From: Haloarcula marina | GTDB lineage: Archaea; Halobacteriota; Halobacteria; Halobacteriales; Haloarculaceae | Length of the DNA stretch: 64,000 nt | Reading direction: 5' to 3' | Assembly (NCBI RefSeq): GCF_024218775.1 | Contig: NZ_CP100404.1 | Span: 868,001 to 932,000, forward strand | Part shown: positions 1 to 64,000 of the stretch, one piece after another | Layout of the letters: every line of letters begins with the position of its first letter | Numbering within the stretch: position 1 is the first letter of the stretch | The notes under the pieces: generated by a model | The model's input: the letters and a program-made list of their open reading frames with translations, nothing else | Told to the model about the DNA's origin: nothing | The model's database searches: none | Program-made: the position numbers and the translations under genes

Positions 1-386
1 TCGTCGAAGGACGCGTTGCAGACTTCGAGGTGAATCGGTTCGTCCGTCTCCGGCAGGAGGTGCGCGGCGAGACACTTCTCGGGCGCGGCGTGGCCGTTTG
101 CGTTCGCCCGCAGGTACTCGGGGTACTCGTCGGCCCACGCCGCGCGCACCGTCTTGCCCACGCCGTCGACGCCGTGACTCCGCCGGAACTCCTCGGCGCG
201 GTCCGGCGCGTCTTTGAACAGGATGTCCTTGGTGACGTACACGTCGAGTCGCTCGACGGGGTCCAGTCCGAGGGCGATGTCGCCGAACACCCACACCTCC
301 CGGACCGGAACCGGCATCGTCTCGGACTCGACGGTGTCGACGATGTCTTCGACCCGTTCGACGGCCGCCGCGCGGTCCATGCTCAT
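1..386 (-). CDS. Conserved haloarchaeal hypothetical protein (3' part cut off by window)
   Basis: The minus-strand reading frame opens at an ATG at 386 with MSMDRAAAVERVED and stays open to the left edge, so only the N-terminal ~128 residues are present. The protein is acidic, has GC-rich third positions and no signal peptide or membrane segment. It contains a VWVFGDIALGLDPVERLDVY stretch that suggests a Rossmann- or nucleotidyltransferase-like strand, but that is a guess. I believe it belongs to a haloarchaeal DUF family of unknown function (DUF7095-like), recalled rather than searched. No operon partner is visible; the downstream gene runs the other way. Confidence 0.75.
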   Translation of the reverse strand, partial: MSMDRAAAVERVEDIVDTVESETMPVPVREVWVFGDIALGLDPVERLDVYVTKDILFKDAPDRAEEFRRSHGVDGVGKTVRAAWADEYPEYLRANANGHAAPEKCLAAHLLPETDEPIHLEVCNASFD

Positions 387-551
387 CGTCGCTGAGTAGT
401 GGCCGGGTCGGCAAATCGCTGACGCTCCGTCGGGACCGATTCGTCGGCTCCGAATCACACGACTGATGTCCTGCTGGCGGGCGTGGGAAACCCCCGGCCG
501 CGTGCGTCCGGTTCACACGCCCTTTTGTCCCCCGATGACGAAGGCTCGGCC

Positions 552-1250
552 ATGCAGGTCAGGGTGTACGACGACGGCGCGGACCGCGACTGCGTGCTCG
601 TCCTCGGGTGGGGGAACCGCTGTCGCCACGAGAACGTCCAGTGGCTCATCGACCAAATCGCCGAGCGCTATCGGGTCCACGCCGTCGAACTGCCGACGCA
701 CATCACGGACGTGCAACGCGAGTGGGTCGACCCGGTCCGGGAGTACGCGAGCGAGTTAGACGAGTTCGCACTGCTCGCCCACAGCGCCGGGGGCCTGACC
801 ACCGCCCACATCGACTTCGACGGCGTCACTCAGCGCGTCTACCTGAGTCCGTGGTGGGGGAGCGACTTCCCGCTCCCCGATTCGGTGATGGACCTCCTCA
901 CGCGCCTCCCCGTCGAGCGACCGTTCCTCCCGACCGGCGACCTCGAACCCGACGCCATCGGTGACCTCGCCACCGAAGCGCAGTTCGCTGACGGCCCGGA
1001 CGCCGCCTCGCCCGCGTTCCTCCGGACGACGCGGCGCGCTCACGCCACGCTCCCACCGGCCCGCGAGAACGCCGTCGCGTTCTGTACGTTCACCGACAGG
1101 GTGGTCGACCCGCGGGCAATCGGCGAGCGACTGCCCGCCGACCGAATCCGCCTGTACGACGGCGGCCACGAACTGTTCTCCTCCAGTTCGCGGGACCGGC
1201 ACGTCGACACCGTCCTCGCCGCTCTCGACGACGGTCCCACGGCCCTCTGA
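552..1250 (+). CDS. Alpha/beta hydrolase
   Basis: A 232-residue soluble protein with the alpha/beta-hydrolase layout: an early strand and oxyanion region (VLVLGWGN, residues 16-22), the nucleophile elbow AHSAGG with Ser79, a late acidic residue in FCTFTDRVVD, and a catalytic His in YDGGHELF near the C terminus. The open frame extends upstream to 483, but the ATG at 552 (MQVRVYDDG) is chosen because the upstream residues are not haloarchaeal-like and the fold begins right after it. Substrate cannot be told from sequence; esterase, lipase or thioesterase are all possible. It converges with the next gene, with 10 bases between the stops. Confidence 0.85.
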   Translation: MQVRVYDDGADRDCVLVLGWGNRCRHENVQWLIDQIAERYRVHAVELPTHITDVQREWVDPVREYASELDEFALLAHSAGGLTTAHIDFDGVTQRVYLSPWWGSDFPLPDSVMDLLTRLPVERPFLPTGDLEPDAIGDLATEAQFADGPDAASPAFLRTTRRAHATLPPARENAVAFCTFTDRVVDPRAIGERLPADRIRLYDGGHELFSSSSRDRHVDTVLAALDDGPTAL

Positions 1251-1260
1251 ACGGGTCGCG

Positions 1261-1728
1261 TCAGGCCCGCTTCTCGTCGTTCGTACTGACGTGGACCGTC
1301 TTCTCGACCGTCGCGTACGTCGTCCCGGACTCGTCGACCAAATCGACGGCGTACTCCCTGTCGACGGAGTCGCTGTCTTCGAGGGCCGATTCGACGGCGG
1401 CCACCTCCGCGTCGGAGATTTCGAAGGTCGCGTACAGCGTCTCGGTGCCGGGCTTGCGAAACTGAATCGAGGCGGCCTTGTCCCAGACGACGTACGAGTC
1501 GTCGAGTCGGCGCAGCAGCATCATCATGTAGAAGGGGTCGACGGCGCTGTAGAGACTCCCGCCGAAAATTGTGCCGACGACGTTTCTGGTCCGCCAGGAC
1601 AGCGGGAGTGTCACCCGAATCTCCGACCAGTCGTCCTCGATGTGTGTCACGCGGCCGCCGGTCCCGAGGTACGCGGGGTACCAGTTGAACACCACCCGCT
1701 CCAGTCTCGTCCGCAGGGACTCACCCAT
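1261..1728 (-). CDS. DUF4442 / hotdog-fold thioesterase-like protein
   Basis: A 155-residue protein with a single hotdog-like domain. The stretch NVVGTIFGGSLYSAVDPFY (about residues 49-67) has the conserved Gly-Gly turn and central helix of DUF4442/YiiD-C-type hotdog proteins, followed by the antiparallel strands SYVVWDKAASIQF and TYATVEKTVHV. Members are presumed acyl-CoA or acyl-carrier thioesterases, but the family is largely uncharacterised. The ATG at 1728 is the only good start. It stands alone, convergent with the hydrolase gene and divergent from ncsA with about 110 bases between them. Confidence 0.85.
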   Translation of the reverse strand: MGESLRTRLERVVFNWYPAYLGTGGRVTHIEDDWSEIRVTLPLSWRTRNVVGTIFGGSLYSAVDPFYMMMLLRRLDDSYVVWDKAASIQFRKPGTETLYATFEISDAEVAAVESALEDSDSVDREYAVDLVDESGTTYATVEKTVHVSTNDEKRA

Positions 1729-1840
1729 CGTCTACGTGAGGTGACCCGACCGCAAAGACGGTTTCCCTCGCCAAACAACTTCGAAGTGGTTCACAACCGA
1801 GACGAAACGCTCACCACTCCTCGCACGAATCGTCGACACG

Positions 1841-2836
1841 ATGGAGTGTGACAAGTGCGGCGACCATGCGGTGTTGCACGCGGCCTACTCCGGCCTCTAC
1901 CTCTGTGAACACCACCTCTGCCGGACGGTCGAGAAGCGGTTGCGCCGCCGGGTTCGCGAGGACGGCCTCGTGCCCGACGACGCCACGCCGGAGGACCCGG
2001 ACACGTGGGTCATCGGCCTCTCGGGCGGGAAAGACAGCGTCGTCCTCACGTCGATTCTCCACGACATCTTCGAGCGGGACCCTCGTATCGAACTCGTCGC
2101 CCTCTCGATTCACGAGGGCATCGAGGGCTATCGGGACAAGAGCCTCGACGCCTGCCGGGAACTGACCGAGGAGTTGGGAATCCGTCACGAGACGGTCTCG
2201 TACGCCGAGGAGTTCGGCGTCCAGATGGACGACGTGGTCGAGAAAGACCCCGAGGGGATGGCCGCCTGCGCGTACTGTGGGGTGTTCCGCCGTGACCTCC
2301 TCTCCCGGTACGCCGAGGAACTCGACGCCGACAAACTGCTGACCGGCCACAACTTAGACGACGAGGCCGAGACGGCGCTGATGAACTTCCTCGAAGGCGA
2401 CGTTGACCAGATGGCCCAGCACTTCGACGCCTCGCTCGGCCCGTTCGAGTCCTCGTCCGATGCCCCGACAGAGCGCACGCGGGAGAAGCAGGACCACCAC
2501 ATCCCGCGGGCGAAACCCCTTCGCGACGTGCCCGAGAAGGAAATCGCGCTGTACGCTCGCTTCCAGGACCTTCCGGCGCACATCACCGAATGCCCCCACG
2601 CCGACGAGGCGTATCGGGGCGAGATTCAGCAACTCATGCTCGGCTTGGAGGAGAACCACCCGGGAACTCGACACTCGATTATGGCGGGCTACGAGAAACT
2701 CGCGGCGCTCGCGGCCGAGGCCTACGGCGGCGAGGACGCCGACGTTGACTTCGGGGAGTGCGAGAACTGTGGCGCGCCGACCGCCCGCGAGCGGTGCCGG
2801 AAGTGCAACCTACTGGACGCGCTCGAAGCGGTCTAA
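1841..2836 (+). CDS. ncsA: tRNA 2-thiouridine synthase, NcsA/TtuA family
   Basis: A 331-residue PP-loop ATPase of the TIGR00269/Ncs6 family that adenylates U34 of Lys, Glu and Gln tRNAs before sulfur transfer from a ubiquitin-like carrier (a SAMP in haloarchaea). Seen in the sequence: an N-terminal zinc finger (CDKCG at 3-7 and LCEHHLC at 21-27), the PP-loop SGGKDS at 61-66, the catalytic-site pair CAYC at 143-146, and a C-terminal four-cysteine zinc finger (CENC...CRKC). Full length for the family. Nothing else for tRNA thiolation is adjacent. The reaction is assigned from family knowledge; the motifs are intact, so activity is expected. Confidence 0.93.
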   Translation: MECDKCGDHAVLHAAYSGLYLCEHHLCRTVEKRLRRRVREDGLVPDDATPEDPDTWVIGLSGGKDSVVLTSILHDIFERDPRIELVALSIHEGIEGYRDKSLDACRELTEELGIRHETVSYAEEFGVQMDDVVEKDPEGMAACAYCGVFRRDLLSRYAEELDADKLLTGHNLDDEAETALMNFLEGDVDQMAQHFDASLGPFESSSDAPTERTREKQDHHIPRAKPLRDVPEKEIALYARFQDLPAHITECPHADEAYRGEIQQLMLGLEENHPGTRHSIMAGYEKLAALAAEAYGGEDADVDFGECENCGAPTARERCRKCNLLDALEAV

Positions 2837-2985
2837 CCGAGTCGTGACCGGGCGGTAAGACACACTTATTCGCGGTAATTTGTGTCCGATTCGTGTCTCA
2901 CTGGTGTCCGAGCGGGGACGATTACTGGTCGAAGTCTGGAAATCGTTCATGTTGCCCCGCGCCTCCGTCTCGACTGGTGAACCCG

Positions 2986-3711
2986 ATGACACCAGACCGA
3001 CGCGACGTGCTGCGAGGTATCGCTGCTGCGGGAACCGCTTCTGTGCTCGGAGTCGGTACTGCGAGCGCTCACGACGACGACGACGAGGACGCCCTCGTTC
3101 GAGTCGTCCACGCGTCGCCCGACGCGCCGAACGTGGACGTGTACGTCGACGGCCAGCGAGTGCTGTCTGACGTGGGATTCGGGACCATCTCAGACTATCT
3201 CGCCGTCGCCCCCGACGAGTACGAGGTGACGATTACCGCGGCCGGTGACGACGACGCCGTCGTCTTCGAGGCCGACGTCGAGTTCGACGAAGACGACGAG
3301 TACACCATCGTCGCGACGGGTGAACTCGCCGAAGACGAGTTCGAAGTGCTCATCTTCGAGGACGACCGGAGCGTCCGCCGGAACCGCGCCCGCGTCCGTG
3401 TCATCCACGCGTCGCCCGACGCGCCGAACGTCGACGTGACGGTCGGCGACGGCGACATCGTCCTTGTGGAGGACCTCGAATTCGGCGAGGAGAGCGATTA
3501 CCTGACCGTCCGACCCGGCGAGTACGAAATCGAGGTCCGACCGGCGAGTTCCGAGAACAACAATCCCTTCGACGCGGAGTTCGACCTTCGCCTCCGCGCG
3601 GGACGGACCTACACCGTCGTCGCCACCGGCTTTTTCGCCCCCGACGACGCGGCCGAATACGAGGTGTTCGACCTCTTCGCCGCCGTCGACATCCGCGCCG
3701 ACGGCCACTAG
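2986..3711 (+). CDS. Tat-exported protein with two DUF4397 domains
   Basis: A 241-residue exported protein. The start at 2986 gives a clean Tat signal (RR at residues 5-6, hydrophobic stretch, cleavage likely after TASA near residue 28); the open frame continues upstream to 2893 but those residues do not fit a signal. Two tandem DUF4397 repeats follow, each with VRVxHASPDAPNVDV (about residues 38-52 and 132-146) and an SDYLxVxPxEYE element. DUF4397 is a beta-sandwich often found on cell-surface proteins; function unknown. Extremely acidic, no lipobox or C-terminal anchor is seen, so it is probably secreted. Monocistronic. Confidence 0.88.
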   Translation: MTPDRRDVLRGIAAAGTASVLGVGTASAHDDDDEDALVRVVHASPDAPNVDVYVDGQRVLSDVGFGTISDYLAVAPDEYEVTITAAGDDDAVVFEADVEFDEDDEYTIVATGELAEDEFEVLIFEDDRSVRRNRARVRVIHASPDAPNVDVTVGDGDIVLVEDLEFGEESDYLTVRPGEYEIEVRPASSENNNPFDAEFDLRLRAGRTYTVVATGFFAPDDAAEYEVFDLFAAVDIRADGH

Positions 3712-3771
3712 CCGGGCTTACCCCCGGATACGGAACGAATACTAAGGCGGTCTGCCACCGTATCCGGGACG

Positions 3772-4050
3772 ATGGAGACTGTCCTGTGGCAGGTCCTCGC
3801 CGGGACCGAGGGCGGCCCCAACAGAATCCGCATCCTGCGGACGCTCGAGGACCGACCACGCAACCGCCACCGCCTCGCCGAGGCGCTGTCGCTCAACTAC
3901 AAGACGGTCGAACACCACCTCGACGTCCTCCAAGAACGCGGCCTCGTCGAACGAACGGGCCCCGACTACGGGGCAGTGTACTCGCTGACCGAGGCGGCAA
4001 GCGACAACTGGCCCACTATCGACGAGATAGCCGAGACGGTCGAGGGCTGA
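3772..4050 (+). CDS. Winged helix-turn-helix DNA-binding protein (ArsR-like)
   Basis: A 92-residue single-domain protein. Residues 17-75 form a winged helix: NRIRILRTLEDRPRNRHRLAEALSLNYKTVEHHLDVLQERGLVER with the recognition helix at LNYKTVEHHLDVL, then a wing ending in GAVYSLT. This is the common haloarchaeal ArsR/MarR-type small regulator. No metal-binding cysteines are present, so it is not a classic metal sensor. It lies tail-to-tail with ftsZ2 and 60 bases downstream of the DUF4397 gene, so it probably has its own promoter. Target unknown. Confidence 0.85.
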   Translation: METVLWQVLAGTEGGPNRIRILRTLEDRPRNRHRLAEALSLNYKTVEHHLDVLQERGLVERTGPDYGAVYSLTEAASDNWPTIDEIAETVEG

Positions 4051-4080
4051 CGATGCAATCGCTGGGCGGTGGAAACGACG

Positions 4081-4086
4081 AAAAAA
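4081..4086 (-). terminator. Probable T-run terminator of the cdrS-ftsZ2 operon
   Basis: Read on the minus strand, a run of six T residues lies about 30 bases beyond the ftsZ2 stop codon. Oligo-T runs act as intrinsic terminators in archaea. No stem-loop is needed or clearly visible. Confidence 0.45.
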
Positions 4087-4115
4087 CGAGAACGAAACGA
4101 AACCGAGGTCGCGAG

Positions 4116-5342
4116 TTACTCGTTGGTCCGGATGACGTCGAGGCCGTTGTTCTTCTCGTGCTGGTCGCGGCCGCCGTCGGTCTCGCCGTAGCCGCTGTGA
4201 CCGCCGGGACTGCCGCTCGCACCCGCATTGTCGAGTGTGTCGACGTTGTCCGACGCGTCGAAGGAGGTGTCGTCGCCGACCTCCTGAATGGCCTCCCGGG
4301 ACTTGTTGGCCTGCTTCTGGGTGGTCGGGCCGAGCACTTGCGCGGACTGGACGCCGGTCATGATGGCCATGACGCGGACCTTGCCCTTGTACTCCTCCTG
4401 AATCCGGGCGCCCCAGATGACGTTCGCCGAGGCTTCGAGGCGCTCGGTGATGTTCTGGGCGATACCCTCGGCCTCCTTCAGCGTGAGGTCGGGGCCGCCG
4501 GTGATGTGGACCAGTCCGCCGCTGGCACCGCGGTAGTCCACGTCCAGCAGTGGGTGGTTCATCGCGTCCTTGACCACCTCTTGGGTCTTGTTCTTGTCCT
4601 GGGTCTCGCCGACGAGCATCACCGCGACGCCGCCCTGATTCATGATGGAAGTCATGTCGGCGTAGTCGAGGTTGATGAGGCTCGGCTGGGTGATGGTCTC
4701 GGAGATGCCCTTGACCGTCTCGGCGATGATCTGGTCCATGACCGAGAAGGCCTTGCCGATGGGCAGGTTCGGGACGTAGTCGAGCAGGCGGTTGTTGTCG
4801 AGGACGATGATGGAGTCGGCTTCGTTGCGAAGCTTCTCCAGCCCTTCCTCGGCTTTCACCGTGCGGGCGCGCTCGACGTTGAACGGCGTCGACACCATGC
4901 CGACGACGATTGCGCCCTGCTCTTTCGCGATTTTCGAGACCACGGGGGCCGCGCCGGTGCCGGTCCCGCCACCCATCCCGGCGGTGACGAACACGAGGTC
5001 GGCGTCGCCGAGTACCTCCTTGATGGTCCCTTGTGCCATCTCGGTCGCGCGCTCGCCCATCGAGGGGTCGCCGCCCGCGCCGAGACCGTTGGTGAGGGAC
5101 TTGCCGACCAGAATCTTCGTGTCGGCTTCTATCATCTTCAGGTGCTGTTTGTCCGTGTTGATGGCCACGGTGTCGGCACCCTCGACGCCGATGTTGTAGA
5201 GGCGGTTGACCGTGTTGTTCCCGGCCCCGCCGCATCCGACGATGACGATGCGGGGGTCACCGAATCCGTCGACGTCGTCGTCGGACAGTTTCTGCTTCTC
5301 TTGCTCGTCGCGCTGAAGCGCTTCGTTGACGATGTCCTGCAT
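4116..5342 (-). CDS. ftsZ2: Cell division protein FtsZ, FtsZ2 paralogue
   Basis: A 408-residue tubulin-family GTPase that polymerises into the mid-cell ring; haloarchaeal FtsZ2 is thought to drive ring constriction while FtsZ1 scaffolds. Motifs seen: the first nucleotide loop [14 protein letters not shown], the tubulin signature [10 protein letters not shown], the NxDxAD synergy region (INLDYADM), and a long glycine/asparagine-rich acidic C-terminal tail. The sequence and the adjacent cdrS identify the FtsZ2 type. The frame opens at 5360, but the ATG at 5342 (MQDIV) matches the known N terminus and lies two bases past the cdrS stop, so translation is probably coupled. Confidence 0.96.
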
Positions 5343-5344
5343 CG

Positions 5345-5527
5345 TTACGCCCTCGCCCACGTGCGCTTTCGCTTCTCGGACGACCGCTCGGAGCCGTCCT
5401 GTTCTGCGAGCATCTCGCGGACGGCCGACCGGATTGCTTCACTCCGGTTGGGGTATTCCCCCGTTTCGACCATCTGTTCGACCTCTTCTATCTGCTGTTT
5501 CGGAATCCGTAGCGTCACACGCTCCAT
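5345..5527 (-). CDS. cdrS: Ribbon-helix-helix cell division regulator CdrS
   Basis: A 60-residue ribbon-helix-helix (CopG/MetJ-like) protein. The N-terminal strand [11 protein letters not shown] and helix pair [11 protein letters not shown]...[14 protein letters not shown] are typical. In Halobacterium and Haloferax, CdrS is encoded directly upstream of ftsZ2 in one transcript and controls division genes and the arrest of division; the gene order here is the same, which is the main support for the name. The last third ([18 protein letters not shown]) is basic and likely flexible. It is expected to be transcribed from a promoter about 160 bases upstream that carries a palindromic site. Confidence 0.92.
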
Positions 5528-5643
5528 ATTTTATCTTCCCCTTTGGGTAAGACGGCCTGAACGGGTCGTGTTTGCGACCCGCCCAACCGTTTACACAGCG
5601 AAACCGCCGGACAGCGGATACATACCGCCGGGACGAACGCTGT

Positions 5644-5661
5644 GTAAGACGACCGTCTTAC
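5644..5661. promoter_or_regulatory. Perfect palindrome at the predicted cdrS-ftsZ2 transcription start (candidate operator)
   Basis: Two 8-base arms, GTAAGACG (5644-5651) and CGTCTTAC (5654-5661), are separated by two bases. A further GTAAGACG half-site sits at 5547-5554, just before the cdrS start, and a 7-base match (GTCTTAC) at 5984-5990 inside cdrL. Ribbon-helix-helix proteins bind short inverted or tandem repeats, so this is a candidate CdrL or CdrS site. This is inference from position and symmetry. Confidence 0.55.
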
Positions 5662-5684
5662 GCAAGATGTACCACAGACTGGGG

Positions 5685-5694
5685 GATATTAAAA
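5685..5694 (-). promoter_or_regulatory. Candidate TATA box of the cdrS-ftsZ2 operon
   Basis: On the minus strand the segment reads TTTTAATATC in an otherwise GC-rich intergenic region. About 25 bases downstream falls at about 5660, placing the transcription start at the edge of the palindrome and giving a leader of about 130 bases before cdrS. Confidence 0.5.
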
Positions 5695-5742
5695 CTATCG
5701 CAGAGTGTATGACAATCTCGCGTTTACCTCGGTAAGGGCACG

Positions 5743-6372
5743 CTACCGCTCGTTTGCGCCACTTCTGGATTGGTCGAGCACGTCTGCCGCCGGGGTCCGA
5801 CGCCCACATCCCGGGCAGAATCCCCAGTCAGACCGGAGCTCGTCGCCGCAGTCACAGAAGATTCTTCGGGACGCTTTCTCGCCGCAATTCGGGCAGTAAA
5901 CGTGCCCTGAGGACAGGTTTTCACCACATTGGGCGCACGATTGTTCCGCCCGTTTACCGGCGTTTTCACGCCCGTTCGCCGGTGTCTTACGCCCCTCTGA
6001 AGCGTGTGATACGCTTGTCGTCCCATCGTTAGACACGTCGTCGGACGCCCGCGCATCGACTGCTTCATCCGGCGATACAGCCGCTGAATCGCCGTTCAAG
6101 TTGATGTTTACGTTAACGTCTTTCGGCTCGCGGGACGGTGACGGGCCGTCCATCCGGTCGGCGATAATCGCGTCGACGCGTTCCGCGATGAGTTCGTCGA
6201 CGCTCTCGATGTCGGCGGTCGGTTCGGACGACTCCGAACGCGACGGCGACGCGTCGTCCGCGCCGTCGAGGTAGGTCCGGAGCGCCTCGCGCATGACTTC
6301 GCTCTTCGAGGCGTCGAACGCTTCGAGACGCTCGATGAGGTCGTCGTCTGCGCGGAAGGTGATCTTACTCAT
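5743..6372 (-). CDS. cdrL: Ribbon-helix-helix regulator with C-terminal zinc ribbons, CdrL
   Basis: A 209-residue protein with an N-terminal ribbon-helix-helix domain (MSKITFRADDDLIERLEAF...SEVMREALRTYL), a long acidic Ser/Asp-rich linker, a coil-like segment (VDELIAERVDAIIADRM), and two C-terminal zinc ribbons (CAQCG...CPNCG and CDCGDE...CPGCG). This architecture and its place upstream of cdrS-ftsZ2 match CdrL, described as the long regulator that controls the cdrS promoter. An ATG at 6384 is in frame, but the A/T box at 6401-6410 puts the transcription start near 6378, favouring the ATG at 6372, which gives the usual MSKITF start. Confidence 0.9.
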   Translation of the reverse strand: MSKITFRADDDLIERLEAFDASKSEVMREALRTYLDGADDASPSRSESSEPTADIESVDELIAERVDAIIADRMDGPSPSREPKDVNVNINLNGDSAAVSPDEAVDARASDDVSNDGTTSVSHASEGRKTPANGRENAGKRAEQSCAQCGENLSSGHVYCPNCGEKASRRIFCDCGDELRSDWGFCPGCGRRTPAADVLDQSRSGANER

Positions 6373-6706
6373 CCGACTCGTCATACAGGTTGTCTCCCGG
6401 GTATTTCAATCTTCCCGCCGCGTCTGACGAGCGTCTGTCGCCCCTCAACGAACCGTCACGCTCGTCGACCGCGAGTTCACGTCGGCTTACTCCGCGTCGC
6501 GGCTATCTCTCTCGACGATTCGCCGAAGCGGCCCCACCGCGGGCAGCCGCGTGCGCACGCGATGTCCGCCAAACTGGGCGTCGTCGAGCGGCCGATGCAT
6601 CCACGGGGTCGGTGCGTCGGCTGTCGCCGACGCATGTCACCGGCCACCGAACCTCTCTCGAATAACAATCCTTAAGTCCGGAAGGCGGGCTACTTTCGGG
6701 TGCAGA
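6373..6706. other. Divergent intergenic region between cdrL and tRNA-Tyr
   Basis: No credible gene. It holds an A/T box for cdrL (minus strand, 6401-6410, GTATTTCAAT on the plus strand) and a CTTAA element at 6671-6675 about 32 bases before tRNA-Tyr. The middle is GC-rich sequence without obvious structure. Confidence 0.6.
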
Positions 6707-6780
6707 CCGCCCTTAGCTCAGACTGGTAGAGCAGTCGACTGTAGATCGACTTGTCCCCCGTTCAAATCGGGGAGGGCGGA
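6707..6780 (+). tRNA. tRNA-Tyr (anticodon GTA)
   Basis: The 74 bases fold as a cloverleaf. The acceptor stem CCGCCCT (6707-6713) pairs with AGGGCGG (6773-6779), with discriminator A6780; the D-arm contains AGCTC/GAGC; the anticodon stem GTCGA/TCGAC encloses the loop CTGTAGA, giving anticodon GTA; and the T-arm has the loop TTCAAAT. The acceptor starting with C1 paired to G72 is typical of archaeal tRNA-Tyr. There is no intron and the 3' CCA is not encoded. A decayed copy of its 3' end lies downstream at 6881-6902. Confidence 0.97.
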
Positions 6781-7384
6781 CTTCTCCTTCAAACGACTGT
6801 GAGCAGTGGAACGTCCAATTGAGCCGATTTGAACACGAGAGTCGCAGCGGCCGAGTCACGCGAGGCTGACCGTCTCTCACCTGTTCACATCGGGGAGGAC
6901 GGGCTCGATTTTCAGCCGAACTGCTGACCGTCGACCGCCCGGCGTCCGCTCGTGGCCGAGACGGGCGGGGAATCTCTTCCGGGTCGGTCGCGCCGCGTTT
7001 GGGGTCAGACGGGTCGTCGACGTTGGGGGAGGAACGGTTCGGGTTCGGGCAGTGAAAGCGGACACCGTCAGCATCGTCGCGAGCGGCGCACCGGTCCTCG
7101 GTCGAATATCGTCGCCAGATGGACCCGAACCCGAGTCAATCGGTCGGGCGAATCGCCCGTGAGAGCGGCGTCCCAACGCGGTCGAAAACCGTCTGCAACT
7201 CTGTCAGGACTGTTCGGACCGTGCGTGTCGTGCGGGCGACCGTTCGAGGAGGGAAAGAGTCCGTTTCCGCGCGGGTCGTCGGGAGGTCGCTATCGGGAAA
7301 ACCGCACGACGGCGGCGTCTAAAATGACGTGAACTATCAGCGCTCTTTTTGACAGTGTGGGTCGAAAGACGGACGTGGTCGTCG
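6781..7384. other. 600-base gene-poor stretch downstream of tRNA-Tyr
   Basis: No frame here has convincing haloarchaeal protein composition: the longest are Arg/Ser-rich and basic. It contains the decayed copy of the tRNA-Tyr 3' end and a T-rich stretch near 7346-7352. The context suggests a scar of former insertion beside the tRNA. Confidence 0.5.
6881..6902 (+). repeat. Decayed copy of the tRNA-Tyr 3' end (possible old attachment-site scar)
   Basis: This stretch matches the T-arm and 3' acceptor strand of tRNA-Tyr (6758-6779) at 19 of 22 positions, in the same orientation and 123 bases downstream. Integrating elements that target tRNA 3' ends leave such direct repeats. No integrase is present between the copies. 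Confidence 0.5.
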
Positions 7385-7543
7385 ATGGGAGTATTTGACA
7401 AAGCACGCCGCGTTTCCCATCTCGGGGAGCAAGAAAGACGCCCATACATATGTCTGGTATGTGAAGCGTCACTCGAAGTCCAGCACCACTCCTGCCCGAC
7501 CTGCGGAGGATACGACATCCGCCGGGCGAAGTGGGTCGAATAG
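7385..7543 (+). CDS. Small zinc-ribbon protein
   Basis: A 52-residue protein with one treble-clef or zinc-ribbon motif: CLVC, a 9-residue spacer, then CPTCG. Haloarchaea encode many such mini-proteins of unknown role; some affect motility or biofilm formation in Haloferax. The frame is open from 7349, but the ATG at 7385 (MGVFDKARR) gives the usual short N terminus. It stands alone upstream of the aldo/keto reductase gene. Confidence 0.75.
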   Translation: MGVFDKARRVSHLGEQERRPYICLVCEASLEVQHHSCPTCGGYDIRRAKWVE

Positions 7544-7666
7544 CCGTCGGCGCCCACACGGCACGTCCCTGCCAAGGCTATCGGGCTTACGCCCCTTTTT
7601 GATGCACTCCTCGCGTAGCGTGCCGTGGTCCATACGCACAAGTGTGGTCGACTATTACGGCGGGGT

Positions 7667-8656
7667 ATGCAACGGCGCACACTCGGAACGACTGGCTACG
7701 ATGTCACAGATGTCGGCTTCGGAACGTGGAACATCGGCGGCGACTGGGGCGACGTCTCCGAGGAAGAGGGCCGCGAGGCCGTCCGGGCGGCCCTCGACGC
7801 GGACATCGACTTCATCGACACGGCCGACGTGTACGGCGACGGCTTCAGCGAGCAACGCATCGCCGAGGTGCTGGACGAACGCGAGGTTCGCGACGAGGTG
7901 ACCGTCGCGACGAAGGCTGGGCGACGCCTCGACCCGCACACCGCCGACCGATACAACTACGAGAACCTCTCGCAGTTCGTCGACCGGTCGCGAGAGTATC
8001 TCGGCGTCGACACGCTGGAACTCGTTCAACTCCACTGCCCGCCGACCGAGGCGTACTACCAACCCGAGACGTTCGAAGCGCTGGACCGACTCGTCGACGA
8101 GGGGAAGATTGCCCACTACGGCGTCAGCGTCGAGAAGGTCGAACAGGCGATGAAGGCCATCGAGTACCCCGGCGTCGAGACGGTCCAGATAATCTTCAAC
8201 ATGTTCCGGCAGCGACCCGCCGAACTGTTCTTCGAGGAGGCGGCACGCCGCGACGTGGGCGTCATCGTCCGGGTGCCGCTCGCCTCGGGTTTGTTGACCG
8301 GCAAACTCTCGCGGGACACTGAGTTCCCCGAGAACGACCACCGGAACTTCAACATCGAGGGCGAGGCGTTCGACCGCGGGGAGACGTTCGCTGGCCTCCC
8401 CGTCGAGAACGGCTTCGACGCCGTCGACGAACTCCGAGAGCAGGTCCCCGAGCGGATGACGATGGCCCAGATGGCCCTGCGCTGGATTCTCGACCACGAC
8501 GCGGTGTCGACGGTCATCCCCGGGTCGACGACGCCCGACCACATCGAGGCCAACGCGGCAACGAGCGAGATGGCCCCGCTCTCACACCAGACGCACGGCG
8601 CGGTGCGCGACATCTACGAGGAGTACCTCTTCGACGCGGTCCACCACCGCTGGTAG
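7667..8656 (+). CDS. Aldo/keto reductase
   Basis: A 329-residue TIM-barrel NADPH-dependent oxidoreductase. The AKR catalytic tetrad is visible: Asp51 (FIDTADVYG), Tyr56, Lys83 (VATKAG) and the His in VQLHCPP. The C-terminal cofactor-binding motif is VIPGSTTPDHIEANA. The start ATG at 7667 gives MQRRTLGTTG, the family N terminus; the frame extends upstream to 7625 without support. Substrate unknown; AKR11-like general aldehyde/ketone reductases fit best. Monocistronic. Confidence 0.92.
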   Translation: MQRRTLGTTGYDVTDVGFGTWNIGGDWGDVSEEEGREAVRAALDADIDFIDTADVYGDGFSEQRIAEVLDEREVRDEVTVATKAGRRLDPHTADRYNYENLSQFVDRSREYLGVDTLELVQLHCPPTEAYYQPETFEALDRLVDEGKIAHYGVSVEKVEQAMKAIEYPGVETVQIIFNMFRQRPAELFFEEAARRDVGVIVRVPLASGLLTGKLSRDTEFPENDHRNFNIEGEAFDRGETFAGLPVENGFDAVDELREQVPERMTMAQMALRWILDHDAVSTVIPGSTTPDHIEANAATSEMAPLSHQTHGAVRDIYEEYLFDAVHHRW

Positions 8657-8857
8657 CGAACCTGTCGGTTTTAGCACTATAAAATCGCGCGTTTTCACGG
8701 TCTGTATTTCGCAAGCATACTCGCCAGTGACATGAGTTGATACGCCCGCAGTACCGTGACTTATGTATGGATTCTTACTGTATGTGGCGAAGTATATCTA
8801 AGAAATCGTATAGTATGGGTCGCCAGTCTTATCAGAACTACTGAACGTGTCTGACGG

Positions 8858-9922
8858 TCAGTCGAGGGCGGGACTCTCACCGCGCCAGCGGAGGCCCCGC
8901 TGTCGATAGCCGTCGAACTCGCCGCGGTCGATTTCGGCGACGATTTCCTCGTGGGTCGTCTCGTCGATGCGGACGAGGTGACAGAGCGGGTGGCCCGGTT
9001 GCGCGACGGGGTTCTCGAGGACGCCGACGAGGATGCCGGTGAACGGCGCTTCGACGGCCCGCTCCTCGTGCTTGAAGTGGTCGCTGATGGTGCAGATGGT
9101 CTCGCCTTCCTGGACGAGCGGATACGGTCCCCACTGCATCTCGACGAGGCCGCCGGTGTCCGCGCGGAGCCACGTCTTGTCGCCCTTGTCGGCGGGGACC
9201 GCGCGGTACCATCCGGGCCACCCGACGGTCGCGGTCGGGTCGACACCGAACTCGGCGAACACGCTGGTGACGCCTTCGAGCGCCCGGTCGATGAGCGTCG
9301 GTTGGAACCGATGGGCCTTCCCCATCTCGACGGTCACGGCGGGAATCCCGTTGTCGGTCGCCGTCCGGCGGAGCGACCCGGTCTCGCCCGGTCCGGCGAT
9401 GACGACGTTCGTCCCGAACGCTCGCGTCAGACGGTCGACCGCGGGATTGCTCGTGTCGGCGCGGGCGTGGTACATCGTCGTCCGATTGCGCGTCGACGTG
9501 TGGAAGTCCAACAGGAGGTCGAACTGGCTGACGAACGTCTCGTAGATGCGGTTGGCCATCCGCTCGGCCGTGTTGCTCCGGGACTTTCCGGGGAACGCCC
9601 GGTTCAGGTCTTGGTCGTAGATGGGAATGTCCCGGGTCTGCGCGAGGTAGCCCGGGACGTTCAGGACGTGGAGGCAGACGATGGTTCCGTGGACCTGCGT
9701 GGGCGTGTAGCGGTCGGCCACCTCCTGTAGGACCTTCACGCCGTTGAGTTCGTCGCCGTGGATAGCCGCCGTCAGGCCGACGGTCGGCCCGTCGTGTTCG
9801 CCGTTGACGATAGTTACCGGAATCTCGATGGGGTCGCCGAGATACGTCTCGCCCACCTCGTGGCGGATGTGTCGGGTCTCACCGGGCGGCACTTCGCCGT
9901 CGTAGCGGAACGTCTCTGCCAT
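8858..9922 (-). CDS. Succinylglutamate desuccinylase/aspartoacylase-family zinc hydrolase (M14-like)
   Basis: A 354-residue zinc carboxypeptidase-fold enzyme. The zinc ligands are His55 and Glu58 (AAIHGDELNG) and His141 (LLLDFHTST); DLNRAFPG (105-112) is the substrate-binding motif and TVEMG holds the candidate catalytic Glu. The C-terminal third is a beta domain with a lipoyl-like turn (GLVEMQWGPYPLVQEGE). Family members remove acyl groups from amino acids or act as deacylases on other amides; the haloarchaeal substrate is not established. It is divergent from the HAD-cobalamin operon with 78 bases between starts. Confidence 0.88.
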   Translation of the reverse strand: MAETFRYDGEVPPGETRHIRHEVGETYLGDPIEIPVTIVNGEHDGPTVGLTAAIHGDELNGVKVLQEVADRYTPTQVHGTIVCLHVLNVPGYLAQTRDIPIYDQDLNRAFPGKSRSNTAERMANRIYETFVSQFDLLLDFHTSTRNRTTMYHARADTSNPAVDRLTRAFGTNVVIAGPGETGSLRRTATDNGIPAVTVEMGKAHRFQPTLIDRALEGVTSVFAEFGVDPTATVGWPGWYRAVPADKGDKTWLRADTGGLVEMQWGPYPLVQEGETICTISDHFKHEERAVEAPFTGILVGVLENPVAQPGHPLCHLVRIDETTHEEIVAEIDRGEFDGYRQRGLRWRGESPALD

Positions 9923-10000
9923 GGCGGGTCGACACCGGCGTCCGGATTAACTGTGGCGCTCACCGCACCGTTCAAGTGCGCTTGCAGTAACCACACGCAC

Positions 10001-10639
10001 GTGGCAGTCTCCTTCGACCTGTTCGGGACGCTCGTCGACGCCGACAAACCCGCCGCGCCGTGGGACGCCGTCGCCGACGCACTCGCCGAGCGAGGGGTTC
10101 GCGTCCCGAGCGACTGGGAAGCCGCCTACCGAAGCGCTCACCGCGAGTACGAGCGCGGACGGGAGGCACCGCTGGACGAGCACGTCCGCCTCGCGCTGGG
10201 GAGTCGCGGGGTCGAGGCCGGTCCCGAGACGGTGAGCGAGGCGGTGCTCGCCGCGTTCGACGCCCCCGTCAGCGTTCGCCCGGGCGCACGCGAGGCACTC
10301 GCGGCCGCCCACGAGCGCGGCCCCGTCGCCGTCTGCTCGAACTGTAGCGTCCCGGGGCTCGTCGAGCGAACGCTCGCTCGCGCGGACCTCGGCCCAGACA
10401 GCGATGACGGCCCGGCCGCAGTCGTCACGAGCGTCGACTGCGGGTGGCGAAAGCCCCACGAACGTATCTTCGAGCGAACGGCCGAGACGCTGGGTATCTC
10501 ACTGACCGAACTGGTCCACGTCGGCGACGACGCGCGCACCGACGGCGGGGCCGGACGCGTCGGCGCGACGACGGTGCTCCTCGACGACGTGCCGCTGACG
10601 CGGGTGGCGAGTCGACTTCGGGAGGGGACGCTGTGCTGA
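10001..10639 (+). CDS. HAD-superfamily hydrolase, first gene of the cobalamin operon
   Basis: A 212-residue HAD phosphatase. Motif I is DLFGTL with Asp6 as nucleophile and Asp at +8 (LVDAD); motif II is VCSNCS; the Lys of motif III lies in GWRKPHERIF; motif IV is HVGDDARTDG. The cap is alpha-helical (subclass I). The start is the GTG at 10001; the upstream frame lacks HAD features. Its end overlaps the GTG of cbiB by 7 bases, so the two are co-translated. By context it could be the alpha-ribazole-5'-phosphate phosphatase that archaeal cobalamin assembly needs, but this is inference. Confidence 0.88.
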   Translation: MAVSFDLFGTLVDADKPAAPWDAVADALAERGVRVPSDWEAAYRSAHREYERGREAPLDEHVRLALGSRGVEAGPETVSEAVLAAFDAPVSVRPGAREALAAAHERGPVAVCSNCSVPGLVERTLARADLGPDSDDGPAAVVTSVDCGWRKPHERIFERTAETLGISLTELVHVGDDARTDGGAGRVGATTVLLDDVPLTRVASRLREGTLC

Positions 10640-11550
10640 GTACGGGCGCGGTGGTCGTCGCCGCCGCCCTCGAAGCCGCGGTCGGCGAGCCACCGACGCG
10701 GTTTCACCCGGTCGCGTGGTTCGGGTCGCTGGTCGCGCCGCTGGACCGCGAGTGGGCGCGGCCGCTGGCGGTCGGTGCCGTCGGCGCGGCGACGCTCCCC
10801 GTTCTCGCGGCGGGCGTCGTCGCGGCGTTCGTCGCGGCCGCCGCGTCGGTCTCGACCCTCCTTGGCGTGTTGGCCGCGGGCGTCGCGCTCTTTCTCACGA
10901 CCAGTCTCCGACGGTTGCTCGAAGCGGCGCAGTCCGTCGTCGCCGACTCGGAGAGCGACGCGGCCGCCGCACGCGACGGACTGCTCGCGCTGGCCGGTCG
11001 GGACGCGAGCGCTCTCTCGCCGGGCCTGCTCCGGAGCGCGGCCGTCGAGAGCGCCGCCGAGAATCTCGCCGACGGACTGGTCGCCTCGCTCGGCGCGTTC
11101 GCGCTCGGGGCGGTGTTCGCACCGCTCGTTGGCCTCCCGGCGCTCCCCGTCGCGGCCGGTGCGGCCGCGTGGGTGAAGGCCGTCAACACGATGGACTCGA
11201 TGCTCGGGTATCGGACGAAACGGGTCGGGACGCCCGCGGCCCGACTCGACGACGCCGTGATGTGGATTCCCGCGCGAGTGAGCGCGGCCCTGCTCGCCGT
11301 CGCCTTGGCCGCGCCGGGGTCGCTGACCGAGGCCCGCCGCTGGTTGGTCGCCGTCCCCTCGCCGAACTCCGGGTGGCCGATGGGCGTCGCCGCCGCCGCG
11401 CTTGGCGTCAGACTGGAGAAGCCCAGCGTGTACGTCCTCAACCCCGATGCGTCGCTCCCGGACGTCGAGACGGCACAGCGCGGGGTCCGCGGAGTGGGCG
11501 TTGCGGGCCTTCTCGCGTACGCGCTCGCGGGGGTGGCGACGTGGTTCTGA
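10633..11550 (+). CDS. cbiB: Adenosylcobinamide-phosphate synthase CbiB
   Basis: A 305-residue integral membrane protein that attaches aminopropanol phosphate to adenosylcobyric acid. Family motifs are clear: GEPPTRFHPVAWFG near the N terminus, SAAVESAAENLADGLVAS, and VNTMDSMLGYRTKR. Several Ala/Val-rich transmembrane stretches span the first 100 residues and the C terminus. The GTG start at 10633 overlaps the HAD stop; its own end overlaps cobS by 10 bases. Full length for the family. Confidence 0.94.
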   Translation: MLSTGAVVVAAALEAAVGEPPTRFHPVAWFGSLVAPLDREWARPLAVGAVGAATLPVLAAGVVAAFVAAAASVSTLLGVLAAGVALFLTTSLRRLLEAAQSVVADSESDAAAARDGLLALAGRDASALSPGLLRSAAVESAAENLADGLVASLGAFALGAVFAPLVGLPALPVAAGAAAWVKAVNTMDSMLGYRTKRVGTPAARLDDAVMWIPARVSAALLAVALAAPGSLTEARRWLVAVPSPNSGWPMGVAAAALGVRLEKPSVYVLNPDASLPDVETAQRGVRGVGVAGLLAYALAGVATWF

Positions 11551-12317
11551 TTCTGCACGCCCTTCGCGGCGCGCTGGGCTTTTTCTCGCGCCTGCCGGTC
11601 GGTCACAGCGAGCGCGCGTGGGAGGCGTTCACGACCAGTCCGACGGCGTTTCCCCTCGCGGGCTACGTGGTCGGCGGACTAGTCGCCGTTCCGTTTCTCG
11701 CCGCCGACCTCCTCCCCGCGCCGGTGGTCGCGGCAGGCTATCTGGTCGCGCTGGTCGTCGTCACCGGCGTCAACCACTTCGACGGCCTCGCCGACCTCGG
11801 CGACGCCGCCGTCGTTCACGGCCCGCCGAACAAACGACGGGAGGTGATGCGGGATACGACCGTCGGCGTCGGCGCGGTGCTCGCGCTCGTGACGGTCCTG
11901 CTCGCGCTCGCGCTGGCGGCGCTCGCGGTGGCCGGACTGCCGCCACGCGGAGCCGTCGCCGTCGTTCTCGCGGCCGAAGTCGGCGCGAAACTCGCGATGG
12001 CGACGCTGGCCTGCCTCGGTAGACCGAGCCACGAGGGGTTCGGGTCGCGGATACTCGCCGGCACCCGCACGCGGGACCTCGGCTGGCCGGTCGCGGTCGC
12101 GGTTCCGGCGGCGCTGCTCGCGGCTCCCGCCACCGCCGTCGCCGTCGCCGTCGCTCTCCTCGTCGCCGTCGTCCTCGGGTCGTGGGCCGACCGCACGCTC
12201 GGCGGCGTCGGGGGGGACGTGTTCGGCGCGGCGAACGAACTCGCGCGGGTCGCGGCGCTGTACGCCGCCGTCGTCGCGTGGACGCTGTTCGGGGGTGGCT
12301 TCCCGTGGACGCTCTAG
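11541..12317 (+). CDS. cobS: Adenosylcobinamide-GDP ribazoletransferase CobS
   Basis: A 258-residue polytopic membrane enzyme that joins adenosylcobinamide-GDP to alpha-ribazole (or its phosphate). The diagnostic motif VNHFDGLADLGDA lies near residue 75, followed by a conserved KRREVMRDTTVG. Start is the GTG at 11541, which overlaps the cbiB end; the stop overlaps the cobY start by 13 bases. No cobT or cobU homologue is visible in this window, consistent with the archaeal CobY route. Confidence 0.94.
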   Translation: MVLILHALRGALGFFSRLPVGHSERAWEAFTTSPTAFPLAGYVVGGLVAVPFLAADLLPAPVVAAGYLVALVVVTGVNHFDGLADLGDAAVVHGPPNKRREVMRDTTVGVGAVLALVTVLLALALAALAVAGLPPRGAVAVVLAAEVGAKLAMATLACLGRPSHEGFGSRILAGTRTRDLGWPVAVAVPAALLAAPATAVAVAVALLVAVVLGSWADRTLGGVGGDVFGAANELARVAALYAAVVAWTLFGGGFPWTL

Positions 12318-12859
12318 TGCTGTGTGGGGGCCGCGGGACGCGCCTCGACAGCGACGTGGAGAAACCGCTGTTTCGGGTCGGCGGCGTCCCGATGGTCGAC
12401 CGAGTCCTCTCGGCACTCGGAGCGAGCGGCGTCGAGAACGTGTACGCCGTCACCTCACCCCACGCACCCGCGACGCGTGCCCACCTCGATGTCCCGTGCA
12501 TCGAGACGCCGGGCGAGGGCTACGTCGCGGACCTCGACGCGGCGCTGGCAGACGACCGCATCTCGACGCCGGTACTGACCGTCGCCGCGGACCTCCCGTT
12601 GCTCGACGGCGAGATACTCGACCGCGTGCTGGCCGCCTACGGGGGCGGGTCGCTGTCCGTACTGGTTCCCGCAGAACGCAAGCGGGAACTGGGCGTCAGC
12701 GACGACACGACCTACGAACGAGACGGCCGCGAGGTGGCTCCGACCGGTGTCAACGTCGTCGGCGACGAGGGCGACGACGCGTGGGTGTCGACGGACGCCC
12801 GACTCGCGGTCAACGTCAACACGCTGTCAGACGCGCGGGTCGCCGCCCGGCATTGCTGA
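12305..12859 (+). CDS. cobY: GTP:adenosylcobinamide-phosphate guanylyltransferase CobY
   Basis: A 184-residue nucleotidyltransferase that is the archaeal replacement for CobU. The N-terminal nucleotide-binding motif LCGGRGTRLDSDVEKPLFRVGG and LTVAADLPLL are seen. The GTG start at 12305 lies inside the end of cobS, so the genes are tightly coupled. Size and motif order match haloarchaeal CobY. Confidence 0.92.
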   Translation: MDALVLCGGRGTRLDSDVEKPLFRVGGVPMVDRVLSALGASGVENVYAVTSPHAPATRAHLDVPCIETPGEGYVADLDAALADDRISTPVLTVAADLPLLDGEILDRVLAAYGGGSLSVLVPAERKRELGVSDDTTYERDGREVAPTGVNVVGDEGDDAWVSTDARLAVNVNTLSDARVAARHC

Positions 12860-12899
12860 CCCGCGAAACCTTTTCCGCCCCAGTGGTCGTTGACGGCGT

Positions 12900-13952
12900 A
12901 TGGACCCGGACACCATCGAGCAGTTTCGCGCCGAGTGTGGGGCCGGAACGGACGCGTCCGTCGACGCGGACGGTCGCGTCCCCCACGGCAGCAGCGACGA
13001 CCCGGAACTGCTCGACTTCAGCGCCAACACGAATCCACGGGTCCCCGACGGCGCGGCGCGGGTCTACAGCAGTAGCTTCGCCGCCGCGAAATCGTACCCC
13101 GCCGACGACTACGCCGGGTTTCGCGCGGCCGCCGCCGACTTCGTCGGCTGTGAGCCACTCGAAATCGTGCCGACGGCCGGCGGTCTCGAAGCCATCCGCC
13201 TCGCCATCCAGACGACGGTGCGTGCGGGCGACGGCGTCCTCGTCCCGACGCCGAGTTTCGGTGAGTACGTCCGCGAGGTTCGGTTGCAGGGCGGGGACCC
13301 CACGCTCGTCGCCCACGACGAAATCCTCGATAGCGACCTGAGCGAGCACTCGCTGGCTATCGTCTGCAATCCCAACAACCCGACCGGCGAGTGTTACGAC
13401 CCCGACGCGCTCCGGTCGTTCGCCGACCGGTGTTGGGCCGCCGGAACCACGCTCCTCGTCGACGAGGCCTTTCTCGGGTTCACGGACCAGCCCTCCATCG
13501 CGGGCCGCAACGGCGTCGTCGTCGCGCGCTCGCTGACGAAACTGTTCGGCCTGCCGGGCATCCGCACGGGCTACGCCGTCGCGTCCGAGCGAGCCTTGGA
13601 GCGCCTGACGACCGCCCGCCGCGCGTGGTCGATGAGCGGCCCCGCCGCGGCGCTGGGCGAGCACTGCTACGGACAGACCGAGTTCGTCGCGGAGACGCGC
13701 GGGCGGGTCGAGCGAGAGCGCTCGCGGATGCGCGCCCGTCTCGAAACGCGCTTCGACGTGTTTCCCTCTGACGCCCCGTTCCTCCTGTTCGAAGTGACCG
13801 ACACGAGCGTCGACGACCTGCTCTCGACGGCGCGCAAGCACGGTATCGCGCTTCGCGACGCCCGCACGTTTCGGGGACTCGACAGCCACGTCCGCGTCGC
13901 CGTCCGCACCGCCGACCAGAACGACCGACTGTTGGAGGCGCTGGGTGTTTGA
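12900..13952 (+). CDS. cobD: L-threonine-O-3-phosphate decarboxylase CobD-like aminotransferase-fold enzyme
   Basis: A 350-residue fold-type I PLP enzyme. The PLP lysine lies in SLTKLFGLPGIR, with the CNPNNPTGE loop and VDEAFLGF upstream. Closely related HisC aminotransferases share these motifs; the cobalamin neighbourhood (between cobY and cbiZ, overlapping cbiZ by 8 bases) argues for CobD, which makes the aminopropanol phosphate used by CbiB. Start ATG at 12900, 40 bases after cobY. Confidence 0.88.
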   Translation: MDPDTIEQFRAECGAGTDASVDADGRVPHGSSDDPELLDFSANTNPRVPDGAARVYSSSFAAAKSYPADDYAGFRAAAADFVGCEPLEIVPTAGGLEAIRLAIQTTVRAGDGVLVPTPSFGEYVREVRLQGGDPTLVAHDEILDSDLSEHSLAIVCNPNNPTGECYDPDALRSFADRCWAAGTTLLVDEAFLGFTDQPSIAGRNGVVVARSLTKLFGLPGIRTGYAVASERALERLTTARRAWSMSGPAAALGEHCYGQTEFVAETRGRVERERSRMRARLETRFDVFPSDAPFLLFEVTDTSVDDLLSTARKHGIALRDARTFRGLDSHVRVAVRTADQNDRLLEALGV

Positions 13953-14643
13953 GACGACCCGACGGGCGGGTATCGTCCAGGCGCGTCGCGAGGGCGCGCG
14001 CTGGCTCTCCACGGCGTGGGACGGCGGCTACGTCGTCGCTGACGCCGTCTACAACGTCACCGTTCCGACGGGGTTCGAGCGAACCGACCTCGACGCCTAC
14101 CGCGCGGAGCGACTCGACGCGGCGGGGTTTCCGGTCGGTCCGACCCTGTTGACCGGCCTCGACATGGCACACGCTCGCTGTGCCCACAGCGGGCCGGTGT
14201 CGGTGTTGGCGACGGCGGGCCTCTCGAATCCGGCGCGACTGCCGACCGGTGCGGTCGGAGAGGCGGCGGACCGGGACGCGCCGACGACCGCCGACTGGCG
14301 ACCCGGAACGGTGAACCTCGTCGTCGGGGCCGACCGGGCGCTGGACGACGGGGCGCTCGCGACCCTGCTCGCGACGGCCGTCGAGGCGAAGGCGGCAACG
14401 CTCGCGGCCGCCGCCGACGTGCCCGGCACGACGTCCGACGCCGTCATCGTCGGGACGGCCCCGGACGCCGACCCTGCCGCGTTCGCCGGGAGCGCCACCG
14501 AGGTCGGGGCGGCGACGCGGGCCTGCGTCCGCGACGCCGTCCTCGCCAGCCTCGACTCGCGGTACGACGACGGGCCCCCCGACCCCGACGACGCGGAGTA
14601 CGGCGTCGTCACCGACCGGCAAACGGATGTGCGCGTGCCCTGA
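13945..14643 (+). CDS. cbiZ: Adenosylcobinamide amidohydrolase CbiZ
   Basis: A 232-residue protein of the CbiZ family, which cleaves the aminopropanol arm from salvaged cobinamide to give cobyric acid that CbiB can reuse. Family segments seen include [33 protein letters not shown], and a Gly/Ala-rich [21 protein letters not shown] at 13945 overlaps the cobD stop. Its presence beside cbiB and cobY is the archaeal corrinoid salvage pattern. Confidence 0.9.
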
Positions 14644-14652
14644 AATCGTCGT

Positions 14653-15303
14653 ATGGCCGACAACACCGCCGGTCCGACAGCGGAACCGATTACGCCGAGC
14701 GCCCCCGCGGAGTTCGGACTCACGCAGGTCTGGTGGGGCGACGGGAAGGGCAAGACGACGGCGTCGCTCGGCATGGCGACTCGCGCCGTCGGTCACGGCT
14801 ACCGCGTCCATCTCCTCCAGTTCATGAAGGGCGGGACGGGGAGCGTAGAGGACGTGCGCGGCGAGTACAACGCCATCGCCGCCCTGCCCGGATTCTCTTA
14901 CGAGAACGCGGGCCACTACGGCTGGCACGGGTTCATGGACGGCAGCGACGACGACGAGCACGCGGCCCGCGCGAAAGGGGCGTTGGAACGCGCCCGCGAG
15001 ATTCTTGTCGCCAGCGGGGACGCGGACCTCTCCGCACCGCTCGACCCCGAGGGTCCGCCCGAGGCGGGCGTGAACATGCTCGTCTTGGACGAGATTCTGT
15101 ACGCCGCCAACCGCGGACTGGTCGACCCCGAGGACGTCGTCTCGCTCGTCGAGTCGAAGCCAGACGACGTGGAACTCGTGCTCACCGGCGGCCACGAGCG
15201 ACCCGACTACGTCTTCGAGTGCGCCGACCTCGTCAGCGAAGTCACGAAACACAAGCACCCGCTCGAATCGGGTCACCGCGCCCGGAAAGGCACGGAGTAC
15301 TGA
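14653..15303 (+). CDS. cobA: ATP:corrinoid adenosyltransferase (CobA/CobO type)
   Basis: A 216-residue P-loop enzyme that transfers adenosyl from ATP to reduced corrinoid. Walker A is GDGKGKTT (residues 29-36), preceded by VWW; the conserved FMKGG follows, and [12 protein letters not shown] with [11 protein letters not shown] completes the family. It begins nine bases after cbiZ and ends the co-oriented first part of the operon; a small minus-strand gene then intervenes before cbiP. Confidence 0.94.
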
Positions 15304-15304
15304 C

Positions 15305-15574
15305 TCACTCCTCGGCGAGCAACGCGTCGAGAATCGCTTCGGCGGCCGCGACGTGGTCGTCGGCAACCTCGTCGCCAGTCTCCTCGACGTTGTCGAGTAA
15401 GTGCGGAATCTGCGCCACGCGTTCCCGTCTGACCGACGGGTCGAGGCCGTCGGTGAGGGCGTCCTTCGCGACTGCCTCCGCTTCGCCGAGCCACCTGCTC
15501 GCCGCCCGGTCGACCGGCCGTTCGCCCGTCGCGGCGAGGTGGTCGTACAGCGTCCCGAGTCGTTCGTGGTCCAT
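15305..15574 (-). CDS. Small acidic hypothetical protein, antisense to the cobalamin operon
   Basis: An 89-residue helical acidic protein ([20 protein letters not shown] at its start) with no recognised domain. Codon use and acidity are haloarchaeal, so it is probably real. It lies on the opposite strand between cobA and cbiP, its stop one base from the cobA stop and its start 76 bases before cbiP. I do not recognise a function. Confidence 0.72.
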
Positions 15575-15650
15575 GCGCGCGGCTACACGTGACCCGCTGA
15601 AAAAGCCGCCGACGAATCACTCATGGTCGTCGCGCTCCCACTCCCGGCAG

Positions 15651-17126
15651 ATGGCGGACACCATCCTCGTCGCCGGAACCGCTTCACACGTGGGCAAAAG
15701 TACGGTCACGGCCGGTCTCTGCCGCGTGCTGGCCGATAGCGGTGTCTCGGTCGCGCCGTTCAAAGCCCAGAACATGAGCAACAACGCCCGCGCGACGCCG
15801 GGCGGCGAAATCGGCGTCTCGCAGTACGTCCAGGCCCGCGCCGCGCGGGTTCCGCCGACGACGGACCACAACCCCGTGCTGTTGAAACCGCGCGGCGAGG
15901 GCGAGTCGCAGTTGGTCGTCGACGGGACGGCCGTCGGTCACTTCGCCGCGGGCAACTACTTCGACACGCACTGGGAGAACGCGCGTGAGGCCGCCCGCGA
16001 CGCCCACGAGCGACTGTCCGCGGCCCACGACGTCGTCGTCGCCGAGGGCGCGGGGTCGATAGCCGAAATCAACCTCCACCACCGGGACCTAGCCAACGTC
16101 GAGACGGCGCGGTTCGCGGACGCCGCTATCGTCCTCGTCGCGGACATCGAACGCGGGGGCGTGTTCGCCTCGCTGGTCGGGACGCTCGAACTCGTCCCCG
16201 AGGACATCCGCGAGCGAATCGTCGGCGCGGTCATCACGAAGTTCCGCGGCGACCGCTCCCTGCTGGCAGACGGCCTCGACGCGTTCGAGAATCGCACGGG
16301 CGTCCCGGTTCTGGGGGTGCTTCCCTACGACGACCCGGGCCTCCCGGAGGAGGACAGCGTTGCGCTCCCGCCGACCGGCAAACGAGCGGTCCACGGTGCG
16401 GACGACGGCGTCCCAGACGAGTCGAGCGTCACCGTCGCCGTCCCCCGACTCCCGCACATCTCGAACTTCACGGACTTGGAACCGCTGGCCAACGAACCCG
16501 GCGTCCGGGTCGCCTACGTTCCACTCGACGATTCGCTCGCCGACGCCGACGCGGTGGTGCTCCCGGGAACGAAGAACACCGTCGACGACTTACTGGCGCT
16601 TCGAGAGGCCGGATTCGACGCGGCCGTGGCGGATTTCGACGGCCCGGTCGTCGGCCTCTGTGGCGGCTATCAGATGCTCGGCGAGGAAATCACGAACGCG
16701 TCCTTCGAAGGAATCGGAGACAGGGACGACATCGAAGGATTCGGTCTCCTGCCGATTCGGACGACGTTTTCGGCCGAGAAGACCGTGATTCACGTCGAAC
16801 GGGAATTGCGCGGCGTCGGCCCACTTGACGGGGCCGACGGGACCGTCGAGGGATACGAGATACACACGGGCGACTCCACACTGACCGGCGACGCCCGCCG
16901 CCCGTTCGAGGGCGACGGGGCGGCGACTGATTCGGTGTTCGGAACGTACCTCCACGACCTCTTCGAGAACCGTCTCGCGAGAAGTGCCTTCGTGAGAAAT
17001 ACGTTCGAGGCGACCGGGAAAGCGCCCAGCGCTCGTAATTCCGGAGACGGAGCCGACCCGTTCGACAGCGCGGCCGCCCTCGTCGCCGACTACGTCGACC
17101 CCGGACCGCTACCGGTCGAGTGGTAG
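15651..17126 (+). CDS. cbiP: Cobyric acid synthase CbiP (CobQ)
   Basis: A 491-residue glutamine-dependent amidotransferase that amidates four side chains of adenosylcobyrinic acid a,c-diamide. The N-terminal ATPase domain has [17 protein letters not shown] and [10 protein letters not shown]; the C-terminal class I glutaminase domain has the catalytic Cys in [12 protein letters not shown] and a late His in [10 protein letters not shown]. The ATG at 15651 gives [10 protein letters not shown], the family start; the long upstream frame is a shadow of cobA. Full length. It probably has its own promoter because of the antisense gene upstream. Confidence 0.95.
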
Positions 17127-17132
17127 TTTTTT
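17127..17132 (+). terminator. T-run terminator after cbiP
   Basis: Six consecutive T residues directly follow the cbiP stop codon, with a second T-rich stretch about 14 bases further on. This is the usual archaeal terminator form. Confidence 0.45.
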
Positions 17133-17183
17133 CACGGATTATTTTCGCGAACTTTATGTGGGTTCGGGGGCCCATCGCCGCTA

Positions 17184-17951
17184 ATGGTCGAAGTGTTCGC
17201 GGTGGCCAGCGGCAAGGGTGGGACCGGCAAGACCACGAGCACGGTCGCGCTGGGGATGGCGCTCGCCGACCAGTACGACGTGACCGTGGTCGACGCCGAC
17301 ACCGGAATGGCGAACCTGCTCTTTCACGCGGGCCTCTCTGACGTGGAAACGACGCTCCACGACGTGTTGGCCGAGGACGCCGCGGTCGGTGAGGCGGCAT
17401 ACGAGCGGTTCGGGATGACCGTCGTTCCCTGCGGGACGAGTCTCGACGGCTTCCGCGAGTCAGACCCGACGCGGCTACGCGAGGTGGTGGCGACGCTCGC
17501 CGCCGACACCGACGTACTCTTGCTCGACTCGCCGCCGGCGCTCGACAGTCGGGCGGCGGTTCTACCGGTCGTGATGGCCGACCGGACGGTCATCGTCCTC
17601 CAGCCGACGATTCCGGCCATCTCCGACGGCCTGAAAGTACAGGAGTACGCCACCTCGTACGGAACCGACGTTGCGGGCGTCTTGTTCAACAAGGTTCGGG
17701 ACGACGAGCGTATCGACGACGTGGCCGCGAAGACCGACCGCTACTTCGAGGGGTCGACGCTGGCGACGGTGCCCGAGAGCGAACGGGCGCGGGAGGCGCG
17801 CCGTGCCGGGCGACCCTTGCTCGCCCACGCTCCGGACTGTGCGGCGGCCACTGCCTATCGGGCGGCCGCCGATTCGCTGTCGATTCGTCGCGGCGACTCC
17901 GAGGCCGTCGCCGACCGATTCCGCAGCGCCGTCATTCCGGACACGCCATGA
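17184..17951 (+). CDS. MinD/ParA-family P-loop ATPase
   Basis: A 255-residue deviant-Walker ATPase. KGGTGKTT (11-18) is the deviant Walker A with its signature Lys at 11; VVDADTGMANLLFH is switch I/A', and LLLDSPPALDSRA is Walker B. No C-terminal amphipathic membrane helix is obvious, unlike bacterial MinD. Haloarchaea carry several MinD paralogues; MinD4 positions archaella and chemosensory arrays in Haloferax, but no role can be assigned to this copy. The stop overlaps the next gene by four bases (ATGA), indicating a functional pair. Confidence 0.88.
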   Translation: MVEVFAVASGKGGTGKTTSTVALGMALADQYDVTVVDADTGMANLLFHAGLSDVETTLHDVLAEDAAVGEAAYERFGMTVVPCGTSLDGFRESDPTRLREVVATLAADTDVLLLDSPPALDSRAAVLPVVMADRTVIVLQPTIPAISDGLKVQEYATSYGTDVAGVLFNKVRDDERIDDVAAKTDRYFEGSTLATVPESERAREARRAGRPLLAHAPDCAAATAYRAAADSLSIRRGDSEAVADRFRSAVIPDTP

Positions 17952-18484
17952 GACTCCCCCGCGGAACCCTCCGGAAATCTCGCGTGGTAGCCGACCCCCG
18001 CGAGACGCTCGCGGACGTTCTCGACCGCGAACTGACGGGCTACGCGGTGTTCGAGTCACAGGAGACCGTGTTACTCGACGCCGAGGGCCGCGGCCTCGTC
18101 ACGTTCGACGGGGGCGTTCCGGTGCTCGCGTACCACACCGGGAGCGACCGGGGCGGCCCGGCGGCCCTGGCCGACCTCGCGATTCCCGGCCCGTACCACG
18201 TCTCCGTGTTCGAACTCGACGCCGCGGCCCTCGCCGACGCCCACGAGGCCGACGAACTACGGGTCCCACCGGGGATGCCGGCGGAGCGCCTCGCGGGCGA
18301 CCCGGCACTGGCAGACAGCACCCGACGAGCGGCCCCGGAGACACGGCGCGACGAGGCGGAGTCCGAGAACGCGGACACGCACAGCGCGGTCGAGGCGTTC
18401 CTCGCCGACGAAGAGAAGATAGCGGCAATTCGAGAACAAGCGCGCGCTGAGGCGGCCGAACGCGCCGATGAGTGGGGATTTTAG
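17948..18484 (+). CDS. Conserved hypothetical protein, translationally coupled to the MinD-like ATPase
   Basis: A 178-residue soluble acidic protein. The first ~100 residues form a compact alpha/beta domain (LADVLDRELTGYAVFESQETVLLDAEGRG...VPVLAYHTG); a disordered Glu/Arg/Asp-rich linker follows, then a C-terminal helix EEKIAAIREQARAEAAERADEWGF. It starts inside the ATPase stop codon (ATGA), so it is a likely partner or cargo adaptor. No named domain recognised. Its end overlaps the convergent HTH gene by four bases. Confidence 0.8.
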   Translation: MRLPRGTLRKSRVVADPRETLADVLDRELTGYAVFESQETVLLDAEGRGLVTFDGGVPVLAYHTGSDRGGPAALADLAIPGPYHVSVFELDAAALADAHEADELRVPPGMPAERLAGDPALADSTRRAAPETRRDEAESENADTHSAVEAFLADEEKIAAIREQARAEAAERADEWGF

Positions 18485-18714
18485 CTCGTCCGGACGGGAA
18501 TCCACCACACCCGCGACCGGCCACCCACTTTCTTGCTCGTGATGTCCGTCTCGGATTCGAGGCTGTGGAGTTTGTTCAGCGCCGTCCGACGGGAACACCC
18601 GAGTCGGTCGGCCACTTCCGACGCGGTCAGGGGTTCGGCGTAGTCGTCCCGGTCTTTGAACACTTCGATGACATCTGATTCAGTGTACTGGACTTCACGT
18701 CCGGGCGGTGACAT
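18481..18714 (-). CDS. Small winged-helix DNA-binding protein
   Basis: A 77-residue single-domain protein. SEVADRLGCSRRTALNKLHSLESE is a helix-turn-helix, followed by a wing (DITSKKVGGRSRVWWIP) seen in many haloarchaeal regulators. The ATG at 18714 (MSPPGREVQYTESDV) is chosen over the frame opening at 18816 because the upstream residues do not look coding. It is convergent with the MinD partner gene, overlapping by four bases. A palindrome at 18871-18889 lies about 160 bases upstream. Confidence 0.82.
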   Translation of the reverse strand: MSPPGREVQYTESDVIEVFKDRDDYAEPLTASEVADRLGCSRRTALNKLHSLESETDITSKKVGGRSRVWWIPVRTS

Positions 18715-19061
18715 ATACGTGAGATGGACGGCAGGGTACTTAATTGTCGCCCGGTGGCTGTCGCGTCGCGGGGCGTCGCCGCCACCGAAATGTGTCCCGG
18801 CCGCTGGGGGTGCCAATCGGCGCTCGTCGATTCCGAACTCGAATCACTGCGTCCGCGGTATCCGGGCGGGTGTTACAGGTGCTGTAACATCTAACGGAAG
18901 GTAAGTATAGGATACCCCCACTCCCACTGTCCGATGGGGAAAGCCCCACACCAGTACGCGTGAACTGGCCAGTGGCACGCGTACGACTCCGCTTCGGCCT
19001 TCCACTATCGCCGTCGGGGGCGCCTCCCTCCGACCGGCGTCTTTACACGAGTACAGATTCG
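18715..19061. other. Intergenic stretch between two minus-strand regulator genes
   Basis: No convincing gene. Contains a perfect inverted repeat at 18871-18889 and GC-rich sequence around it; a short A/T element lies at 18732-18744. The stretch 19020-19061 is immediately downstream of the regulator at 19062. Confidence 0.5.
18871..18889. promoter_or_regulatory. Perfect inverted repeat, candidate operator
   Basis: Arms TGTTACAG (18871-18878) and CTGTAACA (18882-18889) flank a 3-base spacer. The symmetry and 11-base centre-to-centre spacing suit a dimeric winged-helix protein. It lies between the 18481 HTH gene and the regulator at 19062, both on the minus strand. No binding protein is known. 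Confidence 0.5.
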
Positions 19062-19853
19062 TCAGGAGTACAGATTCTGCAGTGGTTGGGCTCGCTGCCG
19101 TCGTCGCTCGAAGGCGTCCATCGCCCACTCGACGACGGCGTCACCGCGAGTCTCCAAGATGGCTCGCATGTTGTTCCGCTCGTCGTATCCGGCCACGCAG
19201 CACCGCTCGCCGTCCACGATGAAGCCAAACGAGAGTCGCTCGTCGTGGACGTACATCGTTATCTCCTCGTGTTCCAGTCCGTGGGTCAGGTCGCCCATGA
19301 ACGACTCTTCGGACTGTTCGAGGACTCGCTCGTCGATGACGAACTCGATGCTTATCCCCGACTGCAGTAACTCCGCGCCCACTTCGTTGAACGGCTTGGC
19401 GACGATGGGCGACACCGCGTAGATGTCGTTCTCGACGTTCCGGAACCACTCGGTGAACCGGTCGAGCGCGGCGAGTGGATTCCCGTCAGAACTGACGGTA
19501 ATGTCTGCGTTTTCCAGCGCACTCGCTGGCAACTCGTCGGCGACGGACCCGAGACACGTCGCTATCGGTCCGAACGTCTGTGCTCGCTCGACGCCGGCGA
19601 CGAACGACCGGTAGCGGTGGTACACGTCCCGACCGGTCACGGTCAGTCGGTAGTCGCCGTCGTGTTTCACGACCCACTCTCGCTCTCTGAAGCCCGCGAG
19701 GATGCGCTGAATCGTCGTTCTGGTCGCATCGACCTGCTCGCACAGTTCGCAGGGACGTGCCGGGGTGTCTGCCAGCGTCGACAACACGCTGAATCGTTGC
19801 GGGGAACCCGTGAGGAACTGGACATCCCCGAATGCGTCCTCGTCTGGATGCAT
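19062..19853 (-). CDS. Haloarchaeal HTH regulator with FilR1-type middle domain
   Basis: A ~263-residue two-domain regulator. An N-terminal winged helix (RFSVLSTLADTPARPCELCEQVDATRTTIQRILAGFREREWV) is followed by an alpha/beta effector domain (DITVSSDGNPLAALDRFTEW...VDGERCCVAGYDERN) resembling the methanogenesis-regulator FilR1 middle domain that haloarchaea use widely. The ATG at 19853 (MHPDEDAFGD) is chosen; the frame is open to 19973 and an ATG at 19883 is possible. It is divergent from the sulfatase gene, and the shared 186-base region carries a palindrome over the sulfatase A/T box, so it probably controls the sulfatase. Confidence 0.85.
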   Translation of the reverse strand: MHPDEDAFGDVQFLTGSPQRFSVLSTLADTPARPCELCEQVDATRTTIQRILAGFREREWVVKHDGDYRLTVTGRDVYHRYRSFVAGVERAQTFGPIATCLGSVADELPASALENADITVSSDGNPLAALDRFTEWFRNVENDIYAVSPIVAKPFNEVGAELLQSGISIEFVIDERVLEQSEESFMGDLTHGLEHEEITMYVHDERLSFGFIVDGERCCVAGYDERNNMRAILETRGDAVVEWAMDAFERRRQRAQPLQNLYS

Positions 19854-20006
19854 CGCTCTTGAATACCAATTGTCTGCCACCATTGTTAGTGAATCGGTCT
19901 GAGCGACGGAATCGCCCCCCGAGGCCAACTGGGTACTGTCCCGGACGATTCGCGCTGACCGGTCGGAAATCACGGTAGGGCGCGGCCTCGATTGGTATCA
20001 CATCTA

Positions 20007-20021
20007 TAACTAAAATAGTTA
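20007..20021 (+). promoter_or_regulatory. Palindromic A/T box upstream of the sulfatase gene
   Basis: TAACTA (20007-20012) and TAGTTA (20016-20021) are perfect inverted arms around AAA. The centre is 26 bases before the sulfatase ATG at 20040, the usual TATA distance for a leaderless haloarchaeal gene, so the palindrome would overlap TBP binding. A repressor bound here would block transcription; the divergent regulator is the candidate. Confidence 0.55.
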
Positions 20022-20039
20022 GAAGCTAGCAATGAATTT

Positions 20040-22361
20040 ATGGCAAACGAACGCCATTTCCAGGGGCGAATCGGCCGAACGTACGACGAATCGGAACCGT
20101 GGTGGCCCGAGCAAACTCGGGCCCCCGAGGACGCGCCGAACGTCCTGATGGTCGTCTTAGACGACGTCGGATTCGGGCAACTGGGTTGTTACGGCGGCCT
20201 CGTCGACACGCCGAACATCGACCGACTCGCCGACAACGGCCTCCAGTACAACAACTTCCACACGACGGCGCTGTGCTCGCCAACTCGGTCCTGTCTCATG
20301 ACCGGTCGGAACCATCACTCGAACGCGATGGCCGGTATCTCCGAGGTATCGACGGGATTCCCCGGCTACAACGGCCACATCCCACACGAGAACGGGTTCG
20401 TTTCGGAGACGCTCGTCGAGGAGGGTTACAGTACGCACGCCCTCGGGAAGTGGCACCTCACGCCAGCGGAGTCCGGCAGTGCCGCGGGGCCGTACGACCA
20501 GTGGCCGCTCGGTCGTGGCTTCGAACGATTCTACGGCTTCCTCGGCGGTGATACGGACCAGTACACACCGAATCTCGTCTACGACAACCACCAGGTCGAC
20601 CCCCCGTCGACACCCGACGAGGGATATCACCTGACCGAGGACATCGCCGACCGTGCCATCGAGTTTATCGGCGACGCGAAACAGGTCGACCCGGACAAAC
20701 CGTTCTTCACGTACTTCTGTCCCGGCGCGTGTCACGCGCCGCATCAAGTGCCACGGGAGTGGGCTGATAAGTACGAAGGCGAGTTCGACATGGGTTGGGA
20801 CGAAGCCCGCGAGCGGATACTCGAACGCCAGATAGAGATGGGCGTCGTCCCCGAAGGCACCGACCTGTCGCCGCACAACCCCGATGTCGACGAATGGGAC
20901 TCGCTCTCGGACGACGAACAGCGACTCTACGCCCGCATGATGGAGGTGTTCGCCGGGTTCTTAGAACACACCGACGCACAAATCGGCCGGGTCCTCGACT
21001 ACCTCGAGGAACTCGGCGAACTCGACGACACGCTCGTCGTGCTCGTCTCGGACAACGGAGCGAGCCCCGAGGGCGGCCCGACGGGTTCCGTCGACGAGAA
21101 CCGATTCTTCAACAACGTCCCGGAATCGCTCGAAGACAACCTCGAAGCGATGGACGAACTGGGTGGCCCGAAGTACTTCAACCACTACCCGTGGGGGTGG
21201 ACGTGGGCCGGGAACACGCCCTTCCAGCGCTGGAAGCGAGAGACGCACCGCGGCGGCGCGTCCGACCCGATGGTGGTCTCGTGGCCGAACGGTATCGAGG
21301 CGAGCGGCGAGATTCGCGACCAGTTCGTCCACGCCATCGACGTGATGCCGACCATTCTGGAAGCTATCGGCATCGAACCACCGGACGAAATCAAGGGCGT
21401 CTCCCAGTCGCCCATCGAGGGGACGAGCTTCGCGTTCACGTTCGACGAACCGGACGCTCCCGAGCGACACACGACCCAGTACTTCGAGATGTTCGCCTAC
21501 CGCGCCATCTACCACGACGGCTGGCGCGCGGTCCACCCGTGGCCGCTCGGCGACCCCATCACCGCTGAGGACCTCTCTGCGACCAGTTTAGCGGAATCCG
21601 GCTGGGAGCTGTACAACCTCGACGAGGACTTCTCGGAGGCCCACGACGTGGCGTCCGAACATCCGGAGAAAGTGCTGGAACTCGTCCAACTCTGGTGGAC
21701 CGAAGCCGGGAAGCACGACGTCCTGCCGCTCGACGGCCGCGGCGTCGAGCGCTTCGCCGAAGCGCGACCCGAACCCGGGAAGCCTCGCGACCAGTACGTC
21801 TACTACCCGGGTGGACAGTACGTGCCCGAGAACGCGGCCGTCAAGGTGCTCAACCGGAACCACAGTCTCACCGCGGACCTGCAGATTCCGGACGACGGCG
21901 CCGAAGGCGTCCTTCTCGCTCACGGCTCTCGGTCTGGCGGGTATTCCCTGTACGTCGACGACGATAGGCTCTGTTACGTCCACAATTACGTCGGCGTCGA
22001 AGAGTACGAAGTCGTCGCCGACGAACCGCTCCCTGCTGGCGAGATACAGGTCCGGATGGAGTTCGAGACGACCGGTCAGGCGAACCCCGGAGAGGGTGAA
22101 GGTGCCCCGGGACTAGTGCGACTCTACTACGGCGACGAACAGGTCGGCGAGGGCGAGATACCGGTGACGATTCCGATTACGACCGGGCTTACCGCCGGGT
22201 TGAGTTGTGGTCGTGACGCTCTCAACGCCGTCACCGACCAGTACCGCGACCGAATGCCGTTCGCGTTCACCGGTGACATCGCTCGCGTGACCGTCGACGT
22301 CAGCGGCGAACCGTTCGTCCACGCGGACAAAGAGATGGATCGCATCATGGCGCGGGAATAA
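20040..22361 (+). CDS. Type I (formylglycine) arylsulfatase, long form, cytoplasmic
   Basis: A 773-residue alkaline-phosphatase-superfamily sulfatase that hydrolyses sulfate esters. The sulfatase signature is CSPTRSCLMTGR, with Cys79 to be oxidised to formylglycine; metal ligands are Asp41-Asp42 (VVLDDVGFG) and DNGAS later, and LGKWHL is the Lys/His motif. After about residue 620 an extra beta-sandwich region typical of ~770-aa arylsulfatases follows. There is no Sec or Tat signal, so it should act inside the cell on imported substrate. An FGE homologue that could activate Cys79 lies at 25390. Substrate unknown. Confidence 0.93.
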   Translation: MANERHFQGRIGRTYDESEPWWPEQTRAPEDAPNVLMVVLDDVGFGQLGCYGGLVDTPNIDRLADNGLQYNNFHTTALCSPTRSCLMTGRNHHSNAMAGISEVSTGFPGYNGHIPHENGFVSETLVEEGYSTHALGKWHLTPAESGSAAGPYDQWPLGRGFERFYGFLGGDTDQYTPNLVYDNHQVDPPSTPDEGYHLTEDIADRAIEFIGDAKQVDPDKPFFTYFCPGACHAPHQVPREWADKYEGEFDMGWDEARERILERQIEMGVVPEGTDLSPHNPDVDEWDSLSDDEQRLYARMMEVFAGFLEHTDAQIGRVLDYLEELGELDDTLVVLVSDNGASPEGGPTGSVDENRFFNNVPESLEDNLEAMDELGGPKYFNHYPWGWTWAGNTPFQRWKRETHRGGASDPMVVSWPNGIEASGEIRDQFVHAIDVMPTILEAIGIEPPDEIKGVSQSPIEGTSFAFTFDEPDAPERHTTQYFEMFAYRAIYHDGWRAVHPWPLGDPITAEDLSATSLAESGWELYNLDEDFSEAHDVASEHPEKVLELVQLWWTEAGKHDVLPLDGRGVERFAEARPEPGKPRDQYVYYPGGQYVPENAAVKVLNRNHSLTADLQIPDDGAEGVLLAHGSRSGGYSLYVDDDRLCYVHNYVGVEEYEVVADEPLPAGEIQVRMEFETTGQANPGEGEGAPGLVRLYYGDEQVGEGEIPVTIPITTGLTAGLSCGRDALNAVTDQYRDRMPFAFTGDIARVTVDVSGEPFVHADKEMDRIMARE

Positions 22362-22411
22362 TCCCCGCCCGCGATTCACACGCGCCGCAGCGTTCGACGG
22401 CTCCTTTTCTG

Positions 22412-23431
22412 TCAGATGCCGGGCGCGTCCGTGCGGTTGGCGACCAGGAGTTCGACGAGCGTTTTCGCCAATCCGAGGACCACGGGACCGATGAAGAGGC
22501 CGAGAAAGCCAAACAGAACGACGCCGCCGAAGATACCGATGACAATGAGGGCGGGATTGAGCTGTGCCCCGCGCTGCATCGCGAGGGGTCTGATGAAGTT
22601 GTCCGACCCGCTCACGATGACGGCCCCGTATATCGCCAGTCCCGCGGCGGCGACGACGTCCCCGACGGCGGCGAGATAGACGACGGCGGGAATCCAGATT
22701 ATCGACGCACCGATGAGGGGGAGCATCGAGAGGCCGAACGTCACCACGCCCCAGAAGACGAGGTTGTCGAAACCGAGGACGAGAAACCCGAGTACGGTAA
22801 GTAACGCTTGCACGCCAGCAACGATGACGTTACCGACGACGGCCGCCCACAGGAGGTGGTCGGTACGGTCGACCAGTTCGTCCGTCGTCGCCTCGTCGAA
22901 CGGAATCGCCGCACGGACCCACTCGACGAAGTCGTCCCCGTCTCGCAAGAGGTAGTAGAAGGTAAAGAGGAACACCACCACCCCGACGAGAAACGCCGTG
23001 ACACCGCCGATGAGGCGGACGACTCGTCCGAGGAGACCACCGATGGCGGTTCTGAAGGCGTCTCCCACCGAAGCGAGCAACGTCGAGAGGTCCCCGCTCG
23101 TTCCGAACCACCGGATGACGACGGCGAGCACGTCCGCGAAGTTCGGAAGTTCGACACCCTGTGCGACTGCGACCGCCTGTTCGACTGCGACAGCGAGCAG
23201 GAGGGCGAGCGGCGCGAGAACGACGACGATAGTCCCGAGAGTCGTGACGAGCGCGCCCCCAGTATCGCCAAGTCGACGGGATAGCCGAGAGTTCACCGGT
23301 GCGACGAGATAGGCGAGTAGGCCGCCCAGCACGATGGCTTGGAAGAACTGCATCGCGAGCAGGACCGATAGCACACCGACCAGGAGGAGAAAGACCGTGA
23401 GAAACGTATTCGATGTCGCGCTGTCGGTCAT
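22412..23431 (-). CDS. AI-2E family transporter (PerM-like membrane protein)
   Basis: A 339-residue polytopic membrane protein. It shows the family pattern: paired helices at the N terminus, a soluble region around VELPNFADVLAVVIRWF, the FLFTFYYLLRDGD motif, then AAVVGNVIVAGVQALLTVLGFLVLG and PLIGASIIWIPAVVYL. The family was named for autoinducer-2 export, but members transport varied small molecules or Na+/H+. The ATG at 23431 starts directly before the first helix; the long upstream frame is not homologous. It is convergent with the sulfatase, ending 50 bases away. Confidence 0.9.
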   Translation of the reverse strand: MTDSATSNTFLTVFLLLVGVLSVLLAMQFFQAIVLGGLLAYLVAPVNSRLSRRLGDTGGALVTTLGTIVVVLAPLALLLAVAVEQAVAVAQGVELPNFADVLAVVIRWFGTSGDLSTLLASVGDAFRTAIGGLLGRVVRLIGGVTAFLVGVVVFLFTFYYLLRDGDDFVEWVRAAIPFDEATTDELVDRTDHLLWAAVVGNVIVAGVQALLTVLGFLVLGFDNLVFWGVVTFGLSMLPLIGASIIWIPAVVYLAAVGDVVAAAGLAIYGAVIVSGSDNFIRPLAMQRGAQLNPALIVIGIFGGVVLFGFLGLFIGPVVLGLAKTLVELLVANRTDAPGI

Positions 23432-23797
23432 AGGGGGCTGATAGCTCTGAGTTCCGCGGCTGAGCGGCATTGTTATCCTGTGGCATATGGCGGCTGCGAC
23501 GAACGGGCGAGCAGTGCGTCGACGACGGGACGAACCGTGGGGAAATCGCCGAAATCTATCGCCGTTCAAGGATGTGCCTGTCAGACAGTAATGTCGGCAC
23601 AGGATTCGAAACGCCCTCAATAACGAAGCTCCTGTCCGGAAAATCACAACTATCGCTCGAACGGATTCCACCGCCCCTTGGGGCGTCCACTGCCGACGAG
23701 CGCTCGCGGGAAGGAGTACGATGTCCCCATACCGACACCACGGCCACATCGCTTGCATGGAACGCGAAACCGAACGCCCGACCGTGGGGCGAGCAGT
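23432..23797. other. Divergent intergenic region, no gene seen
   Basis: Frames here are Arg/Ser/Pro-rich shadows without haloarchaeal composition. It should contain promoters for the AI-2E transporter (minus) and the LURP-one gene (plus); no strong A/T box is evident. Confidence 0.4.
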
Positions 23798-24349
23798 ATG
23801 AGTCCGCTCCGCCGTCGACAGGGCCGCCAAAGCCGGCGACGCCGAGGCGCGGCCGACCGCACGACCCCGACTCGATACCGGATGCGCGAGAAACTGCTCA
23901 CGTTCGGGAACGACTTCCTCATCGAGACAGACGGAGGTACGCCGGCGTTCAAAGTCGACGGAAAGGCCCTCAGAGTCCGCGACACGATTCAGTTCCGGGA
24001 CCAGCAGGGACGGCCACTCTACCGGGTCACGGAGCGTCTCCTTCGACTCAAGGAGACGATGGTCATCGAGCGGGACGGTCGCAAGATAGCGAGCATCCAG
24101 AAGGCCCTCGTGACGCCGCTCAGAGACCGGTTCACCGTTCGGGTCGAGGGAGGGTCGCCGTTGCACGTTCAGGGGAACATCTTCGAGCACGAATACACCA
24201 TCACGCGCGACGGCGCGCGCGTGGCGACCGTCTCGAAGCGGTGGTTCCGCGTCCGCGACACGTACGGCGTCGAGGTGATGCCGGGCGAAGACGACGCGTT
24301 CGTCCTCGCCGTCACTGCGGCCGTCGATTCGATTAGTAGCCGAGGCTAG
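23798..24349 (+). CDS. LURP-one-related (PF04525) protein
   Basis: A 183-residue protein (155 if the ATG at 23882 is used). From YRMREKLLTFGNDFLIETDGG onward it follows the tubby-like beta-barrel of LURP-one-related proteins: alternating short strands such as PAFKVDGKALRVRDTIQFRDQQGRPLY and EYTITRDGARVATVSKRWF. The 28 residues before REKLL are very basic and may be non-coding, although the fold seems to begin at TRYRM, just before the second ATG. Function of prokaryotic members is unknown; scramblase-like phospholipid binding has been suggested for the fold. Followed by the SLC10-type transporter gene. Confidence 0.82.
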   Translation: MSPLRRRQGRQSRRRRGAADRTTPTRYRMREKLLTFGNDFLIETDGGTPAFKVDGKALRVRDTIQFRDQQGRPLYRVTERLLRLKETMVIERDGRKIASIQKALVTPLRDRFTVRVEGGSPLHVQGNIFEHEYTITRDGARVATVSKRWFRVRDTYGVEVMPGEDDAFVLAVTAAVDSISSRG

Positions 24350-24488
24350 CCCGACGGACACCCCGGGGGCACGAACTCACCGAGATGACTACGATACCGT
24401 CACTGCCACCACCGTCGCCGACACCCACGCCCCGCTCCGGTCAGCGAGCGCATCGCTGCTACGCCAGTGGCCGTGCCGAGGTGTGGCG

Positions 24489-25373
24489 ATGGCGGTGATT
24501 CTCGAAGCACTCGCGCGGCTGTCGGTCCTCGTCTTCGTCGTCTCGAGCATGCTCGCGATGGGACTGAGCCTGACCGCCGGGCAGATACTCCGTCCGCTTC
24601 GGGACCGCCGCCGGGTCGCGACGACGCTGCTGGCGAACTTCGTTCTCGTACCGCTGCTGGGGTATGCAATCTTGGCACTCGTTCCGCTCTCGGAGGCCCA
24701 GTCGGTTGGCGTGCTCTTGCTGGCGACTGCGGCCGGTGCCCCGTTTCTCCCCAAACTCGTCGAGGCGGCGAAGGGGGATCTCGCCTTCAGCGTCGGCCTG
24801 ATGGTCCTGCTGATGGTGGTGACCGTCGCATACGTCCCGATAGTGCTGCCGGTGCTGTTACCGGGCGTGCAGGTCAACCCCCTCGATATCGCGAGTTCGC
24901 TGGTCGTCCTGATGCTCGCTCCGCTCGCCGTCGGTCTGCTCGTGAAAGACCGGTACGCGGACACTGCCGACGCGGTCCAACCCGTGGTCAGCCAGACGTC
25001 GAGTACGGCGCTTGTCTTCCTCGTCGTGCTCATGCTGGTGTTGAACTTCCAGACGGTTCTGAGTGTGATCGGCACCGGCGTCCTCATCGCGTTGCTATTG
25101 TTCATCGCTGGCTCGTTCGCAATCGGCTGGGGGCTGGGTGGGTCGGCGGTCGACGACCGGTCGGTCACCGGTCTCGGGACCGCACAGCGAAACGTCTCGG
25201 CCGCGCTGATTGTTGGCGCGCAGAACTTCACCGACCCGAACGTCCTCGTCGTCCTCGTCATCGGCGCGATGTTGATGCTGGTCGTCCTGTTGCCACTGGG
25301 AGGAGAGTTGGGCAGACGCACCGCCTCGGCCGCGGGAGAGTCCACGAGCGAGGGCATGACGACAGACGACTGA
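24489..25373 (+). CDS. Bile acid:sodium symporter (BASS/SLC10) family transporter
   Basis: A 294-residue membrane protein with about nine hydrophobic helices. Family features: an early SMLAMGLSLTAGQ segment, the conserved acidic/Gly-rich crossing motifs (GTAQRNVSAALIVGAQNF near the C terminus is the GxGxxRNxS/A motif of the second crossover). An in-frame GTG at 24483 is an alternative start. Members import organic anions, including sulfated steroids (SLC10A6) and carboxylates, with sodium. Lying between sulfatase and FGE, it may bring in a sulfate ester; that is inference. Confidence 0.88.
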   Translation: MAVILEALARLSVLVFVVSSMLAMGLSLTAGQILRPLRDRRRVATTLLANFVLVPLLGYAILALVPLSEAQSVGVLLLATAAGAPFLPKLVEAAKGDLAFSVGLMVLLMVVTVAYVPIVLPVLLPGVQVNPLDIASSLVVLMLAPLAVGLLVKDRYADTADAVQPVVSQTSSTALVFLVVLMLVLNFQTVLSVIGTGVLIALLLFIAGSFAIGWGLGGSAVDDRSVTGLGTAQRNVSAALIVGAQNFTDPNVLVVLVIGAMLMLVVLLPLGGELGRRTASAAGESTSEGMTTDD

Positions 25374-25389
25374 CCGACACGATTCACAG

Positions 25390-26361
25390 ATGACCCGACC
25401 AGACACAGATTCCGAGACGCGAGACGCACCGGACGACGACATGGCGCGGATTCCGGGCGGAACGTTCACCATGGGGGCAACGGAGTTCTACCCGGAGGAG
25501 GCCCCCACTCGGGAGGTCGAAGTCGATGGGTTCTGGATGGACACCACTCCCGTGACGAACGCCGCGTTCGCCGCCTTCGTCGACGAGACGGGCTATACGA
25601 CGCTCGCCGAGCGCGAACCCGACCCCGAGGATTACCCCGGCGCGGACCCCGACGACCTCGTCCCGGGGTCGGCGGTTTTCACGCCGCCCGACGGCCCCGT
25701 CGACCTCCGGGACCCGAGCGGGTGGTGGGAGTACGTTCCCGGCGCTGACTGGCGGCACCCGTTCGGCCCCGACAGCGCCGTCGACGACCGGATGGACCAC
25801 CCGGTCGTCCACGTCGCCTACGAGGACGCGGCGGCGTACGCCGAGTGGGCCGGGAAGCGACTCCCGACCGAAGCCCAGTGGGAGCGCGCCGCTCGCGGCG
25901 GTCTCGACGGCACGCGGTTCGTCTGGGGCGACGAACACGTCCCGGACGGGAAACTGCTGGCGAACACCTGGCAAGGACAGTTCCCGTACGAGAACACGAT
26001 GCTCGACGGGTACGAGCGGACCTCTCCGGTGGGTGCCTTCCCTGCCAACGAGTTCGGCCTGTACGACATGGCCGGCAACGTCTGGGACTGGACCCGCGAC
26101 TGGTTCAGCGCGGACCCGACGGCCGGCACCGGGGAGTCGCCCTCGTGTTGTACGCCGACGAACCCGCGCGGCGTCTCGAAGGAAGCGAGCGTCGACCAGC
26201 GCGACCCCGCCGGCGTGCCGCGGAAAGTCCTGAAGGGCGGGTCGCACCTCTGCGCGCCGAACTACTGCTTCCGATACCGGCCAGCGGCGCGCTACCCCGA
26301 ACCGGTCGATACCTCGACGAGCCACGTGGGCTTCCGGTGTATCGTCCCGGACGAACGCTGA
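25390..26361 (+). CDS. Formylglycine-generating enzyme (FGE/SUMF1 family)
   Basis: A 323-residue enzyme that oxidises the signature Cys of type I sulfatases to formylglycine using O2 and copper. The N-terminal FGE motif IPGGTFTMGATEFYPEEAPTR, the central RLPTEAQWERAARGG and GLYDMAGNVWDW are seen. The C terminus has GGSHLC-x4-C with Cys288 and Cys293 in the spacing of the active-site pair of human FGE, then FRYRPAAR and HVGFRC. No signal peptide, matching the cytoplasmic sulfatase. Starts 17 bases after the transporter gene, so likely co-transcribed. Confidence 0.93.
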   Translation: MTRPDTDSETRDAPDDDMARIPGGTFTMGATEFYPEEAPTREVEVDGFWMDTTPVTNAAFAAFVDETGYTTLAEREPDPEDYPGADPDDLVPGSAVFTPPDGPVDLRDPSGWWEYVPGADWRHPFGPDSAVDDRMDHPVVHVAYEDAAAYAEWAGKRLPTEAQWERAARGGLDGTRFVWGDEHVPDGKLLANTWQGQFPYENTMLDGYERTSPVGAFPANEFGLYDMAGNVWDWTRDWFSADPTAGTGESPSCCTPTNPRGVSKEASVDQRDPAGVPRKVLKGGSHLCAPNYCFRYRPAARYPEPVDTSTSHVGFRCIVPDER

Positions 26362-26432
26362 GGTGAGGACAGCCGATGACTCCCTTCGAGGCGAGGTAGC
26401 GAGACGGAATCAGACGAGGGTATGAACGAGAT

Positions 26433-27182
26433 ATGCACGCGACGTGGCTTCTCCAAGTCGAATCCGAGGGGTTCCCAGTCGCGGCTGGCCTGTTCGCAGT
26501 CGCGCTCGCGTTCGTCCACCTGTTCAGCGGTCAGTGGCCGGTCGCCACGCCGGTCCATCGGCGGCGGTGGCTGTCGGCCGCTGGCGGGGCGTCGGTCGCC
26601 TACGTGTTCGTCCTCCTCCTCCCGGAGGTGAGCGAAGCCGCGCTGGTGACTGGCGAGCGCGTCCGGCGGGAACTGCTCGCTGAACAAGTCGTCTATCTGC
26701 TCGCGCTCGGGGGGTTCGTCGCGTTCTACGCCGTCGAGACGGTCGTCGTCCAGCGTCGCGGGGAATCTGCCGAGGATACCCCCACGGTCTTCTGGTTGCA
26801 CGTCGGCGTGTTCGCCGTTTATAGTGCGGTCATCGGCTATCTGCTCTTTCACCAGGAGGTCGCCGGTCTCTGGAACGTACTGCTGTACGCCGTCGCGATG
26901 GCACTTCACTTCGAAGTCACGGACTACGGCCTTCGCCGCCACCACGGGGACGAGTTCGACCGGGTCGGCCGGTGGGTCCTCGCGGGGGGAACCCTCCTCG
27001 GTGGTGTCGCTGGGGCACTCACAGAGACTGTCGGGCCGTGGCTAGCGATGCTCTTCGGATTTCTCGCTGGCGCAATCGTGTTCAACGTCATCAAAGAGGA
27101 ACTTCCGGCGGTCGAAGAGAGCCGCTTCCTCGCTTTTCTCGCCGGGGCATCCGTCTATACCATCGTGGCGCTGTTCGCCTGA
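26433..27182 (+). CDS. Seven-helix membrane protein, possibly distant ZIP-like
   Basis: A 249-residue integral membrane protein with about seven hydrophobic segments and short loops. The C-terminal piece AGAIVFNVIKEELPAVEESRFLAFLAGASVYTIV resembles the last helices of ZIP metal transporters (acidic-Pro motif after a helix), and ALHFEVTDYGLRRHHGDEF contains His/Glu that could bind metal. I do not recognise a named family. It follows FGE by about 70 bases on the same strand. Confidence 0.75.
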   Translation: MHATWLLQVESEGFPVAAGLFAVALAFVHLFSGQWPVATPVHRRRWLSAAGGASVAYVFVLLLPEVSEAALVTGERVRRELLAEQVVYLLALGGFVAFYAVETVVVQRRGESAEDTPTVFWLHVGVFAVYSAVIGYLLFHQEVAGLWNVLLYAVAMALHFEVTDYGLRRHHGDEFDRVGRWVLAGGTLLGGVAGALTETVGPWLAMLFGFLAGAIVFNVIKEELPAVEESRFLAFLAGASVYTIVALFA

Positions 27183-27397
27183 CTGCCCGGAATCTATGGA
27201 ATGGTCACTGGCTCAGGACTCACCATCGGTAGAAACAGACCCCTGCAAAACGCCTGTACAGGCACCGCAATCACTCCACTCCCGCGTCGGCCGTCGGGTT
27301 CCCCGTCGTACCTCCGCGGAACCGAAGACGGTCACCAACTCGACCCGGAACCCCGCTTTGTCCCGCTGTCTCCGGGCCGGTCACGCGTCAGCCAGCG

Positions 27398-27979
27398 TTA
27401 CACTTGCCCAGGCTGGGCCGGTTCCTCCTCGCTCGGCACCGTCATCGGCTGTCTCCGCCCGTGGAGCGCCAACCCGACGCCGGTCACGATGAGGTTGACG
27501 CCGAAGAGGACGCCGACGGCCCACACCGAGGAGACGGGGAACCCGGTCCACAGGAGGGTCGCGAGCAGTAGCGCAACGCCGCCGCTGAGAGCGAGCCACA
27601 GTCGTCCATCCGTCCCGCCCATGACGGCCCAGAAGAGTTGGGTCACCCCGCTGACGACGAAGAAGGTGATGACCAACAGCGTCAGTGTCGCCAGTCCGAA
27701 CACCGGGTTCGTCAACACCGAAATGCCAGCGAACGCGTAGACGAGGCCCAGCACCACCTGCCACACCCGCCGCCAGAAACTCCCCGCCGAGAACGCGCTC
27801 GCCACGTGGAGCAGTGCGCCGACGACCAGGAGTACACCCAGCGTTAGCGTCAGCGCGACCCCCGTCAGGAACGGGGTAAACAGCGCGATGACCCCGAGGC
27901 CAGCGAGGAGAATCCCACCGAGGACGGTCCCTCGGGTCATCTGTTCCGATACGTCTGTTGCCATGGATTCTGTAGCCAT
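27398..27979 (-). CDS. HdeD/DUF308 family membrane protein
   Basis: A 193-residue protein with six hydrophobic helices arranged as three similar pairs, as in HdeD acid-resistance membrane proteins. Typical segments are LGGILLAGLGVIALFTPFL and QVVLGLVYAFAGISVLTNP. Haloarchaea carry many DUF308 proteins of unknown role. The ATG at 27979 is used; a GTG at 27988 is in frame. It is convergent with the membrane protein at 26433 and stands apart from the pilus locus. Confidence 0.87.
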   Translation of the reverse strand: MATESMATDVSEQMTRGTVLGGILLAGLGVIALFTPFLTGVALTLTLGVLLVVGALLHVASAFSAGSFWRRVWQVVLGLVYAFAGISVLTNPVFGLATLTLLVITFFVVSGVTQLFWAVMGGTDGRLWLALSGGVALLLATLLWTGFPVSSVWAVGVLFGVNLIVTGVGLALHGRRQPMTVPSEEEPAQPGQV

Positions 27980-28158
27980 TTGAATCACTACTAAGGAACG
28001 CTCTTGTCAACGAAAAGGATAGTTCTATCTTTGCGCGGATTATCGTCCCATCCGCGTATCAGACTCTCTCAGTTGCTGCTTCGATGCTCTCCGGGGTCGA
28101 ATGCCTTCGAATCTGACGGTCGCCGACGGTCGTACCGAATTCGACCCCTGGCATCTGG

Positions 28159-28680
28159 TCACCGCTCGACCGGTCGCAGGACAGCCGTCACCGTCGTTTC
28201 GCCCCGTTCGGTGGTCGTCGTCACGTCGACGGCGACGCCGAGGACGTGCGTCCTGCCGAGTCGCTCCTGGACGACGACGCCGCGGTCGGCGGCGCAGTCG
28301 CCGAACTGGCGGTCCGGGCCACTCGGGCAGTTCGCGTCTCGGAATCGTCGGGCCGCACTCTCGTTGTACCGTATCGCCGTCACGGTTCCGTGGTCCAGAC
28401 GCGCCGTTCGGAGATGCTCAATTCGGGGCCGCAATTCGCCGCGGATGGCGGTGACTGCCGCGCCTCGGTCCGCCCACGCGTACCGTCCCGGGATACCGGT
28501 GCTGGCGGGCACGACGGCGCGGTCGAGCGCGCCGACGGTGGCCGCCGTCGGGTCGCCGTAGTCCGCGGTGGCGGTAACGTCGTCGTGATACCCGAGTTGT
28601 AGGTAGGCGATGACGACGGGGGCGAGGGCGACGGCGACCAGCGCAGCGGCGACGAGGACGAGTTGACCGCGCCGCCTCAC
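28159..28680 (-). CDS. Pilin-like protein, DUF7261-type, last gene of the pilus operon
   Basis: A 173-residue protein with a short basic N terminus (RRRGQ) directly followed by one hydrophobic helix (LVLVAAALVAVALAPVVIAYLQL), then an extracellular-type acidic domain with two Cys (ANC, GDC). This matches minor pilin-like DUF726x proteins found behind PilB/PilC in haloarchaea. The GTG at 28680 overlaps the upstream stop (GTGA). It probably forms part of the pilus tip or its assembly platform; inferred from context. Confidence 0.82.
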   Translation of the reverse strand: MRRRGQLVLVAAALVAVALAPVVIAYLQLGYHDDVTATADYGDPTAATVGALDRAVVPASTGIPGRYAWADRGAAVTAIRGELRPRIEHLRTARLDHGTVTAIRYNESAARRFRDANCPSGPDRQFGDCAADRGVVVQERLGRTHVLGVAVDVTTTTERGETTVTAVLRPVER

Positions 28681-29081
28681 GCGTACCACACCTCGACAGT
28701 GACGGGTCCGGCACCCGTCGGAATCGTCGCCGTGCCCCTCGGGACGCGGCGCGGGACCGGCGTCCCGACGGCCCCGTGCGGCGTCGTCACCCGAAAGAGG
28801 ACGTTCGCCGGAAGGAGGCGGTCGACTCGTCGGTCTAGACTCGCCCGTTCGCGGTCGAACGTGCGCTCGCTTTCCAGTAGCTCACGGAGTCGCGTCGCGT
28901 TTCCGTGACGAGGCGGTTCCGCCGCCAGTAGCGTCGCCGTGTCCTCTGCGTAGGCCGCTAACTGTGGGCCGTCCGTCTCGGGCGCTGGCGTCCCGAGCGC
29001 GAATCCGAGAGTCACACCGAGAATCAACACCGCGCCGAGCGCGAGTTCCAGCAGCGAGAGCGGGAGTTGCGCCCTACGCAT
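28677..29081 (-). CDS. Pilin-like protein, DUF7262-type
   Basis: A 134-residue protein: basic start MRRAQLPLS, one N-terminal hydrophobic helix (LLELALGAVLILGVTLGFALG), then a soluble domain. The QLPLS-LLE arrangement resembles class III signal peptides, though the processing site is not certain. It overlaps both neighbours (8 bases upstream, 4 downstream), indicating one operon from pilB. Confidence 0.82.
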   Translation of the reverse strand: MRRAQLPLSLLELALGAVLILGVTLGFALGTPAPETDGPQLAAYAEDTATLLAAEPPRHGNATRLRELLESERTFDRERASLDRRVDRLLPANVLFRVTTPHGAVGTPVPRRVPRGTATIPTGAGPVTVEVWYA

Positions 29082-29841
29082 CCACCGTCACCGCCAGCGT
29101 CGCCTTTCGCGTCCGCGGCGCGTCGTACGTCACCGTCACGCTCCCATCGGGGAGTTCGCCCGCGGTCTGAAACTGCAATCGCGTCGTCCGATACGGCGAG
29201 AGGGCGAGCGTGAAGGTTCCGCGAAGGCCGCTCTCGTTGTGCAGGCGGACCGAGTCGCGGTCTCTGACGGTCCAGATGGCTGTGTCCGCTGGCGGCGTAA
29301 TCGCGACCCTCGCGTTACCGACGCGACGTGGTAGCGTGACGGTCGTTCCGTCCGCCTCCAGTCGCTCCCGGACCGGCCGCTCGACGAGCACGAGGCGTCG
29401 GATAGTCGTCCCGCCGGTCGGGTCGCCACTGTTCGCCAGCGCCGTTCCGTCGAGAGAGACGCGGACCGCGTGTTCGTCGGCCGGTGGCACCGTCCGTCGT
29501 AGCATCCCGGCGTCGAAGTCGTCGACGCGAGACCCGTTCAGCACGTTCCGACGGTCGGCCAGCGGCCCGTCCGGTGCGACGAGATGGTCCGCGGCCGCCG
29601 CCGCGATGCGGCGTTCGTCGGGCGTCCTGTCCGCCTCGGCGATGGCCGAGTCAGCCACCCCGACTGCCAACGCGGTAACCACGGTCAGCAACACGAGGGC
29701 GACGGCGACGGCCGGGAGCGTCGTCTGCCCCCTAGCCGACGGTGTTTTCGCACTCGCCCGTGATGGCTCTCTCGTGCGCGGTATCGACCCGAGCGATACG
29801 CTGTTCGTCGGCGCGTTCGTCGCGGTGCTGTGTCTCGGCAT
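29074..29841 (-). CDS. Pilin-like protein, DUF7263-type, with uncertain start
   Basis: The convincing protein begins at about 29736 with RGQTTLPAVAVALVLLTVVTALAVGVADSA, a basic start plus hydrophobic helix as in its neighbours, and continues with an acidic domain. However, no in-frame ATG, GTG or TTG lies close to that point: the nearest is the ATG at 29841, and the frame is open to a GTG at 29988 that overlaps the upstream stop. The extra 35 or 84 residues are basic, Thr/Ser-rich and antisense to a small plus-strand gene, so they look non-coding. Either a non-standard start, a start-codon mutation or a real long form is possible. Confidence 0.72.
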   Translation of the reverse strand: MPRHSTATNAPTNSVSLGSIPRTREPSRASAKTPSARGQTTLPAVAVALVLLTVVTALAVGVADSAIAEADRTPDERRIAAAAADHLVAPDGPLADRRNVLNGSRVDDFDAGMLRRTVPPADEHAVRVSLDGTALANSGDPTGGTTIRRLVLVERPVRERLEADGTTVTLPRRVGNARVAITPPADTAIWTVRDRDSVRLHNESGLRGTFTLALSPYRTTRLQFQTAGELPDGSVTVTYDAPRTRKATLAVTVDA

Positions 29842-29983
29842 CGCCGGACTCGTGGCAGTCGTCGGCCCGACCGGACTCCCCGGATTCTCGCAGGCGCTGG
29901 TCGCCGTGTTCTCCTTGCTCGCGCTCGTCTTTCTCGCACTCGGGGTTCTCGGAGCCGTCCTCGTGGCCGTCTTCGGCGAGTGA
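29774..29983 (+). CDS. Small two-helix membrane protein on the opposite strand inside the pilus locus
   Basis: Starting at the GTG at 29774 the frame encodes 69 residues with two hydrophobic helices (LFVGAFVAVLCLGIAGLVAVVG and ALVAVFSLLALVFLALGVLG) and a short polar N terminus (VRGIDPSDT). Third positions are nearly all G or C and the protein is coherent, unlike the antisense reading. Its stop is one base from the stop of the minus-strand gene at 29985. It overlaps the possible extension of the pilin-like gene. No family recognised. Confidence 0.6.
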   Translation: MRGIDPSDTLFVGAFVAVLCLGIAGLVAVVGPTGLPGFSQALVAVFSLLALVFLALGVLGAVLVAVFGE

Positions 29984-29984
29984 G

Positions 29985-30431
29985 TCACGGGCGCTCCTCC
30001 AATCGAACGCGCAGGCCGTCGGCTCCCTCCGTGACGACGACAACGGTCTCCGCCCCGCTATCCCACGACCCGGAGAGGCGGTCGACACGGCCCGAGAGAA
30101 TCGGACGAGCGCGGCCGCCAATCTCCTCGTCGGGATGGTCGAGCACCAACGCGCTCCCGGCGACGCGTACCTCGTAGCCGGACCCAGCGATGGTCGCGGG
30201 CAGGTCCACACGGACGCTCGCGGTGACCGACTCGCCGACCGGCGGGACCGCCTGTTCGACGCGCGCCGTCGCCTCCGCGAGCGTTCGCTCGCCGAGTTCG
30301 GCGCCGACCGCACCCCGGAACGCCGGGACAGCGCCGCCGTACAGCGTCGTCGTCAACAGCGTGATGTACAGCAGGACGACCCCCAGCGCCAGCGTCTTCT
30401 CGATGACGGTGCTCAGTCCGCGGTTATCCAC
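29985..30431 (-). CDS. Pilin-like protein, DUF7266-type
   Basis: A 148-residue protein that opens NRGLSTVIEKTLALGVVLLYITLLTTTLYG: the GLSTVIE-type charged-Gly start plus hydrophobic helix is close to archaeal pilin N termini, where cleavage falls before the hydrophobic part. The rest is an acidic beta-rich domain. GTG start at 30431, overlapping the upstream gene by 8 bases. Confidence 0.84.
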   Translation of the reverse strand: MDNRGLSTVIEKTLALGVVLLYITLLTTTLYGGAVPAFRGAVGAELGERTLAEATARVEQAVPPVGESVTASVRVDLPATIAGSGYEVRVAGSALVLDHPDEEIGGRARPILSGRVDRLSGSWDSGAETVVVVTEGADGLRVRLEERP

Positions 30432-31164
30432 TGCCGACCTCCGTGTGCATCTCGTGGACCACGAGTTCGATTGTCTGCTGTCCCGTCGTCGTGACGACGA
30501 CGCTCGGGACGCCGTCGCCGTCGATGTCGCGAACGCGCGTTCGCGCGCCGACTCGCTCGAAGTGGCGCGAGAGGGGCACGGGCGTCGCCGTCTCGACGGC
30601 GATGGCGTAGTCGTCGCTCGCCAGTTGTCGGTGGTCGTGAGTGACGTTGGTTCGAATAGTGGCGCTGACGCCGCCCCTGCCGCCGACTGAGACGCCGCTT
30701 TCGTTCAACGTCGCCACGCCGAGGACCACGGTGCTGTCGTCGCGCGTCACGGTTATCGGCGGCCCGCGGACGAGTGCCGCGCTTCCCGGCGGTCCGCTGA
30801 CGACGCTTCCACCTACGAAGGACGCACGGCTCTCGCCGGAGGTGTAGACGAGGCCATCGATTTCGGCGTGGTACACGAGCGGTGCGCCCGACCAGATTCG
30901 GAGGTCCCGGTCGACGGTCGTGAGTCGCCCCTCGGTGAACTGGACGCGGACTCGGTTCGGCCCGGTCTGTTCGGACGGGCGAAGGCCGTCATCGAACGCA
31001 CTGGCGACGCGCGCCTCGTCGGCGGCCGCCGTCTGTCCGTCGACGACGGTTCCCACGACAGCAGTGAGGCCGCCTAGCGAGACGGCGGTGATGCCGAGTA
31101 ACAGCACGACTCCCACGACGTGTGACTGGCCGCGAGTCCCGGGTTCTCGGGGACGGACGCTCAC
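30424..31164 (-). CDS. Pilin-like protein, DUF7289-type
   Basis: A 246-residue protein with start VSVRPREPGTRGQSHVVGVVLLLGITAVSLGGLTAVVG, i.e. a basic leader, a QSHVVG motif and one hydrophobic helix as in halobacterial pilin-like proteins. The extracellular part carries several N-x-S/T sites. The GTG at 31164 overlaps the pilC stop (GTGA); the longer open frame to 31452 is antisense shadow of pilC. Confidence 0.84.
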   Translation of the reverse strand: MSVRPREPGTRGQSHVVGVVLLLGITAVSLGGLTAVVGTVVDGQTAAADEARVASAFDDGLRPSEQTGPNRVRVQFTEGRLTTVDRDLRIWSGAPLVYHAEIDGLVYTSGESRASFVGGSVVSGPPGSAALVRGPPITVTRDDSTVVLGVATLNESGVSVGGRGGVSATIRTNVTHDHRQLASDDYAIAVETATPVPLSRHFERVGARTRVRDIDGDGVPSVVVTTTGQQTIELVVHEMHTEVGSG

Positions 31165-33050
31165 AGTAGTCCCACCCCCGCGTAGACGACGTAGGCGGCG
31201 ACGACGAGTCCGCCCGAGTGCAACATCGCCTCGTAGGCGCCGCGACTGGCCGTCCCGGCGAACCATCCACAGGCGAGCATCGTCGCCTGCGTGACGACGT
31301 AGAAGCGGTATCGCTCGCGCGCTGGGTCGATGACCGACGGGTCGAAGGCGACGGTCTGACTGCTGGCGACCGTCGACAACTGCGCGAACTCCGCGAGCAC
31401 GTAGATATTGACGGCAACGGTGATACCGACGACGAGCAACGCCGTGGTCCATCCGACCGCGACGTAGACCATCAGTGCCGAACGAAGCGATTTCCGTTCG
31501 TGGTAGAGCCGACCAACTTCTGTCTGGAGTGTCTCGAAAACGTCTTCTGCGTCACTTCCGGCATCGAGCGCACCGACGACGAGACCGATGGTCTGCTGGG
31601 CCATCGGCGTCCCGACGCGGTCGACGAACTGGTCGAGCGCCGCGGCGCGTCGGTCGTCGGCCGCCGCGGTCGGACTGTCGCCCAGCGAGAGCGTGAACGC
31701 CAGCGACTCGACGTCCTCGGCCAACGCCCCCAACTGCACGTCCTCGGCGACGCGGCGGACCGCCGTCGGGAACGGTCGACCGAGTGCGACGTGCCCGGCG
31801 ACGGCGTGCACGAAGTCCTGTATCTCGCGGTCTTTGGCGTCGTCACGGCGCGCCCGACGGACCGCGACGGCCCCGACGGGCAGACAGACCGCGACGTACG
31901 ACAGCAAGAGGACGTTCACGGGCCGATATCCGAGTACCCAGAAACCGACCGCGAGCACCACTCCGGCGGGGAGACAGACGACCAGCGCACTCGCGGGATT
32001 CGACGCGGTCGTTCGCAGGGTCGCCAGTACTCCTTCTGGTCGCCGGTAACTCGGTGCGGCGGTGTCCCGGGGTCGGAGCGTCGCGACGACGAAGGCGGCG
32101 AGGAGACCGGTCGCGAGGACGAACGCCGCGCTCCCGTAGACGATACCGGCCCGTACCGACACCGGGCCGAGCGGTGTCAGGACTGGACGCGAGAGTTCGG
32201 GCGCGAGGACGCCCATGACGGTCACGATGAGGACCATGAGGGCGGGAATCACGAGCAGGACGACGAACAGTTCTGCGAGGAGTTCGAGATAACCGGTCGC
32301 CCGTTCGTGCCGACGGCTCTGCTCGTGCGAGAGCAGCCGCCCCTCCATCTCCAGATAGCCCTCCAGTGCGTCCGGACTCTGGTTCGCGTGTTCGCGAAAC
32401 TTCAGGAGGAACGGCGCGAGGAGGTCCCGAGAGGGAGTCTCGCTCGCGACACGTTCGAGGCCCGCGTCGATACTGCCGGTCAGCGTCCCGCTGTTGAGCG
32501 CCCGGCGGAAGGCGACGGCCGTCTCACCGTAGGCCTCTTGTTGGGCGACCGCGCGTAACATTGCGCGGCGGTCGTGGGTTCCCGACGCGAGTACGCGGAG
32601 GTATCGCACCGCACCGGGGAGCGTCGCGGCGATGTCCGCTTCGCGGGCCGAGGCCATCCACGACAGGTATCGTTTCCCGACGGCGAGGACGGTCCAGCGA
32701 AGGCTCAGACCCGCGACCAGCGCGAGCAATAGCGCCACTACGACCCGAGGAACGTCCGGGAGTGACAGTCGGTTGAGGACCGGAAGGCTCTGTCCGACCA
32801 CGCTTAGGACGCTGTCGAACGTCCCGGTCGGTAAGGCCAGCGAGACCACCGCCGTGAGCGTCGCACCGGCGATGAGTGCGACCCACGCGAGTCCGTACAC
32901 GCGAGCGATGTAGACGCCGAACCCCGCTGCTGGGTGGGCCGCGCGGTAGCGCTCGCGGGTCGTCGCGTGCCTACCGTCGTCGGCGTGGTGGGCGAACAGC
33001 GCGTACAACCCGCGGTCGAGCAACCCCAAGGTCCGGCCCTCAGTCGGCAC
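31161..33050 (-). CDS. pilC: Archaeal type IV pilus assembly membrane protein (PilC/TadC-like)
   Basis: A 629-residue membrane protein with two T2SF/TadC domains. Each has a cytoplasmic helical bundle (around READIAATLPGAVRYLRVLASGT and DREIQDFVHAVAGHVALGRPFPTAVRRVAED) followed by hydrophobic helices. It anchors the assembly ATPase at the membrane. The GTG at 33050 overlaps pilB by 11 bases. Haloarchaea have several PilB/PilC pairs; which paralogue this is cannot be told. Confidence 0.9.
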   Translation of the reverse strand: MPTEGRTLGLLDRGLYALFAHHADDGRHATTRERYRAAHPAAGFGVYIARVYGLAWVALIAGATLTAVVSLALPTGTFDSVLSVVGQSLPVLNRLSLPDVPRVVVALLLALVAGLSLRWTVLAVGKRYLSWMASAREADIAATLPGAVRYLRVLASGTHDRRAMLRAVAQQEAYGETAVAFRRALNSGTLTGSIDAGLERVASETPSRDLLAPFLLKFREHANQSPDALEGYLEMEGRLLSHEQSRRHERATGYLELLAELFVVLLVIPALMVLIVTVMGVLAPELSRPVLTPLGPVSVRAGIVYGSAAFVLATGLLAAFVVATLRPRDTAAPSYRRPEGVLATLRTTASNPASALVVCLPAGVVLAVGFWVLGYRPVNVLLLSYVAVCLPVGAVAVRRARRDDAKDREIQDFVHAVAGHVALGRPFPTAVRRVAEDVQLGALAEDVESLAFTLSLGDSPTAAADDRRAAALDQFVDRVGTPMAQQTIGLVVGALDAGSDAEDVFETLQTEVGRLYHERKSLRSALMVYVAVGWTTALLVVGITVAVNIYVLAEFAQLSTVASSQTVAFDPSVIDPARERYRFYVVTQATMLACGWFAGTASRGAYEAMLHSGGLVVAAYVVYAGVGLL

Positions 33051-35265
33051 CGTCGCCGACCTCCAGTTGGAGCGGCCCGGTTTCCCCCGCGTCTCGGCGG
33101 AGGCGTTCGACCGTCGCCGCCTCGTTCGTCGTCAGGTCGGCGAGGACGCCGAACAGTTCCTCGAAGTCGTCGATGCCCTCGCGGACGAGGTACTGGACGT
33201 AGCGGTGACGCCGGTGGAACGTCGCTTCGACGGCGTCGAGCGGTTCGTCCCGGAGCGTCGACAGTCGGTCGAACACTGCCGTCTCGACTCGTCGAGCGTC
33301 GTCGCCGAGTTGCGGATGGTCGTAAGCCAACTCGAAGGTCCCGTCGGGTCGGCGTCGGCAGAACGTGGCGTAATGAATCGTCTGCCCGTTCTTCTCGATG
33401 CGGTCCGAACGGCCGTCGTCGAGGGGTTCGTCCAGAAACTCGACGACTTCGCCGACGTATCGCTCCCCGTCGACGTGACGCGGGAAGACGACCACGTCGA
33501 TTTCTTCGAGGAGATAGGTCGGGACGCCCTTCTCGACGATGCGGTTGACGAGGGCTTCCACGTCTGCCGCGTGGGTCGTCCCGAGGACGCCGTGGCCCGT
33601 GTTGAGCGTCTCGGCGAACGTCTCGAAGGAGGCGGGCGAGTTGATTTCGGCGATGACCTCCACGTCGGGATTCAGGTAGTTGCACTGGGTCATGAGGTCG
33701 GCCATCGTCACGCGTCGGTGGTCCCGCTCGTGTTCGCGCGTAGTGAGCGAGACGCCGGTTTCGTGGGGAATCCGGACCTCGCGGGACCCCTCGTCGATGC
33801 TGATGGGTCGGTCCCGATAGGGGATGAACGGCATGTGGGCGTTCATGAGCGTCGTCTTTCCCGCGCCCGTCGGTCCGGAGAAGAGGACCACGCCGTGCGA
33901 TTCGTACAGCAACCAGAGGAGCGCTACCAGTTCGGTCGGGAGCGACCCGCCCTCCACGAGGTCGACCGGCGTCATCGCGTCGGCGGACTGCTTTCGGATG
34001 GAGATGTGCGGGCCGTCCTCACTGATGGTCGGCAGGGCCACCGCACACCGAATTGTCTCCGCTGCTTCGAAGACGCCATCGCCAGCGGGGTCGATGTTGA
34101 CTTTCGCGCTCGGGTTCGAAGCGTTCAGTTCTGTCCCGTCGTCGGCCGCCAGTTGAGTGACGACGTTGACGAACGCGCTCTCGGAGTCGAACGAGAGGTT
34201 CGTCGGGACCCGGCCGCCGTGGCCGAGGTCGGCCCGTGGGAGGACCTTCACTCGCTCGCCGATGCGGTTGGCCTCGATGTCCTCTAGCGTGTGGTCCCGA
34301 ATCGGGACGGTCAGTTTCCCGTAGCCGACGAGGTCACGGAGGACGAAGTACAGCAGGTCGTCGAGTCGGTCGTCGGCGAAGCGGTGGTCGACCGGCGGGA
34401 CGGCGAGGTCGAGTTCTGCGAGTGCGGCCCGGAGACGATAGCGGACGGCGTCCAGCCACTCGGTCGTGTTCCGGACCGTCAACTGGCGGGCGAGCAGCGA
34501 CCGTGCGCGCTCACGGACGAACGTCACGCGGTCTTCGACGAGGCCGTCGACGCTCGTCTCCCAGAGGCGTTCCTTACAGGCCTCGATGAGTTCCTCGTCG
34601 CCGGGCAGGAGGTCCGGTTCGCGGACGGCGTACTTCGTGGTGAAGGGGTCGTTCCCCAGCAGGTGTTCCCGGTAGACGACCACCGGGACCTCGAACTCGT
34701 GGAACCGGACGGCGTGACGCTCGACGCGTTCGCTGGCGAACCGCTCGATATACTCGGGATCCGGGGGCAGGTCGGTCGCGACGGGCGCGTACGACTCCGT
34801 GTGGACGACGACGCCGTCTTCGGTGGCGTCGGCCACGTCGATGCGGTCGTCTAGGGCGTACGGCGTCAACTCGTCCAGACACGCGAGCGAGCAGAGCGCG
34901 TGGTAATCGAGGCGGCGGCGACTCGCCGCCGAACAGTCGACCAGTCGGTCGATGACGCGGCGGTGTTTCGGGTCGAACCCGTCGTCCATTCGCTCGATGG
35001 CCCCCTCGCGCGTGCGGGGACGGTCTATGTTCGCGCCGTCGAAGTACGACTCGACAGCGGCGAGCGTCTCCGTTTCGGCCGCGTCGAGAACCGGCGTCCG
35101 GACCCCGTAGTGAAACCCTTCGTCGCGTCGAATCGTGACGACGACACCGGGGTAGATTTCGTCCTGTTCGCGTACGTCCGGCGCGTACCACGCGTCGGCG
35201 TCGTCCGGAGGCACTGGTGCCGGAACAGTCGCCCGCCGTACGGTTCGCTCGGTCATTGGGGTCAT
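33040..35265 (-). CDS. pilB: Archaeal type IV pilus assembly ATPase (PilB/GspE family)
   Basis: A 741-residue secretion ATPase. Walker A is SGPTGAGKTT, Walker B lies in DVEVIAEINSP, and TGHGVLGTTHA is the His box. The N-terminal ~270 residues form the archaeal-specific acidic domain. An A/T-rich element (AAATTTAAG on the minus strand, near 35284-35292) lies about 25 bases upstream. ATGs at 35265 and 35256 are both possible; the promoter distance does not decide. First gene of the seven-gene pilus operon. Confidence 0.93.
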   Translation of the reverse strand: MTPMTERTVRRATVPAPVPPDDADAWYAPDVREQDEIYPGVVVTIRRDEGFHYGVRTPVLDAAETETLAAVESYFDGANIDRPRTREGAIERMDDGFDPKHRRVIDRLVDCSAASRRRLDYHALCSLACLDELTPYALDDRIDVADATEDGVVVHTESYAPVATDLPPDPEYIERFASERVERHAVRFHEFEVPVVVYREHLLGNDPFTTKYAVREPDLLPGDEELIEACKERLWETSVDGLVEDRVTFVRERARSLLARQLTVRNTTEWLDAVRYRLRAALAELDLAVPPVDHRFADDRLDDLLYFVLRDLVGYGKLTVPIRDHTLEDIEANRIGERVKVLPRADLGHGGRVPTNLSFDSESAFVNVVTQLAADDGTELNASNPSAKVNIDPAGDGVFEAAETIRCAVALPTISEDGPHISIRKQSADAMTPVDLVEGGSLPTELVALLWLLYESHGVVLFSGPTGAGKTTLMNAHMPFIPYRDRPISIDEGSREVRIPHETGVSLTTREHERDHRRVTMADLMTQCNYLNPDVEVIAEINSPASFETFAETLNTGHGVLGTTHAADVEALVNRIVEKGVPTYLLEEIDVVVFPRHVDGERYVGEVVEFLDEPLDDGRSDRIEKNGQTIHYATFCRRRPDGTFELAYDHPQLGDDARRVETAVFDRLSTLRDEPLDAVEATFHRRHRYVQYLVREGIDDFEELFGVLADLTTNEAATVERLRRDAGETGPLQLEVGDGAD

Positions 35266-36088
35266 ATACCCGAAGCATGCGACTTAAATTTGTGTACTCT
35301 GGTGTGGAATTTGGAGGCAGATAGTCGCTAAAATTCGCGACCTCAGCGAAGACAGACCGACTGGGTCACACGGATGGAGGCGAGCAACGAGGACGATGGG
35401 TACACGGCGGTCCTCGATGTCGACGAAGCGGCCTGGTTCTCGGAGCGGATTCGAGCCAGCGAGTACGGCGCGAAACCAACCGGTGGAAATTATCCTGACA
35501 CGACTGGGAGTGCATGAGCCGCGTGAACTACCCCACCCGACCGCTCCATCGATACGACGAGTCCGAGGACAGTCACCTCGGTTCTGTTGGGGACACGGCG
35601 ACGGCTGTGATGGCTGAGACAACGAGCGCCGGATGCGGGATTCCAGACTGACCCTAGGAGTTTCGCATTCGGTGAAATCGACGACCGACTTGTTTCCCCG
35701 GAAGCGACGTGTGAAGGGGCGCTGGGGAACGACAGAACTGCCTCCAGAACCGGTCTGTTGTTCCGCTCGCCGGTAGGATGAGCGTCGTCTCGATGCGTAT
35801 CTGCCTCGGGAACTCGAGGGGCACTGCCGAGTCTTCTCGTCGTTGACGGACGGCGTCGATGCGAGTCAGCGACAGCGGCGAGGGTGCCTCCGAAAGCTGA
35901 CTTCGTCGAGCGCGTCGCCGTGTAGAGGGTCGTCATTCGATAGTCGTAACGGCTGTCTCCAGTCCCAATAAACACGTCCCGGTTAGAAAAAGGGTTTTGG
36001 ACCTAATATATCGGAATATTCGGACGTAAAAGAACAATCTTGGATATACTAGATTCATATTGAGGAGTCTAGATACAAATGTGGATAT
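35266..36088. other. 820-base gene-free stretch between pilB and the IclR gene
   Basis: No frame has haloarchaeal protein character; the longest (minus, 35490-35975) is Ser/Arg-rich. The right half (about 35940-36090) is strikingly A/T-rich with several TATA-like words. The middle could be a decayed insertion sequence, but nothing recognisable remains by eye. Confidence 0.45.
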
Positions 36089-36871
36089 TTATCCGTCGAT
36101 AGTGCTGTATTCGTAGTATTGGTTCCGAACTTCGATTTCGTTCTTCGTGTATTGGAGCTTTTGGAGTAGGTTCGCCATGTAGTTGGACGTAAATCTGTCT
36201 CTGGGGCCGGTAATGCCCAGCGACACCATGACCTCTTGCTCCTCGTCGAATATCGGGACGGCGACGCCCCTGACGCCGCGAAGGTGCTCCTCATCGTCGA
36301 TGGCGTATCCCTGCTCGCGAATCCGTTCGAGCGCCGCTTCGAGTTCGTCGCGCGAGGTGAGCGTCTCGTCGGTTCCTTTCGGGAGGCCGTGCCGGTCGAC
36401 GATTTCGTCTCGCCGCTCCGCCGGGAGGTTCGCGAGGATGACCTTTCCTAGGGAGGTCCAGTGCATCTCGGTGTGGTTCCCGATGGGAATCTCGTCTCCG
36501 GCGGCCTTCTCGCCGGAACTCCGATAGAGAATAACCCGATGTCCGTTCTCTTCGATACCGGCACCCGCGATCTCCCCCGTTTCGCGGCTGAGTTCTTCGA
36601 CTTTGTTGCGGAGTAGCCGACCGACATCTAGCCGATGGCGGACGCTGCCGCCGAGTTCGAGAAACCGGAACGAGCGCCGATACCGGCCCGATTCCTTGAC
36701 GACGTAGTCTCGCTCGACGAGCGTGTTGAGGTGGATAAACACCGTGCTCGTCGGGATGTCCAGATGCGTCGCGAGTTCGGAGAGGCCGACTGGCTCGAAT
36801 TTCCCCAGCGCTGTGAGGATGTCGAGCGTCGTCTCGACCGCGCCGATAGTTTTCGTATCTTGGGACGCCAT
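36089..36871 (-). CDS. IclR-family transcriptional regulator
   Basis: A 260-residue protein with an N-terminal winged helix (GLSELATHLDIPTSTVFIHLNTLVERDYV) and a C-terminal IclR effector domain (GNHTEMHWTSLGKVILANLPAE...DEEHLRGVRGVAVPIF...ITGPRDRF). IclR proteins usually sense a pathway metabolite. It is divergent from the ABC/creatininase operon that starts at 37416, which is the likely target. Start ATG at 36871. Confidence 0.92.
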   Translation of the reverse strand: MASQDTKTIGAVETTLDILTALGKFEPVGLSELATHLDIPTSTVFIHLNTLVERDYVVKESGRYRRSFRFLELGGSVRHRLDVGRLLRNKVEELSRETGEIAGAGIEENGHRVILYRSSGEKAAGDEIPIGNHTEMHWTSLGKVILANLPAERRDEIVDRHGLPKGTDETLTSRDELEAALERIREQGYAIDDEEHLRGVRGVAVPIFDEEQEVMVSLGITGPRDRFTSNYMANLLQKLQYTKNEIEVRNQYYEYSTIDG

Positions 36872-37415
36872 ACGCTCGTTTATTCCACCCAGTGCAAAAA
36901 CTCTTCCTCTACAAAATAAAATATTTCCACTATCGTTGAAACAGCGTGCTCACGACGTATTTTGTATACAATAACACGTGTACTTCTGTTATTTTTCTCG
37001 GTATCGGAGATGGGGATGAATGATAACAACTAACATTGCTTGATTCAGGAAACACAGAAGTCCCGAATTCCGGCTCTGAAGCGCCTCTGTCGCTCGGATT
37101 GCGTATCTGCCTCGATCGCATCGAATTCGCCGCACCGTCTTCCGATGTCGTTGAAAAGCGTAACAATGGGCGTGTATCGATTCGCGGATGTCGGCGTACA
37201 GCGGCTCTAACGCCGAATTTCAAGCTTTTCCCTCCCTCGGACGGTTCTCTGAGAGCGACCCCTGTGTGTGGACTGGCACGGCTACCGGTGACTACGTTTG
37301 TCGCTATCGCTGTCTCTCCGTGGCTGGGCATCCGTTTCGACATGGTTGTTCCACCTGATAACGTCGACAGTACCAACATTTATTACCTATGATTGCGACC
37401 CTTCTCGTACTCGAT
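36872..37415. other. Divergent control region between IclR and the ABC operon
   Basis: No credible gene. It holds A/T-rich promoter-like sequence near 36910-36930, a 10-base perfect palindrome TTGTATACAA (36962-36971), and an A/T box at 37377-37386 that fits transcription starting just before the ATPase gene. Two short frames in the middle were rejected. Confidence 0.5.
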
Positions 37416-38513
37416 ATGAGCGAGGTTACACTATCGAACGTTAGCAAGGTGTACGACGATAACGTCCTTGCAGTCAAGGACGTGTCTCTGTCCGTCGAGG
37501 ACGGGGAATTCGTCGTCGTGGTCGGCCCATCCGGATGTGGCAAGTCGACCACGCTCCGCATGATTGCTGGGCTCGAGACAGTCACGGACGGGGAGATAGC
37601 AATCGGCGAGTCGGTGGTCAACGACGTTCGTCCGCAGGACCGGAACATCGCGATGGTGTTCCAGAGCTACGCGCTCTATCCGCACATGACCGTGCGCGAG
37701 AACATGTCCTTTGGACTGCGTCTCTCGGGCGAATACGACAACCAAATCGACCAGCGCGTCGACGAGGCGGCCGAACTACTGGAGATTTCGGACCTCATGG
37801 ACGACCTGCCGAAACAGCTCTCGGGCGGCCAGCAACAGCGCGTGGCGCTCGGCCGTGCCATCGTCCGTGACCCCGAGGTGTTCCTGATGGACGAACCGCT
37901 CTCGAACTTGGACGCGAAGCTCCGGACGCAGATGCGCACCGAGATACAGCGCATCCAGGAGGAGTTGGACGTGACGACCATCTACGTCACGCACGACCAG
38001 ACGGAGGCGATGACGATGGCCGACCGAATCGTCATCCTCAACGAGGGCGAACTCCAGCAGGTCGACCCACCCGAACGCTGCTACGACGAACCGAACAACC
38101 AGTTCGTCGCGGGGTTCATCGGGTCGCCGTCGATGAATTTCTTCGATGTGACCGCGACGGACAGCGCCGAGGGCGTCCGGTTCGAGTCATCGGAGGTGGC
38201 GTTCACGCTCGACGTGGACGTTCCGCCGGGAGAGTACACGCTCGGCGTGCGACCGGAGGATTTCGTCGCCGAAGGGGAGGGCGAGTACATCGAGACGGTG
38301 GTCGACGTCGTCGAGCCGATGGGGTCGGACAACTTCCTCTATCTGGAGACGGTGGGCGGGTCCGCGGAAGTCGTCGCCCGCGTTCCCAGCGAGTACCGGC
38401 CCGAACGGGGCGACCACATCTCGCTGGGATTCGACACGGAGGACATGCACCTCTTCGACACGGACGGTGAACGCGTTGCGTTGAACGAGCTACAGCGGAC
38501 GGAATCTGCCTAA
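37416..38513 (+). CDS. ABC importer ATPase, MalK/UgpC type
   Basis: A 365-residue sugar-type ABC ATPase. Walker A GPSGCGKSTT (37-46), Q-loop MVFQSYALYPHMTV, signature LSGGQQQRVALGRA, Walker B VFLMDEPLSNLDAKLR, and a C-terminal OB/TOBE regulatory domain (GVRPEDFV...DVVEPMGSDNFLYLE). An ATG at 37389 is in frame, but MSEVTLSNVSKVY at 37416 is the family start. First gene of the catabolic operon, with its stop one base from the creatininase start. Confidence 0.95.
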   Translation: MSEVTLSNVSKVYDDNVLAVKDVSLSVEDGEFVVVVGPSGCGKSTTLRMIAGLETVTDGEIAIGESVVNDVRPQDRNIAMVFQSYALYPHMTVRENMSFGLRLSGEYDNQIDQRVDEAAELLEISDLMDDLPKQLSGGQQQRVALGRAIVRDPEVFLMDEPLSNLDAKLRTQMRTEIQRIQEELDVTTIYVTHDQTEAMTMADRIVILNEGELQQVDPPERCYDEPNNQFVAGFIGSPSMNFFDVTATDSAEGVRFESSEVAFTLDVDVPPGEYTLGVRPEDFVAEGEGEYIETVVDVVEPMGSDNFLYLETVGGSAEVVARVPSEYRPERGDHISLGFDTEDMHLFDTDGERVALNELQRTESA

Positions 38514-38514
38514 C

Positions 38515-39315
38515 ATGTTGTACGATACTATCGGTCAGCGGGAGAGCGAGTGGGCGGGAATGACCGCCAGCGAAATCGGCGAAGTCGGCGGTCAGGATGG
38601 TTCCTTACTGGTCATCCCGGTCGGAAGCGTCGAGCAACACGGCAACCACCTGCCGGTCATCACCGACACGTTGCTCGTCGAAGCGATGGTCGACGCCGCC
38701 ATCGAGCGGTTGGACGACGTTCCGGTCGTCGTCACGCCGCCCGTCTGGAGCGGCTTCTCACCACACCATCTCTCGTTCGGCGGGACGCTCTCGCTCGAAT
38801 TCGCGAACCTCCGGGCGACTCTGGAGGACATCGCACACACCGGTATCCAGAACGGGTTCGACGCGGTGCTGTTCGTCAACGGCCACGGCGGGAACGGCCC
38901 GCTCATCAACGCCGTCGTCAGCACCGTGGGCGTCGATACCGACGCCGAGGTACTCGGGACGACGTACTTCCAGTTGGCGTCGGACCGAATCGAGGAACTC
39001 CGAACGACCGACACCGGTGGCATGGCGCACGGCGGCGAGTTCGAAACGTCGCTGATGCTCGCTCTGCGCCCGGACCTCGTCGGTGACCTGGCGGACCGCG
39101 ACGGCGAACCGATGGACGAACACTACGAGTGGGGCGGACAGGACTTACTCGACGGCGGCAACGTCGCCGTCTACCGCTCGTTCGACGCGTATTCCGAGTC
39201 CGGTGCCATCGGCACGCCGACGGCGGCGAGCGCCGAGACGGGCGAGCGAATCCGCTCGATTATCGGCGAGGAACTCGCGGCCCTCCTGGTCGCCGTCCAC
39301 GAGAACAATGTTTGA
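38515..39315 (+). CDS. Creatininase-family metal-dependent amidohydrolase
   Basis: A 266-residue protein of the creatininase fold. Metal ligands are in VGSVEQHGNHLPVITDTL (Glu, His, Asp) and the FVNGHGGNGPLI and MAHGGEFETSL motifs are typical. The family opens cyclic amides (creatinine) and includes formamide hydrolases such as archaeal ArfB and the mycofactocin protease. Lying between the transporter ATPase and the binding protein, it must act on the imported compound or an intermediate; which amide is cleaved is unknown. Confidence 0.9.
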   Translation: MLYDTIGQRESEWAGMTASEIGEVGGQDGSLLVIPVGSVEQHGNHLPVITDTLLVEAMVDAAIERLDDVPVVVTPPVWSGFSPHHLSFGGTLSLEFANLRATLEDIAHTGIQNGFDAVLFVNGHGGNGPLINAVVSTVGVDTDAEVLGTTYFQLASDRIEELRTTDTGGMAHGGEFETSLMLALRPDLVGDLADRDGEPMDEHYEWGGQDLLDGGNVAVYRSFDAYSESGAIGTPTAASAETGERIRSIIGEELAALLVAVHENNV

Positions 39316-39373
39316 ACGATGATGTACGAGAAACGAACACAAACAGTTATGTGCATGGGACCAAGTGACATTA

Positions 39374-40741
39374 ATGATGAAGCCCGACAGTAACTCCCAG
39401 TCTAGCGAGGACAGTATCGACCGTCGACAACTACTGCAGGCGCTCGGCGCGGGCGGCGCTATCGCCATCGCGGGATGTAGCGGCGGTGACGGCGGCGACG
39501 GCGGCGACGGCGGCGACGGCGGCAGTGGCGGCGATGGCGGCGACGGCGGCGACGGCGGCACCCAGAGCGTCCAGTTCCTCACGATGGGCGTCGGTGACAA
39601 CATCCGCCAGTTCTTCGAAGAGAACAACGCCGCCTTCGAGGAGGAATACGGTGTCAACGTGGAGTTCACGAGCGTCACGTGGGACAACGCTCGCCAGACG
39701 GTCAACAACCGAGTCGACGGCGGACAGGCCCCCGACGTGAGTCGGTGGCCCGCCCGCTGGATTCCGCAACTCGTGGGCAAGGACGCCCTCGAACCGCTCG
39801 ACGACATGATGGACGGCGAGTTCGGCGAGCAGTTCTACGAGGGCGTCGCCGAGGGGACGATGTACAACGGTTCGCACTACGGCGTCCCGTGGGCCGCCTC
39901 GAACAAGTGCCTCTACTACAACAAGGACGTCTTCGAGACGGCCGGTCTCGACCCCGAGAACCCGTCGCTCAATTCGTGGGACGACATGCTCGCCGCGGCA
40001 CAGCAGATTCGCGACAGCGACGCCAGCGTTCCGGCCCTCGGCCTCGCCGGGGCGGACGCTATCGAGACGGGGTCGCAGTACTACCACTACCACTGGTCCC
40101 ACGGCGCAGACCTCGTCGACGACGAGGGGATGCCGGTCGTGAACTCCAGCGGGGCCGTCGACGCGCTCTCGCTGTACACCGACCTGCACCTCGAACACAA
40201 CGTGACCCAGTCCTCGCCGCTCTCCTCGACCCGGCAGGACATCCGGCAACTGTTCGAAAACGGCGACCTCGGGATGGTCATCGGCCACGTCTACACGGGC
40301 CTCAACATCACCTCGGCACAGGAGAACGGCGAGGTCGACTTCGATTACGGCATCGTCCAGGTCCCCGAAGGGCCGGAGGGGCGCTACAGCCTGTTCACCA
40401 TCGACACGCTCGCCATCCTGAGTCAGAGCGAGCACAAGGACATCGCACGCGACCTGATTCGGTTCTACTTCGACGAGGAACGCCGGTTCCAGTACTCGAA
40501 ACAGAAAGGCTTCCTGCCGGTCGTCGAATCCGTCGGCGAACGGGAGTACTTCTCGGAGTCGAAGAACTGGGGGCCGTTCGTCGAGGCGGGTCAGTACGCC
40601 CGCGCCCGACCGAAGCTCAGTAACTTCAGCCAGTTCAACGACCGCATGGTCCAGGCGATTCAGGAGGCGCTGGCCGAGCGGAAGACGCCGCAGAAAGCGC
40701 TCAACGACGCCCAGAGTGATCTCGAAGATGCCATGGAGTGA
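39374..40741 (+). CDS. ABC importer solute-binding lipoprotein (family 1), Tat-exported
   Basis: A 455-residue extracellular binding protein. Tat signal RRQLLQ (RR at 17-18), hydrophobic stretch, and lipobox AGC with Cys35 for a lipid anchor. A Gly/Asp repeat linker follows (about residues 36-62), then the family 1 domain (VQFLTMGVGDNIRQFFEE...YGVPWAASNKCLYYNKD). The frame opens at a GTG at 39365; the ATG at 39374 or 39377 is preferred. Typical ligands are oligosaccharides or glycerol-phosphate-like compounds. Confidence 0.93.
   Translation: MMKPDSNSQSSEDSIDRRQLLQALGAGGAIAIAGCSGGDGGDGGDGGDGGSGGDGGDGGDGGTQSVQFLTMGVGDNIRQFFEENNAAFEEEYGVNVEFTSVTWDNARQTVNNRVDGGQAPDVSRWPARWIPQLVGKDALEPLDDMMDGEFGEQFYEGVAEGTMYNGSHYGVPWAASNKCLYYNKDVFETAGLDPENPSLNSWDDMLAAAQQIRDSDASVPALGLAGADAIETGSQYYHYHWSHGADLVDDEGMPVVNSSGAVDALSLYTDLHLEHNVTQSSPLSSTRQDIRQLFENGDLGMVIGHVYTGLNITSAQENGEVDFDYGIVQVPEGPEGRYSLFTIDTLAILSQSEHKDIARDLIRFYFDEERRFQYSKQKGFLPVVESVGEREYFSESKNWGPFVEAGQYARARPKLSNFSQFNDRMVQAIQEALAERKTPQKALNDAQSDLEDAME
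39482..39560 (+). repeat. Short tandem repeat (about 9-base unit GGCGGCGAC) in the lipoprotein linker
   Basis: Imperfect copies of GGCGGCGAC encode a (GGD)n linker after the lipobox. Such codon repeats are prone to slippage, so linker length may vary between strains. Confidence 0.8.
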
Positions 40742-40750
40742 CGTAACGGC

Positions 40751-41689
40751 ATGAGTCTGGCCGAGGAATATACCGAGGCGAGCGAGGAATCCCGCCTCGA
40801 ACGAGGGTTGGCCTACCTCCAGCGCAACAGCCGTGCGTATCTGCTCATCGCGCCAGCGGCGGTGTTCCTGCTGGCGGTCGTCGGCTACCCCATCGTGGAG
40901 ACGTTCCGGCTATCGCTGTACCGCTCACCGGCTGACTCCACTATCGAGACGTTCGTCGGCCTGCAACACTACGCGGAAATCTTCGACAGCGACATCTTCT
41001 ACCGACTGCTCTGGCAGACGGGGCGCTGGGTCGTCGCCGGTGTCGTCGGCAAGACGATTCTGGGGCTGCTCATCGCCATTCACCTCAAGGGCGACATCCG
41101 CGGGCGGAAGTTCTTCCGAACCGCCTTTCTCATCCCGTGGGGCATCCCCTACGCCATCTCGGCGGTCGTGTTCCGGTGGATAGAGCACCCGCAGTTCGGC
41201 TACCTCAACGCCATCCTGCTGAAACTCGGACTCATCGAGCAGGGCATCGGTATCCTCGGGAACCCGAGTCTCGCGTGGCTCGGCGTCGTCGTCGCCGACA
41301 TCTGGATCGGGACGCCGTTCATGGCGATAATCTTCCTCGCGGGCCTCCAGTCGATTCCGCAGGAACTCTACGAGGCCGCCGCCATCGACGGGGCCGAGAA
41401 GTGGCACCAGTTCCGCTACATCACGCTCCCGCAACTCAAGAGCGTCATCCTCATCGCCACGCTGCTGTCGACCATCTGGACGTTCGTCAGTTTCGACGTC
41501 ATCTGGACGATGACCGGCGGCGGACCCATCAGTTCCACGGCGACGCTGGTCATCCACATCTATCAGGTGGGCCTCCAGAACGGGAACCTCGGACGCGGTG
41601 CCGCCTACAGCGTCATCGGGTTCCTGTTCCTGCTCGTCTTCGCCGTCATCTACCTGCGCATCTACACGCGCGGAGGTGACGAGCTATGA
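40751..41689 (+). CDS. ABC importer permease, MalF/UgpA type
   Basis: A 312-residue membrane protein with six helices. The EAA loop is YEAAAIDGAEKWHQFRYITLP, which docks on the ATPase. The N terminus has a short acidic cytoplasmic leader before YLLIAPAAVFLLAVVGYPI. It starts nine bases after the lipoprotein gene and overlaps the next permease by four bases (ATGA). Confidence 0.95.
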   Translation: MSLAEEYTEASEESRLERGLAYLQRNSRAYLLIAPAAVFLLAVVGYPIVETFRLSLYRSPADSTIETFVGLQHYAEIFDSDIFYRLLWQTGRWVVAGVVGKTILGLLIAIHLKGDIRGRKFFRTAFLIPWGIPYAISAVVFRWIEHPQFGYLNAILLKLGLIEQGIGILGNPSLAWLGVVVADIWIGTPFMAIIFLAGLQSIPQELYEAAAIDGAEKWHQFRYITLPQLKSVILIATLLSTIWTFVSFDVIWTMTGGGPISSTATLVIHIYQVGLQNGNLGRGAAYSVIGFLFLLVFAVIYLRIYTRGGDEL

Positions 41690-42531
41690 CGATGGCTGGC
41701 CACGACCGAAGCAGTCTCCGGAAAGTCCGGCTCTACGGCGTCCTGATAGCGCTGCTCGGGGTCATGATGCTCCCGTTCTACGCCATGTTCTCGAGCACGT
41801 TCAAGCCGGAGTCGGAGATTTTCTCCGCGCCGGCGACGCTGTTCCCCTCGGACCCGACCTTTCAGGCGTACGTCGACGTCTGGTCGCAGACCGACGTGCT
41901 CCTGTGGATAGGGAACAGTTTCGTCATCTCGCTGGGGACCGTCGTCCTCACGCTCTTGCTGGCGATTCCGGCCGCGTACTCGTGTGCGCGAAACGACTTC
42001 GTCGGCAAGCGGACGTTCCTGCTCTCCGTGCTGGTCGTCCAGATGTTCGCCCCGGTCGTGCTCATCGTCGGTCTGTTCGACGTCATCACGCAGTTCGGCC
42101 TGTTCAACACCTATCTGGCCGTCATCATCCCGGCGGCGGCGTTCACCCTGCCGTTCAACGTCTGGATGCTGTACGGCTACTTCAAGACGATACCCGTCGC
42201 GCTCGAAGAGTCGGCGCGTATCGACGGGGCCAGTCAGCTACAGATCCTGACGAAAATCGTGCTGCCGCTGACGAAGCCAGCGCTGGTGGCGAGCATCACC
42301 TACACGTTCCTCTACGCGTGGAACCGACTGCTGTTCGTCCTCACCTTCCTCACCGACAGCGGGAAGTACAACATCCCGCGCGGCGTCTTCTCGATGGTCG
42401 GCGCGCTACAGACCGACTGGCGGATGATGCTGACGGTGTCGGTCATCGGTATCATCCCGCTGCTGATTCTGTTCGCCTTCCTCGAGGAGTACATCGTCGC
42501 CGGGATGACGGCTGGCGCGGTCAAAGAGTAG
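41686..42531 (+). CDS. ABC importer permease, MalG/UgpE type
   Basis: A 281-residue membrane protein with six helices; the EAA loop is LEESARIDGASQLQILTKIVLP. It pairs with the upstream permease to form the channel. The start ATG overlaps the previous stop. The C terminus FAFLEEYIVAGMTAGAVKE is typical of the family. Confidence 0.95.
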   Translation: MTMAGHDRSSLRKVRLYGVLIALLGVMMLPFYAMFSSTFKPESEIFSAPATLFPSDPTFQAYVDVWSQTDVLLWIGNSFVISLGTVVLTLLLAIPAAYSCARNDFVGKRTFLLSVLVVQMFAPVVLIVGLFDVITQFGLFNTYLAVIIPAAAFTLPFNVWMLYGYFKTIPVALEESARIDGASQLQILTKIVLPLTKPALVASITYTFLYAWNRLLFVLTFLTDSGKYNIPRGVFSMVGALQTDWRMMLTVSVIGIIPLLILFAFLEEYIVAGMTAGAVKE

Positions 42532-42571
42532 CGGCCTCTCCTTTTATTATCGCCCCGGTGGTCGTTCGGGT

Positions 42572-43720
42572 ATGGAATTCGCGATGTGGGCGTACCCGTG
42601 GGACATCCTCGAGGAAGGCCCGGAAACCGTCGAGACGCGACTGCGAGACATCGGCATCGGCGAGGTGAACCTCGCGACGAACTACCACACGGTGCAGGCG
42701 TTCGCGCCGCACAACCCCGAGCGCCGGACGCTGTTCGCCCGCGCGAGTTCGTACTTCGAGACCGGCCCGGCGTACGAGCGACTCGAACCGATACCCTACG
42801 AGGGGATGGACGGCGACTGGGTCGCAGACGTCGCCGACGGCCTCTCGGACCTGACCCTGACCTCGTGGACAGTCGGCTGTCACAACTCCCGACTCGGGAT
42901 GGACAACCGGGACTGCACGCTCGAATCCGCACACGGCGACGACCTCGTCTTCGGGTTGTGCCCCTCTAACCCCGCGGTGCAGACGTACCTCACGGCGCTG
43001 GTCTCGGACCTCGCGTCGCGCGACGGACTCGACCGCGTCGAACTGGAGACGTTCGACTACTTCTACGGGACCGGGTTCGGCTGGCACCACCAGAAGATTC
43101 ACGCGCAGTTGGGGACGCTCGGGGAGTTCCTGTTCGGACTGTGCTTCTGTCCGGACTGCCGCTCGAACGCGGCGGACGCGGGCGTCGACACAGAGCGCGT
43201 CCGAACGACCGTCGCCGAGACGCTCGACGCTATCGTCGCTGGTGAGGTGGCACACGACCGCTCGCCCGAACAGTGGCTCGCAGAACACAGTGGGGTCGCC
43301 GCCTACGTCGACGTGCGCGAGGGGACGCTGACCTCGCTCTACGCCGAGTTGGCCGACGCCGCCGGGTCGACGCCGCTCGGGTACTACGTCGGCGCGCCCG
43401 ACCCCGGCCGCGAGTGGATGGTCGGCGCTGACCTCGACGCGCTGTCGGCCCACGTCGACTACTACTGCCTCCCGGCCTACGAATCGACCACCGACGAAGT
43501 ACTGGCGGCCTACGACGCCGTCGAGGGTCTCGTCGACGTGCCGTTACACGTCGGCCTCCTGCCGGGCCATCCGGCGATTCACGACGAGGCGACCGTCGTC
43601 GACATCGTCCAGGCCCTCGAATTGAGGGACGTACCGAGAGTCTCGTTCTACAACTACGGCCTCCTGCCCGAGCAGTCGCTGGAGTGGGTGGGTACCGCCA
43701 CGAACGCCGTCGAGGGGTAG
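42572..43720 (+). CDS. Unrecognised 382-aa protein of the ABC operon, possibly a TIM-barrel hydrolase
   Basis: No named family recognised. It is soluble and full of alternating strand-helix units (MEFAMWAYPWDI, IGEVNLATNYHTVQAF, LDRVELETFDYFYG, STPLGYYVGAPDPG, VDYYCLPAYE, VPLHVGLLPGHPA, VPRVSFYNYGLL), as expected for a beta/alpha barrel. Trp/Tyr/His-rich strand ends (YHTVQAF, FYGTGFGWHHQKIH) and a CFCPDCR motif (possible zinc site) could line an active site; ELETFDYF has acidic residues at a strand end as in glycoside hydrolases. The promoter-like gap of 40 bases is short, so it belongs to the operon. Function unknown. Confidence 0.82.
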   Translation: MEFAMWAYPWDILEEGPETVETRLRDIGIGEVNLATNYHTVQAFAPHNPERRTLFARASSYFETGPAYERLEPIPYEGMDGDWVADVADGLSDLTLTSWTVGCHNSRLGMDNRDCTLESAHGDDLVFGLCPSNPAVQTYLTALVSDLASRDGLDRVELETFDYFYGTGFGWHHQKIHAQLGTLGEFLFGLCFCPDCRSNAADAGVDTERVRTTVAETLDAIVAGEVAHDRSPEQWLAEHSGVAAYVDVREGTLTSLYAELADAAGSTPLGYYVGAPDPGREWMVGADLDALSAHVDYYCLPAYESTTDEVLAAYDAVEGLVDVPLHVGLLPGHPAIHDEATVVDIVQALELRDVPRVSFYNYGLLPEQSLEWVGTATNAVEG

Positions 43721-43764
43721 GCCGAAACGGTACTTTGATTATCGTTCCCGGACCACGACAGTAC

Positions 43765-44934
43765 ATGGAGATAACCGACGTGTCAGCGGTAACTGTAGAC
43801 GTACCGCTGGCCGAGTTAGACGACCACCTCGGGATTGGCCCGTACGTCACCAATCACGGGGAGTTAGAGTCGATGGAGCGAGTGCTCGTCCGCGTGGACA
43901 CCGACGAGGGAATCAGCGGCTGGGGGGAGATGCGCGTGTTCCTCTCCCCGGCGGCCACGGAGTCGATAATCGAGGACGGCGTCGGCCCGATGGTTCGGGG
44001 CCAGTCCCCGTTCGAAATCGAGCGCCTCCGTCGACAGGTGTTCGTCGAGTACACGAACGTCGATATGTTCTTCGCGGCCGTCGAGACGGCCTGCTGGGAC
44101 ATCGTGGGGAAGGCCCTCGACCGGCCGGTGTACGAACTCCTCGGCGGGTGGACCGCCCCGACACAGGGCTCCCAGCAGCACCGGCAGAGCGTCGACGGCG
44201 ACAGCACCGCGCCGGGGCCCGTCCCCATCGCGTTCTGTCTCGGCATCCTCTCGCCCGAGGAGTCTCGCGTCAAGGCCCGCGAAGCGCTCGAAGCGGGCTT
44301 CTCGGTCCTCAAGACGAAGGCGGGCCGGGACTGGCGACAGGACGTCGAGCGCATCAAAGCGATGCACGACGAAGTCGACGGCCAACTGGAGTTCCGCCTC
44401 GACCCGAACCAGGGCTGGACGCTCGACCAAGCGGTCCGCGTCGGCGCAATGCTCGAAGACGAGAACATCTACCTGCAGTACATGGAGCAACCCATTCGGG
44501 TGGACTCGCACACGTCGCTCGCGCGACTCCGCCAGCGGCTTCGCCAGCCGATTGCGCCGAACGAGGACACCTACATCTCGCACAACATCCAGTCGCTCGT
44601 CGAGGCCGGGGCGATGGACGTCGGCGTCATCGACCTGACGCCAGCGGGCGGTATCAGCGGCATTCGCCAGCAGGCCGCCGTGCTGGAAGACGCGGGCGTC
44701 CCGTTCACGCACCACTGCGCGTTCGACCTTGGCATTCGGACGGCCGCCATCCTCCACGCGTTCACCGGCATTCCGGGCTTCTCCCTGCCGCCGGACTCGA
44801 CGTACTACGGCTGGGAAGCCGACGTCATCGAACAACCCTTCGACGTGACCGACGGGTGCCTCCCGGCCCCGGACGGCCCCGGCCTGGGTATCACCGTCGA
44901 CACCGACGCAGTCGAAACCTACCGCATCTCATGA
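43765..44934 (+). CDS. Mandelate racemase/muconate lactonizing enzyme family protein (enolase superfamily)
   Basis: A 389-residue enolase-superfamily enzyme. The capping domain includes VFLSPAATESIIEDGV...FFAAVETACWDIVGKALDRPVYELLGG. The barrel has a KxK pair in VLKTKAG, metal ligands Asp in RLDPNQGW, Glu in YMEQPI and Glu in APNEDTY, and His in FTHHCAFDLG. Members racemise or dehydrate sugar acids, or cycloisomerise lactones. The frame is open from 43684, but the ATG at 43765 gives MEITDVSAVTVDVPL. Probable dehydratase or epimerase in the pathway; substrate unknown. Confidence 0.92.
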   Translation: MEITDVSAVTVDVPLAELDDHLGIGPYVTNHGELESMERVLVRVDTDEGISGWGEMRVFLSPAATESIIEDGVGPMVRGQSPFEIERLRRQVFVEYTNVDMFFAAVETACWDIVGKALDRPVYELLGGWTAPTQGSQQHRQSVDGDSTAPGPVPIAFCLGILSPEESRVKAREALEAGFSVLKTKAGRDWRQDVERIKAMHDEVDGQLEFRLDPNQGWTLDQAVRVGAMLEDENIYLQYMEQPIRVDSHTSLARLRQRLRQPIAPNEDTYISHNIQSLVEAGAMDVGVIDLTPAGGISGIRQQAAVLEDAGVPFTHHCAFDLGIRTAAILHAFTGIPGFSLPPDSTYYGWEADVIEQPFDVTDGCLPAPDGPGLGITVDTDAVETYRIS

Positions 44935-44983
44935 ACCGACAAGAACAACGTTCAATAGGGCGGCCGTCGTGGGTGCTATCGTC

Positions 44984-45826
44984 ATGGTAGAGCTATCGCT
45001 CGCCGACCGACCAGCTATCGTCACCGGCGCGTCTCGGGGCATCGGCCGCGAAATCGCGGCCCGGTTCGCCGAGGCGGGCGGCGACGTCGTCGTCTGCTCG
45101 CGCACCTACGAAGACGTCGATGCCGTCGCGACGGAACTGAACGCGGAACACGACGGCCGAGTCGTCCCGGTCGAGTGCGACGTGACCGACCGCGACGCGG
45201 TCCGTGACCTCGTCGATACGACCGTCGAGGAGTTCGGAGAGATTCGCGTCCTCGTGAACAACGCCGGCGGGGCCGACGAGTCGGCGAACCTGCTGCACCG
45301 CTGTGACGAGGACACCTTCGAGTGGATGGTCGACCTGAACCTGAAGAGCCAGTTCCTCCTGAGCAAGGAAGTGCTCCCGGCGATGGTCGCCGCAGGCGGC
45401 GGGTCGATGATACACATGGGCTCGGTCAACGGCCTGTTCGGCATCGGACACTCCGGCTACTCCGAGGCCAAGAGCGGCCTGCTGGCGCTGTCGCGGAACA
45501 TCGCCGCCCACTACGGGCAACACGGTATCCGCTCGAACGTCATCTCGGCGGCCACCATCGAGACGGAAAACAGGCGCGAGGAGATGGCAGACACCGAAGG
45601 CCGAACCGGCGAGACGAGCGCACGCGAGCGGTGGCTCGACCAGTACCCGCTCGGTCGGTTCGGGACGCCGCGGGAAGTCGCGGACACGACGCTGTTTCTC
45701 GCCTCCGGGATGTCGAGTTTCGTCACCGGCGAGAACCTCGTTCTCGACGGCGGCCTGACGACCAGCCTCCCGACCTCGTTCCTCAACGAAATCTACGACG
45801 CGGACGAACAACCGACGAGCAACTGA
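44984..45826 (+). CDS. Short-chain dehydrogenase/reductase (SDR)
   Basis: A 280-residue classical SDR. Cofactor motif TGASRGIG (14-21), NNAGGADE, and the catalytic Ser-Tyr-Lys in GSVNGLFGIGHSGYSEAKSG. The C-terminal DGGLTTSLPTSFL is family-typical. The GTG at 44969 is in frame, but ATG 44984 (MVELSLADRP) is preferred. Probably oxidises or reduces a hydroxyl of the pathway intermediate made by the enolase-superfamily enzyme. Confidence 0.93.
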   Translation: MVELSLADRPAIVTGASRGIGREIAARFAEAGGDVVVCSRTYEDVDAVATELNAEHDGRVVPVECDVTDRDAVRDLVDTTVEEFGEIRVLVNNAGGADESANLLHRCDEDTFEWMVDLNLKSQFLLSKEVLPAMVAAGGGSMIHMGSVNGLFGIGHSGYSEAKSGLLALSRNIAAHYGQHGIRSNVISAATIETENRREEMADTEGRTGETSARERWLDQYPLGRFGTPREVADTTLFLASGMSSFVTGENLVLDGGLTTSLPTSFLNEIYDADEQPTSN

Positions 45827-45836
45827 GTCACGACCC

Positions 45837-46211
45837 ATGGAAGAACTAACGACAGACGACGCCCCCGACAGTATCGGCCCGTACTCCCAAGGCATCGCGA
45901 GCGGCGACCGAATCTACGTCTCCGGACAGGGACCGGTCGACCCGGACACCGGCGAGGTGGTTCCCGGGACGCCCGGCGAGCAGACCCGACGCACGCTCGA
46001 AAATATCGAGGCCGTCCTGGAGGCTGGCGGTGCCTCGCTCGACGACGTGGTGAAAGCGACGGTGTTCGTCAAGGACATGCGGTACTACGACGAGGTGAAC
46101 GACGTATACGGCGAACTCATGTCGCCGCCGTATCCCGCGCGAAGCGCCGTCGAAGTGGTGAAACTGCCCGTCGATATCGACGTCGAAATCGAGGTCGTCG
46201 CAGAGCGGTAA
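45837..46211 (+). CDS. RidA/YjgF family enamine/imine deaminase
   Basis: A 124-residue trimeric-type RidA protein. The substrate-binding Arg102 in PARSAVEV and the ATVFVKDM segment are conserved; IVSGQ-type GPYSQ is at the N terminus. Classic RidA hydrolyses reactive 2-aminoacrylate-like imines to ketoacids. Its place in the operon suggests a nitrogen-containing intermediate is released as ammonia. Start ATG at 45837, 10 bases after the SDR. Confidence 0.93.
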   Translation: MEELTTDDAPDSIGPYSQGIASGDRIYVSGQGPVDPDTGEVVPGTPGEQTRRTLENIEAVLEAGGASLDDVVKATVFVKDMRYYDEVNDVYGELMSPPYPARSAVEVVKLPVDIDVEIEVVAER

Positions 46212-46212
46212 C

Positions 46213-46845
46213 ATGGACCGGCTAGTCGTCTTCGACCTCGACGGGACGCTCACGCGACAGCGCGGCGGCTTCGAACTGCTGCATACCCTCTACGGGACGA
46301 CGCCGCAGGGTGAGGTGCTGATGGACCGCTTCGACGCCGGGGAAATCACGTTCGACGAGTGGTGTCGGTCGACGGTCGAGACGTGGATTGCCGAAGGCGT
46401 CACGGCAGCGGACATCGACCGTGCGGTCGACGCCGTCAAGCCGAAAGCGGGAGCGGAGGCGGTACTCTCCGCTCTCCGAGCGGACGACGTGCCGTTCGGG
46501 ATACTCAGCGCCGGTGTCGCGAACCTCGCGACCCGTTTCGAGGCGTACGACCCCGCGTTCGTTCGCGGCAACTGGCTCCGATTCGACGACGGACGACTCT
46601 CGGGTATCGACGTCGGCGTCGGCCCCAACGAAAAGGGTGAAATCCTGCGGACCATTCGCGAACAGCACGCGGGCATCGACATCTCGTACGTCGGCGACTC
46701 GCACACGGATACCGAGGCGTTTATCGAGGCCGATACCGCTGTGTTGTTCGATCCTGATGATAGAGTTCCGGATGCCGCCGTGGACGCGGCAGATACTGTT
46801 GTAGAATCGCAAAATCTGGAAGATATATCTACAAAATACGTCTGA
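46213..46845 (+). CDS. HAD-IB (SerB-like) phosphatase
   Basis: A 210-residue HAD phosphatase: nucleophile motif FDLDGTLT (Asp8, Asp10), motif II FGILSAG, motif III Lys in GPNEKGEILR, motif IV YVGDSHTDTEAF. It begins two bases after RidA and ends the operon. Substrate unknown. A decayed partial duplicate in the same orientation lies at 54907-55104. Confidence 0.9.
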   Translation: MDRLVVFDLDGTLTRQRGGFELLHTLYGTTPQGEVLMDRFDAGEITFDEWCRSTVETWIAEGVTAADIDRAVDAVKPKAGAEAVLSALRADDVPFGILSAGVANLATRFEAYDPAFVRGNWLRFDDGRLSGIDVGVGPNEKGEILRTIREQHAGIDISYVGDSHTDTEAFIEADTAVLFDPDDRVPDAAVDAADTVVESQNLEDISTKYV

Positions 46846-46915
46846 GCGAGCATAGATTGTTTTCTTTGGATTAGGATATACCACTCGTGTGTATAGTTGG
46901 GTACAGAGTCCCCTC

Positions 46916-46934
46916 TGAGTGAGCGGCTTACTCA
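46916..46934. repeat. Near-perfect inverted repeat between the HAD gene and rdfA
   Basis: Arms TGAGTGAGC (46916-46924) and GCTTACTCA (46926-46934) pair with one mismatch around a single base. It could be an operator for rdfA, 150 bases downstream, or part of a terminator of the catabolic operon; no T-run follows it. Confidence 0.4.
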
Positions 46935-47086
46935 CGCCCTGTACAGCGACTCCGAGTCCGGGAACGGCTTTACAAAGGATGTGTTCTGCAATACTCCGCC
47001 TCTCTTCTTCCCCAGTTCGTCATGGTTCAGAACTCGCGCCGTCAGTCTGCACAACTGACTTAGCGAGACATACCGTGCAGTCGATA

Positions 47087-47704
47087 ATGGGGTCGGATTC
47101 CGACACACACAGGCAGTCGAAGGTCGAACGACTGCTCGAAGAATACGGACTACAGGATATCGGTGCTGAACTCGAAGCGGCGTGGACCGGGGAGAATCGG
47201 GAGCGACAGAGCCTCCGCACGCTGGCCGACCGGTTCAACCGCGCACTTCTCGTCGCGACAATCCGAGATGCGGAGATGGACGTCGTCGACGGAGAACCGG
47301 CGAACTTCTATCGACTGCTGACCGACGACGAAGTGAGCGCGGGCCAGCGTGTCGAAGCCCGGAATCGACTGGAACGGGAGGGCGTCGACGTGGACGGTCT
47401 GGAGTCTGATTTCGTCACGTACCAGGCGATTCGCCACTATCTCACGAACGTCCGCGGCGCGAGTTACCAGAAACAGGACGAGACCGAACAGGTCGAACGC
47501 GAGCGGACCGGCATCGACCGACTCCAATCGCGCGTCGAAACCGTGGTGCAAGACAGCGTCGACCGGTTACGGAGTGCCGGTCGCCTCTCGCTGGGCGAGT
47601 ACCGGGTATTCGTCAGCGTCGAGATTCTCTGCAAGGACTGTGGTGGGCAGTACAGCGTCGGTGACCTCCTCCGTCGCGGCGGGTGTAACTGCGAGCGGAA
47701 CTAA
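47087..47704 (+). CDS. rdfA: Rod-determining factor RdfA family protein
   Basis: A 205-residue protein matching my recollection of haloarchaeal RdfA, a cell-shape factor needed for rod formation in Haloferax: SKVERLLEEYGLQDIGAELE, TLADRFNRALL, NFYRLLTDDEVSAGQ, ESDFVTYQAIRHYLTNVRGA and a C-terminal zinc site (CKDCG...GGCNC). The start ATG at 47087 (MGSDSDTHRQS) is chosen within a frame open from 46919. It is convergent with an SMC-like gene, overlapping by four bases, the arrangement seen for rdfA elsewhere. Confidence 0.88.
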   Translation: MGSDSDTHRQSKVERLLEEYGLQDIGAELEAAWTGENRERQSLRTLADRFNRALLVATIRDAEMDVVDGEPANFYRLLTDDEVSAGQRVEARNRLEREGVDVDGLESDFVTYQAIRHYLTNVRGASYQKQDETEQVERERTGIDRLQSRVETVVQDSVDRLRSAGRLSLGEYRVFVSVEILCKDCGGQYSVGDLLRRGGCNCERN

Positions 47705-49668
47705 CCGATGCGGGTCTCGCGGTGGTACTCGTCGCGGAGTGCCCGTGCGTCTTCTGGGAGGAGGGCGACGACGAGATAGGTGGGATACTCGGCGAAGTAG
47801 TCGACGAGTGACGCGATTCGTTCCGCGTCGATGGCTTCCAGCGAGTCCAACAGCATGAACGGGACCCGTTCGTGAACGTCGTGGACGAGGTAGCCCGCGA
47901 GCGCGAACACCAGTCCGGTGACCTCGCGTTCGCTCTCGCTGAGGTGGGCGATGGTGTCTTCGTACACCGTGCCGCCTTCGGAACTCCGGACGATGTGCAG
48001 TTCGAAGTTCGACCCCTCGATGACGTCGTCGGGCGCGATGGTGTCGACGGTGTCGGTGGGCTGGTCGGTTCGTTCGAGCCAGATTCGTTCGAGGTTGTCG
48101 TAGCCGAGGATGTCCAGCAGGTCGTCCATCCGCTCGTTGAACTGTTCGGTCGCCTCGCTCTCCAGTCGGTCGATTCGGGTCCGGAGGTCGATGAGTTCCG
48201 AGACCACCTCCTCGCGCTGTGTGACCAGCGATTCCTCCCGACGGATCTCGGCCTCGATTTCGTCGATTTCGTCGTTCAGGTCGTCCAGTTCCGATTCGAG
48301 TCGGTCGAGTTCGAACTCCAATTCGTTGGCCTCGGTGTGGAGGTCGAGGACTTCGTCGAACTCCGCGGACCGGAGCGAGGACACTTTAGCTTCGAGTTCG
48401 ACGACGCGGTCGGACAGGTTGTCGCGCCGCTCTCGGAGGTCGCTGACGGTCGATTGTCGCTGCTCGATTTCCGCGTCGAGTTCGTCGAGCGTCTCGGTCA
48501 GTTTCTGGCGACGGGTGAGCGTTTCGGCGACGGCGTCCCGCTCCGTGACCAGGTCCTCGATTTCCGCTTCGATAGCTTCGATGTCGGCTATCGTTTCGCG
48601 TCGGTGCGTCCGCATCGCGTCCAGCGTGGCTTCGATGCGCGCTTGTTTGACTCGCGACCCGCAGGTCCAGCAGGTCGTCTTCGACCCCTGGTAGAGTCGG
48701 TCGGTGATGTCGCCGACGCTTTCGGGTTTCGCCTGAATGGCCTCGGTAATCTGCGTGTGTTCTCCGGCGAGTAGTTCCTCGTTAAATTTGATAACGTTCT
48801 GCAATCGGGTGGTGTAGTCGGAACGGTCGCGTTTCCGTTCCCGGAGGTCGGTAAGCTTGGCCTTGATTTCATCTAGCTCGTCTTTCGGCGCGTCGGTGAG
48901 ACTGGCCCGTTCCGCCGCGAGGTTTCCGCGTTCGTCGCGTAACGCAGAGATGCTCTCTTGTTCGGACTGAATCTCGTCTCTGACGTGCTTGAGTTCCGAC
49001 CGCGTCGCCTGCAGTTCGTCGAGTGCCGTCTCCAGTTCGTTCTTGTTCTGTCGCGTAATCTCGACGTCGAGCGTCCGGTCGTCGATTCGCGCTTCGACGG
49101 ACCGGAGTTCGTCTCGAACGTCGGCGACGTTCTCGCGGAGCGTCTCTCGGCGCTGTTCGAGTTCGGGCAACTCCCGTTTGCGCGATGCGATGTCGTCGAG
49201 GTCGTCGTCGATAGCGGCTTTGCGCTGTTCGGCGTCGCGTATCTCGCGACGTATCTGTTCGAGGTCGACCGGACGCATGATGAGTTCTCGGAGTTCGTCG
49301 CCGCGGACGACCGCCCGTCGGGCCTCGTTGTCCTCGAGCAGGAAGGCGAACAGGTTCGCCAGCGTCGGGTCCGACAGCACGCCCGTTCCCGACCCGACGA
49401 CGCCGTCTTCGGTCTTGGTGAGCGTTCGCGTGTACGTCTCCTCGCCCAGCGACAGCTCGACCTGTCCGCGGTCGGCGTCCCCTTTGACGGTCGTCCAGTC
49501 GCTCCCGTGTGCGGCCATAATCGCCTGGAGGAAGGAGGTCCGGTTCGTCGCGTTCCGGCCAGCGAGTACGGTGACGCCCGGCGGTATCTCGACGGTCGCG
49601 GACTCGATACCACCGATTCGCTCGACGTCGAACGTGGCATGGTCGCCGCTAGCCGTGACCGAGTCCAT
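47701..49668 (-). CDS. Archaea-specific SMC/Rad50-related protein with zinc hook
   Basis: A 655-residue protein with SMC-like layout: an N-terminal head (IESATVEIPPGVTVLAGRN), a long coiled coil (~140-320), a central zinc hook CWTC (Cys333/Cys336), a second coiled coil (~340-530) and a C-terminal head. Nucleotide motifs are degenerate: Walker A reads GRNATNRTS with no Lys, Walker B MLLDSLEAID has Ser where the catalytic Glu is expected, and the signature is LSESERE. Starts at 49668 or 49695 are possible. Partner of rdfA by position; likely structural or weakly ATP-binding. Confidence 0.87.
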   Translation of the reverse strand: MDSVTASGDHATFDVERIGGIESATVEIPPGVTVLAGRNATNRTSFLQAIMAAHGSDWTTVKGDADRGQVELSLGEETYTRTLTKTEDGVVGSGTGVLSDPTLANLFAFLLEDNEARRAVVRGDELRELIMRPVDLEQIRREIRDAEQRKAAIDDDLDDIASRKRELPELEQRRETLRENVADVRDELRSVEARIDDRTLDVEITRQNKNELETALDELQATRSELKHVRDEIQSEQESISALRDERGNLAAERASLTDAPKDELDEIKAKLTDLRERKRDRSDYTTRLQNVIKFNEELLAGEHTQITEAIQAKPESVGDITDRLYQGSKTTCWTCGSRVKQARIEATLDAMRTHRRETIADIEAIEAEIEDLVTERDAVAETLTRRQKLTETLDELDAEIEQRQSTVSDLRERRDNLSDRVVELEAKVSSLRSAEFDEVLDLHTEANELEFELDRLESELDDLNDEIDEIEAEIRREESLVTQREEVVSELIDLRTRIDRLESEATEQFNERMDDLLDILGYDNLERIWLERTDQPTDTVDTIAPDDVIEGSNFELHIVRSSEGGTVYEDTIAHLSESEREVTGLVFALAGYLVHDVHERVPFMLLDSLEAIDAERIASLVDYFAEYPTYLVVALLPEDARALRDEYHRETRIG

Positions 49669-49871
49669 ACGTGTACCTGCGCGAGTCGTCTGCATAAACA
49701 CTGGGGGTGCGCACTGGCGAGTCGGCGTGGTCGCTGTGTCTGGGCGAGTCACTAAGATAACAGACCTATGTCTGTTAGTTAACCGTCTTCTCGCCACCCA
49801 CGCCACTCACATACAATCATCGGGCCGCTGTTACTGTGCAAATACGGACTAAAACAATCACTATCGACAAT

Positions 49872-49879
49872 CTTTATGT
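49872..49879 (+). promoter_or_regulatory. A/T box for the fructose PTS operon
   Basis: CTTTATGT is centred 26 bases before the ptfC ATG at 49902, so ptfC is probably leaderless. Confidence 0.5.
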
Positions 49880-49901
49880 ACAACTATGGCTGTAGCTGGC
49901 G

Positions 49902-51053
49902 ATGTCGCTCACAATGTCAGAACGCAACACAATCGAAAGCAAACTACGCGCTCACGTCACCTCCGTCAAGGAGGACTTGATGACTGGGGTGTCGTTCATG
50001 ATTCCCTTCGTTACGATCGGCGGTATCTTCCTCGCCGTCGCGTACGCGATAGGGGATACGCAGGCCGTCTTCGACAACACCGGGTCGGCCGGTTGGTTCC
50101 TGGCACAGATTGGGGTCGCCGGTCTGACCATCATGGTCCCCATCCTCGGTGCCTACATCGCGTACGCCATCGCGGACCGTCCGGGGCTGGCACCCGGTTT
50201 CCTGCTGGCGTACATCCTCCAGCAGGGAACCGTCATCGAACAGGCGGCCGGGGTCATCGGCCTCTCCGGCGGCGGCGCGGGAGCGGGCTACCTCGGTGCA
50301 ATCGTCGCCGGGTTGCTGGCTGGCTACGTCGCGCGGTGGTTCAAGAGCCGCGACGTTCCGGGATTCATCCAGCCGATGATGCCGGTCCTCATCATCCCCG
50401 TGGCGACCATGGCCGTCCTCACTCCCATCATGCTGTTCGTACTGGGCGTGCCCGTCGCACTCGCGAATCAGGGCCTCACCGGCTTCCTGCAGTCGATGCA
50501 GGGCGGGCAGGCCATCGTCGTCGGCCTCATCCTCGGCGGGATGATGGCCTTCGACATGGGCGGTCCCGTGAACAAGGTGGCCTACGTCTTCTCGACGGGT
50601 CTCATCACCGAGGGCATCTACGCGCCGATGGCGGCCGTGATGATCGGCGGGATGGTCCCGCCGATTGGCATGGCGATTTCGAACTTCATCGCGCCGCACA
50701 AGTACGCGGCCGAGATGTACGAGAACGCCAAGAGCGGTGTCGTTCTCGGCTCCTCGTTCATCACCGAGGGCGCGATTCCGTACGGGGCCGCCGACCCCCT
50801 CCGCGTCATCCCGTCCGTCGTCGCCGGCAGCGCCGTCGGCGGCGCGCTCTCGATGGCCATGAACGTCACGATGCCCGCCCCCCACGGCGGCGTCTTCGTC
50901 ATCCTGCTGTCGAACAAGCCCCTGGTGTTCGTCGGGTGCATCCTCCTCGGGTCGCTGGTCACCGCGACTGTCGCGACGGTCATCAAGCCCGACTTCGAGG
51001 ACCGCATCGAAGCCGAACGCTCGGCGGGCAACGCACAGCCGACTAACGACTGA
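49902..51053 (+). CDS. ptfC: PTS fructose transporter subunit IIC
   Basis: A 383-residue membrane protein that moves fructose through the membrane as it is phosphorylated. Family segments: GVSFMIPFVTIGGIFLAVAYAIG at the N terminus, GFIQPMMPVLIIPV, GGMMAFDMGGPVNKVAYVF, SSFITEGAIPYGAADPLRVIP, and MPAPHGGVFV. Single IIC domain without fused IIA/IIB, as in Haloferax. Starts at 49902 or 49914; the A/T box favours the former. Confidence 0.95.
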   Translation: MSLTMSERNTIESKLRAHVTSVKEDLMTGVSFMIPFVTIGGIFLAVAYAIGDTQAVFDNTGSAGWFLAQIGVAGLTIMVPILGAYIAYAIADRPGLAPGFLLAYILQQGTVIEQAAGVIGLSGGGAGAGYLGAIVAGLLAGYVARWFKSRDVPGFIQPMMPVLIIPVATMAVLTPIMLFVLGVPVALANQGLTGFLQSMQGGQAIVVGLILGGMMAFDMGGPVNKVAYVFSTGLITEGIYAPMAAVMIGGMVPPIGMAISNFIAPHKYAAEMYENAKSGVVLGSSFITEGAIPYGAADPLRVIPSVVAGSAVGGALSMAMNVTMPAPHGGVFVILLSNKPLVFVGCILLGSLVTATVATVIKPDFEDRIEAERSAGNAQPTND

Positions 51054-51121
51054 ACACACGGACACAGCGGACAGCTAGCACCCACACACAGAGTCACATC
51101 CGAACCCGTTACACCAACACA

Positions 51122-51598
51122 ATGGCAGACGCAATCGCACACGACGACGTCGAGGAACTGATTCCGGCGAGCCACATCTCGCTGACCGAACCGCCCGCGG
51201 AGAAGGAGGCGTGCATCGAACACCTGCTCGACCTGCTGGTCGAGTCCGGCCGGGTCGACGACCGGCAGACGGCGCTCGACGCCCTGCTCGCCCGCGAGGA
51301 GCAGACGACCACCGGCGTCGGCATGGGCATCGGTATCCCCCACGCGAAGACCGACGCAGTCAGCGAATCCTCGCTCGCGTTCACGCGCTCGACATCCGGG
51401 GTCGACTTCGGGTCGATGGACGGCGAACCCGCGACACTCGTCTTCATGATACTCGTCCCGGAGGCGGGCGGCGAGGACCACCTCACCATCCTCAGTTCGC
51501 TCTCACGCGCGCTGATGCACGACGACATCCGCGACCGCCTCCACGAGGCCGACGACGAGGCGGCCGTGCAGGCCACGCTCCGGGAGGCAATCGCATGA
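51122..51598 (+). CDS. ptfA: PTS fructose subunit IIA
   Basis: A 158-residue IIA of the fructose/mannitol family. Phosphorylated His74 is in GIGIPHAKTDAV. It receives phosphate from HPr and passes it to IIB. Follows ptfC by 68 bases and overlaps ptsH by four bases (ATGA). Confidence 0.95.
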   Translation: MADAIAHDDVEELIPASHISLTEPPAEKEACIEHLLDLLVESGRVDDRQTALDALLAREEQTTTGVGMGIGIPHAKTDAVSESSLAFTRSTSGVDFGSMDGEPATLVFMILVPEAGGEDHLTILSSLSRALMHDDIRDRLHEADDEAAVQATLREAIA

Positions 51599-51873
51599 CG
51601 CTCGAACGCACCGTCGAAATCGTCCCCGAAGCGGGACTCCACGCCCGCCCGGCGGCGGCCTTCGTCGAGGCCGTCACCGACCACGAGGCCGAGGTGTCGG
51701 CCGCCAAATCCGGCGAGGACCCCGTGCAGGCGGGGAGTATGATAGCCGTCACCAGCCTCGGCGTCGGACAGGGTGACGAACTCCACCTCGTCGCCGACGG
51801 CCCGGACGCCGAGGCCGTACTGGACGAACTCGAACGGATACTGACCACGCCCGAGGAGGAACTGAGCGCCTGA
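51595..51873 (+). CDS. ptsH1: Phosphocarrier protein HPr
   Basis: A 92-residue HPr. The phosphorylation site His16 lies in EAGLHARPAAAF; the second motif is the Ser-region (AAKSGEDPVQAGSMIAVTSLGV). The ATG at 51595 overlaps the ptfA stop; the longer frame from 51211 is a shadow. Followed two bases later by ptsI. Confidence 0.95.
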   Translation: MTLERTVEIVPEAGLHARPAAAFVEAVTDHEAEVSAAKSGEDPVQAGSMIAVTSLGVGQGDELHLVADGPDAEAVLDELERILTTPEEELSA

Positions 51874-51875
51874 CG

Positions 51876-53564
51876 ATGGCCGACCGAACCCTCAACGGAA
51901 CGGGCGCGACGCCGCGGTCGGGCCTCGGAACCGTCGTCTGGTACGACCCGGAGATATCGCTCCCCGACCCCGACGACGCGAGCGTCGACCGCGCGGCCGA
52001 GACCGCTCGGTTCGAGGACGCCGTCGAGACCGCTCGCGCCGAACTCGAAGCCGAACGTGCGGCGACCGCCGACCGCGTCGGCGAGGAGGAGGCCGCCGTC
52101 TTCGACGCGCACGTCAAGTTCCTCGAAGACCCGACCATCGCGGACGCCGTCGAGACCGGTATCGCGGACGGACTCCCCGCCGCGAACGCCGTCGACGACG
52201 CCTTCGGTGACCACATCGAGCAGTTCGAGGGCATGGACGGTCGGATGGCCGAACGGGCGGACGACCTGCGAGACGTTCGCGACCGACTGCTCCGAGTGTT
52301 GACCGACGGCGAGCGCGTCGACCTCGGGGACCTCCCCGAGGGCAGCGTCGTCCTCGCCGAACGGCTGACTCCCAGCGACACGGCGCAACTCGACCCCGAG
52401 ACCGTCGCCGGGTTCGCGACGGTGACCGGCGGCCGCACCTCGCACGCGGCTATCTTCGCCCGGTCGCTGGCGCTCCCCGCCGTCGTCGGCGTCGGTGACG
52501 CGCTGGACGATGTCTCGGAAGGGGCCGAAGTCGTCGTCGACGGCGACGCCGGAACGCTACTGGTCGGCCCCGACGGGGCCGAACGCGAGGCCGCCGCCGC
52601 CGATACCGGGGCGGCAGTCGTCGAGAAAGCCGTCGAGACGACCGACGGCCGTCACGTCGAAGTCGCGGCCAACGTCGGCCGCACCGAGGAGTTGGCGGCG
52701 GCCGCCGACCGCGGCGCGGACGGCGTCGGCCTGTTCCGAACCGAGTTCCTCTTCCTCGACCGGGAGTCGCCCCCCTCGGAGGACGAGCAGTACGAGGCCG
52801 TCCGCGAGGCGCTCGATACGTTCCCCGACGGTCGCGTCGTCGTCCGCACGCTCGACATCGGCGGCGACAAGCGCATCCCCTACCTCAACCTCCCCGAGGA
52901 ATCGAACCCCTTCCTCGGCGAGCGCGGGATTCGGCGCTCGTTGGACCCGGACTCGGACCTCTTCGGGACGCAACTTCGTGCGCTCCTCCGAGCGACGGCC
53001 GACGGCGCTGGCGAACTCGCCGTCATGTTCCCGCTGGTCGCCACCGTCGACGAACTCGACGCGGCGCTCGACGCCGTCGACGCGGCCGCGGCCGACCTCG
53101 ACGACCGGGGTGTCGACTACGAGCGCCCGTCGATGGGCGTGATGGTCGAGACGCCCAGCGCCGTGTTCGTGGCCGACGAACTGGCGGCGCGCGTCGACTT
53201 CCTCTCCATCGGGACGAACGACCTCACCCAGTACGTGATGGCCGCCGACCGCGAGAACGAACGCGTCGACGACCTCCACGACCCGACGCATCCGGGCGTC
53301 GTCCGGGCGATTCACCGCGCGGTCACGGCGGCCCACGAGGAAGACGCGTGGGTCGGGATGTGCGGCGAGATGGCTGGCAATCCGGACCTGACGGAACTGC
53401 TCGTCGGCCTCGGATTGGACGAACTCAGCATGAGCGCCGTCACCATCCCCGACGTGAAAACCGCAGTCGCCGAAACGGCGTACAGTACCGCGAGCGAGCG
53501 TGCCGACAGCGCTCGTCTCGCCGCAACGCGCAGTGCAGTCCAGAACACGATTCACGACACATGA
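51876..53564 (+). CDS. ptsI: PTS enzyme I (phosphoenolpyruvate-protein phosphotransferase)
   Basis: A 562-residue enzyme I. The phosphohistidine His190 is in TGGRTSHAAI; the PEP-binding barrel contains GLFRTEFLFLDR, RTLDIGGDKRIPYL, FSIGTNDLTQY and the catalytic Cys in GMCGEMAG. It starts the phosphate relay from PEP to HPr. Its stop overlaps the ptfB start (ATGA). Confidence 0.96.
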   Translation: MADRTLNGTGATPRSGLGTVVWYDPEISLPDPDDASVDRAAETARFEDAVETARAELEAERAATADRVGEEEAAVFDAHVKFLEDPTIADAVETGIADGLPAANAVDDAFGDHIEQFEGMDGRMAERADDLRDVRDRLLRVLTDGERVDLGDLPEGSVVLAERLTPSDTAQLDPETVAGFATVTGGRTSHAAIFARSLALPAVVGVGDALDDVSEGAEVVVDGDAGTLLVGPDGAEREAAAADTGAAVVEKAVETTDGRHVEVAANVGRTEELAAAADRGADGVGLFRTEFLFLDRESPPSEDEQYEAVREALDTFPDGRVVVRTLDIGGDKRIPYLNLPEESNPFLGERGIRRSLDPDSDLFGTQLRALLRATADGAGELAVMFPLVATVDELDAALDAVDAAAADLDDRGVDYERPSMGVMVETPSAVFVADELAARVDFLSIGTNDLTQYVMAADRENERVDDLHDPTHPGVVRAIHRAVTAAHEEDAWVGMCGEMAGNPDLTELLVGLGLDELSMSAVTIPDVKTAVAETAYSTASERADSARLAATRSAVQNTIHDT

Positions 53565-54010
53565 ACTTCGTCGCAGTAACCGCGTGCCCGACGGGCATCG
53601 CACACAGTCAGATGGCAGCAGAGAACTTAGAACAGACCGCCGCAGAGCAGGGCCACGACATCGAAGTCGAGATACAGGGCGCGATGGGCGCGGAGAACGA
53701 ACTCTCCGCGGCCGACATCGCGGACGCCGACGCCGTCATCATCGCGGCCGACACGGCCGTCAGTCAGGACCGCTTCGACGACGTGCCGGTTGTCAAAGGC
53801 ACCGTCAAATCGGCCGTCAACGACGTCGAGGGCCTGCTTGCCGAAGCCGTCGATGTCGCTGGCGGCGACGGCGAAACGGACGCCTCACAGTCGAACGAAC
53901 CCGCCGAAACCGGCGACCACAGCGACGCGAGCGGTGACGAACCGCAGCGTCGGCGCGGCGGCGACCGTTCGAAAGGACTCGTCGCACAACTGAAGAAACT
54001 GCTCGGCTGA
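53561..54010 (+). CDS. ptfB: PTS fructose subunit IIB with acidic linker and basic C-terminal helix
   Basis: A 149-residue IIB. The phosphocysteine Cys9 lies in ACPTGIAHSQMAAE, the fructose-type IIB signature. After the ~100-residue IIB domain comes an acidic, disordered stretch (DGETDASQSNEPAET...) and a terminal basic amphipathic helix (RSKGLVAQLKKLLG) that might touch the membrane or IIC. The ATG at 53561 overlaps the ptsI stop. Confidence 0.94.
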   Translation: MNFVAVTACPTGIAHSQMAAENLEQTAAEQGHDIEVEIQGAMGAENELSAADIADADAVIIAADTAVSQDRFDDVPVVKGTVKSAVNDVEGLLAEAVDVAGGDGETDASQSNEPAETGDHSDASGDEPQRRRGGDRSKGLVAQLKKLLG

Positions 54011-54100
54011 ACGCGTCCGACGATTCCCCCGACGTAGCCGACTACGTCTCGCCATTGCTACCGCAGCAACCACACCGAACCCAGACACCACACCGACACC

Positions 54101-54883
54101 ATGCACGACCTCACCGATTCACCGCTCGTTCGCAACGACAAGACACTCGTCCTCGCTCACGACCACGGCCTCGAACACGGCCCGAAGCAGTTCAGTGGCG
54201 TCGAGGAGCGACTCGACCCGCGCGAAGTGTTCGAGATGGCGACCCACGACGCCGTCACCGCCCTCGCCGTCGGCAAGGGCCTCGCCGAGACGTACTATCC
54301 GAGTTACGAGGACGACGTGAACCTGCTGGCGAAACTCAACGGCGGGTCCGACCTCTGGATGGGCGACCCGTACTCGGCGCACAACTGGTCCGTCGACTAC
54401 GCCGCCGAACTCGGTGCGGACGCCATCGGCTATACGATTTACCCCGGCGTGAACAAAGAGCCAGAGATGTTCGAGGACTTCCGACCGGTCCAGGAGGCCG
54501 CCCGCGAACACGACCTGCCCATCGCGATGTGGTCGTACCCGCGCGGACAGGCCATCAAGGACCACCGGACGCGAGACATCATCGCCTACGCCGCCCGCAT
54601 CGGCCTCGAACTCGGCGCTGACTTCACGAAGGTGAAGTACCCGCGGAGCAAGGAAGCGATGGCCCACGCCGTCGACGCCGCCGCCGACAACCGCATCCTC
54701 CTCTCGGGCGGGTCGAAGGCCTCGGACCGGGACTTCCTCGAACTCGTCGCGGACTGCATGGACGTGGGCGTCTCGGGGCTGGCCGTCGGCCGGAACGTCT
54801 GGCAGCGCGATGACCCCTACGACATCCTCGACAAACTCGACGAAGTCGTCTTCGAGGAAGCCGCCGTCGACGACGTGCTGTAG
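54101..54883 (+). CDS. fba: Class I fructose-bisphosphate aldolase, archaeal (DhnA) type
   Basis: A 260-residue Schiff-base aldolase that cleaves fructose 1,6-bisphosphate. The Schiff-base Lys lies in ADFTKVKYP; the phosphate site is LLSGGSKASD and VSGLAVGRNVWQ. AHDHGLEHGP near the N terminus is family-typical. It follows ptfB by 90 bases and completes the fructose path. A 1-phosphofructokinase (PfkB) and the GlpR regulator usually seen with this set are not in the window. Confidence 0.95.
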   Translation: MHDLTDSPLVRNDKTLVLAHDHGLEHGPKQFSGVEERLDPREVFEMATHDAVTALAVGKGLAETYYPSYEDDVNLLAKLNGGSDLWMGDPYSAHNWSVDYAAELGADAIGYTIYPGVNKEPEMFEDFRPVQEAAREHDLPIAMWSYPRGQAIKDHRTRDIIAYAARIGLELGADFTKVKYPRSKEAMAHAVDAAADNRILLSGGSKASDRDFLELVADCMDVGVSGLAVGRNVWQRDDPYDILDKLDEVVFEEAAVDDVL

Positions 54884-55541
54884 GCATTAACGACGAGGTG
54901 CAGACAGCGGTCGCCGCGGTCAAGCCGAAAGCGGGAGCGAAGGCGGTACTCGGCTGCTTTCGAGCGGACGACGTGCCGTTCGGGATACTTAGCGCCGGTG
55001 TCGCGAACCTCGCGACCCGTTTCGAGGCGTACGACCCGCGTTCGTTCGCGGCAATTGGCTCCGAGTCGACGACGGACGGCTCTCGGGTATCGACATCTCG
55101 TACGCCGGGTCCTATCGGAATTGTCAGAACCGGCAGATACTAACAAAATTGAATTCGACAAGTATAGTTGAGTGCTTGAGTTCGATAACGAGGGGTCTTT
55201 CTATGGAGAGTATGTCTATTTGGGGATATTGGCGCATAAAAAACTCATAGATGCCCTATATAGTCAAAAATTAGAGTATATGGCTCTCGATACCGACAAA
55301 CTATCTATGAAAATGAAATCACCGACAGCAGAACCGCCGTCCCCTTCTGGACGCCGGGAGAGAGTCGCGGTGGCCGATGGCACACACGTCGTCTCTCGTT
55401 CGGAACCGATTGGCGTCCTCCGAGCGCCGCTCGAGTAGTGCTCTCTGAGACGCACAGACGAAGTCGTGGATTGCGACTCCACTCTCGTTGGAGCGGTGTG
55501 GTCGACACCGCTTGCGACCGACCGACGGGAATCTTGGTAAT
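54884..55541. other. Gene-free region between fba and the alcohol dehydrogenase, with a HAD relic
   Basis: The left part holds the decayed HAD copy. From about 55140 to 55320 the sequence is A/T-rich, unlike its surroundings. Short frames here (for example plus 55172-55438) have no recognisable domain and mixed composition; I do not call them. Confidence 0.5.
54907..55104 (+). pseudogene. Decayed partial duplicate of the HAD-IB phosphatase gene
   Basis: About 190 bases match the middle of the HAD gene (46423-46611) at roughly 92% by eye, in the same orientation. A single base is missing in the run after GTACGACC, shifting the frame, and the 69 bases matching 46612-46680 are absent between two near-identical GGG(T/C)ATCGAC words. 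The nucleophile motif and both ends are missing, so it cannot encode a phosphatase. Confidence 0.88.
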
Positions 55542-56582
55542 CTACGGAGTAATGACGGCGCGGCCGTCTATCTCGCGGTCCTCTAGCTTCTGGGCGACAT
55601 CGTTGACGTCTTCGAGGTCGTACCGGGTGGTGTGGAGATCGACCTCGCCGCGCTCGACCAGCGCGACCAGTTCCTGCAGTTCGGCGTAGCGGCCGACGAT
55701 GTTCCCTTGGTAGGCAAACTCGCCGTTGACGAGTGCCTGTGCAGGCTCGTGGATGTGGCCGCCGTAGCCGATGATGTAGTGGTCGCCACCCGCGGCACAG
55801 ATGTCGGGTGCGAGTGCGGTGGTCTCGTCGGCTCCGACGAAGTCCAGAACCTGGGCCGCGCCGACACCGTCCGTGATATTCTCGATCTCCTCGGCCACGT
55901 CCTCGCTCGTCGGGTCGATTGTGTAGCGGGCACCCAGGTCGGAACCGAGGTCACGCGCGGACTCCTTGACGTCGACTGCGACGATGTCGGCAGCGCTCAT
56001 CGCGTCGACACACTGCAGACCGATGTGTCCGAGGCCGCCGACACCAATCACGACGGCGGCGTCGCCGGGATTGAGTCCGTCGACGGCTTTCTTCGCGGCG
56101 TGGTAGGCGGTGATACCGGCATCGGCGTGGGGCGCGATGTCGGCCGGGTCGACGCCGTCAGGGAGCGGGATAACCGACCGCTCGCTCGTGTGGAGTTCGT
56201 CGGCGAACCCGCCGTCAGTCGTCAGCCCGTTGAACGCGTCGTTCTCACAGTACATCGTCTCGCCCTGTCGGCAGGGCCGACAGGTACCGCAGGTCTGGAC
56301 CGGGTGACAGATGACTTGGTCGCCCTCCGAGACGATGTTGACTTCGTCGCCGACGTCGACGACGGTCCCGGCGTTCTCGTGACCCAGTGTCATCGGCAGC
56401 GGCTGTGGGACGTACTGTTCCCACATTCCCTCGATAATGTGGTTGTCCGTCTGGCACCAGCCGGCGCCCTCTACTTCGACGATGACGTCGGACCCGCCGG
56501 ATACCTGTGGCTTGTCGACCTCGTCGATCGAGAGGCCGTCGCTCATGTCGTGCGTGTATTCGTGTAAGCGTGCTGCTCGCAT
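55542..56582 (-). CDS. Zinc-dependent alcohol dehydrogenase (MDR superfamily)
   Basis: A 346-residue medium-chain dehydrogenase. Catalytic zinc ligands are Cys (GWCQTDNH) and GHENAG; the structural zinc site is CGTCRPCRQGETMYC; the cofactor fold has VIGVGGLGHIGLQ with an acidic residue later (IVAVDVKE), pointing to NAD. The ATG at 56582 gives MRAARLHEY, the family start. It has its own A/T box (56611-56620) and follows the DUF59 gene on the same strand. Bacterial propane-monooxygenase clusters carry a similar enzyme for the alcohol product. Confidence 0.93.
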   Translation of the reverse strand: MRAARLHEYTHDMSDGLSIDEVDKPQVSGGSDVIVEVEGAGWCQTDNHIIEGMWEQYVPQPLPMTLGHENAGTVVDVGDEVNIVSEGDQVICHPVQTCGTCRPCRQGETMYCENDAFNGLTTDGGFADELHTSERSVIPLPDGVDPADIAPHADAGITAYHAAKKAVDGLNPGDAAVVIGVGGLGHIGLQCVDAMSAADIVAVDVKESARDLGSDLGARYTIDPTSEDVAEEIENITDGVGAAQVLDFVGADETTALAPDICAAGGDHYIIGYGGHIHEPAQALVNGEFAYQGNIVGRYAELQELVALVERGEVDLHTTRYDLEDVNDVAQKLEDREIDGRAVITP

Positions 56583-56610
56583 GATACAGTCTACCTTCCT
56601 CATCTATAGT

Positions 56611-56620
56611 TATAAATTTA
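56611..56620 (-). promoter_or_regulatory. A/T box for the alcohol dehydrogenase gene
   Basis: On the minus strand the segment reads TAAATTTATA, about 30 bases before the ATG at 56582. Confidence 0.5.
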
Positions 56621-56746
56621 AGGATGGCTCAAAACGATACTAGATTCGGAGATATCGCTTCCGGTGGGGGAGAATTCCGCTGTTGTCAGCTTTCGGCCGA
56701 CTGCGTGAGGGGGCTCGCTCCCTCGTCGTTCACCGCAAGGCGGGTC

Positions 56747-57520
56747 TCACCTCGCGTAGGAATCCGGTCTGTCGGGGTCGAAGCGAGCCTCGTTGAGCGC
56801 GTCACAGATGTTGCCTTGCCCGCTCATGTTCACCTTCGCAAGGCGCGTCCGCTTGTGGACGAGGTCGAACCGGTCGGGGTCGATAGGCTCTCCCTCTGGC
56901 GTCCGAAACAGCAGGTCGTCTTCGGAACTGAAGACTCCCGACACCGCGGCTTTCTCGACGTAGTCGGCGAGGACCTCGCCGTCGACGGGGATAGCCACCG
57001 CGCCATCGCGGACGTAAACGACCGCCTCGTCGTCATCGAGTGAAAGGTCTCCGCGGACGAGTCGCGTTATCTGCACCTCCGAGAGTCCCGCGTCCAGCAG
57101 TTCGTTCATCGCGTCGTACTGCCGACCGACCCGGGCCTTGTCGTCGAGCGACGCCCGGATGCTCTCGACGCCACCGTCAGCGTCCGGAAAGACGCTTCCG
57201 AAGGTGTCGCGACTGTTGATACCATCGGTAATTTCGGTCTCGTGCAAATGCTCGCGGAGCGTAATTCGTGCCCGTTTGACGGTGTCCAGCGCTTCGACCT
57301 CATCGCGGGCGTCTGCCGCCATCATCCAGGCGAACGCTGGCGAACACCACGCCGTCGGGAGCGAGAAAGTCACGTCGACTGTCGTTTCGCTCACCGTGAT
57401 GTCGTCGATATAGTCCAACTCGACGATGGACTCGTCGAGTTCGGGGTCGGTCACATTGTCCAGTCGTCCACGAACCGCACGGACCGTCGGGGACGTATCC
57501 GTCTGCGTTGTACTCGACAT
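56747..57520 (-). CDS. Long DUF59/MIP18-domain protein (iron-sulfur cluster assembly-like)
   Basis: A 257-residue protein. Residues ~10-85 form a MIP18/DUF59 domain (VRGRLDNVTDPELDESIVELDYIDDITV...VDVTFSLPTAWCSPAFAWMMAADARDEV) with the conserved DPE and a Cys. The remaining ~170 residues have no domain I recognise. In bacterial propane/alkane monooxygenase clusters a protein of this type sits next to an amidohydrolase, and probably helps mature the di-iron or Fe-S partners. Its ATG overlaps the amidohydrolase stop (ATGA), so they are co-translated. Confidence 0.88.
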   Translation of the reverse strand: MSSTTQTDTSPTVRAVRGRLDNVTDPELDESIVELDYIDDITVSETTVDVTFSLPTAWCSPAFAWMMAADARDEVEALDTVKRARITLREHLHETEITDGINSRDTFGSVFPDADGGVESIRASLDDKARVGRQYDAMNELLDAGLSEVQITRLVRGDLSLDDDEAVVYVRDGAVAIPVDGEVLADYVEKAAVSGVFSSEDDLLFRTPEGEPIDPDRFDLVHKRTRLAKVNMSGQGNICDALNEARFDPDRPDSYAR

Positions 57521-58578
57521 CAGTCTGCCGTAGCGTCCGTGGCGCCGTAGTGGTCGGCCAGTCCGAACTGTTCGGTGACTGCGTCTGTCCGGAACTGTTC
57601 TTTCTTCGCCTCGATATCGATGTCGTAGAGCTCGGCGATGTTTTCGCCCATTATCTTCTTCATGACGTCCGTTGTAAGCTCGACACCGTACTCGTCTTGT
57701 TGCTCGTCGGTGAGTTCAGCGTTCATCACCGTCTCGACGAGCCAATCGGGGTTCCACAGGGCGTAGTCAGACCCGAAGATGATGCGGTCCTCACCGAGCC
57801 AGTACAGCAGTTCGCCCATTATCTCGCCGAACTTTCGAGGGCGGTTCTGCGCCATCGGCGCGGCCACTGCCAGTCCGCCGTAGACGTTCGGTTCTTGGGC
57901 GGCGATCCAACAGAAGTCGTCGAGGCGAGGGAGGCCGACGTGTTCGACGACGAAGTCCAGTTCGGGGAACGAACTCGCCGCGTCGTCAACATCGGCCACG
58001 TCGAACGCGTCACGGTTCAGCGGGCGAATTGTGGGCCCCTTGTGCGCGTGTATCTTGTCGATACCGAGCTCAACACACTTTTCGAGGAATTCGAAGGATT
58101 CGTCGCTGTCGAGTCGCCAGCCCTTCGACTCGCCGCGCCACTCTGCGGTGTACACCTTGACGCCCTCGATGTCGTACTCCTCCTTTTTCCGTTCGAGTTC
58201 GCGCATCCCTTCCTCGCCGTCACGCGGGTCAAAACTGCCGTTGAGGACGAACCGCTCCGGGTACTCCTCGGCGAGTTCCGCGTTCTGATCTGTCGTATTG
58301 AAACCCTCGTCGTAGAAGTCCGTGAGGTACGTCGGCTGGAAGATGGCCATGTCGGCAGCGGCGTTCTCGAAGAAGTCGGTCATCATTCGCTCCGCGCCGT
58401 AGTGGCGGTACTCTTCGAGACTCCACTGCCGTTCTTCCGGTGTGAAACCGGTGTGATAGTCGTAGAAACACTGAATAAACTCTTCGCCTCCCTGATGTTT
58501 GATATTCTCCTCACGCGCGTCCCAGAGGTGGACGTGACCGTCGATGACGAATATCTCTTCGCCGTTTTGCTGGTACAT
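57520..58578 (-). CDS. Amidohydrolase 2 family protein, similar to the one in propane-monooxygenase clusters
   Basis: A 352-residue TIM-barrel metal hydrolase of the ACMSD-like amidohydrolase group. Metal ligands: HxH in DGHVHLWD, His in HAHKGPTIRP, His in EHVGLPR, Asp in GSDYALWNPDW. The sequence reads closely like the amidohydrolase beside mycobacterial/Gordonia propane monooxygenase genes (CFYDYH, FQPTYL, YTAEW, HKGPTIRPLNRDAFDVAD, QEPNVYGGLAVA, GELLYWL), as I recall it. The GTG at 58590 is in frame, but the A/T box at 58601-58610 and the family start (MYxxxGE) support ATG 58578. Confidence 0.92.
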   Translation of the reverse strand: MYQQNGEEIFVIDGHVHLWDAREENIKHQGGEEFIQCFYDYHTGFTPEERQWSLEEYRHYGAERMMTDFFENAAADMAIFQPTYLTDFYDEGFNTTDQNAELAEEYPERFVLNGSFDPRDGEEGMRELERKKEEYDIEGVKVYTAEWRGESKGWRLDSDESFEFLEKCVELGIDKIHAHKGPTIRPLNRDAFDVADVDDAASSFPELDFVVEHVGLPRLDDFCWIAAQEPNVYGGLAVAAPMAQNRPRKFGEIMGELLYWLGEDRIIFGSDYALWNPDWLVETVMNAELTDEQQDEYGVELTTDVMKKIMGENIAELYDIDIEAKKEQFRTDAVTEQFGLADHYGATDATAD

Positions 58579-59072
58579 CGCGTGTGCCACATAGTACCAA
58601 TTGTTAATAATTCTTTCTCAAGGATATGGTTGGTAGAGGCGCCAAGAAGACGCAATTCGGCGGATACCCGATTCACGGCTGTTGAACGGTGATTGTCTCG
58701 CACTTTTGCGTCGGCACTGGCTATTCGGGAAGCTATCCCGATTTCTCCAGGAAATTTTCGGCTAATTCCGCGTGCGTACGGTGGATTATTCATAATCGGG
58801 GTGTGAACAACCCCCATACACGCAGTTCAATGCTGTTGAATCTCTTTCTGAGTGGGACCGCAGTGGACAGGTACGTCCGCAACACCATTCGGCCACGAGG
58901 ACCGATGCGTAACTGAACTGGCGACTACAGTCGGGAAAGTACTGTCTGGCTCGTGCCAGTAATATCTATATTGTCAGTAACTCACCAGCGGTACCGGCCT
59001 ACTCGGACCGCGGCGTCACTGTGCGTTCAATCAGGGTGAATATTAATTACAATTCGGATCGTTCTAGTGTCC
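58579..59072. other. Divergent control region between amidohydrolase and IclR genes
   Basis: No gene seen. It holds an A/T box for the amidohydrolase (minus, TTGTTAATAA at 58601-58610), an inverted repeat TCGGGA/TCCCGA around 58735-58751, and an A/T box TATTAATTA near 59040-59048 about 26 bases before the IclR ATG. Confidence 0.55.
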
Positions 59073-59849
59073 ATGAGCGAAAATCAGGCGAAAAAGCGCA
59101 TCGAGGCTTCGGCCCGAACCCTCGAACTCCTCCAAACAGTCGCCGCTATCGGGCCCGCATCGGCGACGGACATCGCCACCGAACTCGACTTCCCGAAGAG
59201 CACGGCGTACTACCACCTCGAGACACTGGCGGACTTCGAGTTTGTCGTTCGGCGGAGCGACGGCTATCAGCTCAGTATGAACTTCCTCACAATGGGCCAC
59301 GACCTGGTCAACCAACTGGACATCTACCAGGCTGGCAAGCCACAGATTGACCGTCTCGCCGATGAGACTGGCGAGCTGTCTATCCTCATGACCGAAGAGC
59401 ACGGGCAGGGCTACTACATCTACGACAACCGTGGCGAGGGTGCGGTCAACTTCGACACCATCGGCAACCGAAAACCTCTCCACAACAATGCACTCGGGAA
59501 AGCTGTGCTCGCACACATGGACGAGAGCCGCGTCGACGACATCTTCGCTCGGTACGGCTTCCCGGCGACGACGGACCAGACAATCACCGACCGCGAAACG
59601 CTGCAATCGGAACTGGCGACTGCGCGCTCTGAGGGGGTCGCATTCGACCGAGAGGAGCAACTGGACGGACTCTGTTGTGTGGCTGCCCCAATTTTGCACC
59701 CCGAGTCTAGCGATGACCGGGTCATCAGGGGTGCTATCAGCGTCGCAGTCCCTGCGAGCCGCGCGAAGGGGGCATATTTCACAGAAGAACTGCCGATGGC
59801 GGTTTCCGACGCAGCAAACCTCATCGAACTAGAACTGCAGGAGTACTGA
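59073..59849 (+). CDS. IclR-family transcriptional regulator
   Basis: A 258-residue regulator with a winged helix (ASATDIATELDFPKSTAYYHLETLADFEFV) and an IclR effector domain (GNRKPLHNNALGKAVLAHMDES...REEQLDGLCCVAAPILHP...ISVAVPASR). It is divergent from the amidohydrolase-DUF59-dehydrogenase set, the likely target. A GTG at 59067 is in frame; the A/T box position supports ATG 59073, making it leaderless. Confidence 0.92.
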   Translation: MSENQAKKRIEASARTLELLQTVAAIGPASATDIATELDFPKSTAYYHLETLADFEFVVRRSDGYQLSMNFLTMGHDLVNQLDIYQAGKPQIDRLADETGELSILMTEEHGQGYYIYDNRGEGAVNFDTIGNRKPLHNNALGKAVLAHMDESRVDDIFARYGFPATTDQTITDRETLQSELATARSEGVAFDREEQLDGLCCVAAPILHPESSDDRVIRGAISVAVPASRAKGAYFTEELPMAVSDAANLIELELQEY

Positions 59850-60169
59850 GCGACGTAGTGCAATTTAGGACCGGGTGGCCTACCAGCGACTGTTCATCGA
59901 CATGAACTGGTCGGTGAGGGTCTTCGATTTGGTGACGTTGACGGCTTGGAACCCGGCACGCGCCGTGGCGTTCCCGGCAGTCACTCCGTGAAGCACTGCG
60001 GCAACTCAGCAGCAGACCGCTCATCAAACACCGCATCTTCGCTCCCTGCGACGACCTATCGAGAGTCGCTGGGGAGGACACACGGCCAATCAAATAACAA
60101 TGGTATTTTCGTTATAGCTGGCGTGGTGGGTGTACATCGCGCGCTCCGAATCGCTCCCCAGTTGCCGGG
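59850..60169. other. Convergent intergenic region with a gene-tail remnant
   Basis: Between the stops of two IclR genes. It contains a coding-like minus-strand remnant (59880-59984) and little else; around 60090-60120 the sequence is A/T-rich. Confidence 0.45.
59880..59984 (-). pseudogene. Possible 3' remnant of a broken gene
   Basis: A minus-strand frame of 34 codons ends in KSKTLTDQFMSMNSRW and a TAG stop. Third positions are almost all G or C and the residues look like the end of a real protein, but the frame has no full-length gene upstream, where the sequence turns basic and Ser-rich. I do not recognise the parent family. Confidence 0.4.
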
Positions 60170-60940
60170 CTATCCGGGTAGAGATATTTCCAGTTCGAAC
60201 TCGTTAGCGATTCCGAGAACCTTGTTCGGGAGTTCGTTCTCGAACCATTCGTCGTCCATGCGCTTTGCCGGACTCGCGACGCTGAAGGACCCGATGTTTC
60301 GGCCGTCCGGTCCACCGACCGGGACGCCGACCGCCTTGACGCCGTCGAGTTGCTCTTCGTGGTTGAACGCGAATCCTCTGTCCCTAATCGTGTCGAGTTC
60401 GTCGAGCAGTTCGTCGCGGTCCGTTATCGACCGCTGCGTCTCGGGTTGCAGCCCGTGGCGCTCGATTATCTCCTCGACTCGCGGCCGCGGTAGTTCGGAG
60501 AGAATCGCCTTTCCACTCGCGGTGACGTGGAGCGGTGCCTGCTTTCCGACGGTCGAATAGCTCCAGACGGCGTGCTTTCCTGAATGCGTGTACAGGTACA
60601 CGCCGCGGCCGTGTTCCTCGACGACGAACACCGCCCGGCAATCCGTCTCTTCTGCGAGTTGTTCGGTGTAGGACTGCGCCGTCTTGTACTCATCGCGGAG
60701 GTTACGCACGTGCGTTCCGAGTCTGAGGAACTCGAAACTGAGTCGATAGAAGTCGCCCTCTTTCGCGACGAACTCTTCTGCTTCTAAGGTCGCGAGATGG
60801 CTGTGGACCGTGCTCGAGGCCATTCCGAGCGCGTCGGCGAGTTCGGTCACTCGCGCTTCACCGTGTTCTTCAAGTGCTCTAACGACGGCGAGCGTGGTTT
60901 TCGTCGTCTGCAACGTCCGTGATTGTGTGTTGGTTCCCAT
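60170..60940 (-). CDS. IclR-family transcriptional regulator
   Basis: A 256-residue regulator: winged helix (ARVTELADALGMASSTVHSHLATLEAEEFV) and effector domain (YSTVGKQAPLHVTASGKAILSELPRP...NHEEQLDGVKAVGVPVGGPDGRNIGSFSVASPAKR). An ATG at 60946 is in frame, but a strong A/T box (GTATATAAAA on the plus strand, 60961-60970) centred 26 bases away supports ATG 60940 (MGTN). It lies upstream of the BKACE gene, same strand, and may control it or the divergent SDR/transporter genes. Confidence 0.92.
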   Translation of the reverse strand: MGTNTQSRTLQTTKTTLAVVRALEEHGEARVTELADALGMASSTVHSHLATLEAEEFVAKEGDFYRLSFEFLRLGTHVRNLRDEYKTAQSYTEQLAEETDCRAVFVVEEHGRGVYLYTHSGKHAVWSYSTVGKQAPLHVTASGKAILSELPRPRVEEIIERHGLQPETQRSITDRDELLDELDTIRDRGFAFNHEEQLDGVKAVGVPVGGPDGRNIGSFSVASPAKRMDDEWFENELPNKVLGIANEFELEISLPG

Positions 60941-61368
60941 GCACATGGTCTTTCGGCGAGGTATATAAAATCCACTGCTGCGGGAAAACCCGTGGCTGTG
61001 GTTCTGTCACAAGGGGCCTTCGCGCTCTGTATTTTCTAATCGCATGGGGGTATTTGCTGTAATGCGGTTTGGGGGGCTCTACAGCGTCGGAACAGTGGCC
61101 ACATATAAAGTCCATTTTGGGTGAATGAACTGTGGGATTCCTATTCTGCAACCAAGTCTGCCGTATATTTATACATATGTTTGTACTATATCCAAAATGC
61201 TGTGGTTTTTCGATGTAACAAATGCGCTCTGCGGGGCTCGGCGACACCCCAATTCGCGAAGTGCGAATAGAGGAATTATTTATCGTGTAGGATGCTCCGT
61301 CTCGTCGGTACTGTTGGCACTACTCCCGGTACAAGCACACGAACGACGTTGAATGTCCGAAACGAGCC
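60941..61368. other. Intergenic region upstream of the IclR gene
   Basis: No gene seen. Holds the IclR A/T box (60961-60970), an A/T-rich block at about 61160-61195, and a short inverted repeat ATTCGC/GCGAAT around 61252-61268. Right side is the end of the BKACE gene. Confidence 0.5.
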
Positions 61369-62223
61369 TCAGAGACCAAGCATCTCACGCGCTTCGTCGG
61401 GACTCGCTATCGGTCGGTTCAGTTCGTCGGCGATGCGAGCGGCGCGCTCGACGAACTGGGCGTTGCTCTCTGCGAGCTCTCCCTTTCGGTAGTAGATGTT
61501 GTCTTCCATCCCGACCCGGACGTGCCCACCCAGCGTGATGGCCATCGTCGTCAGCGGGAGTTGATGACGGCCAACCGCGAGCGCCTGCCACTCGGCCGGG
61601 GCCGGGAGATTGTCGACCAGATTCAGGAGGTTACGAGGATGTGGTGGCGTCCCCGTTTGCATCCCGAGGATGAGCGTACACCAATACGGTGTCTCCAGCA
61701 GGCCCTCGTCGATGAGGTGTTCCATTTCGGGGTAGTGGCCGGGATTGAACACTTCCAGTTCCGGTTTCACCCCCGCCTCGCGCATCCGCTCGGCGTACTC
61801 CTCGTTCTGTTCCCGCGTGTTCTCTGCCGTACGGGTCTGCCCGAAGTTCATCGGCCCGAGGTCCATCGTCGCCATCTCCGGTCGCGGTTCCGTTTCGAGT
61901 ACGGGCGCGATACGTTCCTCGCGGGAGTAGATACCGCCGCCGCCTGTGGTGAAGTTGACGATGATGTCGTCGCAGTACTCGTCGATGGCGTCGAGGAGTT
62001 CCTGATACCGCGCGACGGACTTCGTCTTCTTGCCATCCTCGTCCCGCGCGTGGAGGTGAACGATGGACGCGCCAGCCTCCTCACAGGCCGCGAGGTCCTG
62101 TGCGACTTCGACCGGTTGCTCCGGCAGATTCGGGTTCGCGTCTTTCCCGTGGTGCCCGCCGGTCGTTGCTACACTGATTATCAACTTCTTCTCGAAGTAG
62201 TCGGCGTACCCGCTGTATGGCAT
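61369..62223 (-). CDS. Beta-keto acid cleavage enzyme (BKACE, DUF849)
   Basis: A 284-residue TIM-barrel zinc enzyme that splits a beta-keto acid with acetyl-CoA, giving acetoacetate and a CoA ester. Zinc ligands His56 and His58 (IVHLHARDEDG) and Glu in HVRVGMEDN are present, with ATTGGHHGKDANPNLP at the N terminus and FTTGGGG in the core. The ATG at 62223 (MPYSGYADY) is preceded by an A/T box at 62245-62254 at leaderless distance; the longer upstream frame is not supported. The specific keto acid cannot be predicted without active-site modelling. Confidence 0.93.
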   Translation of the reverse strand: MPYSGYADYFEKKLIISVATTGGHHGKDANPNLPEQPVEVAQDLAACEEAGASIVHLHARDEDGKKTKSVARYQELLDAIDEYCDDIIVNFTTGGGGIYSREERIAPVLETEPRPEMATMDLGPMNFGQTRTAENTREQNEEYAERMREAGVKPELEVFNPGHYPEMEHLIDEGLLETPYWCTLILGMQTGTPPHPRNLLNLVDNLPAPAEWQALAVGRHQLPLTTMAITLGGHVRVGMEDNIYYRKGELAESNAQFVERAARIADELNRPIASPDEAREMLGL

Positions 62224-62244
62224 CGTGCGAATGGTCGCGGAACG

Positions 62245-62254
62245 ATTATTTAGA
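62245..62254 (-). promoter_or_regulatory. A/T box for the BKACE gene
   Basis: Minus strand reads TCTAAATAAT, centred 27 bases before the ATG at 62223; the gene should be leaderless. Confidence 0.5.
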
Positions 62255-62431
62255 GTTTGTGGTGGCACGCTCTCTCCGGGGTCCACACTGCAGTTTCGCG
62301 CGCGGAAGCCCGGGAGCAGTCGCTGCCGAGTCCCCTCAATCAGCACAGCGGGGAGACAGGATGCCGGTGGGGGTTGGACGCTGTCGTCTCATCTGTCGAC
62401 AGTTCTGCCTGTGCGGCCCCGATGTGGGGAA

Positions 62432-62441
62432 GATTTATATA
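62432..62441 (+). promoter_or_regulatory. A/T box for the SDR gene
   Basis: The segment GATTTATATA is centred about 27 bases before the ATG at 62464. Confidence 0.5.
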
Positions 62442-62463
62442 TCTCGTCTGAATCAAACCAGAT

Positions 62464-63240
62464 ATGCGTCCCGAGAGTACCGCTATCGTCACTGGTGGCG
62501 CCCGCGGTATCGGACAGTCAATCTGTGTAGAACTCGCGCGAAGAGGGGCGGACGTCGTCGTCGCTGACCTCAATGGCGACGAGATGGCCGAAACCGAGAC
62601 GCTGGTCGAGGAGACCGGTCAGCGCTGCGTCGGCGTCGAGACCGACGTGTCCTCGGCCGACAGCGTCGGCAGTACGGTCGACTGGGTACTCGACGAGTTC
62701 GGGTCCATCGAGTGTCTGGTAAACAACGCGGGTATCGCCGGCCCGACGGCACCCTGCGAGGACGTTCAGCCGGAAGATTGGGAGCAGACGCTCGCCGTCA
62801 ACCTCAAGGGGCCCTTCCAGATGTGTCGGGCCGTCATCCCGCAGATGAAGCAGGCGTCGTACGGTCGCATCGTCAACATCGCCTCGGTGACCGGGAAGCG
62901 ACCGCTGCCGAACCGGACCCCCTACGCGACGAGCAAGATGGGTGTTATCGGACTGACGCGGACGCTGGCGGCCGAAGTAGGCGGCGAGAACATCAACGTC
63001 AACGCTGTCTGCCCGGGGTCCGTTGAGGGGCCTCGCATCCGGAAGGTCTTCGAGCGCCAGGCCTCCGAGACCGGCCGAACCTACGAGGAAATCAGAGGTG
63101 ACGTCGAACGGGAGACAGCACGCGGCGAACTCGTCGAACGGGAGGACGTCGCGGACCTGGTCGGCTACCTCTGTTCGGAACAGTCGAAACGAATCACCGG
63201 GCAGGACATCAACGTCTCGGCCGGGAAAATCATGTATTGA
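62464..63240 (+). CDS. Short-chain dehydrogenase/reductase (SDR)
   Basis: A 258-residue classical SDR: TGGARGIG (10-17), DLNGDE after strand 2 (acidic, NAD preference likely), NNAGIAGPTAPCEDV, catalytic Ser/Tyr/Lys in ASVTGKRPLPNRTPYATSKMG, and a C-terminal ITGQDINVSAGKIMY. Divergent from BKACE and followed by a transporter lipoprotein gene on the same strand, so it probably oxidises the imported substrate or makes the keto acid for BKACE. Substrate unknown. Confidence 0.93.
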   Translation: MRPESTAIVTGGARGIGQSICVELARRGADVVVADLNGDEMAETETLVEETGQRCVGVETDVSSADSVGSTVDWVLDEFGSIECLVNNAGIAGPTAPCEDVQPEDWEQTLAVNLKGPFQMCRAVIPQMKQASYGRIVNIASVTGKRPLPNRTPYATSKMGVIGLTRTLAAEVGGENINVNAVCPGSVEGPRIRKVFERQASETGRTYEEIRGDVERETARGELVEREDVADLVGYLCSEQSKRITGQDINVSAGKIMY

Positions 63241-63353
63241 CCGACGCCAGTCCACCAGTGACACGCTGCATCTCCTGACGGGAAACCGCCGCTAGACCCC
63301 TCTTTGCGCACGATATCGCGGCATCGAACGCCGACCAAACGTCCATAAACAAA

Positions 63354-63365
63354 ACTTATATATAG
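63354..63365 (+). promoter_or_regulatory. A/T box for the lipoprotein gene
   Basis: ACTTATATATAG is centred about 28 bases before the ATG at 63389, again at leaderless distance. Confidence 0.5.
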
Positions 63366-63388
63366 TGCCTGTCTGAATGTGAAAGTGG

Positions 63389-64000
63389 ATGTCAAACAAG
63401 CAGCCTTCAGGTTCGAGACGGACGTTTATGAATCGGCTCGCCGCCGCCGGTAGCGTGGGCCTCCTCGGCTCGCTCGCCGGTTGTGGTGGCAGTTCGGACG
63501 GCGGTTCCGATGGGTCCTCGGGTTCCGATGGGGGCACCAGCAGCGACGGTAGCAGTGACGGCAGCAGTGATGGTTCCAGTGACGGTGGGAGTGGCTCGCT
63601 GACTTCGATGGCCTCGATCGCCAACCGCCAGAACTCGTACTGGCTCAGCTGGGAGAAAGGCTACCTAGAGGCTGCAGAGGCCTTCGGATACGACACGAAC
63701 GTCCAGACGAACAACGGTGAGGTCCAGACACAGCAACAGCAGTTCGACACGGCGGTGTCGAACAACTCGGACTTCATCGTCGGCCAGACGTACACCAACG
63801 CCGCCGCAATCACGCTCGCGGAGACGCTGGCGAGCAGCGGCACGCCGGGTGTCCTCGCGGTCACCATCGCCGACTGGTTCGTCCCGCAGGACGCCGGTGA
63901 CGAGTACGTGACGTTCTTCACGCCGCACTTCGTCAACCACGCCTACAGCGCGGCGAAGATGCTGTTCGAGGCGATGGGCGGCAGCGGGACGTTCGTCCAC
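63389..64000 (+). CDS. Sugar-type ABC solute-binding lipoprotein (5' part; cut by window end)
   Basis: 204 codons are present and the frame is open at the right edge. The N terminus has a Tat motif (RR at 10-11), a hydrophobic stretch and lipobox AGC with Cys32, then a Ser/Asp/Gly repeat linker (about residues 33-70). The mature domain begins SLTSMASIANRQNSYWLSWEKGYLEAAEAFGY, the start of a ribose/xylose-like (PBP type 1) periplasmic binding fold: a ligand loop, then a helix. Permease and ATPase genes should lie beyond the window. Confidence 0.88.
   Translation, partial: MSNKQPSGSRRTFMNRLAAAGSVGLLGSLAGCGGSSDGGSDGSSGSDGGTSSDGSSDGSSDGSSDGGSGSLTSMASIANRQNSYWLSWEKGYLEAAEAFGYDTNVQTNNGEVQTQQQQFDTAVSNNSDFIVGQTYTNAAAITLAETLASSGTPGVLAVTIADWFVPQDAGDEYVTFFTPHFVNHAYSAAKMLFEAMGGSGTFVH

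Follow-up and report, generated by a model that had tools for sequence, protein, structure and literature searches.

Genes for a metal-dependent hydrolase, a metal-sulfur cluster enzyme, an alcohol dehydrogenase and GroEL are found downstream of prmABCD in the propane monooxygenase clusters of Rhodococcus, Mycobacterium smegmatis and Gordonia (PMC4428276). A trio of genes homologous to those for the amidohydrolase (AH, Amidohydro_2 family), the DUF59 protein and the alcohol dehydrogenase (ADH) of such prm/mim clusters was identified in a stretch of 64,000 nucleotides from the haloarchaeon Haloarcula marina, referred to here as the window. The first-pass annotation had described the three genes as consecutive and divergent from an IclR-family regulator, and had noted that genes of these kinds accompany the prm/mim monooxygenases, with an amidohydrolase that reads much like this one. 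ORF prediction, Pfam searches and the location of homologues in clusters of the propane-monooxygenase type oxygenase (BMM) agree with this description (Table 1).

Table 1. Coordinates of the trio and of its neighbours within the window
Feature	Coordinates	Strand	Basis
AH, Amidohydro_2 family	57520..58578	minus	ORF with ATG start; PF04909, 167.5 bits
DUF59 (FeS_assembly_P) protein, 257 aa	56747..57520	minus	PF01883, 52.8 bits
Zinc-type NAD(P)-dependent ADH	55542..56603	minus	Pfam ADH_N and ADH_zinc_N
IclR-family regulator, divergent from the trio	59067..59849	plus	Pfam IclR_C
Second IclR-family regulator, convergent	60170..60946	minus	Pfam
BKACE (beta-keto acid cleavage enzyme), flanking catabolic gene	61369..62346	minus	PF05853
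Short-chain dehydrogenase, 3-hydroxybutyrate dehydrogenase type, flanking	62464..63240	plus	Pfam/NCBIfam

A single base is shared between the AH and DUF59 genes (TGATG at 57520), in place of the ATGA first reported; an ATGA overlap proper is found in another AH-DUF59 pair encoded in this genome. In the alignment, the closest relatives of the ADH begin at its inner ATG at about 56582. A TATA-like element (TTATTAA) is located approximately 20–35 bases 5' of the AH start codon. Control of the trio by the divergent IclR gene is probable on the basis of its position and of its retention beside the trio in G081, G158 and G358, which are the closest relatives. The second IclR gene is kept beside the module only in G081 among the close relatives. 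The BKACE gene, whose order is shared with G081 only, and the short-chain dehydrogenase gene are probably units separate from the trio.

Homologues of AH with 50–57% identity were located by tblastn against plasmids on records from Caballeronia, Aminobacter, Ponticoccus, Paracoccus, Gemmobacter, Bradyrhizobium and Rhodococcus. These homologues lie inside a full BMM cluster, 3' of the gene for an MmoB-like coupling protein, and are followed by DUF59 and then by GroEL; in two of the clusters an ADH gene is found between the coupling protein and AH. On the plasmid of Rhodococcus aetherivorans BW2, just a truncated mimA adjoins AH-DUF59-ADH-GroEL. Alignment with the copies directly within BMM clusters of Proteobacteria and Actinobacteria gave 49–59% identity for AH and mostly 23–33% for DUF59, and the window AH is a member of the same family as those copies. 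The order AH-DUF59-ADH is common to the window and the actinobacterial prm/mim clusters. However, the window module lacks genes for an oxygenase, a reductase, a coupling protein and GroEL, and its regulator is of the IclR type whereas those of the prm/mim clusters are of the sigma-54/Fis type.

The absence of oxygenase subunits from the window, noted at first reading, extends to the genome within the reach of the PF02332 profile, contrary to the suggestion that the oxygenase might be encoded elsewhere. A PF02332 profile search of the 3.74-Mb genome returned no match, the same search being positive in known BMM plasmids, and PF02406 was also without a match in the genome, a weak negative as no positive control was detected with this profile. 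A hidden BMM was rejected on this basis. PaaA (phenylacetyl-CoA epoxidase subunit; PF05138), which is detected in Haloferax volcanii, is absent from the genome and was consequently rejected as the client of the DUF59 protein.

Of 391 haloarchaeal genomes, 123 carry AH, nearly always as a single copy, and 44 of 86 genera are represented. Among the genomes listed for the genus of the window, just two carry it. PF02332 was found in four of the 391 haloarchaeal genomes, none of which has AH; with only four BMM genomes this shows that AH and BMM are independent in haloarchaea without demonstrating exclusion. The two haloarchaeal BMM loci that were inspected contain no AH, DUF59 or GroEL. A scan of named genomes, comprising the best 80 loci with a bias towards near relatives, and whole-genome checks identified at least 16 bacterial genomes with AH and without PF02332 (Bacillota, Chloroflexota, Rubrobacter, Ignavibacteriota, Poribacteria, Salinisphaera, Acidocella, Streptosporangium and others), several of them metagenome-assembled, for which absence of PF02332 carries less weight.

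Gene neighbourhoods were counted using profiles built here and run over all loci, with duplicates and the truncated-BMM locus L080 removed. This left 73 distinct BMM-free loci (45 haloarchaeal and 28 bacterial), in 72 of which DUF59 is found within 3 kb of AH and on its strand, the exception being cut by a contig end. ADH was found beside AH in 58 of these loci and was absent in 15, and GroEL, the BMM chaperonin, was near none of them, the window included. In the 35 BMM loci, DUF59 was present in 34 and GroEL in 32. AH and DUF59 are thus inseparable, and the pair is independent of both BMM and GroEL. Six AH/DUF59 pairs within 1.5 kb were observed in 31 haloarchaeal genomes against 0.3 expected, and the arrangement of the trio is far from chance. 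In Prauserella genomes a mim cluster that includes a trio is accompanied by a second, BMM-free trio approximately 5 kb away, and Thermomicrobium roseum has the order IclR-DUF59-AH-ADH with a BMM approximately 370 kb apart on the same plasmid.

The remaining neighbours vary by genus with no third gene constant near AH and DUF59, and an attempt to predict the substrate from conserved neighbours failed as the flanking genes differ between genera. Three Bacillota loci have a DJ-1/PfpI gene adjoining the pair, one Rhizobium has a gene for lactoylglutathione lyase near it and two loci have an iron-type ADH gene; each hints at small carbonyls, although none is constant.

The association extends to more distant AHs of 25–35% identity. 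For six of these the partner is a short DUF59 protein (Nonomuraea, Natrinema, Sinorhizobium, Haloarcula and Natronorubrum), and for two, from Ensifer and Shinella, it is a NifU-domain protein; a further Ensifer AH of 28% identity is unpaired. One of the six is the second AH-DUF59 pair of the H. marina genome (C1:940839-941932), approximately 14 kb from the trio, so that, of the three DUF59 genes that the genome contains, two adjoin an AH. It is adjacent to genes for a short-chain dehydrogenase (SDR), an aldehyde dehydrogenase, an AMP-binding ligase and a thiolase.

The match of AH to PF04909 is full-length (positions 1–289) and above the cut-off. Its predicted structure is a TIM barrel (pLDDT 89), for which Foldseek returned the uncharacterized BB4693 (3irs) as the nearest structure, followed by PF04909 hydratases and decarboxylases; 3irs, itself uncharacterized, was also the sole significant match in a PDB sequence search. 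The metal-ligand pattern of PF04909 is present, namely HxH, a histidine on strand 5, a histidine on strand 6 and an aspartate on strand 8, with H18 conserved in 90 of 90 sequences, H20 in 84 of 90, and H182, H216 and D274 in 91 of 91. Residues H18, K144, H182, K183, H216 and D274 are invariant in alignments of the close AH family; the distant paired AHs retain H20, K144, H182, K183 and H216 but not H18. AH has the TIM barrel and the metal-binding histidines and aspartate in common with LigJ (4-oxalomesaconate hydratase) and the gamma-resorcylate and 5-carboxyvanillate decarboxylases. However, it shares only ~15% identity with these PF04909 enzymes and differs from them in its invariant K144 (strand 4), its H182-K183 pair and its near-obligate DUF59 neighbour.

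The DUF59 protein (predicted structure, pLDDT 89.5) consists of an N-terminal DUF59 domain with an invariant Cys59 and a C-terminal part of approximately 165 residues in which Cys239 and Arg246 are invariant. Matches to solved DUF59 structures are confined to the N-terminal part, the C-terminal part having no solved relative by sequence and no credible fold match. The DUF59 domain and its conserved cysteine are shared with SufT and PaaD, and on the basis of this family membership the protein is a putative iron or Fe-S carrier. It differs from both in possessing the extra C-terminal part with Cys239 and in being tied to an amidohydrolase and not to suf or paa genes. The nearest structures to the ADH in a PDB search were the Aeropyrum pernix ADH 1h2b (306 bits) and the Rhodococcus ruber secondary ADH-A 2xaa (178 bits). 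An orphan ADH, 84% identical, is encoded elsewhere in the genome; this, together with the 15 AHs that have no ADH beside them, means that the ADH may not be specific to the pathway.

We lean, with moderate confidence, towards the trio being an autonomous catabolic module in which the DUF59 carrier has AH as its client, and not a BMM left-over. The AH-DUF59 link persists without BMM, GroEL, ADH or regulator, which suggests that AH is the client and that it requires iron or, as a minimum, help in acquiring its metal; the use of another carrier, NifU, by distant relatives points in the same direction. The core of the module would be the Amidohydro_2 metalloenzyme, whose active-site metal, most likely iron, would come from the co-encoded iron/Fe-S carrier. 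The ADH, which appears related to secondary ADHs, may interconvert a small alcohol with a ketone or aldehyde and so feed or drain the AH step, and the IclR regulator would switch the operon. The ADH and the SDR, aldehyde dehydrogenase, ligase and thiolase neighbours of the second pair indicate small alcohol and carbonyl breakdown. In propane- or phenol-oxidising bacteria the same module would be joined by a BMM with its own GroEL, the BMM supplying the alcohol, and in haloarchaea the alcohol would come from another source. Running counter to the client model, enzymes of the AH family, to our knowledge, usually take zinc or manganese and have no known chaperone, and the DUF59 protein might instead act on a third enzyme whose gene is located elsewhere.

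In an alternative reading, AH and DUF59 together form a maturation device, acting on the di-iron BMM in bacteria and on a metalloenzyme encoded elsewhere in haloarchaea. The constant presence of the pair in mim/prm clusters beside GroEL fits this, as does the membership of DUF59 proteins in a family of iron-sulfur assembly factors (PF01883). However, BMM is absent from all 123 haloarchaeal and the 16 bacterial AH genomes, the four haloarchaea that do have a BMM are without AH, and neither a constant third gene near the pair nor PaaA in this genome is available as a client. In addition, AH has invariant residues of a catalytic type, and overall we consider this alternative unlikely. The first-pass annotation had given as one of two options that the trio serves another metabolism, perhaps as a metal-enzyme maturation module used more widely; the wide occurrence without BMM is in keeping with this, but the partner of the maturation protein appears to be AH itself and not an external oxygenase.

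It might also be proposed that AH replaces the monooxygenase, as an O2-activating dinuclear enzyme like AibH2, PtmU3 and SfbO which would obtain its iron from DUF59. These proteins belong to the same Pfam family, and AibH2 and SfbO are likewise co-encoded with an iron-sulfur protein (PMC7782822, PMC10811679, PMC10401708). The fold is also common to them, SfbO chains (8sm6) being among the Foldseek matches, K144 of strand 4 is a possible bridge between two metals and the partner would be an iron carrier. However, the six ligands of AibH2, namely D25, H27, H211, E265, D337 and H340 (PMC10401708, PMC7782822), are not reproduced in AH, which has H18-x-H20 with H18 in place of the aspartate, H216 in place of the glutamate, D274, and Ile/Leu at 277 in place of the histidine, the positions being equated by strand and motif and not by direct alignment. 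On this comparison an oxygenase of the AibH2/SfbO type was rejected. SfbO and AibH2 were also unmatched in the profile search, and the partner of AH is an assembly or carrier protein and not a Rieske ferredoxin; neither a Rieske ferredoxin nor a reductase was observed to recur among the neighbours of AH. Such an activity for AH is regarded as very improbable.

Trees of AH and DUF59, as envisaged in the first-pass annotation, were built; AH did not group elsewhere, and the pair does occur near BMM. In the AH tree the haloarchaeal sequences constitute a single supported clade next to those of bacteria (SH-aLRT 99), and the haloarchaeal DUF59 proteins likewise form one clade (support 100). The BMM label changes ~12 times on the AH tree (at least seven by well-supported branches), a figure which is perhaps slightly too high as L080 was scored BMM-free, and ~10 times on the DUF59 tree; these counts do not separate BMM gain from BMM loss. 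The haloarchaeal AHs are nearly all 67–94% identical to the window AH with open reading frames, and this conservation, together with their single clade and mostly single-copy state, suggests that they are maintained by selection. The possibility that the trio is a relict of an ancestor with a full BMM cluster, in which the oxygenase was lost and useless accessory genes were left, is extremely unlikely in view of this conservation and clade structure, with GroEL never kept and the BMM-free module present in several phyla, even if the many label changes allow for losses and the BW2 plasmid has its truncated mimA next to an intact trio.

Within BMM clusters, pairwise distances were correlated at 0.97 for MimA-GroEL, 0.91 for AH-DUF59 and 0.80 for AH-MimA, values of which only the ranking is used because shared species history contributes to them. 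On this ranking the BMM clusters behave as two sub-modules.

Literature searches found nothing relevant on the amidohydrolase-DUF59 pair and no biochemistry for any member of an AH-DUF59 module. Descriptions of propane monooxygenase clusters have long listed the hydrolase and DUF59 genes, for which no demonstrated role was found in the literature. The comparison presented here splits these clusters in two, the oxygenase with GroEL and AH with DUF59, the latter part being independent in about a third of the sampled haloarchaea. A more far-reaching proposal, which we hold to be quite improbable, is that the whole 'amidohydrolase' clade is iron or Fe-S dependent, non-hydrolytic and possibly oxidative on small ketones or alcohols, each member being metallated by its own DUF59/NifU-type carrier; the trio would then be a complete, previously unrecognized alcohol/ketone degradation pathway common to archaea and bacteria, the propane monooxygenases having been joined to it later. 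The finding suggests a possible general rule, that of an Amidohydro_2 clade with dedicated iron(-sulfur) carriers, either DUF59 or NifU.

Monooxygenase (BMM) hydroxylases were found to be rare in haloarchaea, being present in only 4 of the 391 genomes surveyed (loci L125–L132, L171, and L172), and they are distant from MimA, the hydroxylase of the mim clusters. The amidohydrolase, DUF59 protein and GroEL chaperonin were all absent from the two haloarchaeal BMM loci inspected.

The H. marina genome possesses a second amidohydrolase-DUF59 pair ~14 kb from that of the trio (amidohydrolase, DUF59, and zinc ADH), neighboured by genes for a universal stress protein, an AMP-binding ligase, a gamma carbonic anhydrase-like protein, OB-fold/thiolase proteins, an SDR and an ALDH; upstream lies a chemotaxis transducer that carries a fused periplasmic-binding domain. 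An orphan ADH, 84% identical to that of the trio, is adjoined by neither an amidohydrolase nor a DUF59 gene. In four other haloarchaea (G004:C12, G016:C30, G070:C1, and G136:C1), a short DUF59 gene with a strong score is located 3.4–4.1 kb from another Amidohydro_2 gene and may represent PaaD from a phenylacetate cluster. Elsewhere in the window, an apparent phosphotransferase-type sugar uptake cluster, its EIIC, EIIA, HPr, EI, and EIIB components read from the ORFs, is followed by a DeoC-type class I aldolase.

Coordinates of the additional features
Feature	Locus	Genome or window
Apparent haloarchaeal phosphotransferase-type sugar uptake cluster, then DeoC-type class I aldolase (PF01791)		window 49902-54883
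Orphan ADH	L180:8339-9376	G000:C1:2355338-2356375
Second AH-DUF59 pair (same genome as trio)	L170:9034-10565	G000:C1:940533-942064
Rhodococcus aetherivorans BW2 plasmid AH-DUF59-ADH-GroEL locus	L007:5588-12522	
Rhizobial amidohydrolase + NifU-domain protein	L156:4989-6304	
Rhizobial amidohydrolase + NifU-domain protein	L160:3489-4792	

At both rhizobial loci the NifU-domain protein directly follows the amidohydrolase, taking the place of DUF59. The second His of HxH is replaced by Ala in six close amidohydrolases of the amidohydrolase tree (e.g., L003:7989-9011), including that of Peribacillus, and the first is missing in the distant paired ones (25–35% identity); the metal site may tolerate one absent ligand.

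In Prauserella (L105, L109, and L124), a mim cluster with its own trio lies ~5 kb from a second, divergent trio lacking BMM. The Rhodococcus plasmid retains an intact AH-DUF59-ADH-GroEL set and a mimA-like gene without mimBCD, adjoining an ADH fragment; here the oxygenase has apparently decayed, with the module remaining.
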